Source of the DNA: a virus
Strand: one strand, 5' to 3'
DNA: 64,000 nucleotides
Virus record (IMG/VR): IMGVR_UViG_3300011113_000805
Location: 1-64,000 of that record
Part shown: positions 1 to 64,000 of the stretch, one piece after another
Position numbering within the stretch: the first letter of the stretch is position 1
How the letters are laid out: each line of letters opens with the position of its first letter
Notes under the pieces: generated by a model
Told to the model about the DNA's origin: nothing
What the model saw: only the letters and a program-made list of their open reading frames with translations
Database searches by the model: none
Program-made: the position numbers and the translations under genes

Positions 1-818
1 AGCAAGAGAGATCCATTCACGTGGAGACCTGCTGGGATGGAGGTGATGCCTGAGTAGGTGAGGTCGAGATCACCCTTCACGATCCTCTGATCTTTAGGTA
101 AGCGCTTTAGACGTTTGAGAATCATTATCGGGTCCCACTTCCCAGTTTCGAAATCGCCCATTGCCGAGCGACGGAGAGCCGACTGCTGCACGGGTCGGCC
201 CTCTCTGGCACTGACATCAGGACGATCAAGGGGTGTGAGAAGAGCTGCTCTGTCAACGGGTGTCCAGGATTTAGAATCAACCCGCTTCCACGCCATTGGG
301 ACCGCGGTCGTTGGGTCGTAAACGACGGCGACCCTACCATCATTCCTGCCCGTAAAGACGATACCCTTTACTTCGTACTGAAGTGATTCATAGACTTCCA
401 AAGCGGAATCAGAAGTGAATCTACCTGTCGGCACACTCACAGAGCGCAACGCCTCGATGACATCTTCATTGTACCCAGCTTCCTCTGCCTGTTCAGCAGG
501 TGTGAGCTGTTTCTTGTAGACTTTCAGCGCAACATCAGGGTCAAAAATAATGTACCCGTAGAGATTCACTTTCAGTTTGATGATGTGCGAACCGTAGTCA
601 CCCTTTTCCGTCTTCGTGCCCTCGAGGTCGTAGACAGTGTAGAGGCCCTTCCCGTACAATGCACCGGCACCGGCACCCGGTGTGAACTTGTCCTGCAGCA
701 GAGCGTCGATGAGAGCCTGTGGGTCAGCTCCTGTTCCATGGTAGACGACAGCCTGGGCGCCGTAGACTTCTTCCAGGAGCAGGGTTTCACGAATGAGAGA
801 ACGGAGGAGATGTGTCAT
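1..818 (-). CDS. ART-like/LRR protein, second tandem copy (3' end off window)
   Basis: This frame is open from an ATG at 818 to the left edge, so the gene is truncated by the window (272 codons visible). It is a close paralogue of the gene at 815-1996: the same N-terminal tag (LLRSLIRETLLLEEV), the same VVYHGTG and YGKGLYTVYDL segments, and the same central region ending in KDQRIVKGDL, followed by the start of leucine-rich repeats (ITSIPAGLHV). The ATG overlaps the TGA of the upstream copy (ATGA), so the two are translationally coupled. The H (YHGTG) and Y (GKGLY) signatures resemble the PARP/ART fold, suggesting an ADP-ribosyltransferase-like effector. That function is inferred from motif and not proven. 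The tag suggests virion packaging. Confidence 0.8.
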   Translation of the reverse strand, partial: MTHLLRSLIRETLLLEEVYGAQAVVYHGTGADPQALIDALLQDKFTPGAGAGALYGKGLYTVYDLEGTKTEKGDYGSHIIKLKVNLYGYIIFDPDVALKVYKKQLTPAEQAEEAGYNEDVIEALRSVSVPTGRFTSDSALEVYESLQYEVKGIVFTGRNDGRVAVVYDPTTAVPMAWKRVDSKSWTPVDRAALLTPLDRPDVSAREGRPVQQSALRRSAMGDFETGKWDPIMILKRLKRLPKDQRIVKGDLDLTYSGITSIPAGLHVNGSLL

Positions 819-1996
819 TTTAGTTTATCCTTGAGGTGCTGAGGGACACCTGCCCAGTAATCACTATCGAAATAGTAGATTTTACTACCCACCTGGAGGT
901 CTGCTGGGAGGGAGGTGATGTCTGTGTTCCGGAGCATGAGACTGCCACCTACCTCGAGACCTGCCGGAAGGGAGGTGATACCTGTGAAGCTGAGGCCAAG
1001 ATTGCCGCCCACCTTGAGACCTGCTGGGAGCTCCTCGAGGTCTCTGTTGAAGTCGAGGTAGAGACTACCCTTCACATTGAGGCCTGTTGGAAGGGAGGTG
1101 ATGCTTGTGCGGTTGAGGTAGAGATCACCGTCCACCTTGAGACTTAATGGGAGCTCCTTGAGGCTTCTGTTGTCGGAGAGCCAGAGATCACCCTTCACAT
1201 GGAGACCTGTTGGGAGAGCGGTAATGTCCTTGTCGATGAGGGCGAGATCGCCCTTCACGATCCTCTGGTCTTTAGGCAGGCGCCATAGATGTTTGAGACT
1301 CATTATCGGGTCCCACTTCCCAGCTTCGAAGTCACCCATTGCCGAGCGACGAAGAGCCGACTGCTGAACGGGTCGACCCTCTCTATCACTGACATCAGGA
1401 CGGTCAAGGGGTGCAAGAAGAGCTGCCCTGTCAACAGGTGTCCAGGATTTGGTACCAACCTGCTTCCACGCCATTGGGACCGCTGTCGTTGGGTCGTAAA
1501 CGACCGCGACCCTGCCGTCGCGACTACCCGTGAAGACGATACCCTTTACTTCGTACTGAAGTGATCTATGGGCTTTCAAAGCGGAATCAGAAGTGAATTT
1601 GTCCGTTGGCACTTTCACAGAGCGCAACACCTTAATGACATCTTCATTGTACCCAACTTCCTCTGCCTGTTCAGCAGGTGTGAGCTGTTTCTTGTAAACT
1701 TTCAGCGCAATGTCAGGGTCAAAGATGATGTACCCATAGAGATTCACTTTCAGTTTGATGATGTACTTGCCATAGGTACCCCTTTCCGTGAGCGTGTCAT
1801 TGAGGTCATAGACGGTGTAGAGGCCCTTTCCGTACATTGCACCGGAACCGACACCTGGCATGAACTTGTCCTTCAGCAGAGCGTCGATGATAGTCTGAGG
1901 GTTAGCTCCTGTTCCGTGGTAGACAACAGCCTGAGCGCCGTAGACCTCTTCCAGGAGTAGGGTTTCACGAATGAGAGAACGGAGGAGATGTGTCAT
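815..1996 (-). CDS. ART-like protein with leucine-rich repeats
   Basis: About 393 aa. The N-terminal ~20 residues carry the amphipathic tag (LLRSLIRETLLLEEV). Residues ~22-170 contain VVYHGTG and YGKGLYTVYDL, resembling the His and Tyr motifs of PARP/ART toxins, plus LQYEVKGIVFTG as a possible Glu site. Residues ~250-390 are 20-22-residue leucine-rich repeats of the form ITSLPxGLxVxGxLxL, a protein-binding solenoid with LPxGL spacing like that of bacterial effectors. The longer frame begins at 2011 (MTKNK), but the paralogue at 818 starts at the equivalent MTHLL and a TATAAT sits over the 2011 ATG, so 1996 is preferred. Role: possibly a packaged host-modifying enzyme analogous to T4 Alt (inference). 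Confidence 0.75.
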   Translation of the reverse strand: MTHLLRSLIRETLLLEEVYGAQAVVYHGTGANPQTIIDALLKDKFMPGVGSGAMYGKGLYTVYDLNDTLTERGTYGKYIIKLKVNLYGYIIFDPDIALKVYKKQLTPAEQAEEVGYNEDVIKVLRSVKVPTDKFTSDSALKAHRSLQYEVKGIVFTGSRDGRVAVVYDPTTAVPMAWKQVGTKSWTPVDRAALLAPLDRPDVSDREGRPVQQSALRRSAMGDFEAGKWDPIMSLKHLWRLPKDQRIVKGDLALIDKDITALPTGLHVKGDLWLSDNRSLKELPLSLKVDGDLYLNRTSITSLPTGLNVKGSLYLDFNRDLEELPAGLKVGGNLGLSFTGITSLPAGLEVGGSLMLRNTDITSLPADLQVGSKIYYFDSDYWAGVPQHLKDKLK

Positions 1997-2009
1997 TTTA
2001 TTTTTAGTC

Positions 2010-2029
2010 ATTATAAGCAGCTTTATAAT
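2010..2029 (-). promoter_or_regulatory. TATAAT-containing inverted repeat upstream of ART-LRR genes
   Basis: ATTATAA / TTATAAT form a 7-bp inverted repeat with a 6-nt loop. The right arm contains a perfect TATAAT (2010-2015, minus strand) about 13 nt before the ATG at 1996. No good -35 box lies 17 bp away. It could be a -10 element, an operator, or a weak terminator of the gene at 2069-3766. Confidence 0.35.
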
Positions 2030-2068
2030 AAAATTGCTAAGCTCTTTTGATTAATCAGCGGATTTTAT

Positions 2069-3766
2069 TTACCACCACCCTGGGATATTTCTTCCAAACA
2101 TCTTGGTGGCCCGGCAGGCCCAGTAGCTAGCTGAGAGTTTGTTCTTGTTTTGTGAGCAACGATGACGGTTACCAAAAGACTTGCGACGCTTCCTGTGTGA
2201 CTCTGAGTCACCCATTGCATCAGGAGCTCCGGATCCGAATGATATCCTCTTTACCTTTCCAGTATCCGGATCGCGAACATAGACGTGTGCCCGCCCGCCG
2301 GAACGCTTTGCACCTTTGGCACCAAGTGTTACTTCACGACCCTTGTACTTTGCCTCTGGTAGAAAATTATTTTCAGCACCCTCGTTCATCTTATTGAAGT
2401 TCCCAATAAATTTTCCCTTATTTCTGGGGATAAACACTTCATAATGATCCTTCGAAGTTCGAGCCATAGCTTCAGGTCTCTTCATGTTGCCCAGGTTTTT
2501 AGATTGCCAATCAAACTCATCAGGACGCAATCTACCAAAAACATACTTTCGAAGGGAGTCAGCATCAACCAAATACCACCCATTTCCTCTATCTACTTCC
2601 ATGGCACCTGGCACATCACTTATTCTTGTATAAAGAAGACCAACATATCGTGATTTCCTTAATTTTAGACTTGGCTCTTTTCCTTTTGCCCTTTTCATTG
2701 CACGATACCTGCTAGTACCATCAGAATCTACAACACCTGCATCATTTGTGGATGTAACAAGAAAAGGTTCAAAATAGGGAGCAATAAATGCCCAAACACC
2801 AAAGCGTTCTGGCGCCGAATCATTGGTTTGTTTTACGGCTGAAAATCCTCCAAGTCTTGAAAGAATAATGCCTGGCCCGCCGGTATAAGGCTTCTTGTCA
2901 GCACCTTCGTTTATCTCATTGTCATCCCACATTGGAAAGTCAAGGGGCACCCTCATTCCTTCATAGAGAGCCCACTCACCAATATCAGATTCTAGGATAT
3001 CTTGTTCGGATTCCGTTGGAATATACCCACCCTCGCGATAGAGAGCCTTAGCCTCTCGAAAGAGATCAAAAAACTCCGGTGTGCCTGGTCTCCATACAGG
3101 ATCCTCCAGACTTATCCCACGGCTAACATGGTATAGTAAACCCTCAGAGAGCCCAACCTGTGACACAGGATGTTTCCTAGTTGTTCCGGAAGCGCTTGTT
3201 AATATGTTTCCATTCTTGGATTTGTTTGTTATTCTCATGAAATTCTCATTACTTCCTTGTAACACTGACCTAAGATTGGCAGGCAAGGAAGAGGTATCAC
3301 CACGAAGTGACGCGATAGCTTCCCTTATCTTGGGAATATGCTTCTTCATCTCTTCGTTTTTCTCGGCCCTTTTCAAAATAGACTCAATAAGTTCCTTGTT
3401 CTCATCAAGCGCAATCTTAAGGAGCTTGATTGCCTCAACAATTTTTGGACCATACTTTACTGTAGTGCCGGCTGCTTTAGGAAATGTTTTCGTTGCCCAA
3501 ACAGCAAGCTTCCCACCTTTACCCACAATGTCACCGATGGCTGGAATGGCAGATATTAATGACAATGCCGCAAGAAGCCATTCACCTTTTTTGGCATAGA
3601 GCAATGCATTAATTGCATCAAAGTATTCACCAACTCCAGGAATAAGACCTGCGATGTCCAGCATAACATTGAGAACTGATGTTCCACCCTTCTCCTCGCG
3701 CAGCCGACGCCTGCTATGGCGTGCCAAGGTGTTCTGTTTCAAGATATTGTGCATTCGAACTTGCAT
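2069..3766 (-). CDS. Pre-toxin-like virion protein (565 aa)
   Basis: Residues ~30-85 (LDIAGLIPGVGEYFDAINAL, then a hydrophobic stretch ending IPAIGDIVGKGGK) closely resemble the hydrophobic pre-toxin segment of polymorphic toxins, which often precedes a C-terminal toxin domain. The N terminus holds RRRLREEKGG, a variant of the tag seen in neighbouring genes. The middle is unrecognised, with LLYHVSRGISL and YEVFIPRNKGKF segments. The C-terminal ~90 residues are basic with Cys/Trp/His (KRRKSFGNRHRC, ASYWACR), like a small zinc-binding or nucleic-acid-binding module that I recall from phage virion proteins. ATG at 3766, 12 bp after the upstream stop. Function unknown; a packaged effector or internal head protein is plausible. 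Confidence 0.7.
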   Translation of the reverse strand: MQVRMHNILKQNTLARHSRRRLREEKGGTSVLNVMLDIAGLIPGVGEYFDAINALLYAKKGEWLLAALSLISAIPAIGDIVGKGGKLAVWATKTFPKAAGTTVKYGPKIVEAIKLLKIALDENKELIESILKRAEKNEEMKKHIPKIREAIASLRGDTSSLPANLRSVLQGSNENFMRITNKSKNGNILTSASGTTRKHPVSQVGLSEGLLYHVSRGISLEDPVWRPGTPEFFDLFREAKALYREGGYIPTESEQDILESDIGEWALYEGMRVPLDFPMWDDNEINEGADKKPYTGGPGIILSRLGGFSAVKQTNDSAPERFGVWAFIAPYFEPFLVTSTNDAGVVDSDGTSRYRAMKRAKGKEPSLKLRKSRYVGLLYTRISDVPGAMEVDRGNGWYLVDADSLRKYVFGRLRPDEFDWQSKNLGNMKRPEAMARTSKDHYEVFIPRNKGKFIGNFNKMNEGAENNFLPEAKYKGREVTLGAKGAKRSGGRAHVYVRDPDTGKVKRISFGSGAPDAMGDSESHRKRRKSFGNRHRCSQNKNKLSASYWACRATKMFGRNIPGWW

Positions 3767-3778
3767 AAGATACCTTTG

Positions 3779-4546
3779 TCACTTTTTGGTGGATTTCTTG
3801 GTATTGGGCATACCAGTGGCAACGATATGTGCGGCCTGTGCGGCGGCGTAGGGCTCATCAGCCCAACTGAATGCACCTGACTTCACGGCCTTCTTGGTGG
3901 ATCCACCGCTCTTCTTAAGGGCATCCAAGGATCCCTTTGAGGCAGCATATTGCTTACCGGCATACTTTTTCTTCTTTATGCCGGCCTCGGACATTGCTCC
4001 GGATCTATTGTACTCATAAGTAAGATAATCGGCAATAACATCAATCATCTCATCAACAACGGCAATCTTCTCCTGAACCCATTCAGGAAGATCATCGGCA
4101 TCACCCACCATGTCATGCAATTGCTGCGCCTTTGAGGAGATGGAGAAGAGGTTGGATTTAATCATGCCTGCCTCCTCATGCGGATTCGAATCTTCAAATG
4201 AAAGACCGTTACCAGAGCTTACGGGATGGTACTGCATCAGTGCCTGCTGCTCCATTTCCTCACATGCGCATTCGTGAATGATTTGCCTGATCTTGGAAAG
4301 TGTCTTTGATTCAGTGATTCCAGTTCGAAATCCTGGCGCTAGCACCTTTCGACGAATGATGTCTGCATTCTTGAGAATGTTAGCGGCATCATCAACCGAG
4401 AGACCAAACTCTATGATAAGGTCACCAATCGTGAGGTTCTCAATCAGGGCCAATGAGTCCTCAGGCAAGAGTTGACCGTTATAACTTCCATGAAGTGTCT
4501 CAATAATTGAAGCCAAGGTATCAACTTTTTTCTTATCAAATGACAT
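3779..4546 (-). CDS. Conserved phage protein of unknown function (255 aa)
   Basis: ATG at 4546 is preceded by GGGAGAGCTAA, a good ribosome site. Residues ~125-180 (EEAGMIKSNLFSI through DDLPEWVQEKI) have the pattern of a helical segment I recall from many large-phage virion proteins, where a hydrophobic helix is followed by 'LPEWVQxKI'. The C terminus is basic and Lys-rich (KKKKYAGKQYA, NTKKSTKK), suggesting DNA or scaffold contact. No enzyme motif is visible. It lies directly upstream of the pre-toxin-like gene and diverges from the Dps-like gene with only 27 bp between starts. Confidence 0.7.
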   Translation of the reverse strand: MSFDKKKVDTLASIIETLHGSYNGQLLPEDSLALIENLTIGDLIIEFGLSVDDAANILKNADIIRRKVLAPGFRTGITESKTLSKIRQIIHECACEEMEQQALMQYHPVSSGNGLSFEDSNPHEEAGMIKSNLFSISSKAQQLHDMVGDADDLPEWVQEKIAVVDEMIDVIADYLTYEYNRSGAMSEAGIKKKKYAGKQYAASKGSLDALKKSGGSTKKAVKSGAFSWADEPYAAAQAAHIVATGMPNTKKSTKK

Positions 4547-4567
4547 TTAGCTCTCCCAGGTTATAAC
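4540..4567 (+). promoter_or_regulatory. Sigma70-like promoter for the Dps-like gene
   Basis: -35 ATGACA (4540-4545), 16-bp spacer, -10 TATAAC (4562-4567). The predicted +1 falls at or within a base or two of the ATG at 4574, so the transcript would be leaderless or nearly so. This agrees with the lack of a Shine-Dalgarno sequence at usual spacing. Confidence 0.55.
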
Positions 4568-4573
4568 TATACA

Positions 4574-5044
4574 ATGCACAGCCATTCTGACTACATTATT
4601 GCTTACATTGCTTTCGTTAGAGCAGCTTACAGCTGGTTTCACGCAGCACACCATGTCACCAGCGGAGCAGCATTTGCCGGTGATCATGAGCTCTATTCTG
4701 AAATTTACAACGATTACCTGCAGGTACTTGATGGAATCATAGAAAAGTCCGTCGGAAGCTGTGGCATTGAGACGGTTGCCGCTCCAATTCCTTCACTAGA
4801 GCTTTCTATCGCTGTATTGAAGGGGTATCCAAGTCCCGAATCAATGACATCACTAGCGATTGCTGGTGCGGCACTTCAACTTGAGCAAGACTATCTTCAG
4901 GCAACCGACGAGCTCTTTCGAACACTAGAGCAGATGGGAAGCCTTCCTTTAGGGCTTAATGATTTCTTGGCGGCCTCGGCAAACAAGCATGATACATTTG
5001 TGTACAAGCTAACTCAAAGAGTAAAGTCAGAAGTTCAGGACTGA
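4574..5044 (+). CDS. Dps/ferritin-like protein
   Basis: 156 aa on the plus strand, one of three genes in this orientation. Residues ~20-55 match the ferroxidase spacing of Dps: His, 11 residues, His (GDHEL), then Asp at +15 and Glu at +19 (VLDGIIE). One usual acidic ligand four residues after the second His is Ser here. A Trp precedes the first His as in Dps (HW). Family role: iron oxidation/storage and protection of DNA from peroxide. No Shine-Dalgarno is seen; the mRNA may be leaderless (see promoter). Its 3' end overlaps the convergent gene by 10 bp. The fold call is good; activity is inferred. Confidence 0.65.
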   Translation: MHSHSDYIIAYIAFVRAAYSWFHAAHHVTSGAAFAGDHELYSEIYNDYLQVLDGIIEKSVGSCGIETVAAPIPSLELSIAVLKGYPSPESMTSLAIAGAALQLEQDYLQATDELFRTLEQMGSLPLGLNDFLAASANKHDTFVYKLTQRVKSEVQD

Positions 5045-5460
5045 GACTTCCTTTTTGTTCCCATAAGCCTGTCTATAATGGGATAGACAATATCAAAATT
5101 AGACTGTGGATTTCTAAAGTGATGTTCCCTGTGGTGATCGGCAATGGAACCGCTAGCGCCTTCATGTGATCTACGGTGGCGCCACGAATACAGAAGGACA
5201 TAGGAAATCGCGCCAAGACCCATTGCCGGTATCGCAAAGACAAGAAGTGCTAATGCAAGAAACAATATTGCATTCCATCCTGGAGAGAATAGAAAACCAC
5301 CCGGGTCACGAGGCTTTTTGTGATGATACCTGTGCTGCAAGTATAGTGATCTGAAGTGAGGCCAAAGACCTAGCTTACCATGCAGCACCCATCGATGGGT
5401 AGAGTAAAAGCCGGCAGCAAGAAGAGCATGGCCTAAGAAAAAATATAAAAGATGGAACAT
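5035..5460 (-). CDS. Fatty acid hydroxylase / sterol-desaturase-like membrane protein
   Basis: 141 aa with three His clusters typical of the di-iron fatty acid hydroxylase superfamily: HRWVLH (~22-27), HRYHH (~43-47) and HHREHH (~110-115). Hydrophobic segments lie at ~1-20, ~65-85 and ~80-95, so it is an integral membrane protein. It is short for the family but has all the His boxes. Such enzymes hydroxylate lipid acyl chains or carotenoids; the substrate here is unknown. ATG at 5460 follows AGGAGAGTGC. It lies 30 bp downstream of glmS and is probably co-transcribed. An auxiliary metabolic gene that could alter host membrane lipids. Confidence 0.7.
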   Translation of the reverse strand: MFHLLYFFLGHALLAAGFYSTHRWVLHGKLGLWPHFRSLYLQHRYHHKKPRDPGGFLFSPGWNAILFLALALLVFAIPAMGLGAISYVLLYSWRHRRSHEGASGSIADHHREHHFRNPQSNFDIVYPIIDRLMGTKRKSQS

Positions 5461-5490
5461 GCACTCTCCTGTAGGTACATATTACATGTT

Positions 5491-7308
5491 TCACTCAACG
5501 GTAACAGATTTTGCAAGATTTCTTGGCCTATCGATATCCTTGCCAAGAATTCTTGCTGTCTCATATGCAATAAGCTGAAGTGGAACAACAGTAACTAGAG
5601 GTGTGATGAGATGATGAGCCAGGTGTGGAACCTTGATAATATGATCAGCAATGCCTGCTAATGTCCCATCACTAGAATCCGTGACAATGATAATTTTGGC
5701 ACCTCTTGCCTTTGCCTCAATGATATTGGAGAGTGTTTTCTCGAACCAGCGATCCTGTGGGATTACAGCGACAACAGGTGTCTCACAGTCTATCAAAGAG
5801 ATGGGACCATGTTTCATCTCCCCTGCAGGATATCCAAATGATGGAATGTAAGATACCTCCTTGAGTTTAAGCGCCCCTTCACATGCAACAGGGGCCGAGA
5901 CACCTCTGCCAATAAAGAAAACTTGTCGGGCACATGATATCACCTTAGCGACATCAAGGGTCCTGTAATAATCATCACTTGAGAACCACTCTTGCAATAA
6001 GAATGGTGTCTGCAGTAATGAGCTTGCAAGGTGTGATCGCTGTTCATAAGAAAGCCCTCGAGACTTGCCAAAGTATAGTGACATTAGTACTAGGGCGGTG
6101 ACTTGTGATGTGAACGCCTTTGTGGAGGCAACAGACATTTCAGGTCCTGAGTGGATATAGATGCCATTCCCACATTCACGAGCGATAGTGGATCCTACGG
6201 AATTAACTATGCCGGTCGTTAGGGCCCCACGCTCGCGAGCCATTCTCATTGCATGAATTGTATCAGCAGTTTCACCAGATTGTGTAACACCCACAAAGAG
6301 ATCGCAAAGATCTATTTGTGGTGTTCGATATCGAAGTTCGGAGGCAATCTCAGCAGATGCCCTAAGACCGGCAAGTTCCTCTAAAGCATGAACACCTACC
6401 TGTGAAGCATAGTGCGATGTTCCACAAGAAACAAGGCTAACATGGTTAAGACTTGCAATCTGCGCTGGTGTTAAGGAAATGCCGCCAAGTTTCGCTCCAT
6501 CATGCACAATCCTTCCTGCAAGGCACCTCTCCATAGAGACAGGCTGTTCCCAAATCTCCTTCAGCATAAAGTGAGGAAATTCACCCATCTCACCAAGGCT
6601 TGATGTGTCAGGGACTGTCTCAGCATGCCTCTCAACCCGACCAGCAGGAATAAAAACCTCGTATCGATCTGGCCAGATAGAGGCGATATCACCGTCCTCG
6701 AGGTAGACGATATCACGTGTGTACTGAGATATTGCGGATGGATCACTTGCAATAAATGATTCATCCTTTCCAATCCCAATAATGAGCGGTGAGCCATTTC
6801 TTGCTAGCAATAACTGCTCGCTTCCCTGCATTGCAACTGCAATGCCCCAGGTACCTCGAAGCCTCATGACTGCCTGTCTAAATGCTTCCAGAGGAGAGGC
6901 ATCACGAAGATAGTGCCTGATAAGGTGAGGAATCACCTCGGTATCAGTCTCGGAAAGAAACTTTATGCCGATTGCTTCAAGTTCATTCCGGAGAGTGGAA
7001 TAGTTCTCGATAATGCCATTGTGAACAACAGCAATTTTTTGCTTGATATCAAAGTGAGGATGTGTATTAGGAATTGTCACACCACCATGTGTTGCCCACC
7101 GTGTATGGCCAATCCCTGTTCTTCCCTTACGAGCAGGAAGTTCTGCGAGATTTTTCACCTGTCCTAATGCCTTGCTATGATGAATCTTTTCACCAGAAAC
7201 AATGGCGATTCCGGCACTGTCATACCCACGATACTCCAGTCTTCGAAGGCCCTCGAGAAGAATGGGTGATGCCTGCTTTTTGCCTGTGTAACCTACAATT
7301 CCGCACAT
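5491..7308 (-). CDS. glmS: Glutamine-fructose-6-phosphate aminotransferase
   Basis: 605 aa, close to the usual ~609. The start is set at 7308 because the protein must begin MCGIVGY: Cys1, after Met removal, is the glutaminase nucleophile. A GAGGATAATC ribosome site precedes it, and the longer in-frame extension is rejected. Order: class II amidotransferase domain (RGYDSAGIAI, GHTRWATHG, NGIIENY, ETDTEVI), then two SIS domains (SCGTSHYAS, TQSGETADT, GRGVSAPVACEGALKLKE), ending NLAKSVTVE. It makes glucosamine-6-phosphate from fructose-6-phosphate and glutamine, the first step to UDP-GlcNAc. Full-length and apparently intact; unusual in a phage. The product may feed sugar modification of DNA or surface polymers. 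Confidence 0.95.
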   Translation of the reverse strand: MCGIVGYTGKKQASPILLEGLRRLEYRGYDSAGIAIVSGEKIHHSKALGQVKNLAELPARKGRTGIGHTRWATHGGVTIPNTHPHFDIKQKIAVVHNGIIENYSTLRNELEAIGIKFLSETDTEVIPHLIRHYLRDASPLEAFRQAVMRLRGTWGIAVAMQGSEQLLLARNGSPLIIGIGKDESFIASDPSAISQYTRDIVYLEDGDIASIWPDRYEVFIPAGRVERHAETVPDTSSLGEMGEFPHFMLKEIWEQPVSMERCLAGRIVHDGAKLGGISLTPAQIASLNHVSLVSCGTSHYASQVGVHALEELAGLRASAEIASELRYRTPQIDLCDLFVGVTQSGETADTIHAMRMARERGALTTGIVNSVGSTIARECGNGIYIHSGPEMSVASTKAFTSQVTALVLMSLYFGKSRGLSYEQRSHLASSLLQTPFLLQEWFSSDDYYRTLDVAKVISCARQVFFIGRGVSAPVACEGALKLKEVSYIPSFGYPAGEMKHGPISLIDCETPVVAVIPQDRWFEKTLSNIIEAKARGAKIIIVTDSSDGTLAGIADHIIKVPHLAHHLITPLVTVVPLQLIAYETARILGKDIDRPRNLAKSVTVE

Positions 7309-7339
7309 GATGTGATTATCCTCGCTTTGATTTGTTTGT

Positions 7340-7384
7340 TCAATTAAATAACAAATGCCCAGGTTGAATATCCAACCTGGGCAT
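7340..7384 (-). terminator. Rho-independent terminator after the GapR-like gene
   Basis: A perfect 12-bp stem (7355-7366 / 7373-7384, ATGCCCAGGTTG pairing with its complement) with a 6-nt loop, followed on the minus strand by TTTGTTATTTAATT. It sits 18 bp after the stop at 7403 and upstream of glmS. Confidence 0.75.
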
Positions 7385-7402
7385 GTCTGTTGCAAATTTT
7401 AC

Positions 7403-7630
7403 TTAAACGACAATTCCATCAATCTCATCGATATAGCTGTCACACTCAGGTTCCGAATCACCCAGACGAGACTTGATCTTTACGATTCGAATTGCCGCCT
7501 TGAGAGCCTTGATGTCGATCTTGTCCTCGTACTCCTCCATTAGAGCCTTTCGATCCTCCGACAGGAGTCGCATCTCCCCCTCGAGATGGGTAAGCTTCTC
7601 GATAAACTCTTTCACTACTGACTGGGACAT
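7403..7630 (-). CDS. GapR/DUF2312-like small DNA-binding protein
   Basis: 75 aa. The start at 7630 (MSQSVVKEF) is chosen because GAGGAATCAAAAA precedes it; the upstream in-frame extension has no ribosome site and overlaps another gene. The sequence is a coiled coil (FIEKLTHLEGEMRLLSEDRK) followed by a KALKAAIRIVK segment, the layout of the GapR/DUF2312 family, nucleoid-associated proteins that bind AT-rich over-twisted DNA. The match was judged by eye and is moderate. It is the last gene of the sigma-factor operon and is followed by a strong terminator. Confidence 0.6.
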   Translation of the reverse strand: MSQSVVKEFIEKLTHLEGEMRLLSEDRKALMEEYEDKIDIKALKAAIRIVKIKSRLGDSEPECDSYIDEIDGIVV

Positions 7631-7826
7631 TTTTTGATTCCTCGTTTGTACTAATGATAACCCTGGGAACGCTGGGGAAGAGTGCTTCAATCTCTTCCTC
7701 AGGTGGAGGTCCAATACCCCTCCTGACAAGGTAAGCCAGGAGCTCTTCCCTGCTTTGCAAGCCGTGAAAGCCTACAAAATTCTCAAGCTTGATATGACGA
7801 CGCTCTGAAAAATTATGCCAATCCAT
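7458..7826 (-). CDS. Small protein whose frame runs on into the GapR-like gene
   Basis: ATG at 7826, four bases after the stop of the upstream gene (TAATTGATG). The first ~62 residues (LENFVGFHGL, LLAYLVRRGIGP, EEEIEALF) look like genuine protein. After the A-run at ~7631-7636 the composition collapses to Ser/Gly/Arg-rich sequence read out of frame across the GapR-like gene, giving a ~170-bp overlap. A -1 shift at A_AAA_AAT would reach TAG four codons later, suggesting either a lost stop or an indel in the A-run. Function unknown. Confidence 0.45.
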   Translation of the reverse strand: MDWHNFSERRHIKLENFVGFHGLQSREELLAYLVRRGIGPPPEEEIEALFPSVPRVIISTNEESKNVPVSSERVYREAYPSRGGDATPVGGSKGSNGGVRGQDRHQGSQGGNSNRKDQVSSG

Positions 7827-7829
7827 CAA

Positions 7830-8096
7830 TTATGCCTCGATCTCTTTGTCTGTCCAGTGAGTTACGGAGACCATGAAAGCATTCACAGCCATCTGGGCAA
7901 TCTCCTCATTAAAGAGATTTGAGATCTCACTCTTTAATTTGAGCATTCTTCGTTCAGCATCAAGTGGATCACGAGTTTCTGCTAATGCCTTAACGAACAT
8001 TTCCATTAGATGGACAAGCATCTCCTCATCCCAATCAAGGGCCTCCAATAGTTCGGTGACCATATGAAGTCCTGAAGGGGTAAATGGAACTTTCAA
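7830..8096 (-). CDS. Small helical protein of unknown function
   Basis: 88 aa if it starts at the TTG at 8096, which overlaps the TGA of the upstream gene (TTGA). An ATG at 8063 with AGGACTTCAT ahead of it would give 77 aa; I cannot decide between them. The sequence is acidic and predicted all-helical (LLEALDWDEEMLVHLMEMF, AERRMLKLKSEI), with no recognised domain. It lies in the sigma-factor operon. Confidence 0.55.
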   Translation of the reverse strand: MKVPFTPSGLHMVTELLEALDWDEEMLVHLMEMFVKALAETRDPLDAERRMLKLKSEISNLFNEEIAQMAVNAFMVSVTHWTDKEIEA

Positions 8097-8395
8097 CGCC
8101 TTGCCTTCTTGGAACGCAATTCTTCAGAGATCATCTCAACCATCGCCTCCTGAAAGCGAGGATCGGTGGCGACACGATAAGCCTCACGATCCAACTCATC
8201 ACCGGTTTTACCATGAAGAGCAACGAGAGGACGAGAAACCTTCAGTAGGCCACGAAGAAGGACATTTCGCGCAGTCGCATGATTCATCTCATCACCATCG
8301 GCGGTCATTTGCTCGGCAATCTCACGAAAGCCTAGACCAACACCGGTGACAGTGGAGTAGCCATGATTAAACTTCTGACCCTTAGGCATAGACAT
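8093..8395 (-). CDS. Helix-turn-helix protein coupled to the sigma factor (possible detached region 4.2)
   Basis: 100 aa. Its ATG overlaps the sigma-factor stop (TGATG), so translation is coupled. Residues ~18-52 (GVGLGFREIAEQM through NHATARNVLLRGL) have the form of a helix-turn-helix like sigma region 4.2 or phage proteins with an 'MNHxTARN' recognition helix. The upstream sigma factor ends just where region 4.2 should begin. I infer that this ORF supplies the -35-binding segment as a separate polypeptide, or is an accessory DNA-binding subunit. The C terminus is basic (RSKKARR). Confidence 0.6.
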   Translation of the reverse strand: MSMPKGQKFNHGYSTVTGVGLGFREIAEQMTADGDEMNHATARNVLLRGLLKVSRPLVALHGKTGDELDREAYRVATDPRFQEAMVEMISEELRSKKARR

Positions 8396-9165
8396 CAAAC
8401 ACCTCCACAGCGAGAATCAAGTACGTCAACTTCGGCCTGACTGATAGGAAAATCCCCATCATTGTCAGGATCTTCAGAGATTCCGAACCTAAGTCGAATG
8501 ATTTTCTCCTCACGAGGACTCAGCGCCTGGAGTGCATCACGAACAATTGCAATCATGCGCTCTCGATCAATAATGTCCGTTGCGTCCTGCTGATTCTCAT
8601 CGGTCAGGGTCTCATGAAGTCGAGGACCCTCACCATCACCGCCAGGAACCTGACTGTCAAGGGAAAGAGTGCCTCGATACGTATTCATCAGAACCTGGTA
8701 CCGATCGATTGAGACACCCATAAACTCGGCAACCTCCTCATCGGAAGGCGGAGATCCAAGCTCACGGGTGTAATCTTGAATCATCATCTTTGCGCGATAG
8801 TAGAAGGCATTGGCCGACGCAGGCATCCGAATATTGCAACTTTGATCTACCAGGTGACGACGGACAGACTGCTTAATCCACCACGTGGCATAGGTGCTGA
8901 ATTTGAAGCCACGACGCCAGTCGAAACGATCCACAGCCTTCATCAGGCCAATGTTGCCCTCCTGAATAAGATCTTCGAATGAAGACCCCTTATTCATGTA
9001 TCGCTTAGCGATGGAGATTGCCAGGCGCAGGTTGGATTGAATGAAAATCTCACGAGCCTGTCGATCACCAGCCTCAATTCGCTGAGCTAGCACTGCTTCT
9101 TGTTCACGAGTAAGCAGCGGGTGATTACCAACATTTTTGAAGAAGCCTGTCAAGGTGTCGGACAT
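8395..9165 (-). CDS. Sigma70-family RNA polymerase sigma factor lacking region 4.2
   Basis: 256 aa. Residues ~1-40 look like region 1.2 (LTREQEAVLAQRIEAGD). Region 2 is very clear (RLAISIAKRYMNKG, FEDLIQEGNIGLMKAVDRFD, FKFSTYATWWIKQSVRR). Region 3 follows (YTRELGSPPSDEEVAEFMGV), then region 4.1 (LQALSPREEKIIRLRFGI). It stops after ISQAEVDVLDSRCGGV, without the helix-turn-helix of region 4.2 that normally binds -35. It probably redirects host core polymerase to phage promoters; with the coupled ORF at 8093-8395 it may act as a two-part sigma. Confidence 0.9.
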   Translation of the reverse strand: MSDTLTGFFKNVGNHPLLTREQEAVLAQRIEAGDRQAREIFIQSNLRLAISIAKRYMNKGSSFEDLIQEGNIGLMKAVDRFDWRRGFKFSTYATWWIKQSVRRHLVDQSCNIRMPASANAFYYRAKMMIQDYTRELGSPPSDEEVAEFMGVSIDRYQVLMNTYRGTLSLDSQVPGGDGEGPRLHETLTDENQQDATDIIDRERMIAIVRDALQALSPREEKIIRLRFGISEDPDNDGDFPISQAEVDVLDSRCGGV

Positions 9166-9204
9166 TTGTTCTCCAGGATGACTTTATTGCAACCTTGCAT
9201 AGAT

Positions 9205-9215
9205 AATATAATCAC
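9205..9215 (-). promoter_or_regulatory. Candidate phage promoter element GTGATTATATT
   Basis: GTGATTATATT lies about 40 bp upstream of the sigma-factor ATG at 9165 and recurs exactly at 12099-12109 upstream of the FEN exonuclease gene. CTCCTG-N-TCA occurs upstream of both, at different spacing. No consensus -35 is present. It may be a -10-like element for a phage-specific polymerase form. Confidence 0.35.
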
Positions 9216-9247
9216 TCTGTGATCAGGAGGACACTGCAAAATTGCAA

Positions 9248-11291
<2,044 letters not shown>

Positions 11292-11293
11292 CT

Positions 11294-12082
11294 TTACTCC
11301 TTAAGCGTGCTAAATGTGTTAATGTATTTGTTCCATGACTTGTCACTAACAATAGATTGAAATCCCATTTCAGTTAGCCGAGCCCTTGTTGCATCCCAGT
11401 CAGTGTCATCTTCAAAGCTTTCAAGCTCATCATGAATCTCATGAAAGGAAATGAGATCACGATTCATCAAAAACTTGTCACGATGACCAGGCTGCTGTAA
11501 GAATTCCTCCAGCTTTTGCTGATTTGCCAGTAACTTCTCGGCGGTCTTTCCACCAACACCCTTGAATCCTGGAATATTGTCTGACCCATCGCCGACAAGA
11601 GACTTCCAGTCAACATAGTTGTAATTACAGGGACTTACCCAGGATTCCTTAATAGGATTCCACAGTCGAATCCTATCACTCTCTGGAGAGAGGAGCTGGA
11701 TAAAGTCGGTATCCGTTGATACAATGACACACTCATCATCCAAGTGTGTCACCCTTGCGAGATGCGCAATTGTATCGTCACACTCTCGCAAGGGATGACG
11801 GACAATACTGACAGGCATCTTTGCAAGAATCTCACAAATTTCACTGTGCTGACGCCAGAAATCATCACCTGCCGAGGAACGGTTTGTTTTGTATTCACCA
11901 AAGGTATCGTGACGCCGTTGAGGACGCCCCTCCTTAACAATGTAGAGCTTGCTGGGAGAGAACTTTTCGACAGTCTTTCGCAGCATAAGGAGGAACGTGT
12001 AAGTGATTGCATGCGGACCACGACCGAAGCCGGCACGAGCCCGATGAACCATATTATTGAAATCGATTAGTAATACAGTCAT
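11294..12082 (-). CDS. 5'-3' exonuclease / FEN family (RNase H-type)
   Basis: 262 aa. Metal-binding residues typical of FEN nucleases: LLIDFNNM at the N terminus, EGRPQRRHDTFGEYKTNR (arch region), ECDDTIAHLA, STDTDFIQL and GDGSDNIPG. A helix-three-turn-helix follows (GFKGVGGKTAEKLL). Length fits phage FEN proteins such as T4 RNase H or the Pol I N-terminal domain. Likely removes RNA primers or 5' flaps. A second FEN gene lies at 52500-53462 beside recA, so this is a paralogue pair. ATG at 12082 follows CTGGAGATTAG. Confidence 0.88.
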   Translation of the reverse strand: MTVLLIDFNNMVHRARAGFGRGPHAITYTFLLMLRKTVEKFSPSKLYIVKEGRPQRRHDTFGEYKTNRSSAGDDFWRQHSEICEILAKMPVSIVRHPLRECDDTIAHLARVTHLDDECVIVSTDTDFIQLLSPESDRIRLWNPIKESWVSPCNYNYVDWKSLVGDGSDNIPGFKGVGGKTAEKLLANQQKLEEFLQQPGHRDKFLMNRDLISFHEIHDELESFEDDTDWDATRARLTEMGFQSIVSDKSWNKYINTFSTLKE

Positions 12083-12098
12083 CTAATCTCCAGGTATC

Positions 12099-12109
12099 AA
12101 TATAATCAC
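12099..12109 (-). promoter_or_regulatory. Candidate phage promoter element GTGATTATATT
   Basis: An 11-bp exact repeat of the element upstream of the sigma factor, 17 bp before the FEN ATG at 12082. Without a recognisable -35 box, the call rests on recurrence only. Confidence 0.35.
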
Positions 12110-12144
12110 ATTTGCTATGATTGAACAGGAGTTTTGACCTATTT

Positions 12145-12564
12145 TTACATTTGAACACTAACCCATTCACCGGTATCCAACTGAACACGTTGGGTATTCC
12201 CTTGACGAACGGGTGCGGAAGGACCTTTAATATTCTCAACTAATGCCAATGACTTTGCTTGAGCAGGTACCTGCTCAAACTCATTTGATGCCTTGGCAGC
12301 TTCCTCGCAAATAGATTCAATTGCTCGAGTGGCATTCTCAATCATGTATTCTCGAGCATTCTCTAAAGAGAAAAAAACTATTTCCTTCGAAAGATCTAAA
12401 GGATAGGCCTTTGCACCAGGTGCAGGCGAAGCCTTCACATAGTACTTCACCTCCTCACCGGTAAGCTTACGATGTACAACTTCCTCAACGACTTGCACCG
12501 GTGCAATCCGATGATCATCGCGGAGGAGAATGAATATAACCTGACCGACATTAAGTTTCATCAT
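12145..12564 (-). CDS. Conserved phage protein of unknown function (139 aa)
   Basis: The N-terminal half (KLNVGQVIFILLRDDHRIAPVQV, read in two parts) is beta-rich and SH3-like. The second half is helical and acidic (FSLENAREYMIE, AIESICEEAAKA), and it ends VQLDTGEWVSVQM. I recall similar small proteins in other large phages but know no function. The promoter TATAAT lies only 6 bp before the double ATG (12564/12561), with no Shine-Dalgarno between, so the message is probably leaderless. Confidence 0.7.
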   Translation of the reverse strand: MMKLNVGQVIFILLRDDHRIAPVQVVEEVVHRKLTGEEVKYYVKASPAPGAKAYPLDLSKEIVFFSLENAREYMIENATRAIESICEEAAKASNEFEQVPAQAKSLALVENIKGPSAPVRQGNTQRVQLDTGEWVSVQM

Positions 12565-12569
12565 GCCAG

Positions 12570-12598
12570 ATTATATTCATCCTTTAGAGGATGTTCAA
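12570..12598 (-). promoter_or_regulatory. Sigma70-like promoter giving a probable leaderless mRNA
   Basis: -35 TTGAAC (12593-12598), 17-bp spacer, perfect -10 TATAAT (12570-12575). Predicted +1 is at about 12563, within the ATGATG start of the 139-aa gene. The spacer also contains a small ATCCT/AGGAT inverted repeat. Confidence 0.6.
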
Positions 12599-12949
12599 TC
12601 AGCGCTTAAAACCAATTCCTGGAAATCCCATTGTCACAGTGCCAGGCCTAGACCTTGTACGACGACCATGAACCTGTCCAGAGGTGTACTCGTAATTGCG
12701 CATATCACGTGACTTAAGAGATCTTGAGATCTCGTCACGAATGACACGACGAAGATCAAAGCTCTCCTCAAGCTCCTGAAGCTCGCTCTCATCGATCTCG
12801 TAGACCTCCTGAGGAGACTCATCAAGTTCATCTGCCATGTCAGCCTCGTCCAAATCGTCTGCCTCTTCTAGTTCTGAATTGTCAATTGTTGTTACTGACT
12901 CTTTAAGAAGGCCGGCCAACTTTGCAACTCTTGCTGTCTGAAACTTCAT
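12599..12949 (-). CDS. Tagged acidic small protein (116 aa)
   Basis: The start at 12949 is chosen because TTGGAGGGTATT precedes this ATG. It begins MKFQTARVAKLAGLLKES, a variant of the recurring tag, followed by an Asp/Glu-rich stretch. A second tag-like segment, LRRVIRDEISRSL, lies near residues 68-80. The C terminus is basic and Gly/Arg-rich (GRRTRSRPG). Acidic-then-basic layout with internal helices is common in head-internal or scaffold-associated phage proteins. Function unknown. Confidence 0.7.
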   Translation of the reverse strand: MKFQTARVAKLAGLLKESVTTIDNSELEEADDLDEADMADELDESPQEVYEIDESELQELEESFDLRRVIRDEISRSLKSRDMRNYEYTSGQVHGRRTRSRPGTVTMGFPGIGFKR

Positions 12950-12973
12950 AATACCCTCCAATTTTTTATGTAT

Positions 12974-13624
12974 TCATACCGGTGACAACTTTACAGAAAA
13001 AGATTCATTGTCAGGATTTTCCCAATATTCCTTCCTCTCCAGAAGTTTCTGGTAAGTTAGAGTTCCTGGGCGTTTCGATGCCAATTTGGCATTGATTTGT
13101 GATAGCATGCCAATAGACTTTGGTATGTATTCACCATGCAAGACGGTGCATCGATTGAAAGTTTCTGACTTCTTCATCTTTGCTTTTCCACGTGAAGATG
13201 CGACTGTTGTGCTAAAGTCGCTTCGATGAAGACCATGAAAATGTAAGACTACAAAATTCTCAAATTGGTTATCGGCAACGACATAGAGAAAATCCTTCTT
13301 ACCATCACCAAATCGATCACCATCAGCTTGAAAGCTCAAGCTGCCAGATGAAGAGGGAGAAGTAAGCTTGCACTCAAGATCAATGCCAATCTCAGGAATG
13401 ACAATGTCAGGTTGTCCGGTTCGACCATCACAGTGCGCAAGCGGAAAACGACCCTTTAGCTGCTCGGAGAAGAATGCCTCTTGTGCCTGCGAAAGATAAG
13501 CATTTCGACGACCGGTATTTTCTTCCAATGTTAGATTGTGCCTATGAAAACAACCCGAAAGATCTCGATGAAAGTTTCGCATCGAAACCAATGCACGGCG
13601 TGTCATCTCTTGTGTCAAGTACAT
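12974..13624 (-). CDS. PD-(D/E)XK-type nuclease-like protein
   Basis: 216 aa. Residues ~68-92 read TGQPDIVIPEIGIDLECKLTS (split: QPDIVIPEIG, IDLECKL): Asp, then Glu-x-Lys on the next strand, the restriction-endonuclease-like core. An upstream Glu (AFFSEQL) fits the first helix. A downstream hydrophobic strand (FLYVVADNQFENFVVLHF) supports the fold. ATG at 13624 has a strong AAGGAGAGAGA site and its own sigma70-like promoter. Likely roles: host DNA degradation, recombination or mobile-element-type cleavage. Not clearly homologous to any named phage nuclease by eye. Confidence 0.65.
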   Translation of the reverse strand: MYLTQEMTRRALVSMRNFHRDLSGCFHRHNLTLEENTGRRNAYLSQAQEAFFSEQLKGRFPLAHCDGRTGQPDIVIPEIGIDLECKLTSPSSSGSLSFQADGDRFGDGKKDFLYVVADNQFENFVVLHFHGLHRSDFSTTVASSRGKAKMKKSETFNRCTVLHGEYIPKSIGMLSQINAKLASKRPGTLTYQKLLERKEYWENPDNESFSVKLSPV

Positions 13625-13641
13625 TCTCTCTCCTTATGAAG

Positions 13642-13671
13642 ATTATAATCTCCACAAGAAGAGATTTTCAA
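13642..13671 (-). promoter_or_regulatory. Sigma70-like promoter for the nuclease-like gene
   Basis: -35 TTGAAA (13666-13671), 18-bp spacer, perfect -10 TATAAT (13642-13647), about 18 bp before the ATG at 13624, leaving room for the AAGGAGAG ribosome site. Confidence 0.65.
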
Positions 13672-14027
13672 TTATCTACTTTTCCACCAACATTAGATGC
13701 GACACCAGCTGTGATTGCCTTTCCTTTCTTTGCGGCAGATGCACGATCCTCCAGCCCTAAAGCATGTCGTACCTTGTCATAGTCGCTAGGAGATAGTTTC
13801 GAAGCAAGAATGCTCATATCGGCAAACTGCCTAAGTTCCATATCATATACAGGGAGTTCCTCCCCTCGAGAGCCTGGTTCTGTCTCACCTGTCTTTCGAT
13901 TGATAAAGATAAAAAGGAGAGCTGGATCGCTCTCACCATCCGGAACATCGATAAAGGGAATTGAGTCACCCTCCTGGTACATGATCTCCGGAATCCAATT
14001 GGAAGTTTTTGTTTTCTTATTTTTCAT
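13668..14027 (-). CDS. Conserved phage protein of unknown function (119 aa)
   Basis: The ATG at 14027 is preferred over an upstream TTG. Core: IPEIMYQEGDSIPFIDVP, LLFIFINRKTGETEPG, EELPVYDMELRQFADM, LSPSDYDKVRHALGLE. I recall this arrangement (a beta domain with 'TGExEPG' and 'LPVxxxxLxQxADM' followed by a helix) from hypothetical virion-region genes of other large marine phages. No enzymatic residues stand out. It lies in the small virion-protein run. Confidence 0.65.
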   Translation of the reverse strand: MKNKKTKTSNWIPEIMYQEGDSIPFIDVPDGESDPALLFIFINRKTGETEPGSRGEELPVYDMELRQFADMSILASKLSPSDYDKVRHALGLEDRASAAKKGKAITAGVASNVGGKVDN

Positions 14028-14042
14028 TTGTGAATGATACAA

Positions 14043-15242
14043 TTAAATTGAAGGACGTTTACCTGCTTCATCAATTTTTTTGAGACCATCCTTCACGGTT
14101 CTAGCAAGGGCACCTTCCGGATCAATGCTCTCAAGAAGTTCAAGTGGTACATCCTCGAGGAACTTTCTCTTGAAGACTTCGCGCATCTTCTCTGTCTGGG
14201 GGATAATCTGCTTCTTGGCCGCCAGCATTGCCTGGCCAAGTAAATTTTTCATCTGATAAGCCTTCACGGCATCTAACAATCCTTTCTCATCAAGCATTTC
14301 AGCATCCAGTTCAGTCTTCAATTTTTCAAGGCTTCCTTTCTCCTCAGCTGTCTTAATTACCCTTTTAGCTGAGTTTTCCAAGAACTCCGGAGTAAGCTTG
14401 TCAATTCCATTTACGGAGATTGGTGAATTCTTGAGAATTTGAATTGCTGATTTCACATCATTAATAGCCTTGGCCCTGGAAAGCTTATCTAGAAAATCAG
14501 TAGGTGCACTCAGGACTTGAGACAATGTTGCTGCTTCTTTCCTTTTCATCTCAATATAGCCCATAGCATCCTTATTTGAGACTTTGAAAACATCAGGAGG
14601 TGCATTTCGAAATGCCTGAAGCATCTCCTCTTTGGAGGCATTTATTTTTGCTTCACGAATTAAAGACTCACCCAGAGATTTTCCAAAGACGGCATCCAGC
14701 TTGCGTTTGATTTGATTCAACTGTCCGATTGCTGCATCGCTAGGCGTGCGGCTATTTGGGCCTTGAGAAACAGTACCCGCGTCGGGCAGCAGTGGATCTT
14801 TTAGATATCTTCTAAACCAATCTGCCTTAATTATACCTGTGTCTTCCAAGAACTTTAAAGATTCTTCAAAGTTTTCTGAGGAAGCTTCGGCAAACTTATA
14901 TGCAAGATATGGACCAGGATTGGTGATAAAAACAAGAGGTTCAATAGGACCAAGCTCACTAATAATAGGCTCTGTGATTGTCCTATATTGACTAGTCAAT
15001 CTTTGATCAACTTGATCGTATCTTTGAAAGATATCTTCGATTTTTTTCATATCTTGGGTGAATGTGACTTTTATGTTTAACACCAAGACAGCTATTAGAC
15101 TTTTAAGGCCAATTTGCATCACCTTAAAAACATTCGTGAATGAATTCCAGATTTGTTTTAATTCGTTAACGTCAAGGTCACCAGGCGCTTCAGTAAGCAG
15201 CACCTCCTTTTGAATATACTTTCTTAGATCCTCTTCTCTCAC
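14043..15242 (-). CDS. Tagged internal/virion protein (399 aa)
   Basis: A GTG start at 15242 overlaps the TGA of the preceding gene (GTGA) behind AAGGAAAA. It begins with the tag EEDLRKYIQKEVLLTEAPG. Next is a predicted helical region with a hydrophobic stretch (GLKSLIAVLVLNIKV, ~45-60) and FITNPGPYLAYKFAEA (~105-120), then long charged helices. The pattern 'tag, helix-WNSF/FK region, hydrophobic GLK, NPGPYL' is one I associate with large-phage structural proteins of unknown role. Probably a packaged or head-associated protein. Confidence 0.7.
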   Translation of the reverse strand: MREEDLRKYIQKEVLLTEAPGDLDVNELKQIWNSFTNVFKVMQIGLKSLIAVLVLNIKVTFTQDMKKIEDIFQRYDQVDQRLTSQYRTITEPIISELGPIEPLVFITNPGPYLAYKFAEASSENFEESLKFLEDTGIIKADWFRRYLKDPLLPDAGTVSQGPNSRTPSDAAIGQLNQIKRKLDAVFGKSLGESLIREAKINASKEEMLQAFRNAPPDVFKVSNKDAMGYIEMKRKEAATLSQVLSAPTDFLDKLSRAKAINDVKSAIQILKNSPISVNGIDKLTPEFLENSAKRVIKTAEEKGSLEKLKTELDAEMLDEKGLLDAVKAYQMKNLLGQAMLAAKKQIIPQTEKMREVFKRKFLEDVPLELLESIDPEGALARTVKDGLKKIDEAGKRPSI

Positions 15243-16111
15243 TTTTCCTTCTCCACCAAGGGAGGAACTGCCTGCGTCCGTGGATTTCCGCCTCCGTTTC
15301 TTCTCTCTGCTGCACGAAGCTGTGACTTAAGGGCATTGATCGCTACACCAAGAGAGTGCCTCGTGTCAGATCCTTGTTCCTGATAAGACCTGATCCTTTG
15401 AAGATCCGCAATCCTGGCCTCCAAATCCTTGATGTGTGCCGATGAGCCAAAGGGGACTAGTCTCCCTGAGCTTACAGGAACATCAATTTCACGAAGCTTT
15501 CGAATGGCACCTTCTCCTACAGTGATGGGAGCACTTGTGGTTGTTGGCTTTTTTACAGTTCCGGCAGTAGTGGCAGGATTCTTGGCAACAGGTGCTACCT
15601 CATTGCCTGACGTGTTTCCTCCCTTAATAATAAGTTCAGCTGGATCTTCGTATGTTGGAACTTCAGCAGGAGGCTTTCTGCCCAAGACTATCTGTGCCAA
15701 TGCCTCAAGTGTAGTGTAGGCTGCCATCCTCTCTGGCTCACGCAGCTGAATAATCCAGGTTGCAATATCCTTCTTCACTTGCTCATTTGAGGTGGAGGCA
15801 CCAGCACGAATAAAGTTAATCATCTGAGCAATCTCCTTTGATGTAGGAGACTTACCAGGAGGAAGCTGGGTGTCTTCAAGTCTATCAGCGCCAGGAAGCT
15901 TGTCAATTTTCTTTTTCTTCTTAGGCTTTTCTTTGGCCTTCTCTTCTTTTTCCTTGCTTTCTTCCTTGTCGGTTTCTTCTTTCTCATTAACGGGCTCACG
16001 AAGACGACGAGCCATTGCTGTCTGACGATCCCTCTCTAGCGTGGCATCTTCCTGAATGATAGCAAGGGTCCTAAGAAGATCAGTCCCTTTTTTGATATGC
16101 AACTTTTTCAT
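15239..16111 (-). CDS. Low-complexity tagged protein (290 aa)
   Basis: ATG at 16111 overlaps the TGA of a 58-aa gene. The N terminus (GTDLLRTLAIIQEDATLERD) is a tag variant. Residues ~45-72 are almost wholly Glu and Lys. Residues ~90-150 are helical (IAQMINFIRAGAST, IATWIIQLREPERMAA). A Pro/Thr linker and a C-terminal coiled coil (IKDLEARIADLQRIRSY) follow. Charged and modular, with no enzyme motif; likely scaffold or virion-associated. Confidence 0.65.
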   Translation of the reverse strand: MKKLHIKKGTDLLRTLAIIQEDATLERDRQTAMARRLREPVNEKEETDKEESKEKEEKAKEKPKKKKKIDKLPGADRLEDTQLPPGKSPTSKEIAQMINFIRAGASTSNEQVKKDIATWIIQLREPERMAAYTTLEALAQIVLGRKPPAEVPTYEDPAELIIKGGNTSGNEVAPVAKNPATTAGTVKKPTTTSAPITVGEGAIRKLREIDVPVSSGRLVPFGSSAHIKDLEARIADLQRIRSYQEQGSDTRHSLGVAINALKSQLRAAERRNGGGNPRTQAVPPLVEKEK

Positions 16112-16284
16112 CTTTGATAACGAGTCCTGTTTTGTGGCAGCTCCCTATAACGCTCGATGTATCGACGAGCATCTGTCTTGTCATCAATAGGCACCTGTTG
16201 TCTTTCAGTGGATCTCTCGCTACGCTGAATAGACTCCATAAACTTGTCAAATTCGAAATCGATCTCCTGCTCGTTATCACTCAA
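16108..16284 (-). CDS. 58-aa small protein with TTG start
   Basis: The TTG start at 16284 overlaps the upstream stop and is preceded by GAGAGGTGTCC, a good ribosome site. It reads MSDNEQEIDFEFDKFMES, then RQQVPIDDKTDARRYIERY, then RTRYQR, and its TGA overlaps the ATG of the 290-aa gene. Charged, probably helical. This frame is preferred over a GTG-initiated ORF on the same strand (16080-16280) whose composition is not protein-like. Function unknown. Confidence 0.6.
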   Translation of the reverse strand: MSDNEQEIDFEFDKFMESIQRSERSTERQQVPIDDKTDARRYIERYRELPQNRTRYQR

Positions 16285-16627
16285 AGGACACCTCTCTACT
16301 ATGTATTGCTGTCACGGTGCAAATTTGTGATGCGATATCACAAGATACACTTTGTATGAGGAAAACTCTTGAAAGCTGCCTATCTGATATCTCAAGTGTA
16401 GCATTAATGGATTCCGCAAGAAGACCGAATGGGTCGGCCGTGGCGACAAACGTGATGCTCAGCTGGCTTGTGTCATATGCAAATCCTTTGATTAAGCCAA
16501 CATCATTACCACCAATGACAGCATGAGGTGATAAACCTGTGGTCTCTTTTGCCGACTGAGATTTGCCTAAGGCCTCAAGGAGACCTTCGGATGCGTAGAT
16601 GTCTCCATCAATGTCCTCTAATCTCAC
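16277..16627 (-). CDS. Unknown protein (116 aa), possible virion gene
   Basis: A GTG at 16627 is chosen because GAGGAGATTGCCC precedes it; a TTG two codons earlier is possible. It reads VRLEDIDGDIYA, then GLIKGFAYDTSQLSITFVAT, and ends IHSREVSFE. A mostly beta composition with moderate hydrophobicity. It overlaps the end of the preceding gene by ~20 bp and lies in the small virion-protein run. No domain recognised. Confidence 0.6.
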   Translation of the reverse strand: MRLEDIDGDIYASEGLLEALGKSQSAKETTGLSPHAVIGGNDVGLIKGFAYDTSQLSITFVATADPFGLLAESINATLEISDRQLSRVFLIQSVSCDIASQICTVTAIHSREVSFE

Positions 16628-16952
16628 GGGCAATCTCCTCTATGGTAGCCTTAAATTTCAAAGGAATTTCATTTTCAGATGTGATTGTGACGCTAAAACC
16701 GTCTATTCGGATTGGAATATAAGTTCCTGTCTCATCCTCCAACTCCATATAGGCAACTATAAAATCTTGAAGATCCTCACGGGTTTCGAATTTAATAGTC
16801 CTCTCCAGGTCATCAGTGAGTTCCCAGCCTAAATTCTCAACAGGAACAGGAAACTCTTCGACAGGACCAAAGTTAGGAAGAAAATCCCAGCGCCTAGTCG
16901 GTGCAGGTCTCTGGTTCTCAATATATTCACGAAGGAGTGTCTTAAGTTGCAT
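16608..16952 (-). CDS. Tagged small protein (114 aa)
   Basis: ATG at 16952 lies two bases after the upstream stop (TGAGATG), with GAGGT ahead of it. It begins MQLKTLLREYIENQRPAP, the tag form, then WDFLPNFGPVEEFPVPVENL and a mixed alpha/beta region (FKATIEEIAREIRGH at the end). Unknown function; grouped with the tagged proteins on either side. Confidence 0.65.
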   Translation of the reverse strand: MQLKTLLREYIENQRPAPTRRWDFLPNFGPVEEFPVPVENLGWELTDDLERTIKFETREDLQDFIVAYMELEDETGTYIPIRIDGFSVTITSENEIPLKFKATIEEIAREIRGH

Positions 16953-16953
16953 C

Positions 16954-17313
16954 TCAGACCTCGGATTGGACCTCTTCGGCCTCCAGGTTATACTTGTCAA
17001 TCATTGCCACAAATTCCCTGTAAAACTTACCAACCAACTCTGATGGTACCAAGGATGAAAGTGAGTCAAGTGCCTTACCTAGTTCCTCAGGATTTGCCGG
17101 CTCAAATTCAGGATCCTCAACAGGAGGGCGCTGAGCATGTAGCTGAGTTGCTACCTGATCACTTGGGTTGATAGGAAGACGAGACGGAACCGTAATGTCC
17201 ATCTGCTTATCATCCCTACCATGTTGGGTGGTGCCAGGTGTTGTCGCAAGTGCCTCTCTCAACACCTGTCGTATTGCCTCGGTCGAGGCTGTGACCCTTA
17301 GTCTGCTTTTCAT
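16954..17313 (-). CDS. Tagged small protein (119 aa)
   Basis: ATG at 17313 follows AGGAGCACCTG. The N terminus (STEAIRQVLREALATTPG) is the tag. The middle is Pro-rich (VPSRLPINPSDQVATQL, AQRPPVEDPEFEPANP) and the C terminus a helix (LVPSELVGKFYREFVAMID). I recall the 'PxxxxATQLxxxRPPVxDPxFxP' pattern from other large phages, always annotated hypothetical. Virion-associated by context. Confidence 0.68.
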   Translation of the reverse strand: MKSRLRVTASTEAIRQVLREALATTPGTTQHGRDDKQMDITVPSRLPINPSDQVATQLHAQRPPVEDPEFEPANPEELGKALDSLSSLVPSELVGKFYREFVAMIDKYNLEAEEVQSEV

Positions 17314-17343
17314 CAGGTGCTCCTACAATTCACATTATGTATG

Positions 17344-17568
17344 CTAGTGAAAGCTATCCTCAAATTTCTTGGATGCAGAAATATTTTTAGGACTCAATTG
17401 CTCCACAATCCCCTCCAACTCGAGACCAGTCTGTACCGAGAGGGATGCGAGGTCGCGAAGAACCTCAGACATTTGCTTTATGGTTGCCTCCAGCAACGCG
17501 ACCCTATCCTCGAGCTCACGGATATTAGGTTCATTCGTTTTGCCAAAGATCTTATTTAAGATTGACAC
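17344..17568 (-). CDS. Small coiled-coil protein
   Basis: 74 aa, ATG at 17568 abutting the stop of the upstream gene at 17569. The central part (IRELEDRVALLEATIKQM, then VLRDLASLSVQTGLELEGIV) is a classic heptad coiled coil. No other domain. Possibly a small structural or oligomerisation factor. Confidence 0.6.
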   Translation of the reverse strand: MSILNKIFGKTNEPNIRELEDRVALLEATIKQMSEVLRDLASLSVQTGLELEGIVEQLSPKNISASKKFEDSFH

Positions 17569-17829
17569 TTATCCTCCGTTAATTGCACGATAAACGGCAT
17601 CGGCATCTGTTTGTTTGATACGCTTGATTGTTTTGTCCCTCTTGCTCTTTGAGATATCTTTCGCTATGTTTACAATGTCCTCATCCTCATCAAGGAGACG
17701 TGAGATACACTCCTCTAAAAACTCCTGCATTGTGAGGCGCTGATTGGCACAGGCGCCCTTAAAGGCACTGTGCATATCATCAGTCACCGTGATATGGATG
17801 GACTTTCTTTGAATATCGTAAGATCTCAA
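17569..17829 (-). CDS. Ribbon-helix-helix (MetJ/Arc-type) DNA-binding protein
   Basis: 86 aa. Residues ~9-45 (KSIHITVTDDMHSAFKGACANQ, split as KSIHITVTDDMH and LTMQEFLEECISRLLD) follow the beta-strand, helix A, helix B layout of ribbon-helix-helix repressors. The alternating IHITV strand would enter the DNA major groove. The C terminus is basic (KSKRDKTIKRIKQ). Likely a phage transcriptional regulator or a partition-type protein. It lies within the virion-type run and overlaps the preceding gene by 4 bp. Confidence 0.65.
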   Translation of the reverse strand: MRSYDIQRKSIHITVTDDMHSAFKGACANQRLTMQEFLEECISRLLDEDEDIVNIAKDISKSKRDKTIKRIKQTDADAVYRAINGG

Positions 17830-18299
17830 GCCGTGGGAGTCCTTGCACCTACAGCTATATTATTGCTTGTATTGTGATCCTGTTTATCTTCATTGGAGAC
17901 ATCGTACTGAGTGTCCATCACTTCCAGGAAGTCGGCTGCAACATCATCACCATGAGCATTCTGAACGTAGTTGTGCGCCATCTCCAGGATAGTGCCCTTG
18001 ATATCCAGAAGCACATTAGCATTCTCAATAAGCCTGGCCACCTCGGATGCGAATGACTCAAGGTTCATCTCCGGACGATCAGGCTTATCATCCTCCTCCG
18101 GGGCAGCCTCGAAGAGCCAATTCATACTTTTTGACCTAAGTGACTCTTCAATGGAAACATCATCAAGTGGATTGCGTGCCGTGGCCACACCGATGGAGAG
18201 CTTCTCAGCCTTGGTGAAGAACCTAAGAACTTGAGCATCCAGTGACTCCTCTGGGCTAATATTGGGATCACTGGTCTCGAATAGGAACTTCCTCTTCAT
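17826..18299 (-). CDS. Conserved phage protein of unknown function (157 aa)
   Basis: ATG at 18299 overlaps the stop of the SOD-like gene (ATGA). Residues ~14-40 (SPEESLDAQVLRFFTKAEKL) and ~80-130 (MNLESFASEVARLIENANVLLDIKG, read in parts; then ADFLEVMDTQYDV) form two helical segments around an acidic Pro/Glu linker (EEDDKPDRPE). I recall this layout in jumbo-phage hypothetical proteins next to SOD-like and tagged proteins. Function unknown. Confidence 0.68.
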   Translation of the reverse strand: MKRKFLFETSDPNISPEESLDAQVLRFFTKAEKLSIGVATARNPLDDVSIEESLRSKSMNWLFEAAPEEDDKPDRPEMNLESFASEVARLIENANVLLDIKGTILEMAHNYVQNAHGDDVAADFLEVMDTQYDVSNEDKQDHNTSNNIAVGARTPTA

Positions 18300-19003
18300 G
18301 ACATCACCACCTTTGCAATCCTCTCGGCTTTCTCTACCCTCTCCTCAATCTTACTCCAGTTGAGCTCACGCATCATTGCATAGATGTAAGACTTTCGATC
18401 TTTAAGGTAGTCAGCGTAGTAAGTGTGTTCCCAGCAATCCACCACAATAATGGGAATGCACCCAAAGGGAACATTGAGACAATGAAGATCCACCACCACG
18501 TTAATGTAGCGCTTTAGGAATGTGCTATAGCAGGTGACGACCCAGCCGTTTCGAGCTGACATCCCGCAAGCAATAAAGTCCTTCTGCCACTTGTTGAAGT
18601 CACCCCAGTCTCGTGCAAGCCTCATATAGGCCAGGGAATCCACGGTGACACGCGAACTAGGCGATCCGACATTGTCAAAGAAAAGACCGTGAAGGAATGC
18701 CGCATTGAGATTGTGGGCCTCGTCTATCTTCAGGTTCCGGAAAGCCGAGTTATTGGGATTTGCTCCCTCCCTGTCAGCCGTATCCAGCTGAGCTGAGACT
18801 TCATTAAGAGCCTTCACGTAGCCGTCTAGAAGCTCCTGGTGTGCAGCTCGAGACTTCTCAGAGAGGGAGTCGGTCTTCACATCGAACTTTTTCGACTGGA
18901 CAACATAAGCTTCCTCGAGACGCTTCTCACGTCTGGGTGGAACCGGTGTCTCAGAGAGTGCTTCCTCCACCATCCTCTCCAGGAGCTTTTCGTTAATTTT
19001 CAT
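18296..19003 (-). CDS. Fe/Mn superoxide-dismutase-like protein with N-terminal tag
   Basis: 235 aa. The first ~18 residues (INEKLLERMVEEALSE) are the tag. From ~45 the sequence follows the iron/manganese SOD fold: SRAAHQELLDGYVKALNEV (first His helix), AHNLNAAFLHGLFFDNVG (second His), and VVDCWEHTYYADYLKDRKSY, matching the DxWEHAYY motif with Asp and His ligands. The first ligand His is one residue closer to the conserved YV than in E. coli SodA, so metal binding is not certain. Trp residues around the site are kept (DWGDFNKWQKDFI). Predicted role: superoxide removal or a structural derivative of SOD. The tag hints that it travels in the virion. Confidence 0.75.
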   Translation of the reverse strand: MKINEKLLERMVEEALSETPVPPRREKRLEEAYVVQSKKFDVKTDSLSEKSRAAHQELLDGYVKALNEVSAQLDTADREGANPNNSAFRNLKIDEAHNLNAAFLHGLFFDNVGSPSSRVTVDSLAYMRLARDWGDFNKWQKDFIACGMSARNGWVVTCYSTFLKRYINVVVDLHCLNVPFGCIPIIVVDCWEHTYYADYLKDRKSYIYAMMRELNWSKIEERVEKAERIAKVVMS

Positions 19004-19461
19004 CAGGCCTCCTTATAGTACTTCTCAAACTCTTTCTGGTCAACAACAAACATAGTCTCACCGGTGTCATTCTCCGGAGGCGCCTTGGTCTTTGGATAAG
19101 CCCTGCTGCCATAATCCCGCTTGTCTTGCCCCTTGTCATTATCTTCAGGATTAGAGTCCTCAGCAACTGCATTGGTGGAGACAGGCTCAGCAGGTGCTGC
19201 CTGTGGGGTTCCATCAGATATGGGCTGGACTCTGGGCTCCTCCGGAGCGCGGAGAACCACCTTGGCGGATCCTGGCTCACCGGTGACACCCTTTACAGTA
19301 TAGACAAAACCCGAAGGTTTATGCATCACCTTGAGATCCTTGCCGATAACCATGACACCACGAGAGTCAAAAAGGGCAACTTCCTCCAACTTCTGTAGAA
19401 GTTGGGACTCATACTCCTCACGAAGGAGACGAATAACACCAGATTGTGTGAGCTTTTTCAC
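19003..19461 (-). CDS. Tagged protein (152 aa)
   Basis: ATG at 19461 overlaps the preceding stop. Tag: SGVIRLLREEYESQLLQKL. A beta-rich domain follows (ALFDSRGVMVIGKDLKVMHK, GFVYTVKGV, SAKVVLRAPEEPR), then a long Pro/Ala/Asp linker and DTGETMFVVDQKEFEKYYKEA at the end. I recall the 'LFDxxGxxVIxxDLKVxHKxSGxxYTVxxV' domain from other large phages as hypothetical. Virion-associated by context. Confidence 0.68.
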   Translation of the reverse strand: MKKLTQSGVIRLLREEYESQLLQKLEEVALFDSRGVMVIGKDLKVMHKPSGFVYTVKGVTGEPGSAKVVLRAPEEPRVQPISDGTPQAAPAEPVSTNAVAEDSNPEDNDKGQDKRDYGSRAYPKTKAPPENDTGETMFVVDQKEFEKYYKEA

Positions 19462-21377
19462 TTAATGATCCCCGCGAGACGCTGCCAGTTTTCAAGGATG
19501 ATGTCATTTTCGTTGAATTTTGACTCAATCTTAACCCCCTCCAGATCATTCAAGAGCCGACCTAGATACGTTTTAAGATCTTTTCTCATTTCGGAGTTAA
19601 TATTTTTTGCCTTATCCATGTTACCGGCTGGGTCAATATTCTGCATTGTTAATGTAAGATTGTTCAAGTTCCTCTTGATGCTGCTGGTCTTTGATTGAGG
19701 ATCATCGTCTTTCTTTACTTTAAATCCCTTTCTCGGATTATTACTGTCAATAGGTGCAAAGAGAATGTCTGATAGTTTTTGCTTAACATTATCACTGGCA
19801 TTGCCTTCTCTTTCATTAGCGGTATCACTGCCGGAAGGCTTAGGTGCATTTTTTAATGAACCAATTTCACTTTCTAGCTCTTTAAATCGCTTTTTCTCCT
19901 TTCCAATTGTCACAATTCTTGAAGCAATTTCCTTTGCCTCAGCATCATCAATTTCATTACCAGCACCTAATTCACTAGGGCCTAACTTTAGTGCTTTAAT
20001 CGCATAGTCAGAAATGTCATTGTTTCCACTGGCTTCCTCAAAAAGAAAGTTAATCCATTGGCCTGACTCGTGCAAAGGGTTTCCATTAATGCGTTTTCCA
20101 GCTAGTTGTAGCGCTGATTTCAATTGATCATCATTTGCAATCTTATTGTCAATAGCCTTAGGTGCCTTAGGACCTCCATGCTTTCGAATAAGTCGAAAAA
20201 CATTTAGAGGAAGTGTATCAATGACAGCATAGTCCTCCTCAGCATTATTCGAAATGTCTCCTATAGGAGTTCGTGTCATTGCAACCGTATCAGCCGCATT
20301 TGCATCTTTATCATAATTTTTGACTATATCTGCAATAAACCTTCTCTGTGGTTTCGTTAAGTCATTAAATGACTTTTCAAATTCTTTTTGTCTATTTGAC
20401 AATGCAAGCACGACAGTTTGAACAACCGATCGATCAACATCGCTTGCATTCAATATTTTAGCTACAGTTGTTGCAAATTCAACATTGGCATCGACAACTT
20501 TAGGTAAATCGGATGATGTATTTTTCTGAGGGGTTTTCTCGGATTTTTGCTCTTTATCAGAAGCTTCTGACTCTACTGAATTAGTTTGATAAGTTTTTAC
20601 AAGTGCTTTAATTGGCTTAATGACACCGGAATCAACTTTATTGAACTCCAATTTAGCCAAATCATCAGCCTTTGAATCACCAATAAACGAGTAAAGAAGA
20701 TTAAGTGTTTCACCGCCTGGTTGGAAAAAAGTCTTCATTTTCCCAGTCATTTTCATGCTGCCAGAAATTGCCCTGCCAAGCCAATTGAGTATATTCACTT
20801 CATGAATTGGACTCTTGAAATTGACCTGAGACTCGGTTGCAAGAGGCTTCTTTAAGTTAAAGAACTTGTTAACAAATCCCTTAAGTTCACCTGCACCACC
20901 TAGTATTTCTTGAAAAGTTTTGTTTTTATCATTGTCATCAACATCATCACTAATTTGCCTTGCTTTAAGAAGCAAAGCTGCCAACCCCAAATGCCATCTT
21001 GCAGCTAATAGAATCTCTTCTCTATCGTCAGCATCATCAGAAATTAATGTTTGCGTGTATTTTCCAACTGCTCTATTAGCAGCCTTAAGATCCTTAGAAT
21101 TAGGAAGTCCTAGATCATCGATGACCTTAAATGCCGATCTTATTGCATTAGGAACCATGGTATTGTCATCAGCAGATTTATGATTCACGGTCTTTGCAGA
21201 AGTGTCATCTATGTCACCCCATGGATCATCTTCGTTATCAAATGGATCACGTGAATTGGGATAAATGGATGAGAAACCTTCTTCTAAGAGTACATGTGAC
21301 ATCGAGGTTTTTTTGATGCTTTCATTAATCAAAGAAAGAGATGAATCAGTGCCATACTGCTTGATAATTTGCCTCAT
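19458..21377 (-). CDS. Large acidic tagged protein (639 aa)
   Basis: The start is set at 21377 because GATGGAGTTTTA precedes this ATG; the longer frame would overlap the dCMP-deaminase gene. It begins MRQIIKQYGTDSSLSLINES and carries a second tag-like SMSHVLLEEG near residue 28. The rest is Asp/Lys-rich and mostly helical, with Ser/Asp/Asn linkers and no catalytic motif, ending ENWQRLAGIIK. Base composition is more AT-rich than its neighbours. Probably a scaffold or internal virion protein. Confidence 0.65.
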   Translation of the reverse strand: MRQIIKQYGTDSSLSLINESIKKTSMSHVLLEEGFSSIYPNSRDPFDNEDDPWGDIDDTSAKTVNHKSADDNTMVPNAIRSAFKVIDDLGLPNSKDLKAANRAVGKYTQTLISDDADDREEILLAARWHLGLAALLLKARQISDDVDDNDKNKTFQEILGGAGELKGFVNKFFNLKKPLATESQVNFKSPIHEVNILNWLGRAISGSMKMTGKMKTFFQPGGETLNLLYSFIGDSKADDLAKLEFNKVDSGVIKPIKALVKTYQTNSVESEASDKEQKSEKTPQKNTSSDLPKVVDANVEFATTVAKILNASDVDRSVVQTVVLALSNRQKEFEKSFNDLTKPQRRFIADIVKNYDKDANAADTVAMTRTPIGDISNNAEEDYAVIDTLPLNVFRLIRKHGGPKAPKAIDNKIANDDQLKSALQLAGKRINGNPLHESGQWINFLFEEASGNNDISDYAIKALKLGPSELGAGNEIDDAEAKEIASRIVTIGKEKKRFKELESEIGSLKNAPKPSGSDTANEREGNASDNVKQKLSDILFAPIDSNNPRKGFKVKKDDDPQSKTSSIKRNLNNLTLTMQNIDPAGNMDKAKNINSEMRKDLKTYLGRLLNDLEGVKIESKFNENDIILENWQRLAGIIK

Positions 21378-21397
21378 TAAAACTCCATCGTCACCGA

Positions 21398-21877
21398 CTA
21401 TGTATGTCTTCGGACGATGATTCCGCACTCCCTGAGCAAATTTATTCCACTCGGATCACGATACTCCTCGGCATAGACGACTTCTTGAATTCCACCATTG
21501 ATAATGGCTTTTGCGCACTGCCGACAGGGAGAGAGGGTGAGATACATTCGTTTCGGCTTTGGGTTGTTGTAGTCACACTTGATGAGAGCATTCGTCTCCG
21601 CGTGGAGAAATCCACTCATCCCGGGTTCCATCGACTCCACGGAGTTGGGACCCCCACGGTGATCCCCGTTGTATCCCACCGAGAGAACCTGTGTGTTATC
21701 ACCGGTGACAATGACTGCACCCACCTGGTGCCGGGGATCCAAGGAACGCCGAGCAATGATTTTGGCAGTGTCCATCCACACCTCATCCCAGGTGGGCCTC
21801 ACCGGTGCAGGAGGATGTCTCAGGTGATCTAGAAAGTCATTGGATGGTTGAACCCCTTTAGGCTTTTCCTTGTTCAT
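21398..21877 (-). CDS. dCMP deaminase-type zinc deaminase
   Basis: 159 aa. Zinc and proton-shuttle signature: HAETNAL (His and Glu) and SPCRQCAKAI (PCxxC). Flanked by the family segments ARRSLDPRHQVGAVIV, GYNGDHRGG (dCMP deaminase allosteric-type loop) and VVYAEEYRD. Converts dCMP to dUMP, supplying ThyX. It overlaps the DHH gene by 4 bp. Confidence 0.88.
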   Translation of the reverse strand: MNKEKPKGVQPSNDFLDHLRHPPAPVRPTWDEVWMDTAKIIARRSLDPRHQVGAVIVTGDNTQVLSVGYNGDHRGGPNSVESMEPGMSGFLHAETNALIKCDYNNPKPKRMYLTLSPCRQCAKAIINGGIQEVVYAEEYRDPSGINLLRECGIIVRRHT

Positions 21878-22734
21878 TCCTGATTACTCCTTGTTTCTTT
21901 CTGATCAAAGATGCTCTCGATGGTGACACCAGGAGGAAGTGAGAAACCGGCGGCCTTTCGGTGACCACCACCACCCCACCGCTTTGCCACCTCACTGACA
22001 TCAGCATCCTCGTGGTGGGCACGAAGGGAGGCACGTACCTGACAAGTCCGATGATCCCACCACCAGATGAGGGCAAAATCACACCGGGGTGCCAGGGCGG
22101 AACCAATCTCCGAGATGAGGTGGAAGGCATTCACCACCAAGACACTCTTGCCACCAATGGATCTGGGAGTCGCTCGCTTGATTGACCGGGTGATAACAGT
22201 CTTATTGTATGCAAGGATGTGGGCTCCCCTTTCCTGGGCAGCATCCACTGCGGAGTCATCAAGGTACTTATCATACTCCTCAAACTCGAACGGAACCATA
22301 TCGAATGCTGCGACAAATTCACGGGAGTAAGGGATCTCCCACTTCCAGATGTCTCGGTCCTCAATGTGCCTAATCATTCGAGGAGGCTCTTTTCCAGGAT
22401 GAAAGAACTTCCAGGCCAGCATTGCCCCGCTATGGTTCATGTCAAATCGAGCGCAGGCGATGTCATGCAGATCCACCATGGCAGACTTGTGGTGATCGAT
22501 GATGAGAAAACCCTTTGCCTCACTAATGAGTCGCTTCGTGGTGGCATTGTCATAGGAGAAGTCCAGGACCACCACATTTTTACCACGTACGTCTGGGATG
22601 GGATCGCCGTGCTTTGATGGATGGTAAGTTGCCCGGTCACCAAGAAGCTTCCAGGCTGCCCATGCAGCACCAAAACCATCCGAGCAATCACCATGAAAGA
22701 TGACCATATCAACAGAATTGGGATCGGTAATCAT
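21874..22734 (-). CDS. DHH/DHHA1 phosphoesterase
   Basis: 286 aa. The ATG at 22734 is preferred over a GTG three codons upstream because ATGAGGTGCAATCG supplies a ribosome site. Motifs: VIFHGDCSDGFGAAW, VVVLDFSYD, IIDHHKSA (DHH), and the C-terminal DHHA1 glycine motif WGGGGHRKAAGF. The family includes RecJ and oligoribonuclease/pAp phosphatase (NrnA). Size and the lack of extra domains favour an NrnA-like or exopolyphosphatase-like activity on short nucleic acids or nucleotides. It groups with nucleotide-salvage genes. Confidence 0.85.
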   Translation of the reverse strand: MITDPNSVDMVIFHGDCSDGFGAAWAAWKLLGDRATYHPSKHGDPIPDVRGKNVVVLDFSYDNATTKRLISEAKGFLIIDHHKSAMVDLHDIACARFDMNHSGAMLAWKFFHPGKEPPRMIRHIEDRDIWKWEIPYSREFVAAFDMVPFEFEEYDKYLDDSAVDAAQERGAHILAYNKTVITRSIKRATPRSIGGKSVLVVNAFHLISEIGSALAPRCDFALIWWWDHRTCQVRASLRAHHEDADVSEVAKRWGGGGHRKAAGFSLPPGVTIESIFDQKETRSNQE

Positions 22735-22784
22735 CGATTGCACCTCATAATCATTTTAATTCATCCTGCCCAAAAAGAGAACCC

Positions 22785-23357
22785 TCACTGTGTAACAAGA
22801 GGGTGACAGTTCCAACACAGCGGTTCATAAGTATCTGCTCCGCCAACTTCGATCTCATCTTCAGATGGGACTCGCCTATGTGTCAATGCAGCATCAGCAC
22901 CACAGGCGACACAGACAGCAGCACACTTCTCCACACGTGTAGCGAATGACAGGATCTTCTCCATCTCTGGAAAAGGTTTCAGGTTAGCTGAGAGCTCGAT
23001 GGAGGAGACATAGACCGAGATACCACGCATGAAAGCTGTCAGTAGAGCACTTGCACAACCGTCAATCATAAAGGCCTCATCGACGGCAATAACATCAGTA
23101 GGATTTTTCTCGATGTAGCGAACGATATCCTCACCAGAGGAAACCGGGATTGCAGAGATGGAACTGCCTGAATGGGTCACAATAGCTGTCTCTGCATAGC
23201 GTCCATCAATAGTGGGCTTAAAGCAGGCGACACGAGTTTTTCGAAGACGATGACGCTCCACGGCGGCAGTGAGTCGAGTCGATTTTCCCGACCACATGGG
23301 ACCACAATAAACAACAAACTCTTTGTTTATCACCGATCGATGTGAACAACTAACCAT
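22785..23357 (-). CDS. tdk: Thymidine kinase (type II, TK1-like)
   Basis: 190 aa. P-loop GPMWSGKST near residue 20, Walker B-like VIAVDEAFM, lasso-type YVSSIELSANLKPFPEM, and zinc Cys pairs CVACGADAALTHR and CWNCH, with YEPLC near the C terminus. Phosphorylates thymidine to dTMP, complementing ThyX and dCMP deaminase. ATG at 23357 follows GGAGAGGAAAATAA. It diverges from a homing-endonuclease gene. Confidence 0.9.
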   Translation of the reverse strand: MVSCSHRSVINKEFVVYCGPMWSGKSTRLTAAVERHRLRKTRVACFKPTIDGRYAETAIVTHSGSSISAIPVSSGEDIVRYIEKNPTDVIAVDEAFMIDGCASALLTAFMRGISVYVSSIELSANLKPFPEMEKILSFATRVEKCAAVCVACGADAALTHRRVPSEDEIEVGGADTYEPLCWNCHPLVTQ

Positions 23358-23381
23358 TTATTTTCCTCTCCACATAGTATA

Positions 23382-23393
23382 CTATATGTATGA
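23382..23393. promoter_or_regulatory. Palindrome between divergent tdk and endonuclease genes
   Basis: ATAGTATACTAT, a perfect 12-bp palindrome, lies in the 48-bp gap between divergent starts and is followed by ATGTATGA. It could be an overlapping pair of -10 elements (TATACT on either strand) or an operator. No good -35 box is visible. Confidence 0.3.
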
Positions 23394-23405
23394 ATGGAGG
23401 CTGAA

Positions 23406-24275
23406 ATGTTTATTGAGAGAATTTCGACACCGAGAATCAATAAGAAAGGAGAACCATCGAAACAGAACAGGGTTATCTTTAAGTATGAGTGTGATACCTG
23501 CGGTGTGATTTACGAAAAGAGGCCCTGTAGCGCTAGCCGATCTACAAGCGGTCTTACTTTCTGTAGCAGAAAGTGCAGAGGTATGTCTGTTAGAGTCGGA
23601 AACGAAGCTTATCTTCTCACTAAAAAGAAGATGCTCGAGATTCACGGAGTTGAAAACTTGATGCAGCGCAAAGAAACAAGAGAGAAAATCAAGAAAACGC
23701 TCCTCGAGAGATACGGTGTTGAGAACCCTTCCCATTCTAAAGAATTCAAGGAAAAACGAAAAAGAACACATCTTGAGAGGTACGGTCACGAAGAAACTTT
23801 TCAGTCTCCGGAAATTCTCGCAAAGCGTGAGGTCACATGGATGAAGAAGTACGGGCAGAAAGATCCAAGAAATCAACCTCATCTGCAACAGATTGCAAAA
23901 GAAAAATCTCAAGAAACGATGATGCAGTATCCACAAAAGTGGTCATCAAAAATTGAGAATTCTTTTGCGGAGACCCTCTCATCTGTATTCGGTGAGGTGA
24001 TTAGACAAAAGCGGGTCAATCGATGGCCCATCGACTACTACATCCCTTCCATCGATACTTACATCCAGCTTGATGGGGTCTATTGGCACGGTCTTGACAA
24101 ACCAATTGATGAGATTAGAGAGTCAAGACGACCAAGAGACATCGGGAGAGTTCAAAAGTGGGAACAGGACAGAAAACAGGAAGAGTGGTTTGCCTCTCAT
24201 TCACTTCGTCTTGTTAGAGTGACCGACATCGAGGTGAAAGAGGGGAAAGCTCTTTCAAAAATTCAAAATCACTAA
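23406..24275 (+). CDS. Free-standing homing endonuclease-like protein (Vsr/EDxHD type)
   Basis: 289 aa on the plus strand, opposite to its neighbours. ATG at 23406 follows GGAGGCTGAA. The N terminus has a zinc pair (CDTCG, CSRKC). The middle has three repeats of the form LERYGVENPxxSxExKEKRK, a DNA-binding array seen in phage homing nucleases. The C terminus has IQLDGVYWHG and a later Asp, the Vsr-like catalytic core. No intron or intein surrounds it, so it is an intergenic mobile gene between tdk and the epimerase. Confidence 0.75.
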   Translation: MFIERISTPRINKKGEPSKQNRVIFKYECDTCGVIYEKRPCSASRSTSGLTFCSRKCRGMSVRVGNEAYLLTKKKMLEIHGVENLMQRKETREKIKKTLLERYGVENPSHSKEFKEKRKRTHLERYGHEETFQSPEILAKREVTWMKKYGQKDPRNQPHLQQIAKEKSQETMMQYPQKWSSKIENSFAETLSSVFGEVIRQKRVNRWPIDYYIPSIDTYIQLDGVYWHGLDKPIDEIRESRRPRDIGRVQKWEQDRKQEEWFASHSLRLVRVTDIEVKEGKALSKIQNH

Positions 24276-24326
24276 ACTGTTAGAACTGCGATAGCCTTAT
24301 CAATCATATCACGGCTCCTGGCAAAA

Positions 24327-25334
24327 TCACAGTCCCCACCATTCCCAAGTACGGGCCAGTCCGTCTTCCAGTGAGACCTGAGGGGTCCATGCGATCTCTT
24401 GCCATGCTGTCGTGATATCAAGCTGTGTATCGCGAATATCACCCAGGCGAGCAGGGGCAACCTGTACCTGAATATCAGGCTTTCGATGTCGAAAGTGTTC
24501 CAGGATTGTGTTATTTGAGACACGGGTTCCTGTACCAATATTGACAACCTGCCCCGCAAAGAATTCTTCACGTCTTGCTGCAAGAAGATTTGCTCGTGCA
24601 ACATCGGTAACAAAGACCATGTCTCGGGTCTGCTCACCATCACCATCAGACCTTAGAGGATTTCCGGAGACAGCTGCATTACACCAGGCAGAAATGGCTG
24701 TAGAGTAAGCGCCTCCACCCAGCTGGCGGGGGCCGTAGACATTAGCATATCGCAAGGAGACAGCATCCAAGCCCCAAAGCCTATGTGATTGCCGCAGGAA
24801 ATGCTCCACCGTGAGCTTTTGCAGTCCATATGGTGACTGTGGATCTGTTGGATGAGCCTCAGGTGTTGGTAGCATCTCAACATTTCCATAAACTGCTGAC
24901 GTGGAGGAGAAGACGAGACGAACATGACTGGGAGACTTTCGAATGCTTTCCACCAATCGAGCAGTTCGAGTCACATTGATGTCAAAGGTCGTTGCGGGAT
25001 GCTCGACCGAGAATGTGACTCGAGGATTTGCAGCCAAATGAAAAACCGTATCGTAAAGTCCTCGTTCAATGCGACTGAGAATGTTAGGATCCTCAATGTC
25101 ACCTTGCACAACTACCACAGTATCCCGAGACCTTGCGTGTTCATAGAGGCTCTCGTACTGAGAGAGTAGGCCACCAAGAATAGATCGAATTCGAAGACCT
25201 TCCAGGAATTCGATGCTCCCTGCCGAGAGGTCGTCAATAATGTCGACCTTCCATCCTTTGCTTACCAACAGATGAACCAAATTGGATCCAATAAATCCAC
25301 AACCACCAGTTACCAATGCACGCATAAGAGTCAC
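24327..25334 (-). CDS. NAD-dependent nucleotide-sugar epimerase/dehydratase (GalE-like SDR)
   Basis: 335 aa. Rossmann motif TGGCGFIGSN, IIDDLS, HLAANPRV, catalytic SSTSAVYGN (Ser/Thr) and YGLQK (Tyr-x3-Lys), substrate loop YANVYGPRQ, then DGEQTRDMVFV. Extended-SDR family: UDP-glucose 4-epimerase or dTDP-glucose dehydratase relatives. The exact substrate cannot be told. GTG at 25334 sits at good spacing from AGGAGG; the ATG three codons on is too far. It has its own strong promoter. It may work with GlmS, the PMM-like protein and the glycosyltransferase in sugar decoration. Confidence 0.88.
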   Translation of the reverse strand: MTLMRALVTGGCGFIGSNLVHLLVSKGWKVDIIDDLSAGSIEFLEGLRIRSILGGLLSQYESLYEHARSRDTVVVVQGDIEDPNILSRIERGLYDTVFHLAANPRVTFSVEHPATTFDINVTRTARLVESIRKSPSHVRLVFSSTSAVYGNVEMLPTPEAHPTDPQSPYGLQKLTVEHFLRQSHRLWGLDAVSLRYANVYGPRQLGGGAYSTAISAWCNAAVSGNPLRSDGDGEQTRDMVFVTDVARANLLAARREEFFAGQVVNIGTGTRVSNNTILEHFRHRKPDIQVQVAPARLGDIRDTQLDITTAWQEIAWTPQVSLEDGLARTWEWWGL

Positions 25335-25361
25335 ATATCCTCCTGTTAGGAATAACTTTTC

Positions 25362-25390
25362 ATTATAATGGTGAGTTGCAATTTTGTCAT
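25362..25390 (-). promoter_or_regulatory. Sigma70-like promoter for the epimerase gene
   Basis: -35 ATGACA (25385-25390), 17-bp spacer, perfect -10 TATAAT (25362-25367). The +1 is near 25355, about 20 nt before the GTG at 25334, with the AGGAGG site in between. Because ATTATAAT is near-symmetric, a TATAAT is also present on the plus strand toward the ART-like gene, but without a matching -35. Confidence 0.7.
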
Positions 25391-25431
25391 TGAATAGCTC
25401 AAAAGCACATATTTATTTCTTTGAGGAAGCG

Positions 25432-26919
25432 ATGAGCAAAAGACTCTTCGAAGACAAGTTCAAGCGCGAGACAGGAAAGCGTTTCACAGATGATCTTCAG
25501 AAAATAAAGGACGCTGTTGACAAGGAAAAATTTTTCGTTCATTTCACCGACACGCCTAAAATAGGAATCAATCCAAGAAGCACTTTCCTTCCAGGACTCT
25601 ACGCTTATCCGCTTACTCGGGAAATCTATGAGAAGTTTGTTATCTCAGTGGACGAGTACGCAAGAGGACAAGGCAGGGCAGGAAGATATGTTTTTCTACT
25701 AAAAATAAAACCTGATGCAAAAATCATTGAGGGAAAAGAGTTGGAGGGGAGAATTGTCAAGAACTTTGCGTATTGCATTGCTCCCTTGCTGGATAATAAT
25801 CTTGTAATAGCAGTTCCTAAGAATCGATATCTCGGCCATGAAGAAGTCGCAGAGCTTATTGAAACACACTATCGAGATGATATTATGCTCGGGTTGGAAC
25901 GAATTCGTTCTGAACTCAAAAGAATTGAGTTTCGCATCAACAAGAGATCAGCCAAACTTGCAGCCTTAAAGACCGTTCTAAGAGAAACGGCACCTGATGC
26001 CGGAGAATTACCAGAATGGATTAACGAGAAACTTTGGGATGGATCAAAGGAATCTAAGAGAAACATACAAAAACTAACATTGGATCATATCACAAATGAT
26101 GAGTTGGCAAGTGGGAAGCTTGCAAGTGCAATTTACACTTACAAAGATCATCCCATTACAGCCGGCATTCGAAACAGTGTTGTTATCTCTAATGACATAA
26201 TAGCACTGCAAAATCTTGCAAATCACAGCTATTCTGGGGCTGCAACAAAAAGATGGGATGTCCTAAGAGACCTATTTGTCTTTGACAAGAAGATGAACAC
26301 AGCATCGTTCATTCGAACAAAGAGCGGTGAAAGAAAGGAAATGAAGCAAATCGTTAATGAATGCCTTGAGAGAACCGTGCAGATAATGAAAATCTCTAAG
26401 GAGAAGCTATTGCAGATTCTGAAACAAGATTCTGTTGGAACAAATATACTGCTAGGTCTAGGTGATGCCAATGTCCTCATAGATACTGGCATCGATGTCA
26501 GAAATACAGCAGCCGGCTGGGGTGGAATTCTAGGCGACCTTGAAGCAGCTCAGGCATACATCAGACCTCCGATCGGAAAATCAATAGAGGTCATAGCGAT
26601 GGTGGATCGATTTGAAGGTGATCCTGACAGTAAAACACCACCTGGCACTAGTACTCCCGATAAGGACTATGGAAAAGTTGCCGACGAAGAATGGAGAGAT
26701 TGGGCGGCAGGTCGGGAATCTAGTGCCAGGGATTTGTCACCTCGTGCTCTGGCACTCAATAAGAAATTCCTGGGCAAAGGATATCAGCAGGCAAAATACG
26801 ATAGGGACAATCGACTTATAAGGCCCGGAAAGGAATCGCCTACCGAGAGATGGAAGGATGCCAAGCTGGAAATGATTGTCAGAGACTGCATTAGGGAAAT
26901 GATCTTCTCCAAGAATTAG
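25432..26919 (+). CDS. ADP-ribosyltransferase-like protein with C-terminal tag-like helix
   Basis: 495 aa on the plus strand. ATG at 25432 follows TTTGAGGAAGCG; the upstream TTG-initiated extension is rejected. Residues ~33-60 read FFVHFTDTPKIGINP then GLYAYPLT, matching the His...Tyr spacing of the ART/PARP-like fold and resembling phage proteins that I recall as 'FxHFTxxxKxGINPxS'. The middle is helical and unrecognised. The C terminus LEMIVRDCIREMIFSKN resembles the recurring packaging-type tag, but at the opposite end. It overlaps the convergent dnaE 3' half by 4 bp. A possible host-modifying effector. Confidence 0.6.
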   Translation: MSKRLFEDKFKRETGKRFTDDLQKIKDAVDKEKFFVHFTDTPKIGINPRSTFLPGLYAYPLTREIYEKFVISVDEYARGQGRAGRYVFLLKIKPDAKIIEGKELEGRIVKNFAYCIAPLLDNNLVIAVPKNRYLGHEEVAELIETHYRDDIMLGLERIRSELKRIEFRINKRSAKLAALKTVLRETAPDAGELPEWINEKLWDGSKESKRNIQKLTLDHITNDELASGKLASAIYTYKDHPITAGIRNSVVISNDIIALQNLANHSYSGAATKRWDVLRDLFVFDKKMNTASFIRTKSGERKEMKQIVNECLERTVQIMKISKEKLLQILKQDSVGTNILLGLGDANVLIDTGIDVRNTAAGWGGILGDLEAAQAYIRPPIGKSIEVIAMVDRFEGDPDSKTPPGTSTPDKDYGKVADEEWRDWAAGRESSARDLSPRALALNKKFLGKGYQQAKYDRDNRLIRPGKESPTERWKDAKLEMIVRDCIREMIFSKN

Positions 26920-27974
26920 ACATCAATGTACTTCATTTGATGTACATTAGTGGATGTTCCCCAGGAGGGATCGGACTTCACGTTGGCTAGCCAGATGCTA
27001 TATGGGACAAGTTTCGATCCTCGATTTCCCCACACACGAAGCCAAGTCACCTGCATAGTTGTATCTGTCACCTTGAGGCGCATGAAGGGCTTACCATTCT
27101 TTGTCTGCTTCTCCTCCACCTGAAGGACACAGAACCAGCAGACATCCTCACCACCAGAAGAAAGCTCAGCAATAGGTGGAAGTTCTGCCTGCCGAATACG
27201 GGCCATGATCTCATCAGGAAAGATAATGTGATGGGGTGCTGAACCTGAAGTCTCCACCTGTTGTTGAACTTTTTGTGTCCGATCCCAGTCATCAATGTGC
27301 CTGACAGTCTCGATGAGTTCCAGGAGAATCGGTGGCGCATTGGCCTTTGCCGCCTTTCGCGGGTTCATGCCCCACCGACCCTTCTTCAGGGTGCCGTAGT
27401 TGCCGATGATAATCTCATGAAGTTGTCGATGATTAAGAAGGCGACCGTCCTGAAACTCTTCCAATGTTCCAAAGGCCTCCATAAAGAGGAGTGATTCGAG
27501 GCAGCTCCTATTCACCTTTGTGTGCCTCCACTTACCTTCAGAATCAAAGAGAAGCTCATCCAGGTTTCGATAGGGCCTATTCTCAAGGATTTCGGAGACA
27601 GCCGTGTCACCAACTCGCTTTAGAGATGAGAGCGGAGGAACGAATGCCTGTAAATCATTGGACCAGCTCCAGACATCACCAGAAGTATTGATGTCTGGTG
27701 GTGAGATTTTGTAGCCCATTTGCTTGATCTCTGAGACTACCACAGAGAGACCTTCAACATTTCCACTTTCTGACTGCAGGCAGGTTGCAAGCCAATCAGT
27801 TTCATAGTGTGTCATTAGCCATGCACCATAATAGGAGTCAATGGCATATGCAACCGAGTGAGAATTTGAAGTCAAAAGGCCGTTTGCAAGATAAAACTGG
27901 TGATCCGGATGATCCACTTCAAGGTCATAGGTCTGGTGTTCGCCGATGCTCTTGTAGGACTTAACTTTTGCCAT
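26916..27974 (-). CDS. dnaE: DnaE C-terminal half, preceded by C-intein
   Basis: The first 37 residues are the C-terminal half of a split intein (TYDLEVDHPDHQFYLANG, ending LLTSN). The C-extein SHSVAYAIDSYYGAWL follows, the standard continuation of bacterial Pol III alpha after YGFNK. Helix-hairpin-helix-type segments (LKRVGDTAVSEIL) and an OB-fold region (WFCVLQVEEKQTKNGKPF) complete the polymerase C terminus. The ATG at 27974 (SD AGGTGAAG) is preferred over a GTG three codons earlier. It must be joined to the N half (28821-31742) by protein trans-splicing to give full replicative polymerase. Confidence 0.92.
   Translation of the reverse strand: MAKVKSYKSIGEHQTYDLEVDHPDHQFYLANGLLTSNSHSVAYAIDSYYGAWLMTHYETDWLATCLQSESGNVEGLSVVVSEIKQMGYKISPPDINTSGDVWSWSNDLQAFVPPLSSLKRVGDTAVSEILENRPYRNLDELLFDSEGKWRHTKVNRSCLESLLFMEAFGTLEEFQDGRLLNHRQLHEIIIGNYGTLKKGRWGMNPRKAAKANAPPILLELIETVRHIDDWDRTQKVQQQVETSGSAPHHIIFPDEIMARIRQAELPPIAELSSGGEDVCWFCVLQVEEKQTKNGKPFMRLKVTDTTMQVTWLRVWGNRGSKLVPYSIWLANVKSDPSWGTSTNVHQMKYIDV
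27864..27974 (-). other. Split intein, C-terminal half (DnaE)
   Basis: 37 aa ending His-less LLTSN followed by Ser+1. Block F is TYDLEVDHPDHQFYLANG. Partner N-intein at 28824-29135. Confidence 0.88.
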
Positions 27975-28929
27975 AATCTTCACCTATAAGAATAAGCCCT
28001 GTTGATTTTTCAGTAAGGGCACTTAGAATTTGTGTAATACAGGATTCTTTGAATTTGCCCTTTTGAAATTCTGAGTGAGAAACCCTAATTACGGTATACC
28101 CTTTCTTTGTCAAGGCTTCATTTAATATTAAATCAGACCGCCTTATGTTTTCAAGTTTCTCAGCTCCGAATATTGGCAAAAAGTGAACAGGACCATCAAA
28201 TTCTACCACCACCTTCAACAGCGGATCCATGATATCGATTTGTCGTCTCTTCGAAATCGTGTTAAACGATACATCAAATATTCTTTGATTTTTACGAAAC
28301 CCAACATGATGTTTGCTAAGCATGTCAAATAAGGCTTTTTCAGGATAGCTTTGCTTAACAGCATGCATTCTCATAGTGCATTTCGAATAAAATTCTTCAG
28401 GATTGGAAGATCTCCACTTTGCAAGTGCAATTGTTCTTGCATGAAGAATTTCAGGTTTGTTTGAAGTAACTCTTGCTACACGTGATGATCTTTCACGACT
28501 TTTTTCACTCCTATTAAGATTGGACAAATTTTCACTTCTTGCCTTAATGGCACTAGGTGACCTTCGAATGCCTGATGATTTTGCTTCACCATGGCCGGCC
28601 CCATTTATTTTCCCAGCACTACTGTACTTTTTAACACATTCGTCTGCTGCAATTTGACCAGTATAGTCTTTCTTGGTAATGCCATGAGATTTTCTTAGGT
28701 GACGAGTTAAGATTCGAAACTTTTCTCCGCATATAAGGCAGACAACAAAATCCTTTCCTTCAGTTAGAGAAATACATTTCTCGCATGAAAGAACATGTGA
28801 CCAGAATATTGAGTTTTCCCTTAGGAAAGATCTTCCGCAGTCACAACAATTTCCAAGTCTTCCTGAATGATTTTCCAGATTGGAAGCATCTGACCGCAAG
28901 TTGTCCTGAATTTGTGATCCATCGTGCAT
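27961..28929 (-). CDS. Homing endonuclease (EDxHD type) between dnaE halves
   Basis: 322 aa. ATG at 28929 with GGAG 10 nt upstream lies inside the end of the dnaE N half (109-bp overlap); the stop overlaps the start of the C half. Two zinc modules: CDCG...CEKC and CLICGEKF...HLRKSH (C2H2-like). The C-terminal nuclease core has VVEFDGPVHF and a later Asp (RRSDLIL), the EDxHD pattern of Vsr-related nucleases. This arrangement matches the published 'fractured gene' pattern, in which a nuclease gene separates split-intein halves. Base composition is AT-richer than dnaE. Likely promotes spread of the locus. Confidence 0.85.
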   Translation of the reverse strand: MHDGSQIQDNLRSDASNLENHSGRLGNCCDCGRSFLRENSIFWSHVLSCEKCISLTEGKDFVVCLICGEKFRILTRHLRKSHGITKKDYTGQIAADECVKKYSSAGKINGAGHGEAKSSGIRRSPSAIKARSENLSNLNRSEKSRERSSRVARVTSNKPEILHARTIALAKWRSSNPEEFYSKCTMRMHAVKQSYPEKALFDMLSKHHVGFRKNQRIFDVSFNTISKRRQIDIMDPLLKVVVEFDGPVHFLPIFGAEKLENIRRSDLILNEALTKKGYTVIRVSHSEFQKGKFKESCITQILSALTEKSTGLILIGEDYGKS

Positions 28930-31742
28930 CGAACTTTTTCTCCTGTATCAAGCTCAAACTCGTGCAGCTCTAAGACACCATGGTCATGCTTTGCACGAAC
29001 CTGAACAAACAAGTCTTTTCCTGTTGATTCTTCACGAGACTTAACAAAGCAACCTGGGGTGATGTCCTTGAGCATCAAAGTTTCAATAAACTCACCATTA
29101 TGTGAATACGTATGTACCTCTTCCTCAAAGTGACAAGTTTTATTGAAGCCATAAAGTGAGAAGTACGCGATGGTATCAAAGAGGTCCTGGGCTTGCTTTG
29201 GTGTCAATCCGGATTTCTCAATACAGCCGGAGACAAACTTCTTCTCCAGTGCCTCCTTCTCCTCAGACTTCTTACCAAGTGAGGTAAGATCTTTCTTCAC
29301 CAGAGTCTTTCGCATCTTGTCAGAGTCACCAGGTGAGAAACCTGCGAGTTTCTGAGCAAGTACCATGAATTGTTCCTGGAACACAATAAAGCCGCATGTG
29401 GGGCCCAGGACTTCTTCGATAACAGGATGATCGTACTTGATGGCATCTCGATTCTGCTTTGCCTCCACATATTTTTTGTGCACATTGGCTTTCAAAGGAC
29501 CGGGGCGATAGATCGCCGTAATGGTGGAGAGGTCGATAATATTCTCAGGCTTTGCTGCCACACAGAACTTTCGAGCTCCATCTGATGTGAACTGGAAGAT
29601 GCCTGACCAACGACCCTCCTGATAGACATGCCTGAAGACTTTTGAATCATTAGGCTCCACATAGCGACAATTGAGCTTCTGATCATAGAAGTCTTTTACT
29701 TCGACAAAGGTGGGATCTCGACCAAGCTCTCGGAGGAGGATTCGACGAATGCAGTCCTCCACCATTTGCATTTGCTTCAGGCCCAAGAAATCAAACTTCA
29801 GAAAGCCGTTCTCTTCCAAGTTTCGAATATTGACACCTTCGGTCCACGGTGTCTGGAGTTCTCCCTTTACCGTGATGAGAGGCATGTGCTTCTCAAGTTC
29901 TGGGCAGATGAGGACGCCGCCAGCATGTCGACCAACAGATCGATTCATCATGAAGAGTGATCGCACCTTGTCTTGTACCTGAGGATACTTCTCCATAAAC
30001 TCACGGTATCGAGGTGAGTGCTCCATACAGTCCTCGTGCTTCAGAACAAACATGGACTTCTCCATGTTAGGATCACGGGATTTCTCGGCAACCTCACGTT
30101 CAAGGGGTCCGGTGACGGCATTGACTTCATCGAAGGGAACACCGTAGAACTTGGAGACATCTTTTACCAGTGACTTCAGCTTCAGGGTATTGAAGTTGGA
30201 GACCGGCACCACTGATTCCTCACCGAAGATCTCACGTGCCGCCTCAATGAGCTTATCACGATCACCGACATCAGTGTCAATATCTGGCCAAGATGCCTTC
30301 TGCCGAGAGAGAAACCGCTCCCAGAGGAGATCATACTTAATAGGATCCACGTGTGTGATACCAAGGAGATAGTTCACAAGGGAGCCTGCGCCACTTCCGC
30401 GGCCGGCGCCTGGAAGGGTCCTGTTCTCGGCGACCTTAAAGACTTTCTCCAAGGTAAGAAAGTAGTCCTCAAACTTGAGGAACTTGATATCACCAAGCTC
30501 CATTTTTGCACGTTCGATATAGACAGGATCCTTGTGGAGTCCTTCCTCAATGAGTCGCTCCTTCACGATCTGTGTCAATTGACTCATCCCGGTCTGCTCA
30601 GGTGTGTTGAACTTTGGAAGCTTTGCGCTACCATCAAACCATACCTGCTGACATTGCTCCCAAACAATATCGTGTGACCGCTCGATGGCATCTCGGACTC
30701 TCTCCTCGTTGCCACGGTAGAAGCTATTGTCCGGGATAAGGCTCACGAACTCGTCCCAGATCTCATTCGCATTCTTCGGATAAAGCTCAGCCTTCAGATC
30801 TGTCCTCAGTGGGAGGACAGGTGCTGTGCCATCATTCTTGATGCGACCGGGCTGAAGCTGACGATAGATCTCACGAGACTCCCAGAAGTCCGGACCTGGG
30901 TAGTGCGAGTCTGAAGTAACGATGAGTGGGACGCCAGTCTTCTGTGAAGCATCTAGAAGAAACCGATTCGTAAGATTCTGGGCAGGAAGCTTGTTGAACT
31001 GTAGCTCTAGGAAGAAATTATCGCGACCAACAGCATCAGTAAAGCGATCCACCATATTTCCAAGACGTCCCAGGATACGATTACGACCAGCTACTCCTGC
31101 GACATCATAGAGATCAGGTGTCAGCTCGGAGAACTTCTTGTCAGGAAACTCTCGAAAGATATTTCCAGAGGCGAAACCGCCTACACAGGCCGTGCTGACA
31201 ATAAGGCCGCGACCATGTTCCCGAAGCATCTGAAAGTCGATTCGAGGAAACTTATAGAAACCCTCACGGAAAGATCGCTTCACCAGTGTAAAGAGATTTG
31301 CCAGGCCCTCATTGTCACGTGCCACCACCACTATGTGGTAGCGTCGATTAATGTTATCAACAACATCGGAGGATCGAGTCTCATCGGCATCCTCCACCAC
31401 AAGGCGACCATTGCCGTCCTCGTCAACAAGGGACTCCTCCTCCTGGCTCATTCCTGACTTGGAGAGGGCATATGCCTTTCGCCACTCATTGAGATCCGGA
31501 ACAAAGTAGAACTCAACACCAAAGAGCTGTCGAAAGTGCTTTCCTTTGGTGATGAGCTTTTTTGCGTGAGCATGAGCATGAGCAAGACCATTGCCATTGC
31601 CATGATCTGTCAGGGTCCAAGAGTCAAGTCCATTGGAGATACTGAAGTCGATGTGATCGGAGGGCTGCCCAAATCCATCGTAAGGTGAAAAATGGCTATG
31701 ACCATGAATGGAGGCATATCGACGAGGAGGTTGGATGATCAT
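28821..31742 (-). CDS. dnaE: DNA polymerase III alpha N-terminal part plus N-intein
   Basis: 973 aa, of which residues 1-869 are polymerase. PHP domain at the N terminus (HGHSHFSPYDG ~13-23, TDHGN ~45-49, SDSHYPG ~277-283). GAGRGSGAGSLVNYLLG (~445-461) and the catalytic PDIDTD (486-491, two Asp) are in the family-C palm, with a third acidic site later (FLKFDFLG region). The extein ends LYGFNKT, then the N-intein starts at Cys870. A replicative polymerase is unusual for phages, which more often carry family A or B. Needs trans-splicing with 26916-27974. Confidence 0.95.
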   Translation of the reverse strand: MIIQPPRRYASIHGHSHFSPYDGFGQPSDHIDFSISNGLDSWTLTDHGNGNGLAHAHAHAKKLITKGKHFRQLFGVEFYFVPDLNEWRKAYALSKSGMSQEEESLVDEDGNGRLVVEDADETRSSDVVDNINRRYHIVVVARDNEGLANLFTLVKRSFREGFYKFPRIDFQMLREHGRGLIVSTACVGGFASGNIFREFPDKKFSELTPDLYDVAGVAGRNRILGRLGNMVDRFTDAVGRDNFFLELQFNKLPAQNLTNRFLLDASQKTGVPLIVTSDSHYPGPDFWESREIYRQLQPGRIKNDGTAPVLPLRTDLKAELYPKNANEIWDEFVSLIPDNSFYRGNEERVRDAIERSHDIVWEQCQQVWFDGSAKLPKFNTPEQTGMSQLTQIVKERLIEEGLHKDPVYIERAKMELGDIKFLKFEDYFLTLEKVFKVAENRTLPGAGRGSGAGSLVNYLLGITHVDPIKYDLLWERFLSRQKASWPDIDTDVGDRDKLIEAAREIFGEESVVPVSNFNTLKLKSLVKDVSKFYGVPFDEVNAVTGPLEREVAEKSRDPNMEKSMFVLKHEDCMEHSPRYREFMEKYPQVQDKVRSLFMMNRSVGRHAGGVLICPELEKHMPLITVKGELQTPWTEGVNIRNLEENGFLKFDFLGLKQMQMVEDCIRRILLRELGRDPTFVEVKDFYDQKLNCRYVEPNDSKVFRHVYQEGRWSGIFQFTSDGARKFCVAAKPENIIDLSTITAIYRPGPLKANVHKKYVEAKQNRDAIKYDHPVIEEVLGPTCGFIVFQEQFMVLAQKLAGFSPGDSDKMRKTLVKKDLTSLGKKSEEKEALEKKFVSGCIEKSGLTPKQAQDLFDTIAYFSLYGFNKTCHFEEEVHTYSHNGEFIETLMLKDITPGCFVKSREESTGKDLFVQVRAKHDHGVLELHEFELDTGEKVRCTMDHKFRTTCGQMLPIWKIIQEDLEIVVTAEDLS
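28824..29135 (-). other. Split intein, N-terminal half (DnaE)
   Basis: 104 aa beginning Cys-His-Phe after FNKT. Block B is KVRCTMDHKFRTTCG. There is no endonuclease domain inside. It ends VVTAEDLS at the TAA. The insertion site is the conserved YGFNK/SH of DnaE. Confidence 0.88.
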
Positions 31743-31769
31743 TGCTTCTTCTCCATTGAATTACAACTA

Positions 31770-31798
31770 ATGGTAATATCTTATTGCAATATTTTCAA
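31770..31798 (-). promoter_or_regulatory. Candidate sigma70-like promoter for dnaE
   Basis: -35 TTGAAA (31793-31798), 17-bp spacer, -10 TACCAT (31770-31775, 4 of 6). It lies immediately after the terminator at 31803-31830 and ~28 bp before the dnaE ATG. Confidence 0.45.
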
Positions 31799-31802
31799 TG
31801 CA

Positions 31803-31830
31803 AAAGGCCAGGCAATGCTGCCTGGCCTTT
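31803..31830 (-). terminator. Terminator between the deoxyribosyltransferase-like gene and dnaE
   Basis: A perfect 12-bp stem (AAAGGCCAGGCA / TGCCTGGCCTTT) with a 4-nt loop, 22 bp after the stop at 31853. The flanking A and T runs make it symmetric, so it could act in either direction. Confidence 0.72.
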
Positions 31831-31852
31831 GAACACAGAAATTTAAGGTGAC

Positions 31853-32299
31853 TTACTCAATATTGCCGGTGTAGGGCTCCACAAGCAACTTGCCAGCGAC
31901 TCGACACCGATCCAGATAGTGTGCCAGCTGTTCGAAGGAAGTGCAGACCTTGATACCACTTCGGGAGAGCATAAGGTTGAAGAGAGCCTTTGGTGGAAGA
32001 CCATTGCAGAAATACACGATAGGCTTGCCCTTTGCAAAAGCATACCCCGCCTCCCAGATGGTGCCAATGTCCTTATCGCGGGTATTCACCAGGAGGAAAT
32101 CTGCAGTCTCGATGTGATGAAGATTGCCTGAGAATACCGTGTCCTGCGTTTCGCGAGGAGCATCAGGTGGGCAAACAAAGATTCGACGGGGTGAAGCAAG
32201 ATCAATCCAATCAGACCTCTCATCGAAAATACCTTCGAGACGAGTAAGCTCTTCTGCCTGAACCTGATTGAACCATCCTGATGCAAGATATACCTTCAT
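31853..32299 (-). CDS. Nucleoside 2-deoxyribosyltransferase-like protein
   Basis: 148 aa. MKVYLASGWFNQVQAEEL at the N terminus and the family core DFLLVNTRDKDIGTIWEAGYAFAKGKPIVYF (read in parts) match the NDT fold, with the acidic pair in the DxGTxxExG loop. Such enzymes exchange or hydrolyse bases on deoxynucleosides or deoxynucleotides (also the DNPH1/RCL type that hydrolyses modified dNMPs). In context with a ThyX-like protein, a kinase and a glycosyltransferase, it may act in modified-nucleotide metabolism. Last gene of that cassette. Confidence 0.75.
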   Translation of the reverse strand: MKVYLASGWFNQVQAEELTRLEGIFDERSDWIDLASPRRIFVCPPDAPRETQDTVFSGNLHHIETADFLLVNTRDKDIGTIWEAGYAFAKGKPIVYFCNGLPPKALFNLMLSRSGIKVCTSFEQLAHYLDRCRVAGKLLVEPYTGNIE

Positions 32300-32309
32300 G
32301 TTTGACTCC

Positions 32310-32906
32310 TTAGTAGTTAGTCCGGATATTATTGTCAGTCATACCAAGTTGTTTTGCTTCGTCCCTACAAGTATTGACAAAATCTTTCGGACCTGCCAGG
32401 AACAAGGGACCTTCCAGGATCTCATCACGGCTCAGGAAAGTACTCAGGACTGGTGCAGGACGAGATCCTTGTGATATCGTGCACCAGTGAAAGATGCTAC
32501 CTCCGGAGGTACCCCAGCTGAGGTCGAAGATACGAGACGAGATGGGAGTATGGCCCCTCGTGATGACAATAAGATGTGTCTTAAGACCGGCATATCGGCG
32601 CTTCTCGGCAAGAAGAACACCGACACCTGCTGCGGTACCGGCGACAGCAATGGTTGCTGTAGGATCAGTATAGCCAGGAAAGCCTTTGCCAATAGGGCCC
32701 TCCAGGGAGAAATGAGAACCACGAGGAGCATCCAGCCGAGTGCCGGCACGCACAAGCAATGTAACAGACCCAGCAGTGAAATCAGAGATTGCGAAATACG
32801 AATCACCTATCTTGACACACTGTCCTGGGATTACCTCGGTAAGACTATGGCTCAGAGTAACAGAGGCATAGTCACCCCTTCGTACTACCTGAATGATATC
32901 AGACAT
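32310..32906 (-). CDS. Flavin/ferredoxin-reductase-like protein (PyrK/FNR-like)
   Basis: 198 aa. The N-terminal beta barrel includes IPGQCVKIGDSYFAIS and SHFSLEGPIGKGFPG, the latter like the FAD-binding 'RGPxGxGF' segment of PyrK and hydrogenase gamma subunits. Then IAVAGTAAGVGVLLAEKRR, matching the NAD(P)-binding 'GGTGIAP' site though with Ala for Gly/Pro. GPLFLAGPKDFV fits the C-terminal 'CGP' region. It lacks an obvious iron-sulfur Cys cluster. Could supply electrons to the ThyX-like enzyme encoded two genes upstream (inference). Confidence 0.65.
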   Translation of the reverse strand: MSDIIQVVRRGDYASVTLSHSLTEVIPGQCVKIGDSYFAISDFTAGSVTLLVRAGTRLDAPRGSHFSLEGPIGKGFPGYTDPTATIAVAGTAAGVGVLLAEKRRYAGLKTHLIVITRGHTPISSRIFDLSWGTSGGSIFHWCTISQGSRPAPVLSTFLSRDEILEGPLFLAGPKDFVNTCRDEAKQLGMTDNNIRTNY

Positions 32907-33417
32907 TGAGGCCGTCCATAATCACACTTACCTCCCTTTCCAAGTTCTCGTCATCAACATTAAGCTCTAAGACCTTGCAAGTAGTCCAGACAGCAAACTC
33001 GAGATACGTATCATGAATTCTTTGCAGGTTCTTGCTAATGGCATCATAGTCATCTCGAATACCGGCGTAGGAAGATCGGGTCGGAATAACAATGACTGTT
33101 CCAAGTTGACTATGACGCCTGTCAAGCTCTCGCAGGACACTCATGTCAGTATTTCGACCAAGAACATGTGAATACACCCACTCAGATGGCCAGGAGCGGT
33201 CAAGAACGACTGACGCTCCTGATGATTCTAGGTAAGAGGTAAAGTAAGTATCGACATACCTTACAGCATTGATGAAGTACCCAGGATCGCTGAGGAAATA
33301 CTTGTGCTCGTCATTATTCTTGAAGTAGGGAATATTGAGACGACGAGCTAACTCCTTGGAAATCTGTGTTTTCCCACATTGGTCAGGACCCTCTAGAATA
33401 ATAACTTGCTGTCCCAT
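32899..33417 (-). CDS. Thymidylate-kinase-like P-loop nucleotide kinase
   Basis: 172 aa. P-loop EGPDQCGKTQIS at residue ~9, VVLDRSWPSEWVY (the 'DR' motif of TMP kinases) and LDRRHSQLGTVIVIP. Short of a full lid domain. Its start shares an A with the upstream stop (TAATG). Likely phosphorylates dTMP, or a modified dUMP/dTMP made by the adjacent ThyX-like enzyme. Confidence 0.78.
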   Translation of the reverse strand: MGQQVIILEGPDQCGKTQISKELARRLNIPYFKNNDEHKYFLSDPGYFINAVRYVDTYFTSYLESSGASVVLDRSWPSEWVYSHVLGRNTDMSVLRELDRRHSQLGTVIVIPTRSSYAGIRDDYDAISKNLQRIHDTYLEFAVWTTCKVLELNVDDENLEREVSVIMDGLNV

Positions 33418-34343
33418 TACTTGCTCTCAATCTTACGAATACGAGCTTCATACCCAATCGTCTGCCAATCATCGATCATCTGGCGCTCACCAGGGAAAAG
33501 GAGAGAATCCGGAAGACGCTGAAGCTCAAAGTACCAGGCAGACTTGGAGAAATCCCAATCGGGCTGATTCTCTGGGTTTGCCAATGAAGGAATGTGCTTT
33601 CCAGCAGAAGGAGCTCGACCGGTGTTACCAAAGACCTTGTCTGTGTTGAGGCAGACCTTATTGCCACCCATTGCATCAAGCTTTGTTAGAAGTGCAGACC
33701 ATCCGGAACCAGGCACTGTATCAGTACCATCAGGATTCAAATGTGCCAGACGAAGCTCACGAAGGATGAGACGACCAATAAGATTGAGCTCGTCCGTGAG
33801 ACCGTTCTCACAGCGGCGAGAGAAGTAACCACGAAGTGCCATAAAATTAACGACACAAACAAGATTGGTTTGCTGACCGTGAAGGGTAAGGTATCGACAA
33901 TCCTGCGGTGGAATACCGGCTGCAACCATGTCATTATAGAGCTGGAATGAATCTTGTGCGAGCTTGGTTGCACGCTTATTGAAGTCATGACTCAGGGCAA
34001 TGTTAAGTGGAACAGTAACAGCATGATCGATCACCTCAGGCATCTGTGAAGTGACACAGTAAGCCCAGCCGACACGACCTCGAGTAAACTGAGCAAGACC
34101 AACTCGGCTGATACCTTCGATACGAACCTGAAAGTTGAGGGCTTCTTGAGGAACCGGAAGTGCGGTGCCAGCGAGAACCTCGTGGCATGCCTCAATATGC
34201 TTTGGATTGGTCGGATCAAACTCCACATTCCGAAGGGAGTACCAGGTCTCACGGTACCAGTCCCAGAACATCTTGAAGGGTGTCGGATTGCCGGCATCGA
34301 GGAGGGTGACACGAATGTTATCAAAACCAGAAACTACCTGCAT
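33417..34343 (-). CDS. ThyX-like (flavin-dependent thymidylate synthase superfamily) paralogue
   Basis: 308 aa. The ATG at 34343 (TTGGAGCAAGTA ahead) is preferred over a TTG 22 codons earlier. Fold landmarks: LNFQVRIEGISRVGLAQFTR, GRVGWAYCVTSQM in place of the RHRxxxSxN signature, and GIPPQDCRYLTLHG then NFMALRGYFSRRC, matching the ThyX 'GxxPxxARxxLP...NxRxLxxFxxxR'. A canonical ThyX is separately encoded at 45228-45866, so this diverged copy may do a different reaction, such as hydroxymethylation of dUMP or dCMP. Coupled to the kinase; the flanking glycosyltransferase supports base modification. Function inferred. Confidence 0.7.
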   Translation of the reverse strand: MQVVSGFDNIRVTLLDAGNPTPFKMFWDWYRETWYSLRNVEFDPTNPKHIEACHEVLAGTALPVPQEALNFQVRIEGISRVGLAQFTRGRVGWAYCVTSQMPEVIDHAVTVPLNIALSHDFNKRATKLAQDSFQLYNDMVAAGIPPQDCRYLTLHGQQTNLVCVVNFMALRGYFSRRCENGLTDELNLIGRLILRELRLAHLNPDGTDTVPGSGWSALLTKLDAMGGNKVCLNTDKVFGNTGRAPSAGKHIPSLANPENQPDWDFSKSAWYFELQRLPDSLLFPGERQMIDDWQTIGYEARIRKIESK

Positions 34344-34395
34344 TACTTGCTCCAAGTTACTTGTGATTTTATTGTAGAGATAATTGATGTTCAAT

Positions 34396-35586
34396 TCAAA
34401 GTTTTGCAATAATCGACTTCAATTCAACCATCGAATCATGAAAGTTCTTAACACCTAAGTGTGTGTCAATGTAATTGCGTCCTGCCTGAATCATTTTCGC
34501 ATGATTTTCTTCAGACCATCCTGGTAGAAGCTCATCATAAATCCAATTAGCGATGAGATCTCCATCCGGACGTCCATCGGGACCATAGCATTTTTCAGGC
34601 AATCGATGCATGATGGTGTCCCACTCATCAGAAACATAAAACCTTCGATCAACAATCGGAATAACACCCCAGTCAATCGCCTCGGACTGGCAATTTTGCA
34701 TACCACCATCACCCCATCGAATCTCGTCACCCTTGCTGAATGTCAGATCAATGGAGAATCGAGGAGCAGTCCCGGGACCATCACCAGCCAGAATCTTAGG
34801 AACCTGGTCACGAGTGTAAGCTCCCTTCATGATGGGCACAACTCGTTTCCATGCATCATGGTTTTCACTCTTTGATTTGATCGCCCCAAAGAAAGACATA
34901 CCATTTTCATCTGGTGACCATCCCCAAGCCGCTAGTCGAGGAGGATTCTCACGTTGCATCAAGGAATCAAACATTTTCAGTACCTGTACGGCACCTTTCC
35001 CAGTAGAGAACCTCGTGTTCGAAATGATGTACCGTGGATCTCTTTCGAGAGAAGATTCGACTGCTGTTTTCTTGCAAACATTATCATGAACATTACATGA
35101 CATGACATGTGGAGTCGTCTCTTCAAGAAATCCTTTCCTAAGATTGTGCTCTCTAATTGCAGGTCGAACTGACCACCATGCATCCCAGTGGGGCATCCTG
35201 GAGAAGTCGGTACACATACGAGTCTCATGTGTGCCAATTCCTAGGGCCACCTTAGGTGCCTTAATCTTTGCAAAAACCTCAGATGCTGTAGGCCATTTGT
35301 TGTTCATGAAGAATAACGAAAAGACAATGTCAGCATCTTCACAGGCATCCAAAACTTCCTGATCAGAGCAAGCAATAGTAACGCCTTCACCAAACTTAAG
35401 CTTAAGCTTCTCACGATGGCGATCTCGAGATCTCGAGGTCCTTTCAGGTGTAGAGAGTTCTGGAGTCTGTGAAACGATCACCATCCCCTCTTGGTAGCTT
35501 CTGTTGCCATTGAACAGAAAAAGCAAATTTTCAACATATGTCCTAGCGCCACCAAAACCTTCGTAAGTAATTACTTTAGCTAGCAT
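34396..35586 (-). CDS. GT-B fold glycosyltransferase
   Basis: 396 aa. A two-lobed layout: the N-terminal lobe begins LAKVITYEGFGGARTYVENL (GG loop), and the C-terminal lobe has RYIISNTRFSTGKGAVQVL and the donor-binding WGDGGMQNCQSEAIDWGVIP, where the E-x4-G-x-x-P pattern is typical of GT4 and phage alpha-glucosyltransferases. ATG at 35586 follows AGGAAACAGAAAG. By position, likely transfers a sugar to modified DNA bases or a virion/host polymer. Confidence 0.75.
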   Translation of the reverse strand: MLAKVITYEGFGGARTYVENLLFLFNGNRSYQEGMVIVSQTPELSTPERTSRSRDRHREKLKLKFGEGVTIACSDQEVLDACEDADIVFSLFFMNNKWPTASEVFAKIKAPKVALGIGTHETRMCTDFSRMPHWDAWWSVRPAIREHNLRKGFLEETTPHVMSCNVHDNVCKKTAVESSLERDPRYIISNTRFSTGKGAVQVLKMFDSLMQRENPPRLAAWGWSPDENGMSFFGAIKSKSENHDAWKRVVPIMKGAYTRDQVPKILAGDGPGTAPRFSIDLTFSKGDEIRWGDGGMQNCQSEAIDWGVIPIVDRRFYVSDEWDTIMHRLPEKCYGPDGRPDGDLIANWIYDELLPGWSEENHAKMIQAGRNYIDTHLGVKNFHDSMVELKSIIAKL

Positions 35587-35609
35587 CTTTCTGTTTCCTT
35601 CCTTTAAGT

Positions 35610-35804
35610 TCAGTTAATTGGTTTTGACAAGTAAGCTGAATGAATACCTGTTAGCAACTCACAGTTGAACAGGACATCATAGGCTAAACAACATCTAGTC
35701 TCACCATAGGTACCTAGCCACGTTTTCTCGTACGGGCCCTTTACAATGATGACGTAGTGCAGACCTGCGACTGCTAAATCACCAGGTTTAAACTCACTCG
35801 TCAT
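35610..35804 (-). CDS. Small protein (64 aa), SH3-like beta
   Basis: ATG at 35804 overlaps the end of the preceding small gene by 11 bp (GATGACGAGTGA). It reads MTSEFKPGDLAVAGLHYVII, then WLGTYGETRCCLAYDVLF. It begins like 'FxxGDLAxxGxxYxI', a pattern of small beta-barrel proteins. The longer frame upstream of this ATG is read out of frame through the other gene and is rejected. Unknown function. Confidence 0.55.
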   Translation of the reverse strand: MTSEFKPGDLAVAGLHYVIIVKGPYEKTWLGTYGETRCCLAYDVLFNCELLTGIHSAYLSKPIN

Positions 35805-36000
35805 CACGAGCTGATTGCAGGGTGTGAAATCCTGTTGGATAATATCGCATCTCAGTTCCCACCAAGACCGCGTAATGCTGTAGGTGCGGGTATGCCACAA
35901 CGATTCCACCTCCCGGAATACCCTGCCCACAGTAAGTTCCAACGGCACACTTCGTACCGTACTCATTGATAACCCTGACCCTGGTCTTTCCGGCTTCCAT
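35794..36000 (-). CDS. Small protein (68 aa) of unknown function
   Basis: ATG at 36000, preceded by AAAGGGGATCTAGCAA. It reads MEAGKTRVRVINEYGTKCAV, then GQGIPGGGIVVAYPHLQHYA. Beta-rich, with no domain recognised. Coupled to the next small gene. Confidence 0.5.
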   Translation of the reverse strand: MEAGKTRVRVINEYGTKCAVGTYCGQGIPGGGIVVAYPHLQHYAVLVGTEMRYYPTGFHTLQSARDDE

Positions 36001-36166
36001 TTGCTAGATCCCCTTTATGATTAGATCTTATCACGACGCTTCGAATAGTTCATAGCTTGAATTCAAATAAGCGAACTATCTCAATAGTAACTCAGGTTAT
36101 TCCTGAGTGTCTTTCAACTTGTGAGGTTTAGGTAATACCACAACAGTCATTTCGGTTCAACCAAGA
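36001..36166. other. Non-coding gap with two inverted repeats
   Basis: 166 bp with no convincing gene. An imperfect long hairpin lies at 36045-36079 (ATAGTTC...GAACTAT, with an inner GCTT/AAGC stem) and a 7-bp stem at 36090-36108 (ACTCAGG / CCTGAGT). A 17-codon ORF beginning MTVVVLPK follows the metallophosphatase stop and is too short to call. This may be a weak terminator plus a leader or operator for the two small genes at 35610-36000. Confidence 0.4.
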
Positions 36167-36685
36167 TCAATCCTGTGCAACGACGATACTTCCTGAGATG
36201 ATGCCACAAACATCGATCTCAGAGATAGGGGTATAATCCCAGAGATCGACACAGACATTAAGGCTCTTTCCATCCCACCTTGGAGGACTATGCCTATGAC
36301 CATGTATGAGTGCATCCCACTCTGTGAGACGGTTTCCTGGAAGTGGTTCATGATGAAGCAGCACATTGAATCCGTCAGCAAGGGTCATGGCCATCTGGTT
36401 GCAGACGTCTTCAAATCCCATCTCAGTCATGACCCTTGCTGACCGGTCATGATTTCCCCTTACAAGAATCTTTCTCCCCCTTAGGGATGCAACAATAGGT
36501 GCTGCATCCGCGGGCTTTCCAAGAAAAACATCACCCACGACATAGACGGTGTCACTATCGACGACTCTCTCATTCCACCTTGAGACTAGTGCAGTATTCA
36601 TCTCTGCAACAGACCCGAAGGGTCTGTTGCAATATTTTATGATATTCGTATGCCCGATATGAAGATCAGAGGTGAACCAGATCAT
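36167..36685 (-). CDS. Calcineurin-like metallophosphoesterase
   Basis: 172 aa with the five family blocks: FTSDLHIGH (DxH), YVVGDVFLG (GDx), LVRGNHDRS (GNHD), NVLLHHEPLP (xHxP-like) and DALIHGHRHSP (GHxH). A compact single-domain phosphodiesterase/phosphatase common in phages. Substrate unknown; perhaps cyclic nucleotides, NAD-derived phosphates or RNA ends. The 65-bp upstream gap has TTTACA and TATAAA 19 bp apart, too far for a confident promoter. Confidence 0.9.
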   Translation of the reverse strand: MIWFTSDLHIGHTNIIKYCNRPFGSVAEMNTALVSRWNERVVDSDTVYVVGDVFLGKPADAAPIVASLRGRKILVRGNHDRSARVMTEMGFEDVCNQMAMTLADGFNVLLHHEPLPGNRLTEWDALIHGHRHSPPRWDGKSLNVCVDLWDYTPISEIDVCGIISGSIVVAQD

Positions 36686-36750
36686 TGGTCGTCCTGACTG
36701 CTTTTTTATAGTGGTAGATCTTCACATTTTGTAAAGGCAAATTTTTTAAT

Positions 36751-37143
36751 TTACATCAGCGAGAAGAGGATTTCTAATAGAGGATAGAGCACCATACCGA
36801 CTGTTAGACCGGCAACAAATTTCAGATAAAACTTTATCCATTTTACCTGTCGCTCAACCTCTGCATACTGTGACCGTAGTTCAGCGTACCTCCACGTAGC
36901 AGACTCTAGTTTTTCATGCACGACTAGCAACTGAGTCTCGAGATCATACCTCTCCTTCTCCAGTCGGGCCTTAGCAATTCCCAAGGCGACCTGCATGTCA
37001 CCTTGTACCTGCTCACTTGCCTCACCTAAGGTATCCTTGGCTACCTGTTGACAGAAAGCCTTAAGACCTTCTCTGTCCCTAATCTCTTTCAGTTCACGCT
37101 CGACCTGTTCGATTCTTTCCCTAACAACAAAAACATCAGCCAT
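36751..37143 (-). CDS. Coiled-coil protein with C-terminal membrane anchor
   Basis: 130 aa. Residues ~5-105 are a long heptad coiled coil (RERIEQVERELKEIRDREG). Residues ~105-128 are one hydrophobic segment (YLKFVAGLTVGMVLYPLLEI), so this is a tail-anchored membrane protein facing the cytoplasm. Starts inside the end of the metallopeptidase gene (ATGGCTGA overlap). Lysis-control or membrane-remodelling roles are possible; unproven. Confidence 0.6.
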   Translation of the reverse strand: MADVFVVRERIEQVERELKEIRDREGLKAFCQQVAKDTLGEASEQVQGDMQVALGIAKARLEKERYDLETQLLVVHEKLESATWRYAELRSQYAEVERQVKWIKFYLKFVAGLTVGMVLYPLLEILFSLM

Positions 37144-37501
37144 TTTTCTTTCCTCCTAAGTATTGTACCCATGCCCATAGGGGTCTTGATAAGAGGTATT
37201 CTGCATTATTTTCATTAATGCAAGCTTCTTGCTCCATTGGATTATGGAAATATGCCTCATATTTGTTCATTCCTCTAAACACATTTAATGCCCAGAGAGC
37301 TGGGTAGAGAATAATAAATCCAACTATGCATAGCTCCAGCCACTGTCTCATATGTATCATCTCATGCTGGATGGTGGCGTCGTCCAATGTCTCTTCGCAG
37401 AAGGTGAAAGGTGGAACTGTGAATGACCAAAGTCTCACCGGTGCAAAGAGTGAGAGTATACCTGGCAATCGTGAATTTTGTACATAGATGGGTTTAAACA
37501 T
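37136..37501 (-). CDS. Membrane-associated zinc metallopeptidase-like protein (HExxH)
   Basis: 121 aa. The ATG at 37501 has AGGTGAATCA ahead; the longer extension runs into the upstream gene. Zinc motif IQHEMIHMRQW (HExxH) is followed by a hydrophobic segment (LCIVGFIILYPALWALNVF) and then HNPMEQEACINE, whose Glu may be the third ligand. Architecture like small minimal gluzincins found in phages. Cellular target unknown. Confidence 0.65.
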   Translation of the reverse strand: MFKPIYVQNSRLPGILSLFAPVRLWSFTVPPFTFCEETLDDATIQHEMIHMRQWLELCIVGFIILYPALWALNVFRGMNKYEAYFHNPMEQEACINENNAEYLLSRPLWAWVQYLGGKKNG

Positions 37502-37505
37502 TGAT

Positions 37506-38282
37506 TCACCTGATTCGCCTCTCCGGTCTTTGTCCAATCCGGCGACGATCTGCACCTGCTCTCATTCTCTTCACTCGGCCGAGTCTATCGGTGATATCAA
37601 ATTCTACCTGCGATTCAAGTTCCCTAATAATCTCAATGAGAACACTTTCTTCAGGTGTTGGAATTTGCATTAATTGACAACATCTGCAAAGCACCTGAAT
37701 ACGAAGAGGCATGTTTCCAAATGAAACACCCCAAGTCCAGCTAACTGATCTTTGTAACCGCTGTGACTCCTCGCGAAGAGAGGCAATCTTGGATTCTAGA
37801 GCTCTTTCAAGTTCTTCCAAAGGCATGCCTGTTTCAATATCAAGCTCTGCAGCGATCTCGGCTAGCACTTGATAGTCTCCTCCGGACCAAGCTGCAGCTG
37901 CTTGCTGATAAAGGAGAATAAGACGATCTCTCTGGGCATCGGAAATATTTGGATCATGATCCACTTTATCCGGATGAGTCCTGAGGACTATAGCTCTGTA
38001 AGCTTTCTTTGCCCAGCCTGGATGTTGCGCAGATATCTCGTCGCTCTCTTCCTGTGAAGGAGGAGTCTGCTCGGTTTGCGAAGGAGATTCCCGTAAAGGA
38101 CTTTGTTGCTGTCCCTTTCGAATATCAGGTGCATTGCTTGAAATAACAGCAGTATGAAATTTACCTAGGGCCAAGATGGCCCTATTTACATCATGATCAT
38201 ACGCCGACTTCTTCTCTAGCAGGTGTTCATGGTCTTCACGAAGGTCACGAAGAACCCTCGCAAGGGCTTTAGCCCTTGACAC
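37506..38282 (-). CDS. J-domain (DnaJ-like) protein
   Basis: 258 aa. A GTG start at 38282 follows GAGGTAAAT. Residues ~85-135 are a J-domain core: WAKKAYRAIVLRTHPDKVDH with the HPD tripeptide at ~103-105 and a following helix (RDRLILLYQQAAAAW). The N terminus is a coiled coil (VLRDLREDHEHLLEKK) with a Pro/Gln/Ser linker. A second coiled coil and a basic tail (RMRAGADRRRIGQ) follow, with a Cys-rich VLCRCCQLMQI. J-proteins recruit Hsp70 (DnaK); the phage may redirect host DnaK. Confidence 0.82.
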   Translation of the reverse strand: MSRAKALARVLRDLREDHEHLLEKKSAYDHDVNRAILALGKFHTAVISSNAPDIRKGQQQSPLRESPSQTEQTPPSQEESDEISAQHPGWAKKAYRAIVLRTHPDKVDHDPNISDAQRDRLILLYQQAAAAWSGGDYQVLAEIAAELDIETGMPLEELERALESKIASLREESQRLQRSVSWTWGVSFGNMPLRIQVLCRCCQLMQIPTPEESVLIEIIRELESQVEFDITDRLGRVKRMRAGADRRRIGQRPERRIR

Positions 38283-38284
38283 AT

Positions 38285-38536
38285 TTACCTCTTTTCTCTT
38301 AGCGTTTTGAAGATCTCAAGAGGCCACAGAAGGGACATCTTATAGCTAGCCTGCACGGTCTTTGCAGCAGCAGTGGCCTCCTGCTTTGTCTCCCGAGAGC
38401 GAGCCGCATCTCCAAGAGACCTTAGGAACCTAACGACCACAATTTTGGAGACAAATGACGAGAATGCAATTGCCATGTATTCAACAGGAACCATGATTGA
38501 AAGTGTGACTAGTACTGCCTGCAGTGTCTCGCTCAT
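38285..38536 (-). CDS. Small membrane protein
   Basis: 83 aa. A hydrophobic segment spans residues ~5-35 (LQAVLVTLSIMVPVEYMAIA), followed by a basic region (RFLRSLGDAARSRETKQ) and a short hydrophobic patch near the end. One or two membrane passes. It sits between two coiled-coil genes. A holin-like role cannot be excluded but nothing supports it specifically. Confidence 0.55.
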   Translation of the reverse strand: MSETLQAVLVTLSIMVPVEYMAIAFSSFVSKIVVVRFLRSLGDAARSRETKQEATAAAKTVQASYKMSLLWPLEIFKTLREKR

Positions 38537-38551
38537 ATGAGCCTCCTGTTT

Positions 38552-39022
38552 CTATTTATCCTCCTCACGTGACTTTTTCAATTTTTCAGCTTCCCTTTTG
38601 ACACCAACTCTCTCGGGCCTCTTCGAATCACCGTCTTCATTGGCAACCCTCTCTATCGCTGCTTTTCTAGCAATAAGTGCATCCCTACGATTTGTGAGAT
38701 ACCCCTGCGTTGACTCCAGCACTAGTGTCCTCTCTCCCAATGCAACGACCCTGTCACGTAGTCGTGACTGTTCCTTTCCTAATGCCTCGAGGATCTTGCC
38801 GTATCCACTAGCCAGGGCCGTCAACCTCTCCTGCTCGGAGGCTCTCATCGCCTCATTGAGCACGGCCTTAACGAAAGCCTCAATCTCTCCCAGGTTTCGA
38901 AGGAACTTTGTCTCCACCCTTGCGACTTCCAGCTCTCCTGTCGCGGCCGTCACGGTCTTCCCAAGCGAGTCAATAATCGACTGTAGTTCGTTAACTGTGT
39001 CTTCAATGCTTTCATATTTCAT
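38552..39022 (-). CDS. Coiled-coil protein (156 aa)
   Basis: Almost entirely heptad-patterned (IEDTVNELQSIIDSLGKT, AMRASEQERLTALASGYGK, LGKEQSRLRDRVVALGERT) with a Lys/Arg/Glu-rich tail. No enzyme residues. First gene after the fibre gene's terminator, so it begins the coiled-coil/J-domain/peptidase unit. Confidence 0.6.
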   Translation of the reverse strand: MKYESIEDTVNELQSIIDSLGKTVTAATGELEVARVETKFLRNLGEIEAFVKAVLNEAMRASEQERLTALASGYGKILEALGKEQSRLRDRVVALGERTLVLESTQGYLTNRRDALIARKAAIERVANEDGDSKRPERVGVKREAEKLKKSREEDK

Positions 39023-39056
39023 TTTGATACGCTAATATCTTCAAGAAAAATGTAAA

Positions 39057-39082
39057 CGGCAGGGATCAATCGATCCCTGCCG
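39057..39082 (-). terminator. Terminator after the fibre-like gene
   Basis: A perfect 11-bp stem (CGGCAGGGATC and its complement) with a 4-nt loop, followed on the minus strand by TTTACATTTTTCTT. 27 bp after the stop at 39110. Confidence 0.8.
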
Positions 39083-39109
39083 CACCTCGCTTAACGAGGA
39101 TTTATGCTA

Positions 39110-40969
39110 TCAGCGGATGACAGCCACGATGACGTCATCAGCCTTGAGACCGAACTCGAAGTCGACCATGGCGTTGGAGACGGTGTAGTCAGCACCGGAG
39201 ACCATCAGCTGACCATTGAGGTAGATCTCAGTGCGATCTGCAGCTGCATCGAGGTCAGGAGCAACAGCACCGCCACCAATCTGGTCAGCACCAAGGAAGG
39301 TGTACTGACCGTTGGCAACATCACCAGTGAGAGCCTTCACCCACTTGCCCTTGCCAGCAACGGCGCCACCGGCGAGGCTGTTGAGGGCCTCCACCAGTGA
39401 GACGTTTCCGAAGTTGGCAACGAAGCTTGTCCAGTCGCCAGCGGCCTCGGAGAGCTTGAAGGCACCCTGGGCATCGGCGAGGAAGAGGTCGGCAGCAGCC
39501 TGAACCTTGAAATCCGAACCGGAAGCCAGCAGGTCGCCGTATGCACCCAGGTTGAGTGCAGCAAACTCGGGAGTTGCGGCGGAGTGGATGTCCTGAGGAA
39601 GGCTCAGGGTGATGCTACCATCGTTGTCATCAGCGACGGAAACCTGGTTGGCAGTGCCGGCAACCCAGGCGAAGAGGTCGGCGGAGACCATTGCCTTGGA
39701 ACCATTTGAAGCCATTAGGCGCGATGCTGTGAGGTTGCTGCCGGTGACAACCGCGAAAGTCACGGCGTCGGTGGTGGCAACGGGCTGACCGATGGCAACG
39801 GTGATTGTGGCACCTGCCTCGGAGATGGTGACACCGGTTCCGGCAGCGAGGCGACCCTCGATTGCATCAGCGAGGTCCTGGTTGCTGATCTCGACAAGAT
39901 TACCAGAGGCATCAGCCCAAACAATGTTGGAGCTGAGGTCAAGGGCCTGCATTGTGTCTGCAGCGAACTTGTCGGATGCAATCCACTTGCCGCCATCTGC
40001 TGTTGCCCAGCGAATGTTCTCACCAGCGGTGTCATCAGCGAGGTAGAGACCAGCGCCGTCGACGAGAGAGCCTGAGGAGATGACGATCTTGGCGTCCTTC
40101 ACCAGAAGATTCTGTGTGTCGATGGTGGTGGTTGCACCCATCACATTGAGGTCACCGGAGATGGTGAGGTCACCGGAGAACGAGCCGCTGCGAGCGGAGA
40201 GGTCCTTGGCGAGCGTGAGGCCGGCGGCTCCGAATGTCATCTCAGAGCTGTCGATGAGGGCGCCGTCGGCACCAACATAGACAACGCGAGTTGCAGTCAG
40301 GTCACGAACCCTTGCGGACTGCATGACGAGGTCTGAACCGGAGACTTCGAAGTTGTTGCTGTCAACAAGCTCACCGCCGACATCGCTGTAAACCAGCCTG
40401 CCTGCTGTGAGGTCCTGCACCTTGGCGGATGCGAAGATGCCGGCAACAGATGCAACAAGGTGCGATGCTGAGACTGCGCCTGCCACTGTGAGGAGAGGTG
40501 TTCCACCCATTCCACCGGTGGGATTGAAGGTGAGGTCCTGCTCATCGAAGAGCTGACCATTAGGTCCAACCCTATAGAGCCTACCAGCAACATCACCATC
40601 AACCTTGATCTCGGAAGCCGAGAGGGTGGTGGCGACATCGACGATCCCAGCAAAGTCGGCCTTGCCAGCAACGGCAAGGGTGGCCTGCATGTTGACGGCA
40701 CCGGCGATATCAGCCGAGCTATCGACATCGAGGTCACCAGCTAGCTTCATTCCAGCGGAGCCGGTGAGGGCATGCGAGAACTGACCAGCGGCCTGCTCGG
40801 TGAAGGTAGGAGCGCCGGTGATACGCTTGATTGCACCGGCAAAGTGACCAAGAACGTCCTCGAGATGCTCAGCTGCACCTGCGGCAGGAACGCCTGCGGC
40901 CTTGGCGGCACCCTCGATTGCAACGAGAGAGCCTGTAACTGCATCTAGTCTAAGTTGTGTACGAGCCAT
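39110..40969 (-). CDS. Fibre-like virion structural protein (619 aa)
   Basis: Ala/Gly/Ser/Thr/Val/Asp-rich beta-repeat protein with no Cys. Repeats such as VRDLTATRVVYVGADG, then LIDSSEMTF recur (compare VQDLTAGRLVYSDVGG, LVDSNNFEV), as in trimeric tail fibres. The segment SGDLTISGDLNVMGATTTID is typical of phage fibre shafts. The C-terminal ~45 residues (TEIYLNGQLMVSGADYTV) form a small domain shared with the protein at 41358-42329. GC content is clearly higher than its neighbours. ATG at 40969 follows AGGAAAATACA. Probably a host-recognition or capsid-decorating fibre. Confidence 0.8.
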   Translation of the reverse strand: MARTQLRLDAVTGSLVAIEGAAKAAGVPAAGAAEHLEDVLGHFAGAIKRITGAPTFTEQAAGQFSHALTGSAGMKLAGDLDVDSSADIAGAVNMQATLAVAGKADFAGIVDVATTLSASEIKVDGDVAGRLYRVGPNGQLFDEQDLTFNPTGGMGGTPLLTVAGAVSASHLVASVAGIFASAKVQDLTAGRLVYSDVGGELVDSNNFEVSGSDLVMQSARVRDLTATRVVYVGADGALIDSSEMTFGAAGLTLAKDLSARSGSFSGDLTISGDLNVMGATTTIDTQNLLVKDAKIVISSGSLVDGAGLYLADDTAGENIRWATADGGKWIASDKFAADTMQALDLSSNIVWADASGNLVEISNQDLADAIEGRLAAGTGVTISEAGATITVAIGQPVATTDAVTFAVVTGSNLTASRLMASNGSKAMVSADLFAWVAGTANQVSVADDNDGSITLSLPQDIHSAATPEFAALNLGAYGDLLASGSDFKVQAAADLFLADAQGAFKLSEAAGDWTSFVANFGNVSLVEALNSLAGGAVAGKGKWVKALTGDVANGQYTFLGADQIGGGAVAPDLDAAADRTEIYLNGQLMVSGADYTVSNAMVDFEFGLKADDVIVAVIR

Positions 40970-41055
40970 TGTATTTTCCTATTGTCTTTGTTCTAGTCCC
41001 AATCTGCACCGCGCTTCATGGGTAACGGGACTGGTCTCATTGAGACCACCTGCAG

Positions 41056-41298
41056 TTATTCTGCTGGTGACTTAGACTGAGCTCGTGGCTCATTGAGCAT
41101 TCTCTTAATTTTCCGCATTGCTGCATCAAAATTTGGGTGCTCAGTTCTTAGATATGCCTGTTCGAGGTCAAATGCCTCATTATTTTTGTCATCAAATGTA
41201 AATATGAATTTACCTTTTGCCCTCTCTGCGCTGAGAATACGCAGTCCACGCATGAGCAGGTAAGCTGCCGTGGCCATGTCAGAAGTTGTATAGATCAT
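41056..41298 (-). CDS. Small conserved protein (DUF5659-like)
   Basis: 80 aa. YTTSDMATAAYLLMRGLRIL then FIFTFDDKNNEAFDLEQAYL: the alternating strand-helix layout resembles small phage and bacterial proteins grouped as DUF5659 (by eye). Function unknown. A GGTCTCA/TGAGACC inverted repeat lies just downstream, and a TATAAT 16 bp upstream of the start. Confidence 0.6.
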   Translation of the reverse strand: MIYTTSDMATAAYLLMRGLRILSAERAKGKFIFTFDDKNNEAFDLEQAYLRTEHPNFDAAMRKIKRMLNEPRAQSKSPAE

Positions 41299-41357
41299 TT
41301 TACATATTCCCCATTATATGTATGATCAACCGGTCAAACTTCTTGCATAGCGAAACG

Positions 41358-42329
41358 TCAGTAAGAATAAGTTGCAAAAAATCTTGAAACTTGCAAATCC
41401 CTAAGTGAGTTAGAGAAATTAATAGTCCTATCATTCAACGAGAAATCCTCATCCCCTGTGAGGAGCTGCCCATTCATGAAAACCATTAATGAGTTCGATG
41501 GATTAGGGGCGGCATTAAGAACTGCTGATGCCAATTGGGCACCGCCGGAATTTACAATGTCAACAACAAGCGGCTCGTTAATAGAGTAGCTCGTGACAGG
41601 CACCTGATAGGAATAGAGGGCAAGAATAACATCATCAATAACAGGGGCTTCAGCCAAGGTAAGTGTTGCCCCTTGCAATGTAAAGTCCTTGTCATGACCA
41701 GAAGAAAGAAGCTGACCATTAAGGAACAGCATTAGCGATGAGGCAGGGGATGGTGCACTTGGCAATGTGAATATACGATTTGATCCGTCTATTGCACCGG
41801 ATGGAGAAACGTTCATCGCCAAGCTACTACCAATACCACCTGAGGATCCCTGCTCGAGGAGGTTCATACGCCCTGTTAGGGAATTGAGACTAGCACTTGT
41901 AGCAAGGAGAGATGTGTTTAGCGCTGTTTGAGTAGCGCTCTGTTGCTCAGACAATAGCGAAAGGATTGCCAGCTGCGATTCAATGTTTGTGATCCTGGTG
42001 TCATTGTTATTACCTCCGATGCCGGCCGTAGGAGCTGTAAGTGATATTTGAATTTTTCCGCTATTGAGTCTCGTGATTGTGAGACCCTCACCACCTACAA
42101 TTGCCGGGGTGCCATCAGGCATAAAGAGTGCCCCAACAACTCCGCCTTCAAAAAATGCCGCATCCTTCACAGTGGCCTTGCCATTCACCGTGAAGTTTGC
42201 GGCCTTCTCTACGACACCAACATTCAAATCATAGATCGTGTTGAGACTTTTGATTTTCTTTGTTTTAATGTCACGTGAAGGTACAAAATTTCCTGACTCA
42301 ACTTCTTTCTGGGGTAGTGTAGTTCCCAT
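41358..42329 (-). CDS. Fibre-associated virion protein with two NGQLL-type domains
   Basis: 323 aa. The N-terminal part is beta-rich (ANFTVNGKATVKDAAFF, GEGLTITRLNSGKIQISL), followed by a coiled-coil neck (ITNIESQLAILSLLSEQQSA). The C terminus has two copies of a ~75-residue module: SLMLFLNGQLLSSGHDKDFT and SLMVFMNGQLLTGDEDFSLN, each ending in a DVILALYSY-like strand. The same module ends the 619-aa fibre protein. Likely a tail-fibre tip or adaptor. Confidence 0.72.
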   Translation of the reverse strand: MGTTLPQKEVESGNFVPSRDIKTKKIKSLNTIYDLNVGVVEKAANFTVNGKATVKDAAFFEGGVVGALFMPDGTPAIVGGEGLTITRLNSGKIQISLTAPTAGIGGNNNDTRITNIESQLAILSLLSEQQSATQTALNTSLLATSASLNSLTGRMNLLEQGSSGGIGSSLAMNVSPSGAIDGSNRIFTLPSAPSPASSLMLFLNGQLLSSGHDKDFTLQGATLTLAEAPVIDDVILALYSYQVPVTSYSINEPLVVDIVNSGGAQLASAVLNAAPNPSNSLMVFMNGQLLTGDEDFSLNDRTINFSNSLRDLQVSRFFATYSY

Positions 42330-42344
42330 GGCTCTTCCCCACTA

Positions 42345-42365
42345 GTAAGACTATGTATGTCTTAC
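42345..42365 (-). promoter_or_regulatory. Inverted repeat upstream of the fibre-associated gene
   Basis: GTAAGAC-7 nt-GTCTTAC, a perfect 7-bp stem 16 bp before the start at 42329 and 17 bp after the stop at 42383. It is not followed by a T run, so it is more likely an operator or mRNA-processing hairpin than a terminator. Confidence 0.35.
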
Positions 42366-42382
42366 GGGTAAATCCATGGAAA

Positions 42383-42766
42383 CTAGTACCCCTCTTCAAG
42401 CCTCTTATGAATGATTGCATCCTTCTTCAGGAAAGCCTTAAAGAATTCCTCAGAATCAACACCAAGCAAGATAAGTGCTGCTGTAAAGTAGTTAAAGGAA
42501 TCAACCATCTCCTCAAGGAAAAGCTCGCGATTAAACGACGTGTCTTCACTAAGACGATGATTTTTCCAATTTTTGAGCTCACCTAGCGCTTCAAAAATTT
42601 CTTCAACACCTTTAAGTGTTACTTCCCTTACAAGTTGTTGTGATTTTTTCTGTGAAATATCTACTGGCCAGCTTCCATAGGCTCCTCGCTTGTCAGCTAT
42701 TTCACGCATAAACTCTTCGCGAAGAGCAAAGATTTCTTGAAGTCTATCGGGTCTCAAATGTGTCAT
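42383..42766 (-). CDS. All-alpha NTP pyrophosphatase-like protein (dimeric dUTPase/MazG type)
   Basis: 127 aa. Core: GVEEIFEALGELKNWKNHR (ExxE), then LFLEEMVDSFNYFTAALILL (ExxxD), then EEFFKAFLKKDAIIHKRLEEGY, the metal-binding pattern and C-terminal helix of phage dimeric dUTPases/dCTPases. Hydrolyses dUTP to dUMP, feeding ThyX. ATG at 42766 overlaps the preceding gene by 23 bp; the ribosome site is weak. Confidence 0.75.
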   Translation of the reverse strand: MTHLRPDRLQEIFALREEFMREIADKRGAYGSWPVDISQKKSQQLVREVTLKGVEEIFEALGELKNWKNHRLSEDTSFNRELFLEEMVDSFNYFTAALILLGVDSEEFFKAFLKKDAIIHKRLEEGY

Positions 42767-43013
42767 TCCCGGCACCAGATGAATGTTGTGCACTTTGCTC
42801 TAGCATAGACTCAATATTCCTATTGAATGCATTAAGAAATTCGGGTGACGGTGCAAGCCGACCATCACCAATATTTACTAGTTGCATTGTGCGTAGATTG
42901 TCGACAATATCGGTACCTGTGATAATGGCAATCTGTACTAGTCGTGCAATTGCTCCAATCGCCTCATCAGTGAGGCGAAGTTCTGAATTTTCGGCATTAA
43001 ACAAGCTGCTCAT
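42744..43013 (-). CDS. Small conserved phage protein (89 aa)
   Basis: The ATG at 43013 is chosen for its GAGGGAGACAAAC site; the upstream extension is dropped. It reads LRLTDEAIGAIARLVQIAII, then TGTDIVDNLRTMQLV and LAPSPEFLNAFNRNIESML. I recall this 'TxEAIGxxAKLVQxAIxTGTDVVDxLRxM' pattern from several large phages as hypothetical. Helical; function unknown. Confidence 0.65.
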   Translation of the reverse strand: MSSLFNAENSELRLTDEAIGAIARLVQIAIITGTDIVDNLRTMQLVNIGDGRLAPSPEFLNAFNRNIESMLEQSAQHSSGAGNDTFETR

Positions 43014-43052
43014 GTTTGTCTCCCTCTTAATGTTAAGATTATTCAATCGAAG

Positions 43053-43847
43053 TTAAAGTTGTACACGAGGTGCCCACCAGGTTGTCCTTCCATCACGTGT
43101 CTCTTGGACAACCACTAGCTCACCATTAGGATCTGTCTTTCGACCGTATACTAGCATTTCATGCTCCCCTACATTACCATCGAATCCCTTGTAGGTAAGA
43201 ATAGTAGAACCACCTGAAGAGTATGCAGCTGAGATCACAGATCGAACCGCAAGGCAAAGATCATGCAGTTGAATATCTGTGCACTGTGAAACTTTTCGGT
43301 GTGGGCTCAATTTTACCAACCATAGAGAATCAGCCTTCAGGTAGTTTCCTACACCGGAAATGATTCCCTGATTCATCAAGACCTCGGCAAGTGTTTTCTC
43401 CGGAAACTTTCGAAGACGACCAATAAATGTCTCTGGTGAAACATTGTCACTTAGCATGTCCGGACCTAGTGTATCCAGTTTTGCCTTCAATCCGGCACGA
43501 TCTGATACCTTGAGGGTTCCAAAATTTCGAGGGTCACTGAAGAAGAGATCGCCCTTCGAAGTTTTCATGGTGACTCGAGTATGTTTTCCTTGACGATTAG
43601 ACCAGGATCCGGACATTCCAAGTGTATTAAAGATGACAGCATCACTATTGAAGAAGGTGAAGTAAATGAATTTTCCTTTACACCCGACAGTTTCCACACC
43701 AAGCGGAAATGACAAATCACTCAGGCCTTCAATAGGATTCCTTAGATATCGCCCGCTATTAATGACAATTCCTTCAATAAGGGCAACACCCTCTAGAAAT
43801 TGATTAATGGAATCAACAAACCCACGAACTTCTCCACCTTCAGGCAT
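43053..43847 (-). CDS. Fpg/Nei-family DNA glycosylase with zincless finger
   Basis: 264 aa. MPEGGEV at the N terminus supplies the catalytic Pro and Glu. GCKGKFIYF carries the family Lys, LGMSGSW and FSDPRNFG follow, and the helix-two-turn-helix is LMNQGIISGVGNYLKADSLW. The C-terminal hairpin VYGRKTDPNGELVVVQETRDGRTTWWAPRVQ (in parts) keeps the fold and the Arg but has lost all four zinc Cys, as in NEIL1 and mimivirus Nei. Removes oxidised bases. ATG at 43847 has a perfect AAGGAGGTAAA site. Confidence 0.88.
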   Translation of the reverse strand: MPEGGEVRGFVDSINQFLEGVALIEGIVINSGRYLRNPIEGLSDLSFPLGVETVGCKGKFIYFTFFNSDAVIFNTLGMSGSWSNRQGKHTRVTMKTSKGDLFFSDPRNFGTLKVSDRAGLKAKLDTLGPDMLSDNVSPETFIGRLRKFPEKTLAEVLMNQGIISGVGNYLKADSLWLVKLSPHRKVSQCTDIQLHDLCLAVRSVISAAYSSGGSTILTYKGFDGNVGEHEMLVYGRKTDPNGELVVVQETRDGRTTWWAPRVQL

Positions 43848-43887
43848 TTTACCTCCTTAAGAAGGATATCAGGAACTAAGTAGTTTT

Positions 43888-44673
43888 TTAAGAGTTCGAA
43901 TCAATATTGGCTCGAATTTGACGAATAACCTCGGGTGTCTCGTCATGATGGCTCACTTCGAAACCGGTACCATTGGCGGCCAGAAGTTCATAGATCTCTC
44001 GGTCATTGCCATCACCTCTGCAGCGGTCACCTACAAACCACACGGTGTGGCCACGAAGTCGATGCATAACGAAAGTCTTGTTCCAACCCTGTGGGAAGAT
44101 GTCAAATGATGTGTCACCTCCCAGCTTCACATCGATCTCTTCACCGTAGCTCGTGAAGAGCTGCCGCAGTTGGACTAGTGCTTCCTGTCGCCACCCGGTC
44201 CTAATGTCAAATTGGCGGAAAGCTTCACGCTCCTCACTTCCGGACTCCCTTCCCACCGGACACCAGTTGAGCATTGACTCACGATAAGAGATAAAGTTGC
44301 CGGTGACTTGCAGTGGATGCTGTTGCATAAAGTTACGCTGCAAAGCGAGGAGATCAAACACCATTCGCCTATAGGTGTCGACACCTATCTCCTCACGCAT
44401 TGAGTAAAGTGGATCCATTCGACGCCAGCACTTTTGCCAGTCACGAATCCAGTGCTGTGTCCCATTGCAAGGAAAAACTTCAAGACCCTCCTCAAAGAGC
44501 TCATCAGGAACCTGTTGCTTCACATAGTCAAGGCCGGAACCTGTGAGAATTCCAACCCTTGTCTTTCCTGGTGCCAAGAGATCTTCAAGGAGAGAGTTGA
44601 CATTCTCCTTGGTCATTGAGCCACGTGCAGGTGTCAGTGTGCCATCTAGATCGAAGAGAACAATATGACGCAT
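43888..44673 (-). CDS. Eukaryotic-type phosphomannomutase-like HAD protein
   Basis: 261 aa. The HAD motif I is LFDLDGTLTPARGSM (two catalytic Asp). Further matches to the PMM family: VGILTGSGLDYV, FPCNGTQHW, ESMLNWCPVGR, KLGGDTSFDIFPQGWNKTF and WFVGDRCRGDGNDREIY. The usual 'SxxER' step is GSEEREAF. Interconverts mannose-6-P and mannose-1-P in its family. With GlmS and the epimerase it suggests phage-directed nucleotide-sugar synthesis. Confidence 0.85.
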   Translation of the reverse strand: MRHIVLFDLDGTLTPARGSMTKENVNSLLEDLLAPGKTRVGILTGSGLDYVKQQVPDELFEEGLEVFPCNGTQHWIRDWQKCWRRMDPLYSMREEIGVDTYRRMVFDLLALQRNFMQQHPLQVTGNFISYRESMLNWCPVGRESGSEEREAFRQFDIRTGWRQEALVQLRQLFTSYGEEIDVKLGGDTSFDIFPQGWNKTFVMHRLRGHTVWFVGDRCRGDGNDREIYELLAANGTGFEVSHHDETPEVIRQIRANIDSNS

Positions 44674-44722
44674 TTGGAACTTGAGACCTTAATCACACAC
44701 TTGTGACTGTTGGATGAACAGG

Positions 44723-45190
44723 TTAACGATAATTGCTCCACTTATGGCGGGGATCATCAGGACCCCGAAGTCCCACGGTATCCCACGGATCAGGTTTCAT
44801 AGGGTTCCATGGTTCCCTTGGTGGCACACCATACAAGGCCTCTCTCCGCTTTTCTTCCTCCCGATCCGCAGCATTCCTGGCTTCCCATTCTTTGTTAGCC
44901 TTTCGAGTTGCAGCAGTCTTTGACTTAATCGCAGCAATTTCATCAGGTGATTTCAAACTCCTTTGATACTTTTGATTAGCAGATCTGAATTTAGAGATAG
45001 CTGCAGGACCAAAGAAAGACTGATCAATATCAGCGTACTTTAGTTCTCCTGATAAAATGCTGTCACACATTTCATTAACGAGACTAGCGATTCTAGAATT
45101 AAAATCATTGCTAGCATCAACAGACTCGTGAATCATGCCATCAATTTCTTCTTTGACTATCCTGCGCAATTGGCTCTCAGTAAGTTTCAT
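44723..45190 (-). CDS. Tagged small protein (155 aa)
   Basis: ATG at 45190 follows GGAGACACAAA; the 47-codon upstream extension overlaps thyX and is rejected. It begins MKLTESQLRRIVKEEIDGMI, the clearest example of the recurring tag. Then a helical region (RIASLVNEMCDSILSGELKY), a charged segment (ADREEEKRREALYG) and a Pro/Trp-rich tail (PREPWNPMKPDPWDTVGL). Function unknown; probably a virion protein despite its place among metabolic genes. Confidence 0.72.
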   Translation of the reverse strand: MKLTESQLRRIVKEEIDGMIHESVDASNDFNSRIASLVNEMCDSILSGELKYADIDQSFFGPAAISKFRSANQKYQRSLKSPDEIAAIKSKTAATRKANKEWEARNAADREEEKRREALYGVPPREPWNPMKPDPWDTVGLRGPDDPRHKWSNYR

Positions 45191-45227
45191 TTTGTGTCTC
45201 CACGCTGAATGATCATACATATTAATG

Positions 45228-45866
45228 TTAAAAACCAAAAGCCTCAATCGTGTGCTGGAAAGGTGAGCCCGGTATCTCGCGGACTTGTCGCAACATCTCT
45301 TCCGCAAGCCAGCAGATCTCCCGCTGAGCATCAGGTTTCATTCGAAGGCCCAAGAAGTGATTGAACGATCGCCAGTTGAACATAATATCCATAGTGATCT
45401 GATTTCCGTATGGAAGGTAGAAGCGTGCCGTCTCCTTTGCTCGCTTACGACTCATTCCACCATCCACCAACCGCTTCAGGGTCTCGTGGTACTTTTGGAT
45501 TGCATCTTCCATAAAAGTGGCATACCTCTCCTGCTCATCTGCCGGCCAGTCAGGAGGAATGTAGTACTTGTTATCCTTGAGCTCTTTATAGCGAGCTGAC
45601 TCTGCATTGACTGAGAGACCAATCCTGTGCTTCAGAAGCTGAATATGAGTTGCTGCATCCACAGTCACCAGAAAATGAAGGGCAGATTTTTCGAAAACGG
45701 TGTGATGTCCCTGGTCAGCAAGCATTTTCAGGAGCTGGGGGATCCGTTGTCTCTTTTCATCGGTGAGATCTCTTGAGGTTGATGTCCATGCTGAGAGTGC
45801 ATGTGTCTCATCAGAACCATACCAGCCTGTAAGCTGGACACGGTTGGCGCCTATTGTTTCTAACAT
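45228..45866 (-). CDS. thyX: Flavin-dependent thymidylate synthase
   Basis: 212 aa. The ThyX signature is HRIGLSVNAESARYKEL at residues ~80-96 (Lys replaces the first Arg of RHR, and there is one extra residue before Ser, a form I recall from phage ThyX). Other blocks: GHHTVFEKSALHF and GMSRKRAKETARFYLP, then FNWRSFNHFLGLR. Converts dUMP to dTMP using methylene-THF and FAD. The dCMP deaminase, dUTPase-like and thymidine kinase genes in the window feed the same pool. Confidence 0.93.
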   Translation of the reverse strand: MLETIGANRVQLTGWYGSDETHALSAWTSTSRDLTDEKRQRIPQLLKMLADQGHHTVFEKSALHFLVTVDAATHIQLLKHRIGLSVNAESARYKELKDNKYYIPPDWPADEQERYATFMEDAIQKYHETLKRLVDGGMSRKRAKETARFYLPYGNQITMDIMFNWRSFNHFLGLRMKPDAQREICWLAEEMLRQVREIPGSPFQHTIEAFGF

Positions 45867-45868
45867 GA

Positions 45869-46471
45869 TTAGTCCAGTGTGTACTTGAGATCAATCTTGC
45901 ATGTGAGTGTTGGAAGACGAAGCTCATTAGCCAGCCCATGAGACTTTGCTTCGATCGCATCTAGATACCAGTCAGCATGCCCACGCTCATGAACAAGCTT
46001 CAGAAAGTAATCAGATGGCTTGCCGCAGTTTCGTGCCATCATCTCATAGACCTTCTTGTTGAGTCGATCGGCCTCACGTGAGTCAGCCTTAAGCTCCTCA
46101 ACCTTTCCAATAGCACCAGAGGAAACATCATGAATCATAAGGGTTGCATCCGGATCCATGAATCGCATGCCTTCGGCACCAAAGGAGAAAAGGATGGCAC
46201 CACAGGACATTGCTTTGCCTTCTACAATGGTAGCAACAGGTACCCGTGAAGATCGAATAGAGGCAATCATGGACATTAGGGAATAAACCTGGCCACCATA
46301 AGAATCGATAACAACTGGAATAACTGACTGACCAGTGTTCTGGGCCATGCTCATTTGCGAAGTGAACTCCTTTGCTGACTCTTCATCAAACTTGTTAACA
46401 CGAATGATGATTGGATCGACCTTGAGTTCAACTGCCTTGATCTGTGGTGCAATGTCTGCAATAAAGTTCAT
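45869..46471 (-). CDS. ClpP-like serine protease
   Basis: 200 aa from the ATG at 46471 (AGGATATAAC ahead). The longer frame would overlap nrdJ by 140 bp. Core: VVIDSYGGQVYSLMSMIASI (oxyanion Gly-Gly), GKAMSCGAILFSFG (catalytic Ser) and MIHDVSSG (catalytic His), then a helical head and a later Asp. Family: S14/S49-like. In phages such proteins act either as a Clp-type degradation peptidase or as prohead maturation protease; if the latter, it could process the tagged proteins. Context here is metabolic, so undecided. Confidence 0.82.
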   Translation of the reverse strand: MNFIADIAPQIKAVELKVDPIIIRVNKFDEESAKEFTSQMSMAQNTGQSVIPVVIDSYGGQVYSLMSMIASIRSSRVPVATIVEGKAMSCGAILFSFGAEGMRFMDPDATLMIHDVSSGAIGKVEELKADSREADRLNKKVYEMMARNCGKPSDYFLKLVHERGHADWYLDAIEAKSHGLANELRLPTLTCKIDLKYTLD

Positions 46472-46529
46472 GTTATATCCTGCTTGTGTTAGGTTGTTGA
46501 TTACCTGCTCTTGCACATCTTCTTCGTAG

Positions 46530-47531
46530 CTACTTGCAACGACTCCACCCGCAAGAGGAACACGATAGGCATCCCTCTTGGTAGATGAGATCTCCGTTGC
46601 CACACTCCGGACATCCCTTTTCACTTGACTTAGTGCCATCCTTAATATACCCCTTGAGAACCCTAGCAATTACCTTTGCAAATGAGAACATATCACTGTT
46701 TTTATCCTTTTGCAGCTGCTCAACGACGTAATGAATTGGAACATTGTGACGTAAAGCAAGTGAGATTGTTCGCGTGAATGCACCCTGTGTTGAATTGTCG
46801 AAAAGTGTGACAATATCCTTGAAGACTAGATTGTCATCATCACCGACTGGAACGAGGAGATTGTATGTAGTAACTCCTTCACGCTTACCATTTTTAACCA
46901 ATGTGCCTGACTTGTATCGCTTTGGAATCTCAATATTTTCAGGAATGCCACAAAATACCTCGTAGGGCTTCCCCTCATTGAGTCCCACCAGAATGAGCCA
47001 AGATGTTCCTCCAATATTTGCTCTATGAATATCGCACTCTAGGGTCTTTGGCCTCTTTGGTGTGAGACGACCGTCAGCAAGGGGTTTTGGCTGGACTGTC
47101 TTGGGCTCTTCAGACTGCACTAAGACACCGGTTCTGCAACCGTCACGATAGACCGTAAATCCCTTGCACCCAGACTTCCATGCCTGAAGATAGACGTCAT
47201 TAACGGTCTCACGAGTCGCTGAGTTGGGGAGGTTGCAATTATGAACCGTAAAACCATTTGCTGAAAATGAATTCCCATCAGGAACTGTTAAATCATAAGT
47301 TCTTTCATTTCCTAGCATTTCAATTGAAAGAATCTCATCGAAATCATCGGCTGTTTTGGATTCATCAAGCCATCGCTTAAGCGTCCAATATCCGGGATTT
47401 TTAATATCTGATTCATTCAGATGCGCGGTAAGTAATAAAAATTTTGCCGCTTCCTGTTTGTTTACTCGAAATTCACGAGGAATTCGAACTTCTGCATTCT
47501 TACAGATAACTTCTACAGCCAAGTCTTGCAT
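46530..47531 (-). CDS. nrdJ: NrdJ C-terminal part, preceded by C-intein
   Basis: 333 aa. Residues 1-98 are an unusually long C-intein ending GNSFSANGFTVHN. The C-extein starts CNLPNSATRETVNDVYLQAW, then GCKGFTVYRDGCRTGVL, the class II RNR C-terminal barrel. It ends with a Cys-rich redox/zinc tail (CPECGNGDLIYQEGCLSC, CGWSRC). ATG overlaps the endonuclease stop (TAATG) behind GGAAGG. Needs trans-splicing with the N part (48619-51120). Confidence 0.93.
   Translation of the reverse strand: MQDLAVEVICKNAEVRIPREFRVNKQEAAKFLLLTAHLNESDIKNPGYWTLKRWLDESKTADDFDEILSIEMLGNERTYDLTVPDGNSFSANGFTVHNCNLPNSATRETVNDVYLQAWKSGCKGFTVYRDGCRTGVLVQSEEPKTVQPKPLADGRLTPKRPKTLECDIHRANIGGTSWLILVGLNEGKPYEVFCGIPENIEIPKRYKSGTLVKNGKREGVTTYNLLVPVGDDDNLVFKDIVTLFDNSTQGAFTRTISLALRHNVPIHYVVEQLQKDKNSDMFSFAKVIARVLKGYIKDGTKSSEKGCPECGNGDLIYQEGCLSCSSCGWSRCK
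47238..47531 (-). other. Split intein, C-terminal part (NrdJ site 2)
   Basis: 98 aa, ending VHN before Cys+1. Block F is ERTYDLTVPDGNSFSANG. The first ~58 residues (FRVNKQEAAKFLLLTAH, WTLKRWLDES) exceed a normal ~35-40 aa C-intein and may be a remnant of an internal endonuclease domain. Confidence 0.82.
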
Positions 47532-48574
47532 TATAACCTTCCCAGTATTTTAAGCAGATCTTCATTAAAGATCTCGGTTTCAGTAAGAACATGAAAGTTT
47601 TGGCCAAGAACATCTCTTGCTGCCGAAATTTTCAAGGCATTAACATGCTCACACACTTTTTTAAGTGGCTTTATTTCTAGAACAATTGTACTACCTATAG
47701 CATTGACAAATGCTATATCAGGATAGTAGTGCCTTCTTGAATTGCTTATCATATACTGAATTCTTTCAGGTGTTATTACTCTTTGAATTCTACATTGTCC
47801 AAGAAGATTGTCTAAAGCTTCAAAAACTTTTTTCTCCCATGATGATCTATAAAAAAACTTATCGTTTTCCTGATTGTTCATTCTATACCACCCCTTCTCA
47901 GAGTTCTTATATCCATTCTTATCAGATTCTAAAGAAGATCTAGAGAACCTATTTGATAGATACTCACTATAAAGTGAGTCTATTGCGTCAGGAGTAAGTT
48001 CATCAATATTTTTAATGTGCATATGCAATAGAATGTGCTTCATTTTCCAAGCATGAGTATTCTTCACTCTAAAGTTTTTGTAAGCTTCTTTAGTAATCTG
48101 CTTTCTCTTGTTGTCAGAGAAATTTTTGCTATATGCAATTCCAAGCATTGAACATGCTGATTTAAGAACCCTTTCCTTGTCAGCCAACTTTATTGCATCA
48201 TGATTGCCATATTTTTTAAGCCTTCCTATTGCTATCTTTTCTGAGTGGTTTGATAGATTTTTGAATTCGCGTGCCCATAATTCTAACACATCACTATCAC
48301 ATAATCCATCGAAAGGAATGTCATGTGATATCAAAAAGTTTTTTGCACGTGTTATTTTGCTTGATTTACCATTCCTAGAAAAATCACCTGTTTCTCTTAT
48401 CTTTCTGATTCTTAATGTGTCACCATGCATTCTTCTGTTATGATAATCAGGTGTTGCCTTAAAACATTTTAATGAACAGCAGCCATGCTTCATACTAACA
48501 GATTTCGAAATTATACTGTCCATTTGATCGACAATTTTATTGCAAACTTTGCATTCGAATGTTGTTCTAGGCAC
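47531..48574 (-). CDS. Homing endonuclease-like protein between nrdJ halves
   Basis: 347 aa. A GTG start at 48574 with GGAG 7 nt upstream, the ribosome site lying inside a 12-bp hairpin. N-terminal zinc pair CKVCNK...CCSLKC. Long AT-rich helical middle (KMKHILLHMHIKNI). The C-terminal nuclease core HYYPDIAFVN...STIVLEIKPL has the Asp and Glu-x-Lys of PD-(D/E)XK enzymes. It differs from the EDxHD nuclease in the dnaE locus, although the gene arrangement is the same. Likely drives homing of the broken nrdJ locus. Confidence 0.78.
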   Translation of the reverse strand: MPRTTFECKVCNKIVDQMDSIISKSVSMKHGCCSLKCFKATPDYHNRRMHGDTLRIRKIRETGDFSRNGKSSKITRAKNFLISHDIPFDGLCDSDVLELWAREFKNLSNHSEKIAIGRLKKYGNHDAIKLADKERVLKSACSMLGIAYSKNFSDNKRKQITKEAYKNFRVKNTHAWKMKHILLHMHIKNIDELTPDAIDSLYSEYLSNRFSRSSLESDKNGYKNSEKGWYRMNNQENDKFFYRSSWEKKVFEALDNLLGQCRIQRVITPERIQYMISNSRRHYYPDIAFVNAIGSTIVLEIKPLKKVCEHVNALKISAARDVLGQNFHVLTETEIFNEDLLKILGRL

Positions 48575-48615
48575 TTTCTACTCCACAGGATCTACATATG
48601 CCATGGAGTAGAAAG
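48574..48615 (-). promoter_or_regulatory. Hairpin occluding the endonuclease ribosome-binding site
   Basis: A perfect 12-bp stem (CTTTCTACTCCA at 48604-48615, minus strand; TGGAGTAGAAAG at 48574-48585) with an 18-nt loop. The GGAG Shine-Dalgarno and the first G of the GTG start lie in the 3' arm. In read-through mRNA from nrdJ this would block translation, as described for T4 I-TevI. Confidence 0.6.
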
Positions 48616-48618
48616 AAA

Positions 48619-51120
48619 TTATGATAACTTAACTCTGTCACCGATATTAATGTCCTTTAATTCTGCCCATGCCTCAAGACCATCATCATCGTTAAGCAAA
48701 ATAAACTTATGATCTAGTGTTGTTTTGATGCTTAATCCGGATTTTGTGGTCACACGATAAACCGGCTTAACACCTTGATCTGAGACAAATCCAATCATTG
48801 CTAAACGGCCATGATGATTAACCGTCATGAGGTCACTAACAGTTGCCGAACTTTCAGATTGACAGTTAGAAAGCTCGGCAATTTCATCGGCATAAAGCAA
48901 CCCACTATCTGTTTCAACAAGAGAATCACCTGATACACAAGTTTTAGAAATTGAGTGATCAACCCATCGCTGGGCAGCCGCTTGAATCTTTACCGAATTT
49001 ACCCAGTCAATGTCATTTGCAGTTGCACCCCAATATGGACTTTCCTGAGGATCTGACTTACCCGTGATATCCATCCACTTTTTGAACCAATGATGATAGA
49101 CAGTATATTCCTGCCACTTATCACCCATTGGATCCACAAAATCAACTCGGGATGTGATATCACCCTGCGTGATCTTTCGACGACGTTTATAGGAGAGCAG
49201 GAATGCTGGTTCAATTCCGGATGTTGTCTGGGTTAGGATGGAAACAGATCCTACAGGTGCTGTGGTTGTGAGGGCAATATTACGACGACCCGATGTGCGC
49301 CACATCTCGAGGGCACCTGGTGACTCAGTCTCGACTACCTGCATAATCTTGCCAAGGTAGCTATGTCCTTTCTCTTTCTCCCAGTCCCAGACAGGGAAAG
49401 CACCACGCTCGTGTGCCATCACTAGTGAGGAGTAGTGAGACCAGGTGGCCAGTGATTTGTAGATCTTCTCAGTAACCGCAATAGACTCCTCTGAGCCATA
49501 CCGAAGTCCTAGTGCTGCCAGGGCATCACCAAGGCCCGTGATCCCAAGTCCTGTCCTGCGACCATTGCTACCGGCAGCACGAATCTTCTCCCAGAGATCC
49601 TGTTCAATCTGCTTCACATGCTTGGGCTGTGGATCGTTCTTGATTTTCTCCAGAATGCGATCGACACACTCGACCTCAAGATCAACAAGGTCATCCATTA
49701 GGCGCTGTGCATCCTGAGTGACAGTTGCAAACTCATCAAAATTGAAACTTGCATTTGGCGTAAATGGGTTTCGAATGAATGAGGTGAGATTGATCACCAT
49801 CAGGCGGCAAGAGTCATATGGGCTGAGCGGGATTTCTCCACAATTGTGAACCAGAATATCATTTGCAAAGAAATTATGTACATCATCAACGGTTAGATCA
49901 TAAACATCTTCATTTTTTACCGCTGAGATGTCTTGAATTTCATCCCATTCTGTATTAATTTTGAGAATTTTATCACTAGTTTGAAGCTCGCCCGCCTCAA
50001 TCCAGCCTCTCTGTGTAAAAACTCTGTGATCAGGAGTTAGCTTAATTGATTTACCACTCTTTGTGGTAAGTTGCAGAATTTTTGCATCTTCCTTTGTTTT
50101 GAAAGCAGTCGCTGTTTTCTGTACAACCTTATTTTCCTTAATGTCATATGCACAAACCATAAACTGTGCATTATTATCTGCAAGTTCTTTAACAGTCTTT
50201 GGTCCTGCATTTGTTTTTACAACTGTGTCACCGGTGACACACGGATTCGTTGAGATTGTCTTGTATCCGACATCCCTATAGCAATCGACAATGCCTTCAT
50301 TGACCACCGTATCCCAGAAAAGAGCTCCAGGTTCAGCAGATGCCCAGGCAGCATCAATAAACTTCTCCCAAACTTGCCTTGCATTGACCACGCGTGTAAT
50401 CTCAGCATCTTCAGGAGCTGCCTCTACGGGCCATCGAAGAGTAAAGTCCTCGCCCTTCTCAACCGCCCGCATAAACTCATCAGTAAATCTGATTGAGATA
50501 TTTGCACCGGTAACTTTCTTAAGGTCACGCTTGATGTCAATAAATGTTTCAAGCTCAGGATGATTACAATGAACGGTTAGCATCAGGGCCCCACGCCGGC
50601 CGCCTTGAGCAACTTCCCGTGTAGAGTTGGAGAAGCGCTCCATAAAGACACCGATACCATCAGTCGTCCGGGCCGCATTGGTTGTTGGTTGTCCCTTTGG
50701 ACGAATGGTGGAGATGTCAAAGCCAACGCCTCCGCGGCGCTTCATAATCTGCACCTGTTCCTGATCGCTGAAGAGGATGCCGCCGTAGGAGTCGTGAGGC
50801 TGATCAATAACAAAACAGTTGGAAAGTGACTGAAGCTGATGAGGATTGCCAATTCCTGACATTGGCGATCCCTGAGGGACTACTTGGGCAAATCCCGTGA
50901 GGAGACTCAGGATTCTTTCCTCACTGAGTGGGTTTGGATACTTTGCCTCGATCCTCGCAAACTCCTTTGCAAGCCGTGTATGTAGCTGCCCAGGATCGGT
51001 CTCTAGCAAGTCACCCTGATGATTCCTGAGAGCGTACTTCAGAAAGACATCCGGTGCAAGCTCATCACCGCCAAAGGCCTCACGAAGGTGTTCAAGAACG
51101 CTTTGATTTTTGTTACTCAT
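48619..51120 (-). CDS. nrdJ: Class II (B12-dependent) ribonucleotide reductase N-terminal part with inteins
   Basis: 833 aa from the ATG at 51120; the 21-codon extension overlaps the helicase gene. Extein features: SLSNCFVIDQPHDSYGGIL (substrate-side Cys), RRGGVGFDISTIRP, STREVAQGGRRGALML, STNP/CGEIPLSPYDSCRL, then TGLGITGLGDALAALGL and TTAPVGSVSILTQTTSGIEP. Ends VDHSISKT. It carries one complete mini-intein (49843-50241) and the N half of a second, split intein (48622-48939). Reduces ribonucleotides using adenosylcobalamin, needing no oxygen or second subunit. Functional only after cis- and trans-splicing. Confidence 0.94.
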   Translation of the reverse strand: MSNKNQSVLEHLREAFGGDELAPDVFLKYALRNHQGDLLETDPGQLHTRLAKEFARIEAKYPNPLSEERILSLLTGFAQVVPQGSPMSGIGNPHQLQSLSNCFVIDQPHDSYGGILFSDQEQVQIMKRRGGVGFDISTIRPKGQPTTNAARTTDGIGVFMERFSNSTREVAQGGRRGALMLTVHCNHPELETFIDIKRDLKKVTGANISIRFTDEFMRAVEKGEDFTLRWPVEAAPEDAEITRVVNARQVWEKFIDAAWASAEPGALFWDTVVNEGIVDCYRDVGYKTISTNPCVTGDTVVKTNAGPKTVKELADNNAQFMVCAYDIKENKVVQKTATAFKTKEDAKILQLTTKSGKSIKLTPDHRVFTQRGWIEAGELQTSDKILKINTEWDEIQDISAVKNEDVYDLTVDDVHNFFANDILVHNCGEIPLSPYDSCRLMVINLTSFIRNPFTPNASFNFDEFATVTQDAQRLMDDLVDLEVECVDRILEKIKNDPQPKHVKQIEQDLWEKIRAAGSNGRRTGLGITGLGDALAALGLRYGSEESIAVTEKIYKSLATWSHYSSLVMAHERGAFPVWDWEKEKGHSYLGKIMQVVETESPGALEMWRTSGRRNIALTTTAPVGSVSILTQTTSGIEPAFLLSYKRRRKITQGDITSRVDFVDPMGDKWQEYTVYHHWFKKWMDITGKSDPQESPYWGATANDIDWVNSVKIQAAAQRWVDHSISKTCVSGDSLVETDSGLLYADEIAELSNCQSESSATVSDLMTVNHHGRLAMIGFVSDQGVKPVYRVTTKSGLSIKTTLDHKFILLNDDDGLEAWAELKDINIGDRVKLS
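48622..48939 (-). other. Split intein, N-terminal part (NrdJ site 2)
   Basis: 106 aa starting CVSGDSLVETDSG after HSISKT. Block B is GLSIKTTLDHKFIL. Ends DRVKLS at the stop. Partner at 47238-47531. The insertion site SKT/CNLPN lies in a conserved NrdJ segment. Confidence 0.88.
49843..50241 (-). other. Contiguous mini-intein (NrdJ site 1)
   Basis: 133 aa, from CVTGDTVVKTNAG after STNP to NDILVHN before CGEIPLSPY. Block B is IKLTPDHRVFTQRG; block F is VYDLTVDDVHNFFAND. There is no endonuclease domain, so it is a mini-intein at the well-known NPC site of RNR. Confidence 0.93.
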
Positions 51121-51121
51121 G

Positions 51122-52507
51122 TCACTTTGCTCCCATAACTTGTTTCCACTTCTCTCGCAGGACATTCTTCCTGCTATTGTCATCCTGGGTTATTGCTTCC
51201 TGTAAGGTGAGCTCACCCTCATCTAGAACTTTAATGGTAGAACGAGCCGTGTCAATGTGAATAGGAAAAAGAATGCCATCACGTCCTGCTCGATTCTTTG
51301 CTACAAAAAGCCTTCCCATTCCTGTGGCCTTTTCGGCAGGCTTTCGGGAGAGAGAGAGGACCACGTCAGCCACCATTGCCTTGCCATAGGACTCTGACAT
51401 ATTCTCAAGGCCAACAATGTCAGAATTTGAGGAGTCACGATTTGCCTGGGATGCCGTCCAGATGGGAATGTTTTTCTCCATTGCCAGGTTTCGAAGCTCC
51501 TCATAAATAAGCTTAAGCTCAAGTCTTAGGGCATCATACTCTCGCGATGATCGCATAATATCAGCATAGTCGATGAGAATCAGATTAGGAACAAATCCTC
51601 TCAACGAGAGCTTCTCGAGGTGATTTCGAAGGGTATTGACAGTTGCCGTGCCTGTAGGATACTCCTTGATGATGAGCTTGCCTAGCTCCATATCCTTGTA
51701 CTTGTCCATTACCTCCTGCTTTGAGTCCTGGATCTCGTTGGACGGGATCTCAGTCAGGTGAGAGTCATAGCGAATGCCAACCGCTGTCTCAGTGAGCTCA
51801 AACGTATAATGAACAACATTCTTTCCTCGTTTCAGGGCGTTTGCTCCCAAGGAGACAAGCATATGGCTCTTGCCGACACCGGTATTTGCAGCAATAACCC
51901 CTAGCTCACCGCGACCAAGGCCTCCATTAAGGACTGTCTTCTCGTCAAGCTGATCAATACCGGTAGGACATGCAGCGCGATTGATCTTAACAAAACGAGC
52001 TTCAGCATCCTCAAAGAAGTCATGACCAACAGATGTGGGCAGGCCTACGGAGACTGCCTTGCGCATAAGATCAACGACGGCATCATACTTGTCACCTGAA
52101 ATAAGTTCGACAGATTTCTCAAGTGCCTCACGAAGGGCTTGCTTCCTGCAAAAATCAAGCGCCTTATCCTTCACATATGCAATGTCACCCATGTCAGGTG
52201 AGTGACGCATACGACCCAGGTACTCTACAATTTGCTCCTTAAGGACAGCATTGCTTGGCTCACGCAGCTCATCCTTGATGATGGAGATGAGCAAGGAGAG
52301 AGTCGGAAACGAGCGATACTTGCCATTGTACTTGAAGTACTTGTCACTGAGGTAAGCAAGGTATTTCAAGTCAAAGTAGTTTGGTTGCATCACCTCTGAC
52401 ATTTGTGCGGCCCAGGTATGATCGGTCAGGAGGCCCTGGAAGATCTTTTCCTGAAAGGGTTTGCCATACTGCTTGAATAACGCTTCACCGGGACTATTGT
52501 CAGACAT
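51122..52507 (-). CDS. dnaB: DnaB/gp41-type replicative DNA helicase
   Basis: 461 aa. The N-terminal helical domain (residues ~1-150) is followed by a RecA-like core: Walker A AANTGVGKSHML (~206-217), LILIDYADIM (Walker B), TASQANRDSSN and the C-terminal AKNRAGRDG (arginine-finger region). Unwinds DNA at the fork with the DnaE polymerase. ATG overlaps the upstream FEN stop. No intein is present, although this family often carries one in fractured-gene phages. Confidence 0.93.
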   Translation of the reverse strand: MSDNSPGEALFKQYGKPFQEKIFQGLLTDHTWAAQMSEVMQPNYFDLKYLAYLSDKYFKYNGKYRSFPTLSLLISIIKDELREPSNAVLKEQIVEYLGRMRHSPDMGDIAYVKDKALDFCRKQALREALEKSVELISGDKYDAVVDLMRKAVSVGLPTSVGHDFFEDAEARFVKINRAACPTGIDQLDEKTVLNGGLGRGELGVIAANTGVGKSHMLVSLGANALKRGKNVVHYTFELTETAVGIRYDSHLTEIPSNEIQDSKQEVMDKYKDMELGKLIIKEYPTGTATVNTLRNHLEKLSLRGFVPNLILIDYADIMRSSREYDALRLELKLIYEELRNLAMEKNIPIWTASQANRDSSNSDIVGLENMSESYGKAMVADVVLSLSRKPAEKATGMGRLFVAKNRAGRDGILFPIHIDTARSTIKVLDEGELTLQEAITQDDNSRKNVLREKWKQVMGAK

Positions 52508-53462
52508 ACTTCCTCTTTAGATTTACTGTTGCGTTCATGTAGAGCCTGTCAATGTCGAATGTTTTAATTCCGGCCTTGAGAAGCGAGCGAATGAGCTCCA
52601 TCTTATTGCCGGCTGGAACTTCACTCTCGATGGCCGAGTTGATCCTTGTAACCTGGTTCCAGCTGAGATTTGAGACATCAAGGTGCATGAGCTTCCAATT
52701 CATTCTAGCCATGTCAGCACCGTTTTTCACTTGCTGGTATGTTTTTGCTGACTTTTCTGGCATTGAGATTGCATGCGTAATGATTTCTTCCAAGTCAATG
52801 GGACTATTACCGACAAGCTGCGGAAACCTCTTGGCCATAGTCTTCAGTCCTATGCCTTTAATCCCGGGGAGTGCATCAGAGACATCTCCGCAGAAGCATC
52901 GAGCAACAACCATATTGTAGGGTCGTATTCCAAATTTTTTTGTGACATACTCGTCATCGACTACGGCCTTGAGAGTGGGAGACCAAATTTTCACTCTTTC
53001 ATTCACTAGCTGTAAGTAATCATGATCAGAAGAAACTATCAGCACCGGTGACTGTGAGTAAGAATATTTTGCCAAATAGCCAATAACATCATCAGCTTCA
53101 CAATCTGAGACGTAGATCTGCCTAACAGGCAGATGCTTCAATGCCCCAACAAGGACTTTCACCTGCCAGTTTCGATTCTCTACAGTGTCTGGAAGGTCTC
53201 CTTCGTGAAAACGATTGAGCTTTACTGGGCGACGTCGCGACTTATACTCCGGATAGATAGCACGCCGCCGGGCCGAACCACCACCTTCCCAGACAATGAC
53301 ACACTCATAAGGTGAGTGCGTTGATATTAAAGAGTTCAATGACTGGAGGAACCCAACCACCCCACCGACGTGCTGACCCTCAGCCATCAGCGGATTTGCA
53401 CAAAAATTTCTTAGGTACAAGTTGTAGGCATCGATAAGGAGGACGGGTCCCTCGGTTGTCAT
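52500..53462 (-). CDS. 5'-3' exonuclease / FEN family (second copy)
   Basis: 320 aa. VLLIDAYNLYLRNF, VIVWEGGGSARRRAIYPEYK, SDCEADDVIGYLAK, SSDHDYLQL and FCGDVSDALPGIKGIGLKT give the FEN acidic cluster and helix-hairpin-helix. Coupled to recA upstream and helicase downstream, so probably the replication-fork flap nuclease. Diverged from the copy at 11294-12082. Confidence 0.9.
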   Translation of the reverse strand: MTTEGPVLLIDAYNLYLRNFCANPLMAEGQHVGGVVGFLQSLNSLISTHSPYECVIVWEGGGSARRRAIYPEYKSRRRPVKLNRFHEGDLPDTVENRNWQVKVLVGALKHLPVRQIYVSDCEADDVIGYLAKYSYSQSPVLIVSSDHDYLQLVNERVKIWSPTLKAVVDDEYVTKKFGIRPYNMVVARCFCGDVSDALPGIKGIGLKTMAKRFPQLVGNSPIDLEEIITHAISMPEKSAKTYQQVKNGADMARMNWKLMHLDVSNLSWNQVTRINSAIESEVPAGNKMELIRSLLKAGIKTFDIDRLYMNATVNLKRKYV

Positions 53463-53468
53463 GAATTA

Positions 53469-54686
53469 TTACTCCGGAGAGATATCATAACCCGATTCTG
53501 TCAATTGATCAGCAAGTGATTTCACTTCTTCATAAGACTCACTATCAATATCAATGTCATCAGCCTGGATCTGAGTTTTAACCATTGCCTTTTCTAGAAG
53601 GCCCTCAATCCATGGACTCGCCTCCGGATCCTTCATGACATCACCGAAATCATTCTTGTAGAACTTTCGTGTGAGAATATTGACACCTTCTGAGTTCATT
53701 ACCGTGAGAGTCTTCCATGCACCGGCACCTTCAATGGAGACCTCATGATCATTGACCATGTCCTTGCCAAAGTTTCGAAGCAAGTCAAAGATCTCCTCAT
53801 GCTCAACGATTCCTTTGCCAAAGTGAATCTGGAAGTTGGCCGACCTGAAGGGTGGGCCCACCTTGTTCTTGATGGTCTTTGCCGAGACATTGATACCAAT
53901 AACAGCGTCATTGGCACCCTTCACTTGCTGGCCAGCACCAAGCTTGATTCGAACCGATGCATGAAATGGAATTGCATTTCCACCAGGAACTGCAGTCGGA
54001 TCTCCGTAAAGAACACCGATCTTTGTCCTCACCTGGTTCAGGCAAACAAAGAGAACCCTTTGATCGCCAATGAGACCAGTAATCTTTCGCATTGCCTTGG
54101 AGATGGTCCTCGCCTGGAGACCGATAGTATCCTTGTCATACGCACCCTCAAGCTCAGCCTTAGGTGAGGATGCCGCAACGGAGTCCCAGATGATGGTGAT
54201 GGGTGCATCCTTACTGAATGTCTTTGCCTTCAGAATAGTCTTCTCGGCGATATCAAAGACTTCCTCCGTACAATGTGTATCGACATAGACAAATCGCTTC
54301 GAGATATCAACACCAAGTGTCTGCAAGTTCTCTGGATTGGTTGCATTCTCCGTGTCAATATAGACTACAATTCCACCCATTCGCTGGGTAGATCTGGCAA
54401 TATGAGTTGCAATATGACTCTTGCCAATTGAGGGTGGGCCAAAGATTTCGATGATTCGACCCTCTGGAAGACCACCATCACGGCGGTTGGAGACGATGTA
54501 ATCAAGCTGCTTTGAACCTGTCGAGATCCAACGCTTCACGTGAGTCGGTGACTGATCTGATGCAAGATTATAAGCGACTCGGTGACCGATGTCTCGATTA
54601 AGTGAGTTAATGAGATCAGAAGTAAAATCCTCGGCTGCTGTGGTGCCGGCATCATTCGAGACTGTTGTTTTCTTCTTTGGTGGCAT
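53469..54686 (-). CDS. recA: RecA/UvsX-type recombinase
   Basis: 405 aa. Walker A FGPPSIGKSHIATH (~82-95), VVYIDTENA, Walker B ITIIWDSVAAS, and L1/L2 region segments (TKIGVLYGDPTAVPGGNAIPF). The C terminus is acidic (ADDIDIDSESYEEV). The N terminus has a basic Lys stretch (PPKKKTT). Catalyses strand exchange in repair and recombination-dependent replication with the SSB encoded just upstream. Confidence 0.93.
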   Translation of the reverse strand: MPPKKKTTVSNDAGTTAAEDFTSDLINSLNRDIGHRVAYNLASDQSPTHVKRWISTGSKQLDYIVSNRRDGGLPEGRIIEIFGPPSIGKSHIATHIARSTQRMGGIVVYIDTENATNPENLQTLGVDISKRFVYVDTHCTEEVFDIAEKTILKAKTFSKDAPITIIWDSVAASSPKAELEGAYDKDTIGLQARTISKAMRKITGLIGDQRVLFVCLNQVRTKIGVLYGDPTAVPGGNAIPFHASVRIKLGAGQQVKGANDAVIGINVSAKTIKNKVGPPFRSANFQIHFGKGIVEHEEIFDLLRNFGKDMVNDHEVSIEGAGAWKTLTVMNSEGVNILTRKFYKNDFGDVMKDPEASPWIEGLLEKAMVKTQIQADDIDIDSESYEEVKSLADQLTESGYDISPE

Positions 54687-54727
54687 TGCTTCTCCTAAGC
54701 GATATTGTAGTTGGAAGTAAAGACATG

Positions 54728-54755
54728 TTCACCCCGGATTTGAACCCGGGGTGAA
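54728..54755 (-). terminator. Hairpin between ssb and recA
   Basis: A 10-bp perfect stem (TTCACCCCGG / CCGGGGTGAA) with an 8-nt loop, 22 bp after the ssb stop. No strong T run follows, so it may be a partial terminator that attenuates recA, or an RNA 3'-end stabiliser. Confidence 0.6.
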
Positions 54756-54777
54756 TTCATTGTGTGGCTAAACCTGA

Positions 54778-55608
54778 TTACTCGAGATCAGCGAATGCAT
54801 CATCGAGATCATCGAAGGCCTTGCTAGGCTTCGGCTTTGCCTTGCCTTTGCCACCACCAGACGAACGAAGCTCAGCGATATCATCGTCAAGGCTTTCCGG
54901 TGTTGCACGTGAGGCAGTCTCGGTTCGAACATCGGTCTTGTCGGTGGTGCCACCGGTGAGCCAGTCATTAACACGCTTCTCGATCTCCTCAGGAGAAATG
55001 TGCTCATCATAATCCTCCATCTTTGGAATGGAGGAAAGCCACTGCTTTACCTGTGCAGGATCCTTCGAGAGAGGAGTCTGGGAGGCACGTGGAGTCACCT
55101 TGGTATCGGCATAAGTCTTGGCAGGCTGCTTTGTCACCGAGACCTTGATGTCGCGACCCGACTCCGGATCGGTGATGTCACCATAATCCTCATCAAGCAT
55201 AAGCTTGAGAAGATCCTGATAGATCATCTTGCCAAAGCTCCAAAGGCGTACACCCTTGTCTTCCTCACCGCGGACCACCACAGCCGCGGTGGTTCGAAGT
55301 TTCGGATAGAGCTTCTTTACAAGTTCACGAGAGGCATCTGATCCATCCTCACGAAGCTTGTCAATAAGCTCCTGAATGGGATCGCGCTTGCCAAACTGTT
55401 TCGGCGAGAGAATGGCAGGAGCCTTTTCGCCACCAATACCGTAGTAGTACCAGCGGTCGACGAAAGGCTGACCATCATTGTTGGGGAATGCAATGATTCG
55501 AACCTGATAGTCCTTGCCCTCTTCCGGGCGCCAGGTAACGGCTGACTTCTTGTTCTGGCCGGAAAGCTGGCCAAGCTTCTTACGAATTGCGTCAAAGTCA
55601 ATGGGCAT
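54778..55608 (-). CDS. Single-stranded DNA-binding protein (T4 gp32-like)
   Basis: 276 aa. The N-terminal LAST-like basic region (IRKKLGQLSGQNKKSAV) is followed by an OB-fold (YQVRIIAFPNNDGQPF, WYYYGIGGEKAPAILSP, LWSFGKMIYQDLLKLM). The linker is Gly/Lys-rich and the tail strongly acidic (FDDLDDAFADLE), as in gp32. The Cys/His zinc site of T4 gp32 is absent. It coats ssDNA and recruits replication proteins through the tail. A strong promoter and a structured 5' leader precede it. Confidence 0.85.
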   Translation of the reverse strand: MPIDFDAIRKKLGQLSGQNKKSAVTWRPEEGKDYQVRIIAFPNNDGQPFVDRWYYYGIGGEKAPAILSPKQFGKRDPIQELIDKLREDGSDASRELVKKLYPKLRTTAAVVVRGEEDKGVRLWSFGKMIYQDLLKLMLDEDYGDITDPESGRDIKVSVTKQPAKTYADTKVTPRASQTPLSKDPAQVKQWLSSIPKMEDYDEHISPEEIEKRVNDWLTGGTTDKTDVRTETASRATPESLDDDIAELRSSGGGKGKAKPKPSKAFDDLDDAFADLE

Positions 55609-55639
55609 TTGATTTTTCCTTATGTTTGTTGGTTGGTTG

Positions 55640-55673
55640 CTGTCATGGTAGTCATCAAAGGCGTCACCCCCGC
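55640..55673 (-). promoter_or_regulatory. Hairpin in the ssb leader
   Basis: GTCATCA...TGATGAC (7-bp arms) with an inner GCG/CGC pair lies in the ~90-nt leader between the predicted +1 (~55699) and the ssb ATG. It is downstream of the promoter and could mediate translational autoregulation, as known for the T4 gene 32 leader. Boundaries are approximate. Confidence 0.4.
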
Positions 55674-55705
55674 TGATGACCTCAGTGTGGTCCTGCCACA
55701 GTGAG

Positions 55706-55734
55706 ATTATAGTAATTGTCTCTTAGGTTTTCAA
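55706..55734 (-). promoter_or_regulatory. Sigma70-like promoter for ssb-recA-helicase-nrdJ
   Basis: -35 TTGAAA (55729-55734), 17-bp spacer, perfect -10 TATAAT (55706-55711). The best-matching promoter in the window. It overlaps the last codons of the upstream tagged gene. Confidence 0.75.
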
Positions 55735-56108
55735 TATTTCCATTGTAGAAATTTTGATACCGCAGCTCTATTCTTGAAAGGAGACTTTGCTCCTCCATAT
55801 GCCCGGGCAAGGCATTCGACAGAAGACTCATAGGTTTCTGTCCTATCCCTAAAGTGATTTGTCTCGAGATTATCCAAAACTCCATTGTTATTGAGATCAA
55901 GCATTGCAATGGTTAAACCACTACCGACAGTATTGACCTCACGTAGGCGTCGCTTCTTCGGAGAAACACTTGGATTCGGATAAGTTGCAGGAGCACCAAG
56001 AGGCACAGTTGCACCAGCAATTGCGCCGGCACCGGAAAACTCATCCAAATCCTCCTCGTCCAGCTCATAAATCATTTCACGAATAAGTCTTAAGAGTTCA
56101 TCTTGCAT
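55731..56108 (-). CDS. Tagged small protein (125 aa)
   Basis: The ATG at 56108 is chosen so that it begins MQDELLRLIREMIYELDEED, the tag; the upstream 12-codon extension has no site. Next is EFSGAGAIAGATVPLGAPAT, a glycine-rich segment I recall from other phage proteins with the same tag, then a basic SPKKRRLREVN. The C terminus AYGGAKSPFKNRAAVSKFL is compact. Likely a packaged virion protein. Confidence 0.72.
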   Translation of the reverse strand: MQDELLRLIREMIYELDEEDLDEFSGAGAIAGATVPLGAPATYPNPSVSPKKRRLREVNTVGSGLTIAMLDLNNNGVLDNLETNHFRDRTETYESSVECLARAYGGAKSPFKNRAAVSKFLQWKY

Positions 56109-56136
56109 AAGACTATCTATGCTAGACGATGTGAAC

Positions 56137-56727
56137 TTACACACTACTGGAAGAGTTTCGATACACCCACTGACGAGCCTGTGTCAGGAGGACAGCCAGT
56201 GCAGGTTCGGAGCCAACATAGAAACGGTTCTCCTCTCGTTGGGGACCTCCGGCGACCGCGATCGCGACCCACTCCTCAGGAGTCAACTTGACGCCCCAGT
56301 GCTGAAGCAGCTGTAAGGAACGATGAGCGATGGGAACCTTAGGAAGGGCCTCATTGTAGCGGTAGAGTCTTCCCTGCTTCCTGTGCCAGTCGGAGTCTTG
56401 GTCCAAGAGGTAAGGAGTCTCCACCGAGCCTACCATTCCAATTGCATGGAAGAGCCCAGACATTACAATGGATTCTGTTGGAATGTGATCCATGTCGAGG
56501 GCGGCCGCTAAGGTACGCATAGTGCCGGTGACCTCAATGGACATTCGAATGAGGCCACCAGGCTCCGACCATCCCTCATGCTCCTGTAAGGTGGCAGGAC
56601 ACATAATGATCCTTTCACCGAGAGCATCCAACATCTGTGCAATTGGTTCGGATCGACTGCCTGTCGCAGCAGCGATCTTAGAGAACTTACGGAAGTGTTG
56701 TTGCAGCGTTTCTAGTGTTTGTGTCAT
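56137..56727 (-). CDS. HD-domain-like protein with degenerate metal site
   Basis: 196 aa. The overall layout matches phage HD-superfamily hydrolases: GGLIRMSIEV (family usually GGLxEHS), GLFHAIGMVG (usually HDxGK), DQDSDWHRKQGRLYRYN, IAHRSLQLLQHWGVKLTPEEWVAI. The first His is replaced, and the HD doublet is His-Ala with Met for Lys, so the metal centre is probably lost. It may have become a regulator or binding protein. An error in the sequence cannot explain several substitutions. Confidence 0.72.
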   Translation of the reverse strand: MTQTLETLQQHFRKFSKIAAATGSRSEPIAQMLDALGERIIMCPATLQEHEGWSEPGGLIRMSIEVTGTMRTLAAALDMDHIPTESIVMSGLFHAIGMVGSVETPYLLDQDSDWHRKQGRLYRYNEALPKVPIAHRSLQLLQHWGVKLTPEEWVAIAVAGGPQREENRFYVGSEPALAVLLTQARQWVYRNSSSSV

Positions 56728-56764
56728 ATAGAACTTTATGGCGCTGGTTTCAAATGTTCAAAAA

Positions 56765-57244
56765 TTAAGCTCGAGCACTTACAATAATCCTGCACTTCTT
56801 TTCATTTTCATTTATCTGTCGCCTATAGTATAGCCTTGCGCTCGAGGAGATGTCAATTATTTTTTTAGTAGCGCTGGCATCCAAGATTGCCTTAAGATAG
56901 CGCCAGCCATTGGATCCTCTCTGGCCCACGGCAGTTGTTGGCCATGCCTCATCATTGATGACAAGATTAATGATGATTCCTTCATCTTCTACATCAGGTG
57001 TCTCAAAGACATCAGAAAGAACATCCGAATCAATTGCCTTTTCTAGTATTTCGGATGGTTTTAGCTTTTCTCCATCTGCGTCAATGCCAAGATCCTTCAA
57101 TAGCCCACTTGGATCAGACTTTGCTCGTGCCTCGGCATCGGCAGCGCCAAGAGTTTTTCCTCCAACGTTAGACTTATCTTCCCAGTCAGAAGATTCTTTA
57201 AGAATAAGACGCGTGTAGTGTCTAATAAACTGATTGGTATTCAT
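56765..57244 (-). CDS. Tagged protein (159 aa)
   Basis: Begins MNTNQFIRHYTRLILKESSD, a tag variant. Then an acidic helical region (AADAEARAKSDPSGLLKDLG) and a beta-rich C-terminal half (GIIINLVINDEAWPTTAVGQ, WRYLKAILDASATKKIIDI). I do not recognise the C-terminal fold. It lies between the family-A polymerase and HD-like genes. Confidence 0.68.
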   Translation of the reverse strand: MNTNQFIRHYTRLILKESSDWEDKSNVGGKTLGAADAEARAKSDPSGLLKDLGIDADGEKLKPSEILEKAIDSDVLSDVFETPDVEDEGIIINLVINDEAWPTTAVGQRGSNGWRYLKAILDASATKKIIDISSSARLYYRRQINENEKKCRIIVSARA

Positions 57245-57252
57245 AGGATTAT

Positions 57253-58383
57253 CTATGCTGCTTCATCCAGTCCATTCAGGGATAACGAAAAATTACCATA
57301 TGGTTGAACCATTATCCCATCATTGATGATTCTGGAAAGAACTCCTGTGTTATCCGCCGGCACATCAACAAAGAGAGCATCATGCACGAGGAAGAGAGGA
57401 TCACAAAGTCCATCGAGTTTTTCTGCCAAGCTTGAGAAACCTAAGAGGCAAACATCAACAGCTGTGGACTGGACCCAATGTGGAATCATTAGTCGAGGCT
57501 CCTCGGGCTCAATGGGCCGGCCATAGCCATTCCTGCCTGGGGTGCTAGTAATGAGCTCCTGCAGCTGCTGAACTCGAAAGTACTCCTTTACGTGACGCTT
57601 CAGTTTCTCCTCAACACCACCAGATGCCCCGGCACCATAGAGAAAGGAGAGAGTTGCAATCTTTGCCTTTGCTCGGCTATAGCCTGATGCCTTGGAAATC
57701 TCCTCATAGACATCTCCTTGTGGGCTCTCACCGACTGCCATCAAGGCCAACCGTGGCTCTAGGGAGACGAAATCAATGCTCATAATGCTTCCACCAGGAT
57801 ATCGGGAGCGAATAATACTACGATGCTTCTTGTTCATTCCGAGGACACGAGGTCCGGAATCGACGCGAAGTCGTCCTGTCTTTGTGTCATGTTTGTAGTG
57901 AATAGGTGAACAGACACTGCCAAACACCGGGAGAAAGGAGTCAATAGGCTCCCCGGCATCAACTAATGACCTTACCTTGACAGTATCAACATGAATAGGT
58001 TCGAGCCTCTCAAGGATCCGGCGACCCTTTGCCAGTGTCTCTAGATAGCCCGTCGCCTCTAGCTCCTCCACTAGTGGAAGTATCTCGCTTCGAAACTGCT
58101 GGATCCTCCTGGCAAGACCACGGGATGTCAAGGCCTGAGACCAGTCAATGTTAGTGTCGGTGCCAAGCCAAGCGCTGTATGCATTCCGGTAGGAGGCAGG
58201 GATAAGTTCTGGCAAGCTTCGACCCCAGGCAGTCACCAAGTCTTCCAAGGAAGCTGCCTTAATGCCTGTTGCACCGAGAAGCCAGGAGTCCTTGTCGGGT
58301 TCTGGTACGGTGTGGGGACGCTGGCGAATGGCAATGCATCGACCGGTACCGGTAGCTTCAGGAAGAAGGGTAATCTCTTGCAT
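57253..58383 (-). CDS. Family-A DNA polymerase, polymerase domain only
   Basis: 376 aa. Motif A MSIDFVSLEPRLALMA (~201-216, Asp present), motif B YSRAKAKIATLSFLYGAGA (~235-253) and motif C FLVHDALFVDVP (~331-342, catalytic Asp; the usual VHDE Glu is Ala). No 3'-5' or 5'-3' exonuclease domain is attached. Much shorter than Pol I (~928 aa) and lacking most of the thumb, so probably a gap-filling or specialised polymerase working beside DnaE. Confidence 0.85.
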   Translation of the reverse strand: MQEITLLPEATGTGRCIAIRQRPHTVPEPDKDSWLLGATGIKAASLEDLVTAWGRSLPELIPASYRNAYSAWLGTDTNIDWSQALTSRGLARRIQQFRSEILPLVEELEATGYLETLAKGRRILERLEPIHVDTVKVRSLVDAGEPIDSFLPVFGSVCSPIHYKHDTKTGRLRVDSGPRVLGMNKKHRSIIRSRYPGGSIMSIDFVSLEPRLALMAVGESPQGDVYEEISKASGYSRAKAKIATLSFLYGAGASGGVEEKLKRHVKEYFRVQQLQELITSTPGRNGYGRPIEPEEPRLMIPHWVQSTAVDVCLLGFSSLAEKLDGLCDPLFLVHDALFVDVPADNTGVLSRIINDGIMVQPYGNFSLSLNGLDEAA

Positions 58384-58420
58384 AGGAGAAGTGTATCAGG
58401 AAATCAGAGGTGTATATTCA

Positions 58421-61400
58421 CTATGCTTGCCACATCTTTGTGACATCGACATCAATGGTTTCCTCCTTAGCTTTGTTTTCATTGATTGCATAAGTCCATT
58501 TTTTTGCCTTGACAATGTCTTTGCCTGACCAAAGATCATTGCTTGAACCGTAATCTATCTCGTAGCATGTTAAGTCGTTTAGTTTGATGGCTTTGAATAT
58601 CTCATGAATGCCTTGACCAGGTTGTGGACCTCTAGAAAATATGATTTGAATTGAATCTGAAGCAAACCAGTTAGGTGGGGCAGCATATGCCTCCTGTATT
58701 TGTGTGACACTCTTTCCGGAGATTCTCCAAATTCGAATTTTTGTTGGTCTTAGTTTTTTACTTTCAGCTAGTCTTGCGGCAAAAGCTTCCTTAAAGGAGC
58801 TTGGCGATGCATAATTTGCAAGAATATTGATTTCTGATCCTGTTATATCAGTAGATTTTGGTACAGGCGGTGCCGACGTCTGTGGGGCCGTTGGGCCATT
58901 TGCTGCGATATCTACAAGCCCCCTCAGGGCCTCAAACTCTCTCTTGACGGAGGAATAAATTCCATATGCACCTGTATGAAGTGTAAATTTAGCAGATGTT
59001 GAAAATTGACCAGGTGACATCTTGTGAGACAGGCCTGTGCAAGCGTAGATATTATCGATCGATGTGCCTGTTCCAAAGTTGATATAGACTGATTGCATAA
59101 AGTGAAGGATCGGACATCCTAAAAGTTCAACCTGAACTTCAGTGCCATTAAGGAGAAGAGGTAGGCCGGCTTCCTTCGAAGCAGCTGGATTTGCCCCTTG
59201 TGCATCTTGTGCTTTAATGATATTAACCGTACTGAGCCTAGCATCATTGATACTGTTGACTGATATAGATTTTACAAGACCTGCTCCGCTACCGTAATGA
59301 ATAACAGGCAAGCTTCTAGACATAAACTCTTGCAACTTTCTTGGACTGTCTGCCCTTAAGAGGCCGGTCAAATTAATTTGATATGCAGCTGTATCACCAT
59401 TAATTGCTGATGAAGAGGTACTAGATGTGGAGGTAACATTTTTTATTACACCTTGCTGGCCCATTTTTGTTATGACATCTTTTCTTTGAGCTGCAATGAT
59501 GTCCGACCTCATGTCTTTCCAGCTTACAACACCAAATAACCTACTTCCAGGTTCAATTGCTGCCAAGTCAATAAATCTGGTGACATCAGACCTACCTGAT
59601 GCTATTGCCTCGGAATAAGTTTCGAATGGGTTTGCCTGGGCATCATTGACATGTATTCTTAAGATTGTTTTCTCCCTATCTGTCTCGTGAGGAATACACT
59701 CTAGTGAAACCCTAAGCCTGGGCTTAATGAACTTCGCATCTTTGATACCTGCATCCGTCAATGCCTTATCATAGGCAGATATTTTTCCATCCTTTAGCTT
59801 TCCATTGTCATCATATAGACTTGAGAAACCATACACAGGATGTGCTATGTCATCGACATGCCTACCAATGAGCTCAATAAAGTTCTTTATACTAATCTTA
59901 GGTCTTTTCTTGAGCATATCCTTAATATCACTTTGAAGCGCATCTGTGTCCAAAGGAAATGCGGCTATTGAAACATCCTTCATAAAGCTAGCTCTTTCAT
60001 TAAACTTATTGAAAATTAGCTGTATTTCATCAAATCTTCCGGTTGTCATTAACGGTTGGCAAGCAAATGCAATGAGTGCTCGAGCAATTGATACTGAGCC
60101 TGTCTTGTATTTTGGATTTTGAAATCCAAGTAGACTCTTATTGAGCCCTGCGCCATTACTTTCTGCTAGCTCCGGAGATGCTAGCACTTCGCTACATGCA
60201 GGAAAGTATTCAGTGCCCTCATTTAGCCTTTTAAAGATATCACCTACGCCGGCATCAGTATCCTTTACAAGGGCACCTTGCTGATCAAAGAGTTTAGTCA
60301 TTTTTTCGCTTAAATTTTTAAGATCTCCAATCTTTGATGTGTTTCCCTTGAGCTTACGTACAACTTCTTTAAGCTCTTTGAGTTTGACATCACTAAGGGC
60401 CAAAAAAGCATCCTCTGATGACACAGCGCCGACAATGGTCTCACCTATAATGGGTTTGATGGAGTCTCCTCCGCCTTTTATGATTTCTCCAATTTCAGCA
60501 ATAGTTTCAGTTAATATTTTACGTGCACCACTCCCGGGTATTGCTGATGTAATGTCGTAGATGTCTAGATCAGATCCTCCCTTCATTGCCAGTGAGAGGT
60601 TAATATTGACCTGGCCAGAATCATCAAAATTAAAGTCGGAATTGACTATAGAATACTTTTCAATTACTCTAAGAGAATCAATAAATTGAGCAAAGACATC
60701 ATCTTGAAGACGACCACCAAAGACTCTCTTACCCTGAAGGCTCCTGTTTTGACTAACTTCAAGATCTGTAGCTAATCTTCCCGAAGATGTGTCTATCGAC
60801 CAGCCATACTCTATTTCCAGCTCTACAGTGCTATAGAACCCAGCCTTGACGAAAGGTGCAACTTCAGAGAGTCGACCTCTATCATGAAGCACCAAACTCA
60901 TCTTTCCTGTCTTGTAAGACATAAATCCACCAGCAGGCGCAACATCGAAGTCCAGGCTTGTCATTGACATTAGAGGCCTGAAGCGATCGACAGGTCTTGC
61001 ACTTCCAAAAAGATCATCATTTCGAATGTCAGGCAGGTCAGAGACCATGGTTTGAGGTGCCGTGAAGAGTTCCATCGATGCAGGTGTTTCACTGCCACCC
61101 GCGCCAAAGATCATTGCATTGATATTAGTATTTTCATCGATAGGTGCTCTTCCTTTAACATATCGTAGCAGGCTCAGGCCCTCTAGGGTTTTTGTATTAC
61201 CACTTACCGATGTTCTTCCTGCACCTCTAATTCTAACATTCACATAAGGAACAGCGCGTGACATGATATGTGCAGGGACCATTGATGAAAATATTGATAT
61301 GCCTGTCACATCACGAACAGCGGTTCCAAATCTAGAATTAAGAATTTCAATAACACTAAGTGTTGTTTTGAACTTCTGAGGGTTTTCAATTGAGTGATAT

Positions 61401-61873
61401 TTTGATGCCTCATTATTGTCCTGTGTTGGTGGAGGTGCTACAGCTTCTTGAATAGAATACACCTTTTCAGCGGTAGTCGTCCATGCCTTATCACCACTGA
61501 TAACACCTGTATCTTTGAGGTTAGTGTAACGATCTGCATCACTTGCAAGAGGCAGCGTAAATCTAATCGCCCTGGGGATGTCTTCTTTTGCAGCATTAGC
61601 AGCTGGATCTGGGGCACCACCAACTTCCTGAAATTCATTTAGAGAATTTAGCAACTCGTGAGTAAATTTCCCACCATTAATGACATCAATCACCGGTGAA
61701 ACAACAGCCTTTAGCGTGTCGATCTTGGCATCACTTCCTGTCAATATTGCCGCCGAAAGTGTCTGACCAGCCAGGATATTGGCAACCAAGTCTTCTGATG
61801 AGTCAATATTGGTGTAATCCCTCAAGGCGCTAATGGCATCGGCGTACTGTTGTCTTCGAGATGTCGCTAGCAT
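58421..61873 (-). CDS. Large virion/baseplate structural protein (1150 aa)
   Basis: ATG overlaps the stop of the LysM gene (TGATG). A long mixed alpha/beta protein without catalytic motifs. Recognisable only by pattern: TSLDFDVAPAGGFMSYKTGK, then TVELEIEYGWSIDTSSGRL, which I associate with phage baseplate or tail structural proteins, and repeated Thr/Ser/Asn-rich loops. Between a LysM baseplate protein and the replication genes, it is the last of the tail cluster. Probably a baseplate wedge or tail-lysin-scaffold component. Confidence 0.72.
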   Translation of the reverse strand: MLATSRRQQYADAISALRDYTNIDSSEDLVANILAGQTLSAAILTGSDAKIDTLKAVVSPVIDVINGGKFTHELLNSLNEFQEVGGAPDPAANAAKEDIPRAIRFTLPLASDADRYTNLKDTGVISGDKAWTTTAEKVYSIQEAVAPPPTQDNNEASKYHSIENPQKFKTTLSVIEILNSRFGTAVRDVTGISIFSSMVPAHIMSRAVPYVNVRIRGAGRTSVSGNTKTLEGLSLLRYVKGRAPIDENTNINAMIFGAGGSETPASMELFTAPQTMVSDLPDIRNDDLFGSARPVDRFRPLMSMTSLDFDVAPAGGFMSYKTGKMSLVLHDRGRLSEVAPFVKAGFYSTVELEIEYGWSIDTSSGRLATDLEVSQNRSLQGKRVFGGRLQDDVFAQFIDSLRVIEKYSIVNSDFNFDDSGQVNINLSLAMKGGSDLDIYDITSAIPGSGARKILTETIAEIGEIIKGGGDSIKPIIGETIVGAVSSEDAFLALSDVKLKELKEVVRKLKGNTSKIGDLKNLSEKMTKLFDQQGALVKDTDAGVGDIFKRLNEGTEYFPACSEVLASPELAESNGAGLNKSLLGFQNPKYKTGSVSIARALIAFACQPLMTTGRFDEIQLIFNKFNERASFMKDVSIAAFPLDTDALQSDIKDMLKKRPKISIKNFIELIGRHVDDIAHPVYGFSSLYDDNGKLKDGKISAYDKALTDAGIKDAKFIKPRLRVSLECIPHETDREKTILRIHVNDAQANPFETYSEAIASGRSDVTRFIDLAAIEPGSRLFGVVSWKDMRSDIIAAQRKDVITKMGQQGVIKNVTSTSSTSSSAINGDTAAYQINLTGLLRADSPRKLQEFMSRSLPVIHYGSGAGLVKSISVNSINDARLSTVNIIKAQDAQGANPAASKEAGLPLLLNGTEVQVELLGCPILHFMQSVYINFGTGTSIDNIYACTGLSHKMSPGQFSTSAKFTLHTGAYGIYSSVKREFEALRGLVDIAANGPTAPQTSAPPVPKSTDITGSEINILANYASPSSFKEAFAARLAESKKLRPTKIRIWRISGKSVTQIQEAYAAPPNWFASDSIQIIFSRGPQPGQGIHEIFKAIKLNDLTCYEIDYGSSNDLWSGKDIVKAKKWTYAINENKAKEETIDVDVTKMWQA

Positions 61874-62157
61874 CAGATGTACCTGCTCACTTGTTCACGG
61901 TTAGGAATGAGGAGTCGAGTTCCAGGAGGCACCTGAAGAGCCCAGCCAATTCCTGAAGCTGAGGCAATAAGCCACCATAGTGTGGCATCTCCATAGGCCT
62001 CACCGGCAATAGAGTCAAGCCTCTCGCCCTCATGTGTCACACGCTCCTGAACTGAGACAAGACCTGATGAAACGGCATCGTAAATAATGCCAGGTGACCT
62101 GGAGGCTCCTCGTGCCTTGCCAAATTCATAGAGAGCCGAGTTGAAGTACCTTCTCAT
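61873..62157 (-). CDS. LysM-type baseplate protein (T4 gp53-like)
   Basis: 94 aa. The C-terminal two thirds is a LysM-like module: VTHEGERLDSIAGEAYGDAT, LWWLIASASGIGWALQVPPG, TRLLIPNREQV. The 'DxIAxxxYGDxTLWWxIAxAN...VPPGTxLxIP' pattern is typical of baseplate/tail LysM proteins such as gp53. It binds between tail hub or wedge components. Confidence 0.85.
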   Translation of the reverse strand: MRRYFNSALYEFGKARGASRSPGIIYDAVSSGLVSVQERVTHEGERLDSIAGEAYGDATLWWLIASASGIGWALQVPPGTRLLIPNREQVSRYI

Positions 62158-62160
62158 AGT

Positions 62161-63981
62161 TTAGGACCTTTTGTTTATTGGTGATGGTGTCAATTGGCTT
62201 GCAGCTTGCACATCTCGATCAAATGCATCAGGCATATGCCTCAAACGAGTAATTCCTCCAACTGGATATGCAACAGAACGAGATGTACCATCCGCTGCAA
62301 GCCCCATTGGAATGTCGTGAATAGGCAGGAATGTGACAGACAGTGTTACCATATTTGGCGCGCGGCTTCCTCTTTCGACTGTCCATGGTGTATCTGTGCT
62401 ACCATATTCAACACCGAGCTGACTGATAAATCCAGCAAGGCCTCGACCACCTGAGCCCTGCTCAAAGGACTTGACAATAGGGTTGTCGTTAGGATCTAGA
62501 AATTTCTGCGTAGGAAATTCCGGAGTATTATTTGTCTCTGCAGGTGGAGCAATAACTTCATCAAGTGTATTGGCATAATTAATGCCAGGAAAGGCAATAA
62601 TATCTTCACTTCCACAAATAATGTAAGGACGATCTTCTGATTCTCCTCTTCTTTGAACTTCAAGTGGGTGATCTAGTTTAACAACAAAGTAAGCTGTAGG
62701 CTCCTGTGATATTCTTTCTCGAGTAGAGTAAGCAACAATTTTTCCTTCGAGTTCATTGTTAATTTTTTCACGATTGCCTCCCTCACGAGCAATTGCAGAG
62801 GCAATATTTAAGTATGCTTTATACTTCCCAGGCTTTACCTTGCAATCTTGAGGCACTATTATCCTGGCAATATTTCCTACTATAACTGACAATAGGTCAT
62901 TATCGACCTCAGAAGAGACAGGTGAGTTTAAGTTACCATCCTGTATCGATGCTATAGTTTCAAGTCCGGACCCTACAGAAACACTAGATGATCCTGTCTT
63001 TCCTGTAATGTCAGAAATATCAGTGTCAATACCTGGTTTCGGATTTTCAAGTGAGACACCTGCAAGTTTTGCGTCTTGCTGATCTAACCCAAAGAGCCTT
63101 CCTAGGGCAAATCGCGAGTAGTTGCTGTGAATGACATCACCGATTCTCACTCTGATGAGTGGTGAGGCCGCAACCGTTTGTGAAAAGGGCTGCGTGAACT
63201 TATTCTTGTCATCACTGACACTCTCGCCCTGGCTCCATTGTGGATAGAGCATATTCACCAACTTGTTAATGGAGTACCACATGTTGTCATGATCCTCAGG
63301 GCTTGTGGCAACAACAGTGAAACTGAAGCTGATAGATCTCGTCGTGTTCTTGTAAGTCTGAATGGGATCCATTCTACCAAATCCATCTGTCGCTGTATAG
63401 TTTGCAGTAAAGCTATCTGACAGCGCCGAGAGGAAGGCATGAAATGAAAGGATCTCATTAGTTCTGACATCATGAAAGTAGAAGGGCATATACTCAGCAT
63501 CTAGAAGGGTCTCGTGATATTCTCTAGTAGCAGGATCAATTCTGCCGGAATCGGCAAAGACTTTTCTTGCCCTAAGACGTCGAAGCGCAGTTGCACCTGA
63601 CTCCTTTCTATCATTGACATGATAATTTGCAAATGCTCTCAACGATTCTTTGGTGACCAACTCAGTCCTAGTATATCCTAAGGAGATGTGAGACCAAGAA
63701 AGTCTCCTGCTTCCCTCTACCTCACGTGAGCGTGAGACACGTGACTGTGCAACATCAAAATAATTGGTACCTAATCCTGCAGGTGCAGGTGTAGCGGCAC
63801 CAGGAACAGTAGTTGTCAATCTTTGATCAGGTTCAGTTGAGGCATCAGCTTCTCGTGCAACACCATTGATAATTCCAAGGCGGGCACAAGTGTCAATAAA
63901 CCTCACAAGTTTCATCTCTCTTATTGCATCAAATATTCCAAGTATGCTGGCTTCTATCTTTGATGAAAATCTCTCCGACAT
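62161..63981 (-). CDS. Virion/baseplate structural protein (606 aa)
   Basis: ATG at 63981 close to the right edge, stop 3 bp before the LysM gene. Residues ~185-270 (ILSFHAFLSALSDSFTANYT, FGRMDPIQTYKNTTRSISFS, WYSINKLVNMLYPQWSQ) match a pattern I recall in large-phage tail or baseplate proteins, a beta-sandwich with 'YKxTxRSISFSF' followed by a helix and 'LYP'. The C terminus has VTLSVTFLPIHDIPMGL. No enzyme motif. Confidence 0.75.
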   Translation of the reverse strand: MSERFSSKIEASILGIFDAIREMKLVRFIDTCARLGIINGVAREADASTEPDQRLTTTVPGAATPAPAGLGTNYFDVAQSRVSRSREVEGSRRLSWSHISLGYTRTELVTKESLRAFANYHVNDRKESGATALRRLRARKVFADSGRIDPATREYHETLLDAEYMPFYFHDVRTNEILSFHAFLSALSDSFTANYTATDGFGRMDPIQTYKNTTRSISFSFTVVATSPEDHDNMWYSINKLVNMLYPQWSQGESVSDDKNKFTQPFSQTVAASPLIRVRIGDVIHSNYSRFALGRLFGLDQQDAKLAGVSLENPKPGIDTDISDITGKTGSSSVSVGSGLETIASIQDGNLNSPVSSEVDNDLLSVIVGNIARIIVPQDCKVKPGKYKAYLNIASAIAREGGNREKINNELEGKIVAYSTRERISQEPTAYFVVKLDHPLEVQRRGESEDRPYIICGSEDIIAFPGINYANTLDEVIAPPAETNNTPEFPTQKFLDPNDNPIVKSFEQGSGGRGLAGFISQLGVEYGSTDTPWTVERGSRAPNMVTLSVTFLPIHDIPMGLAADGTSRSVAYPVGGITRLRHMPDAFDRDVQAASQLTPSPINKRS

Positions 63982-64000
63982 GTAGTAGAGATCACGGGCT

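What the first reader, a model, noticed from the sequence alone, without database searches (positions are those of the whole stretch)
46530..51120. NrdJ carrying two inteins: one intact mini-intein and one split intein with a nuclease gene
A complete 133-aa mini-intein sits at the NPC site and a second, split intein at SKT/CNLPN with a PD-(D/E)XK-type nuclease ORF between halves. Active enzyme requires one cis- and one trans-splicing event. Together with dnaE, two essential genes in one window are broken in the same way but by nucleases of different families.
Basis: partly seen in the sequence, partly recalled or inferred. Interest (0 to 1): 0.8.

Follow-up and report, generated by a model that had tools for sequence, protein, structure and literature searches.

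The report
Fractured phage reductase with two inteins
A giant-phage gene for making DNA building blocks (NrdJ) is interrupted by two protein-splicing elements, one split in two by a DNA-cutting gene and one intact; the intact one seems to be a split element that lost its cutting gene and fused back together, so broken genes of this kind can apparently heal.

Summary
A 257-kb phage contig encodes NrdJ (class II ribonucleotide reductase) as two ORFs. One has a contiguous 133-aa intein at STNP/C. The break is a split intein at SKT/CNLPN (106-aa IntN, 98-aa IntC) around a 347-aa nuclease ORF. All splicing residues are present and TIGRFAM intein models exceed their cut-offs. A second contig (L002) has the same layout; 41 relatives have an uninterrupted SKT site, so this is no artefact. 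The arrangement is a "fractured gene", a known kind (Dassa 2009). The nuclease domain resembles TnsA, T4 gp4 and T7 endonuclease I. Its start lies in a hairpin; 15 of 17 family loci have one. New here: 56 contigs carry this nuclease family inside a fractured NrdJ at the STNP/C site, including NrdJ-1 itself. The window's contiguous intein belongs to that same, otherwise split family. Trees place three contiguous members apart among 52 split ones, and a state model gives P(split ancestor) 0.92-0.97. The best reading is that the nuclease was lost and the split intein re-fused, at least twice. Splicing, cutting and the direction of change remain inferred. IntC's helical 63-aa extension has no known homologue.

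The parts
50242..51120 (-). NrdJ N-extein, first part (293 aa, ends STNP)
   Evidence: PF02867, TIGR02504 and PDB 1xje matches
49843..50241 (-). Contiguous 133-aa intein (int1) at STNP/C, no nuclease; C1, TPDH, YDL, HN/C present
   Evidence: PF14890, TIGR01445 and PDB 8ubs (NrdJ-1) matches; split homologues at the same site
48940..49842 (-). NrdJ N-extein, second part (301 aa, CGEIPLS...SISKT); first Cys aligns with C322 of T. maritima NrdJ
48619..48939 (-). IntN half of the split intein (106 aa plus stop; C1, TTLDH)
48575..48618 (-). 44-nt spacer with a hairpin (TTTCTACTCCA...TGGAGTAGAAA) whose 3' arm holds the GGAG Shine-Dalgarno of the nuclease
   Evidence: RNA fold z -2.7 to -3.3; 15 of 17 loci of the nuclease family have a significant hairpin here
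47531..48574 (-). Free-standing nuclease ORF (347 aa, GTG start): N-terminal Cys motif, helical middle, C-terminal PD-(D/E)XK domain (E247, D286, E300, K302)
   Evidence: phrog_218 3.8e-9; PF08722 2.2e-5 and phrog_218 1.2e-13 in the L002 homologue; invariant residues; TnsA top fold match
47238..47531 (-). IntC half of the split intein (98 aa): residues 1-63 extension of unknown origin, 64-98 canonical IntC ending VHN
   Evidence: TIGR01443; L002 homologue; extension predicted helical, pLDDT about 70-85
46530..47237 (-). NrdJ C-extein (CNLPNSAT..., 235 aa plus stop)
   Evidence: PF12637, TIGR02504 and phrog_84 matches

Best explanation
NrdJ here is a fractured gene. Inferred mechanism: the two NrdJ halves are made as separate proteins, and IntN (106 aa) and IntC (98 aa) join them by protein trans-splicing at SKT/C. 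The 133-aa intein splices in cis at STNP/C, restoring a cysteine that aligns with the radical cysteine of class II reductases. The 347-aa nuclease between the halves is inferred to be a homing endonuclease that cuts SKT/CNLPN alleles lacking the intein, so that repair copies IntN-nuclease-IntC into them. A hairpin over its ribosome-binding site is inferred to limit its translation. The contiguous 133-aa intein is a member of the NrdJ-1 family of fractured inteins whose nuclease was deleted and whose halves re-fused. Shown: the anatomy, homology, conserved catalytic residues, empty sites, patchy distribution and hairpin. Inferred: splicing, cutting, translational control and the direction of the fusion.
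For: Splicing motifs on all halves pass curated cut-offs. L002 has the same layout, and window and L002 exteins are not sister, with empty SKT sites in most lineages between them, as expected of a mobile element. All segments are better conserved at codon positions 1+2 than at position 3, so all are or were under protein-level constraint. The nuclease has a TnsA/T4 gp4/T7 endonuclease I-like PD-(D/E)XK domain. The same nuclease family sits between the halves of STNP/C-site split inteins in 56 contigs, 18 and 38 of 38, including the published NrdJ-1 (L089). Hairpin in 15 of 17 loci; equivalent hairpins regulate I-TevI/II/III, segB and mobE (PMC2988022 section 12). Contiguous int1 forms (window, L002, L102) fall in three places among 52 split ones: L002-L099 100/94, L102-L110 98/89, window within a 98/92 clade. 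The AU test rejects one contiguous clade, p 0.0004-0.017. Irreversible fracture would need about 10 (8-12) independent gains (23-row tree). Mk model P(split ancestor) 0.92-0.97.
Against: No splicing or cleavage was tested. The nuclease in L002 is frameshifted, so it is dispensable there, or the contig has an error. On direction of change: rooting on distant contiguous inteins puts the root near the window's clade. Inside that clade the split and contiguous histories differ by only one step. The L099 nuclease does not group with that of L106 although their inteins do, so re-invasion of a contiguous intein by the nuclease is possible. The AU test for window+L002 as one clade is p 0.035-0.134, so the number of fusions is two or three. 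The nuclease-based search enriches for split members.
Confidence: 0.8

Rival explanations
1. The contiguous 133-aa intein is the ancestral state in its clade, and the nuclease repeatedly invaded contiguous mini-inteins at the same position, breaking them (fracture only, no healing).
For: Cis to split is the direction usually assumed. Homing makes repeated gains easier than parsimony allows. L099 nuclease and intein placements disagree. Rooting on distant cis inteins lies near the window's clade.
Against: About 10 independent gains at one position against 3 losses. Split is favoured as ancestor at 0.92-0.97. Nuclease and intein trees share most deep groups. L102 lies deep among split forms.
Confidence: 0.25
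2. NrdJ is dead or works as two non-covalently assembled halves (as in genes-in-pieces NrdA of phage Aeh1), and the intein halves are degenerate.
For: A two-part NrdA that retains function without splicing is known in phage Aeh1 (cited in PMC2988022 and PMC10448857).
Against: All splicing residues are kept and the IntC core is 83% identical to L002 with the lowest dN of all segments, 0.11. Exteins are intact and constrained, and intein models pass cut-offs.
Confidence: 0.07
3. The nuclease ORF is not a homing endonuclease but a phage repair or packaging nuclease (T4 gp4 or resolvase-like) that happened to insert.
For: Best phage family is phrog_218 head closure; the profile resembles T7 endonuclease I, a junction resolvase.
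Against: In nearly every locus examined the family sits between intein halves of NrdJ. It has extra N-terminal regions and a patchy distribution typical of homing genes.
Confidence: 0.08
4. The break is an assembly artefact.
For: The window is a metagenomic contig.
Against: Independent contig with the same arrangement; TAATG overlap, hairpin and 44-nt spacer; protein-level constraint on every segment.
Confidence: 0.01

Closest known systems
Fractured genes with split inteins (Dassa et al. 2009, doi 10.1093/nar/gkp095; paper not held, content recalled and cited through PMC3653736 and PMC7090010)
   Same: Phage-type DNA-synthesis gene broken by a split intein with a free-standing endonuclease gene between the halves; NrdJ is among the reported hosts.
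   Different: Insertion at SKT/CNLPN; IntC has a 63-aa helical extension; a second, contiguous intein in the same protein; nuclease is TnsA/T4 gp4/T7 endonuclease I-like and lacks a Vsr match.
NrdJ-1 split intein (PDB 8ubs; locus L089 here)
   Same: int1 of the window is its homologue at essentially the same site (STNP/C versus NPC/S); the nuclease in the NrdJ-1 locus shares the catalytic motif of the window's SKT nuclease.
   Different: NrdJ-1 is split with its nuclease gene in place; int1 is one contiguous 133-aa intein without a nuclease.
Hairpin-regulated homing endonuclease genes of T-even phages (I-TevI, segB, mobE of Aeh1; PMC2988022)
   Same: Hairpin sequestering the ribosome-binding site of an endonuclease gene embedded in a nucleotide-metabolism gene.
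   Different: No late promoter found in or near the window's hairpin; different nuclease family.
MIJ3 split DNA polymerase B (PMC6892783)
   Same: Jumbo-phage replication gene broken by a split intein with an endonuclease ORF between; a contiguous relative exists in Salicola phage SCTP-2.
   Different: PolB and HNH nuclease; in the passages read, the contiguous relative is not discussed as a fusion.

Membership tests
Fractured gene with split intein | Conserved enzyme encoded by two ORFs whose break lies inside an intein | tested here: met
Fractured gene with split intein | Both halves carry the splicing motifs | tested here: met
   TIGR01445 and TIGR01443 above cut-off; C1, TTLDH, YDL, HN/C read directly
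Fractured gene with split intein | Free-standing endonuclease gene between the halves | tested here: met
   PD-(D/E)XK nuclease
Fractured gene with split intein | Trans-splicing restores the enzyme | not testable with these tools
   needs co-expression
NrdJ-1 clade of STNP/C-site inteins (int1) | Homology and insertion at the STNP/C site | tested here: met
NrdJ-1 clade of STNP/C-site inteins (int1) | Split, with a nuclease gene | tested here: not met
   int1 is contiguous with no nuclease inside it; hence the re-fusion hypothesis
Vsr-like homing endonucleases | Vsr-type nuclease domain | tested here: not met
   No Vsr match for the SKT nuclease; the nuclease at the third site in L002 does match Vsr, 1e-4
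TnsA / T4 gp4 / T7 endonuclease I group of PD-(D/E)XK nucleases | Family profile and E...PD...ExK catalytic set | tested here: met
   phrog_218 3.8e-9; invariant residues; TnsA fold match probability 1.00 but E 0.03
TnsA / T4 gp4 / T7 endonuclease I group of PD-(D/E)XK nucleases | Pfam TnsA-like N score above curated cut-off | tested here: inconclusive
   25.4 against 26.5 bits in the L002 homologue; the window's own domain does not match
Homing endonuclease | Cuts intein-free alleles near the insertion site | not testable with these tools
   only distribution evidence
Class II ribonucleotide reductase NrdJ | Equivalog score above cut-off | tested here: met
   TIGR02504 410.7 against 399.95
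LAGLIDADG (DOD) intein remnant (IntC extension) | Similarity of the extension to the DOD linker or domain | tested here: not met
   hhalign probability below 1%

The most novel reading that the evidence does not exclude
Fractured genes can heal: contiguous mini-inteins in the window, L002 and L102 arose independently by deletion of the homing nuclease gene and in-frame re-fusion of the two halves of a trans-splicing intein. Gene breaking by split inteins would then be reversible, with a cycle of empty, fractured and healed states at one codon of phage NrdJ.
Probability: 0.68. Interest if true: 0.7.

Novelty: new variant of a known kind. Interest (0 to 1): 0.6.

Why it matters
Split inteins are usually pictured as the end point of a one-way path in which a contiguous intein is broken. 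A family in which near neighbours (L002 and L099, intein sisters) differ mainly in being fused or fractured makes the reverse step testable. It also yields natural fused/split pairs and a large set of NrdJ-1 relatives, NrdJ-1 being a very fast split intein used in biotechnology. The family's nuclease, and a split intein with an unusual helical IntC extension, are further new material.

Tried and rejected
IntC extension as a LAGLIDADG remnant: suggested by eye (RIPREF... against DOD inteins L080, L083, L086) but no support in hhalign, Pfam or PHROGs; its fold search gave nothing. A late promoter inside the hairpin, as in I-TevI: loops of several relatives hold TACTTAT-like sequence, but the window shows no excess of ACTTATA or TATAAATA and no such site in its hairpin. 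Direct searches with the window nuclease and the SKT intein halves found no further member at the SKT site beyond L002. The int1 search of genome contigs gave one haloarchaeal record, L256, not followed. dS between window and L002 is saturated, so only dN and codon-position identities are used. Dassa 2009 could not be read. Phages H1-H3 and H17, whose matches first seemed to reach into the SKT intein, have uninterrupted sites.

Full report
WHAT IS THERE. The window is the first 64 kb of a 257,178-bp viral record from a large phage with DnaB-like helicase, UvsX, DNA polymerase III alpha and class II RNR genes. On the minus strand, 51120 to 46530, lie three ORFs: NrdJ N-half with a contiguous 133-aa intein at STNP/C and a 106-aa IntN after SISKT; a 347-aa nuclease; and a 98-aa IntC followed by CNLPNSAT... 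to the end of NrdJ. NCBIfam intein N- and C-terminal models and the NrdJ equivalog pass their curated cut-offs. The cysteine restored by the first intein aligns with C322 in the NPC motif of Thermotoga maritima NrdJ; from general knowledge this is the thiyl-radical cysteine.

IS IT REAL. L002, a contig from another metagenome, has the same arrangement. Between window and L002, dN is 0.15-0.19 in exteins, 0.19 in int1, 0.20 in IntN2, 0.11 in the IntC core, 0.42 in the IntC extension and 0.38-0.48 in the nuclease. In every segment codon positions 1+2 are better kept than position 3, so all are or were translated under selection; the L002 nuclease now carries a frameshift. Forty-one NrdJ relatives, many about 80% identical, have an uninterrupted SKT/CNLPN site with the required +1 Cys already present. 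Intein and nuclease DNA is 31-40% GC against 46.5-50% in exteins. On the extein tree the window and L002 are not sister, and intein states at the STNP/C site are scattered. This is the signature of a mobile element.

THE NUCLEASE. Pfam gives the window protein nothing, but its C-terminal domain matches PHROG 218 (T4 gp4-type head closure nuclease, 3.8e-9). The L002 homologue matches that family at 1.2e-13 and TnsA-like N at 2.2e-5, just under the curated cut-off. The family profile's nearest solved sequence is T7 endonuclease I, weakly (E 0.18). The predicted domain 228-346 (pLDDT about 85-90) has TnsA as top fold match, probability 1.00 but E 0.03. E247, D286, E300 and K302 are invariant in 16 members. 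This differs from the Vsr-like nuclease found at a third NrdJ site in L002 and L026 and from the DUF559-like nuclease in DnaE.

A LARGE FAMILY AT THE OTHER SITE. Searching with int1 and with the nuclease of L051 showed that int1 belongs to a family of inteins at the STNP/C site that is overwhelmingly fractured. IntN ends at a stop, a 250-300-aa nuclease of the same catalytic family follows, then IntC. One member, L089, is the published NrdJ-1 (100% over the IntN and IntC queries; PDB 8ubs, named NrdJ-1, matches int1). Of 38 further nuclease hits examined, all 38 lie upstream of an NrdJ IntC, and 37 show an IntN upstream (the other starts at a contig end). Some of these contigs are near-duplicates. 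One hit of the earlier search, L095, has no intein halves next to it. A few loci are split with no nuclease of this family (L116, L117, L136).

THE CONTIGUOUS INTEIN. Only the window, L002 and L102 (with identical L103, L104) are contiguous. In a tree of 55 intein sequences they fall in three places: L002 beside split L099 (100/94), L102 beside split L110 (98/89), and the window in a 98/92 clade with L106, L099 and L002. One contiguous clade is rejected (p 0.0004 to 0.017); window plus L002 alone is p 0.035 to 0.134. With fracture irreversible, about 10 independent fractures are needed against three losses. A two-state model gives 0.92-0.97 for a split ancestor of the window's clade. The L002/L099 DNA alignment breaks where the nuclease lies. 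I therefore favour nuclease loss with re-fusion, with these cautions: distant cis outgroups put the root near the window's clade, the L099 nuclease is placed differently from its intein, and nuclease-based sampling favours split forms.

EXPRESSION. Between the IntN stop and the nuclease start lies a hairpin with the nuclease Shine-Dalgarno in its 3' arm. L002 has a hairpin of different sequence at the same place, and 15 of 17 loci with this nuclease family have a significant one; three loci with other nucleases do not. The same design is documented for I-TevI, segB and mobE (PMC2988022). In L110 the Shine-Dalgarno lies outside the stem, so sequestration is not universal. The IntC ORF starts at TAATG with its own AAGG, so it may be coupled to the nuclease or translated independently.

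LIMITS. Splicing, cleavage, regulation and fitness are untested. The IntC extension (residues 1-63) is predicted helical (pLDDT about 70-85 over residues 1-50) but has no detectable relative outside L002. My knowledge of Dassa 2009 is recalled; the paper was not held. Literature searches found no report of a split intein re-fusing, but only open-licence papers were searchable.

Noticed in passing
window 26916-31742 (-): DNA polymerase III alpha (DnaE) is also fractured: IntN ends at 28821, nuclease 27961-28929 (ROS/MUCR zinc finger plus DUF559-like), IntC 26916-27983 starting MKIMAKVK... and ending TSN/SHSVAYA. No significant RBS hairpin at the listed start.
   Followed up: partly
window 23394-24275 (+): Lone plus-strand ORF with DUF7487 and homing-endonuclease PHROG matches, probably a free-standing homing endonuclease gene.
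   Followed up: partly
L002 2003-8005: NrdJ with three inteins at three sites, two of them split (Vsr-like nuclease at LTIHC/NHPE, TnsA-like nuclease at SKT/C), so NrdJ is made from three ORFs.
   Followed up: yes
L116 5001-5583, L117 5001-5453: STNP/C-site intein split into two ORFs with no nuclease between (gap 112 and 12 nt): a split form without its nuclease.
   Followed up: partly
L042 3603-4527; L002 about 6190: Frameshifted nuclease genes inside otherwise intact split-intein loci, suggesting nuclease decay without loss of the splicing halves.
   Followed up: partly
L005, L008, L018, L038, L054, L057 (933 bp); L027, L035, L036 (1443 bp): Distantly related contiguous HNH-type inteins occupy the same STNP/C site in other relatives.
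   Followed up: partly
L114 about 1350, L116 5950, L248 about 1950: Further inteins seem to begin downstream of the STNP/C-site IntC in these NrdJ genes.
   Followed up: no
G000:C1:88811-89788 (-): Weak intein-splicing match (E 1.7e-4, 573-aa frame) outside the window, possibly another intein in this genome.
   Followed up: no
PHROG 22215: This unnamed family matches the DnaE nuclease at its N-terminal part and the NrdJ nucleases at its C-terminal part, suggesting mosaic exchange of zinc-finger and nuclease modules.
   Followed up: no
L256 4001-4450: A haloarchaeal genome (Halegenticoccus soli) encodes a 38% relative of int1.
   Followed up: no
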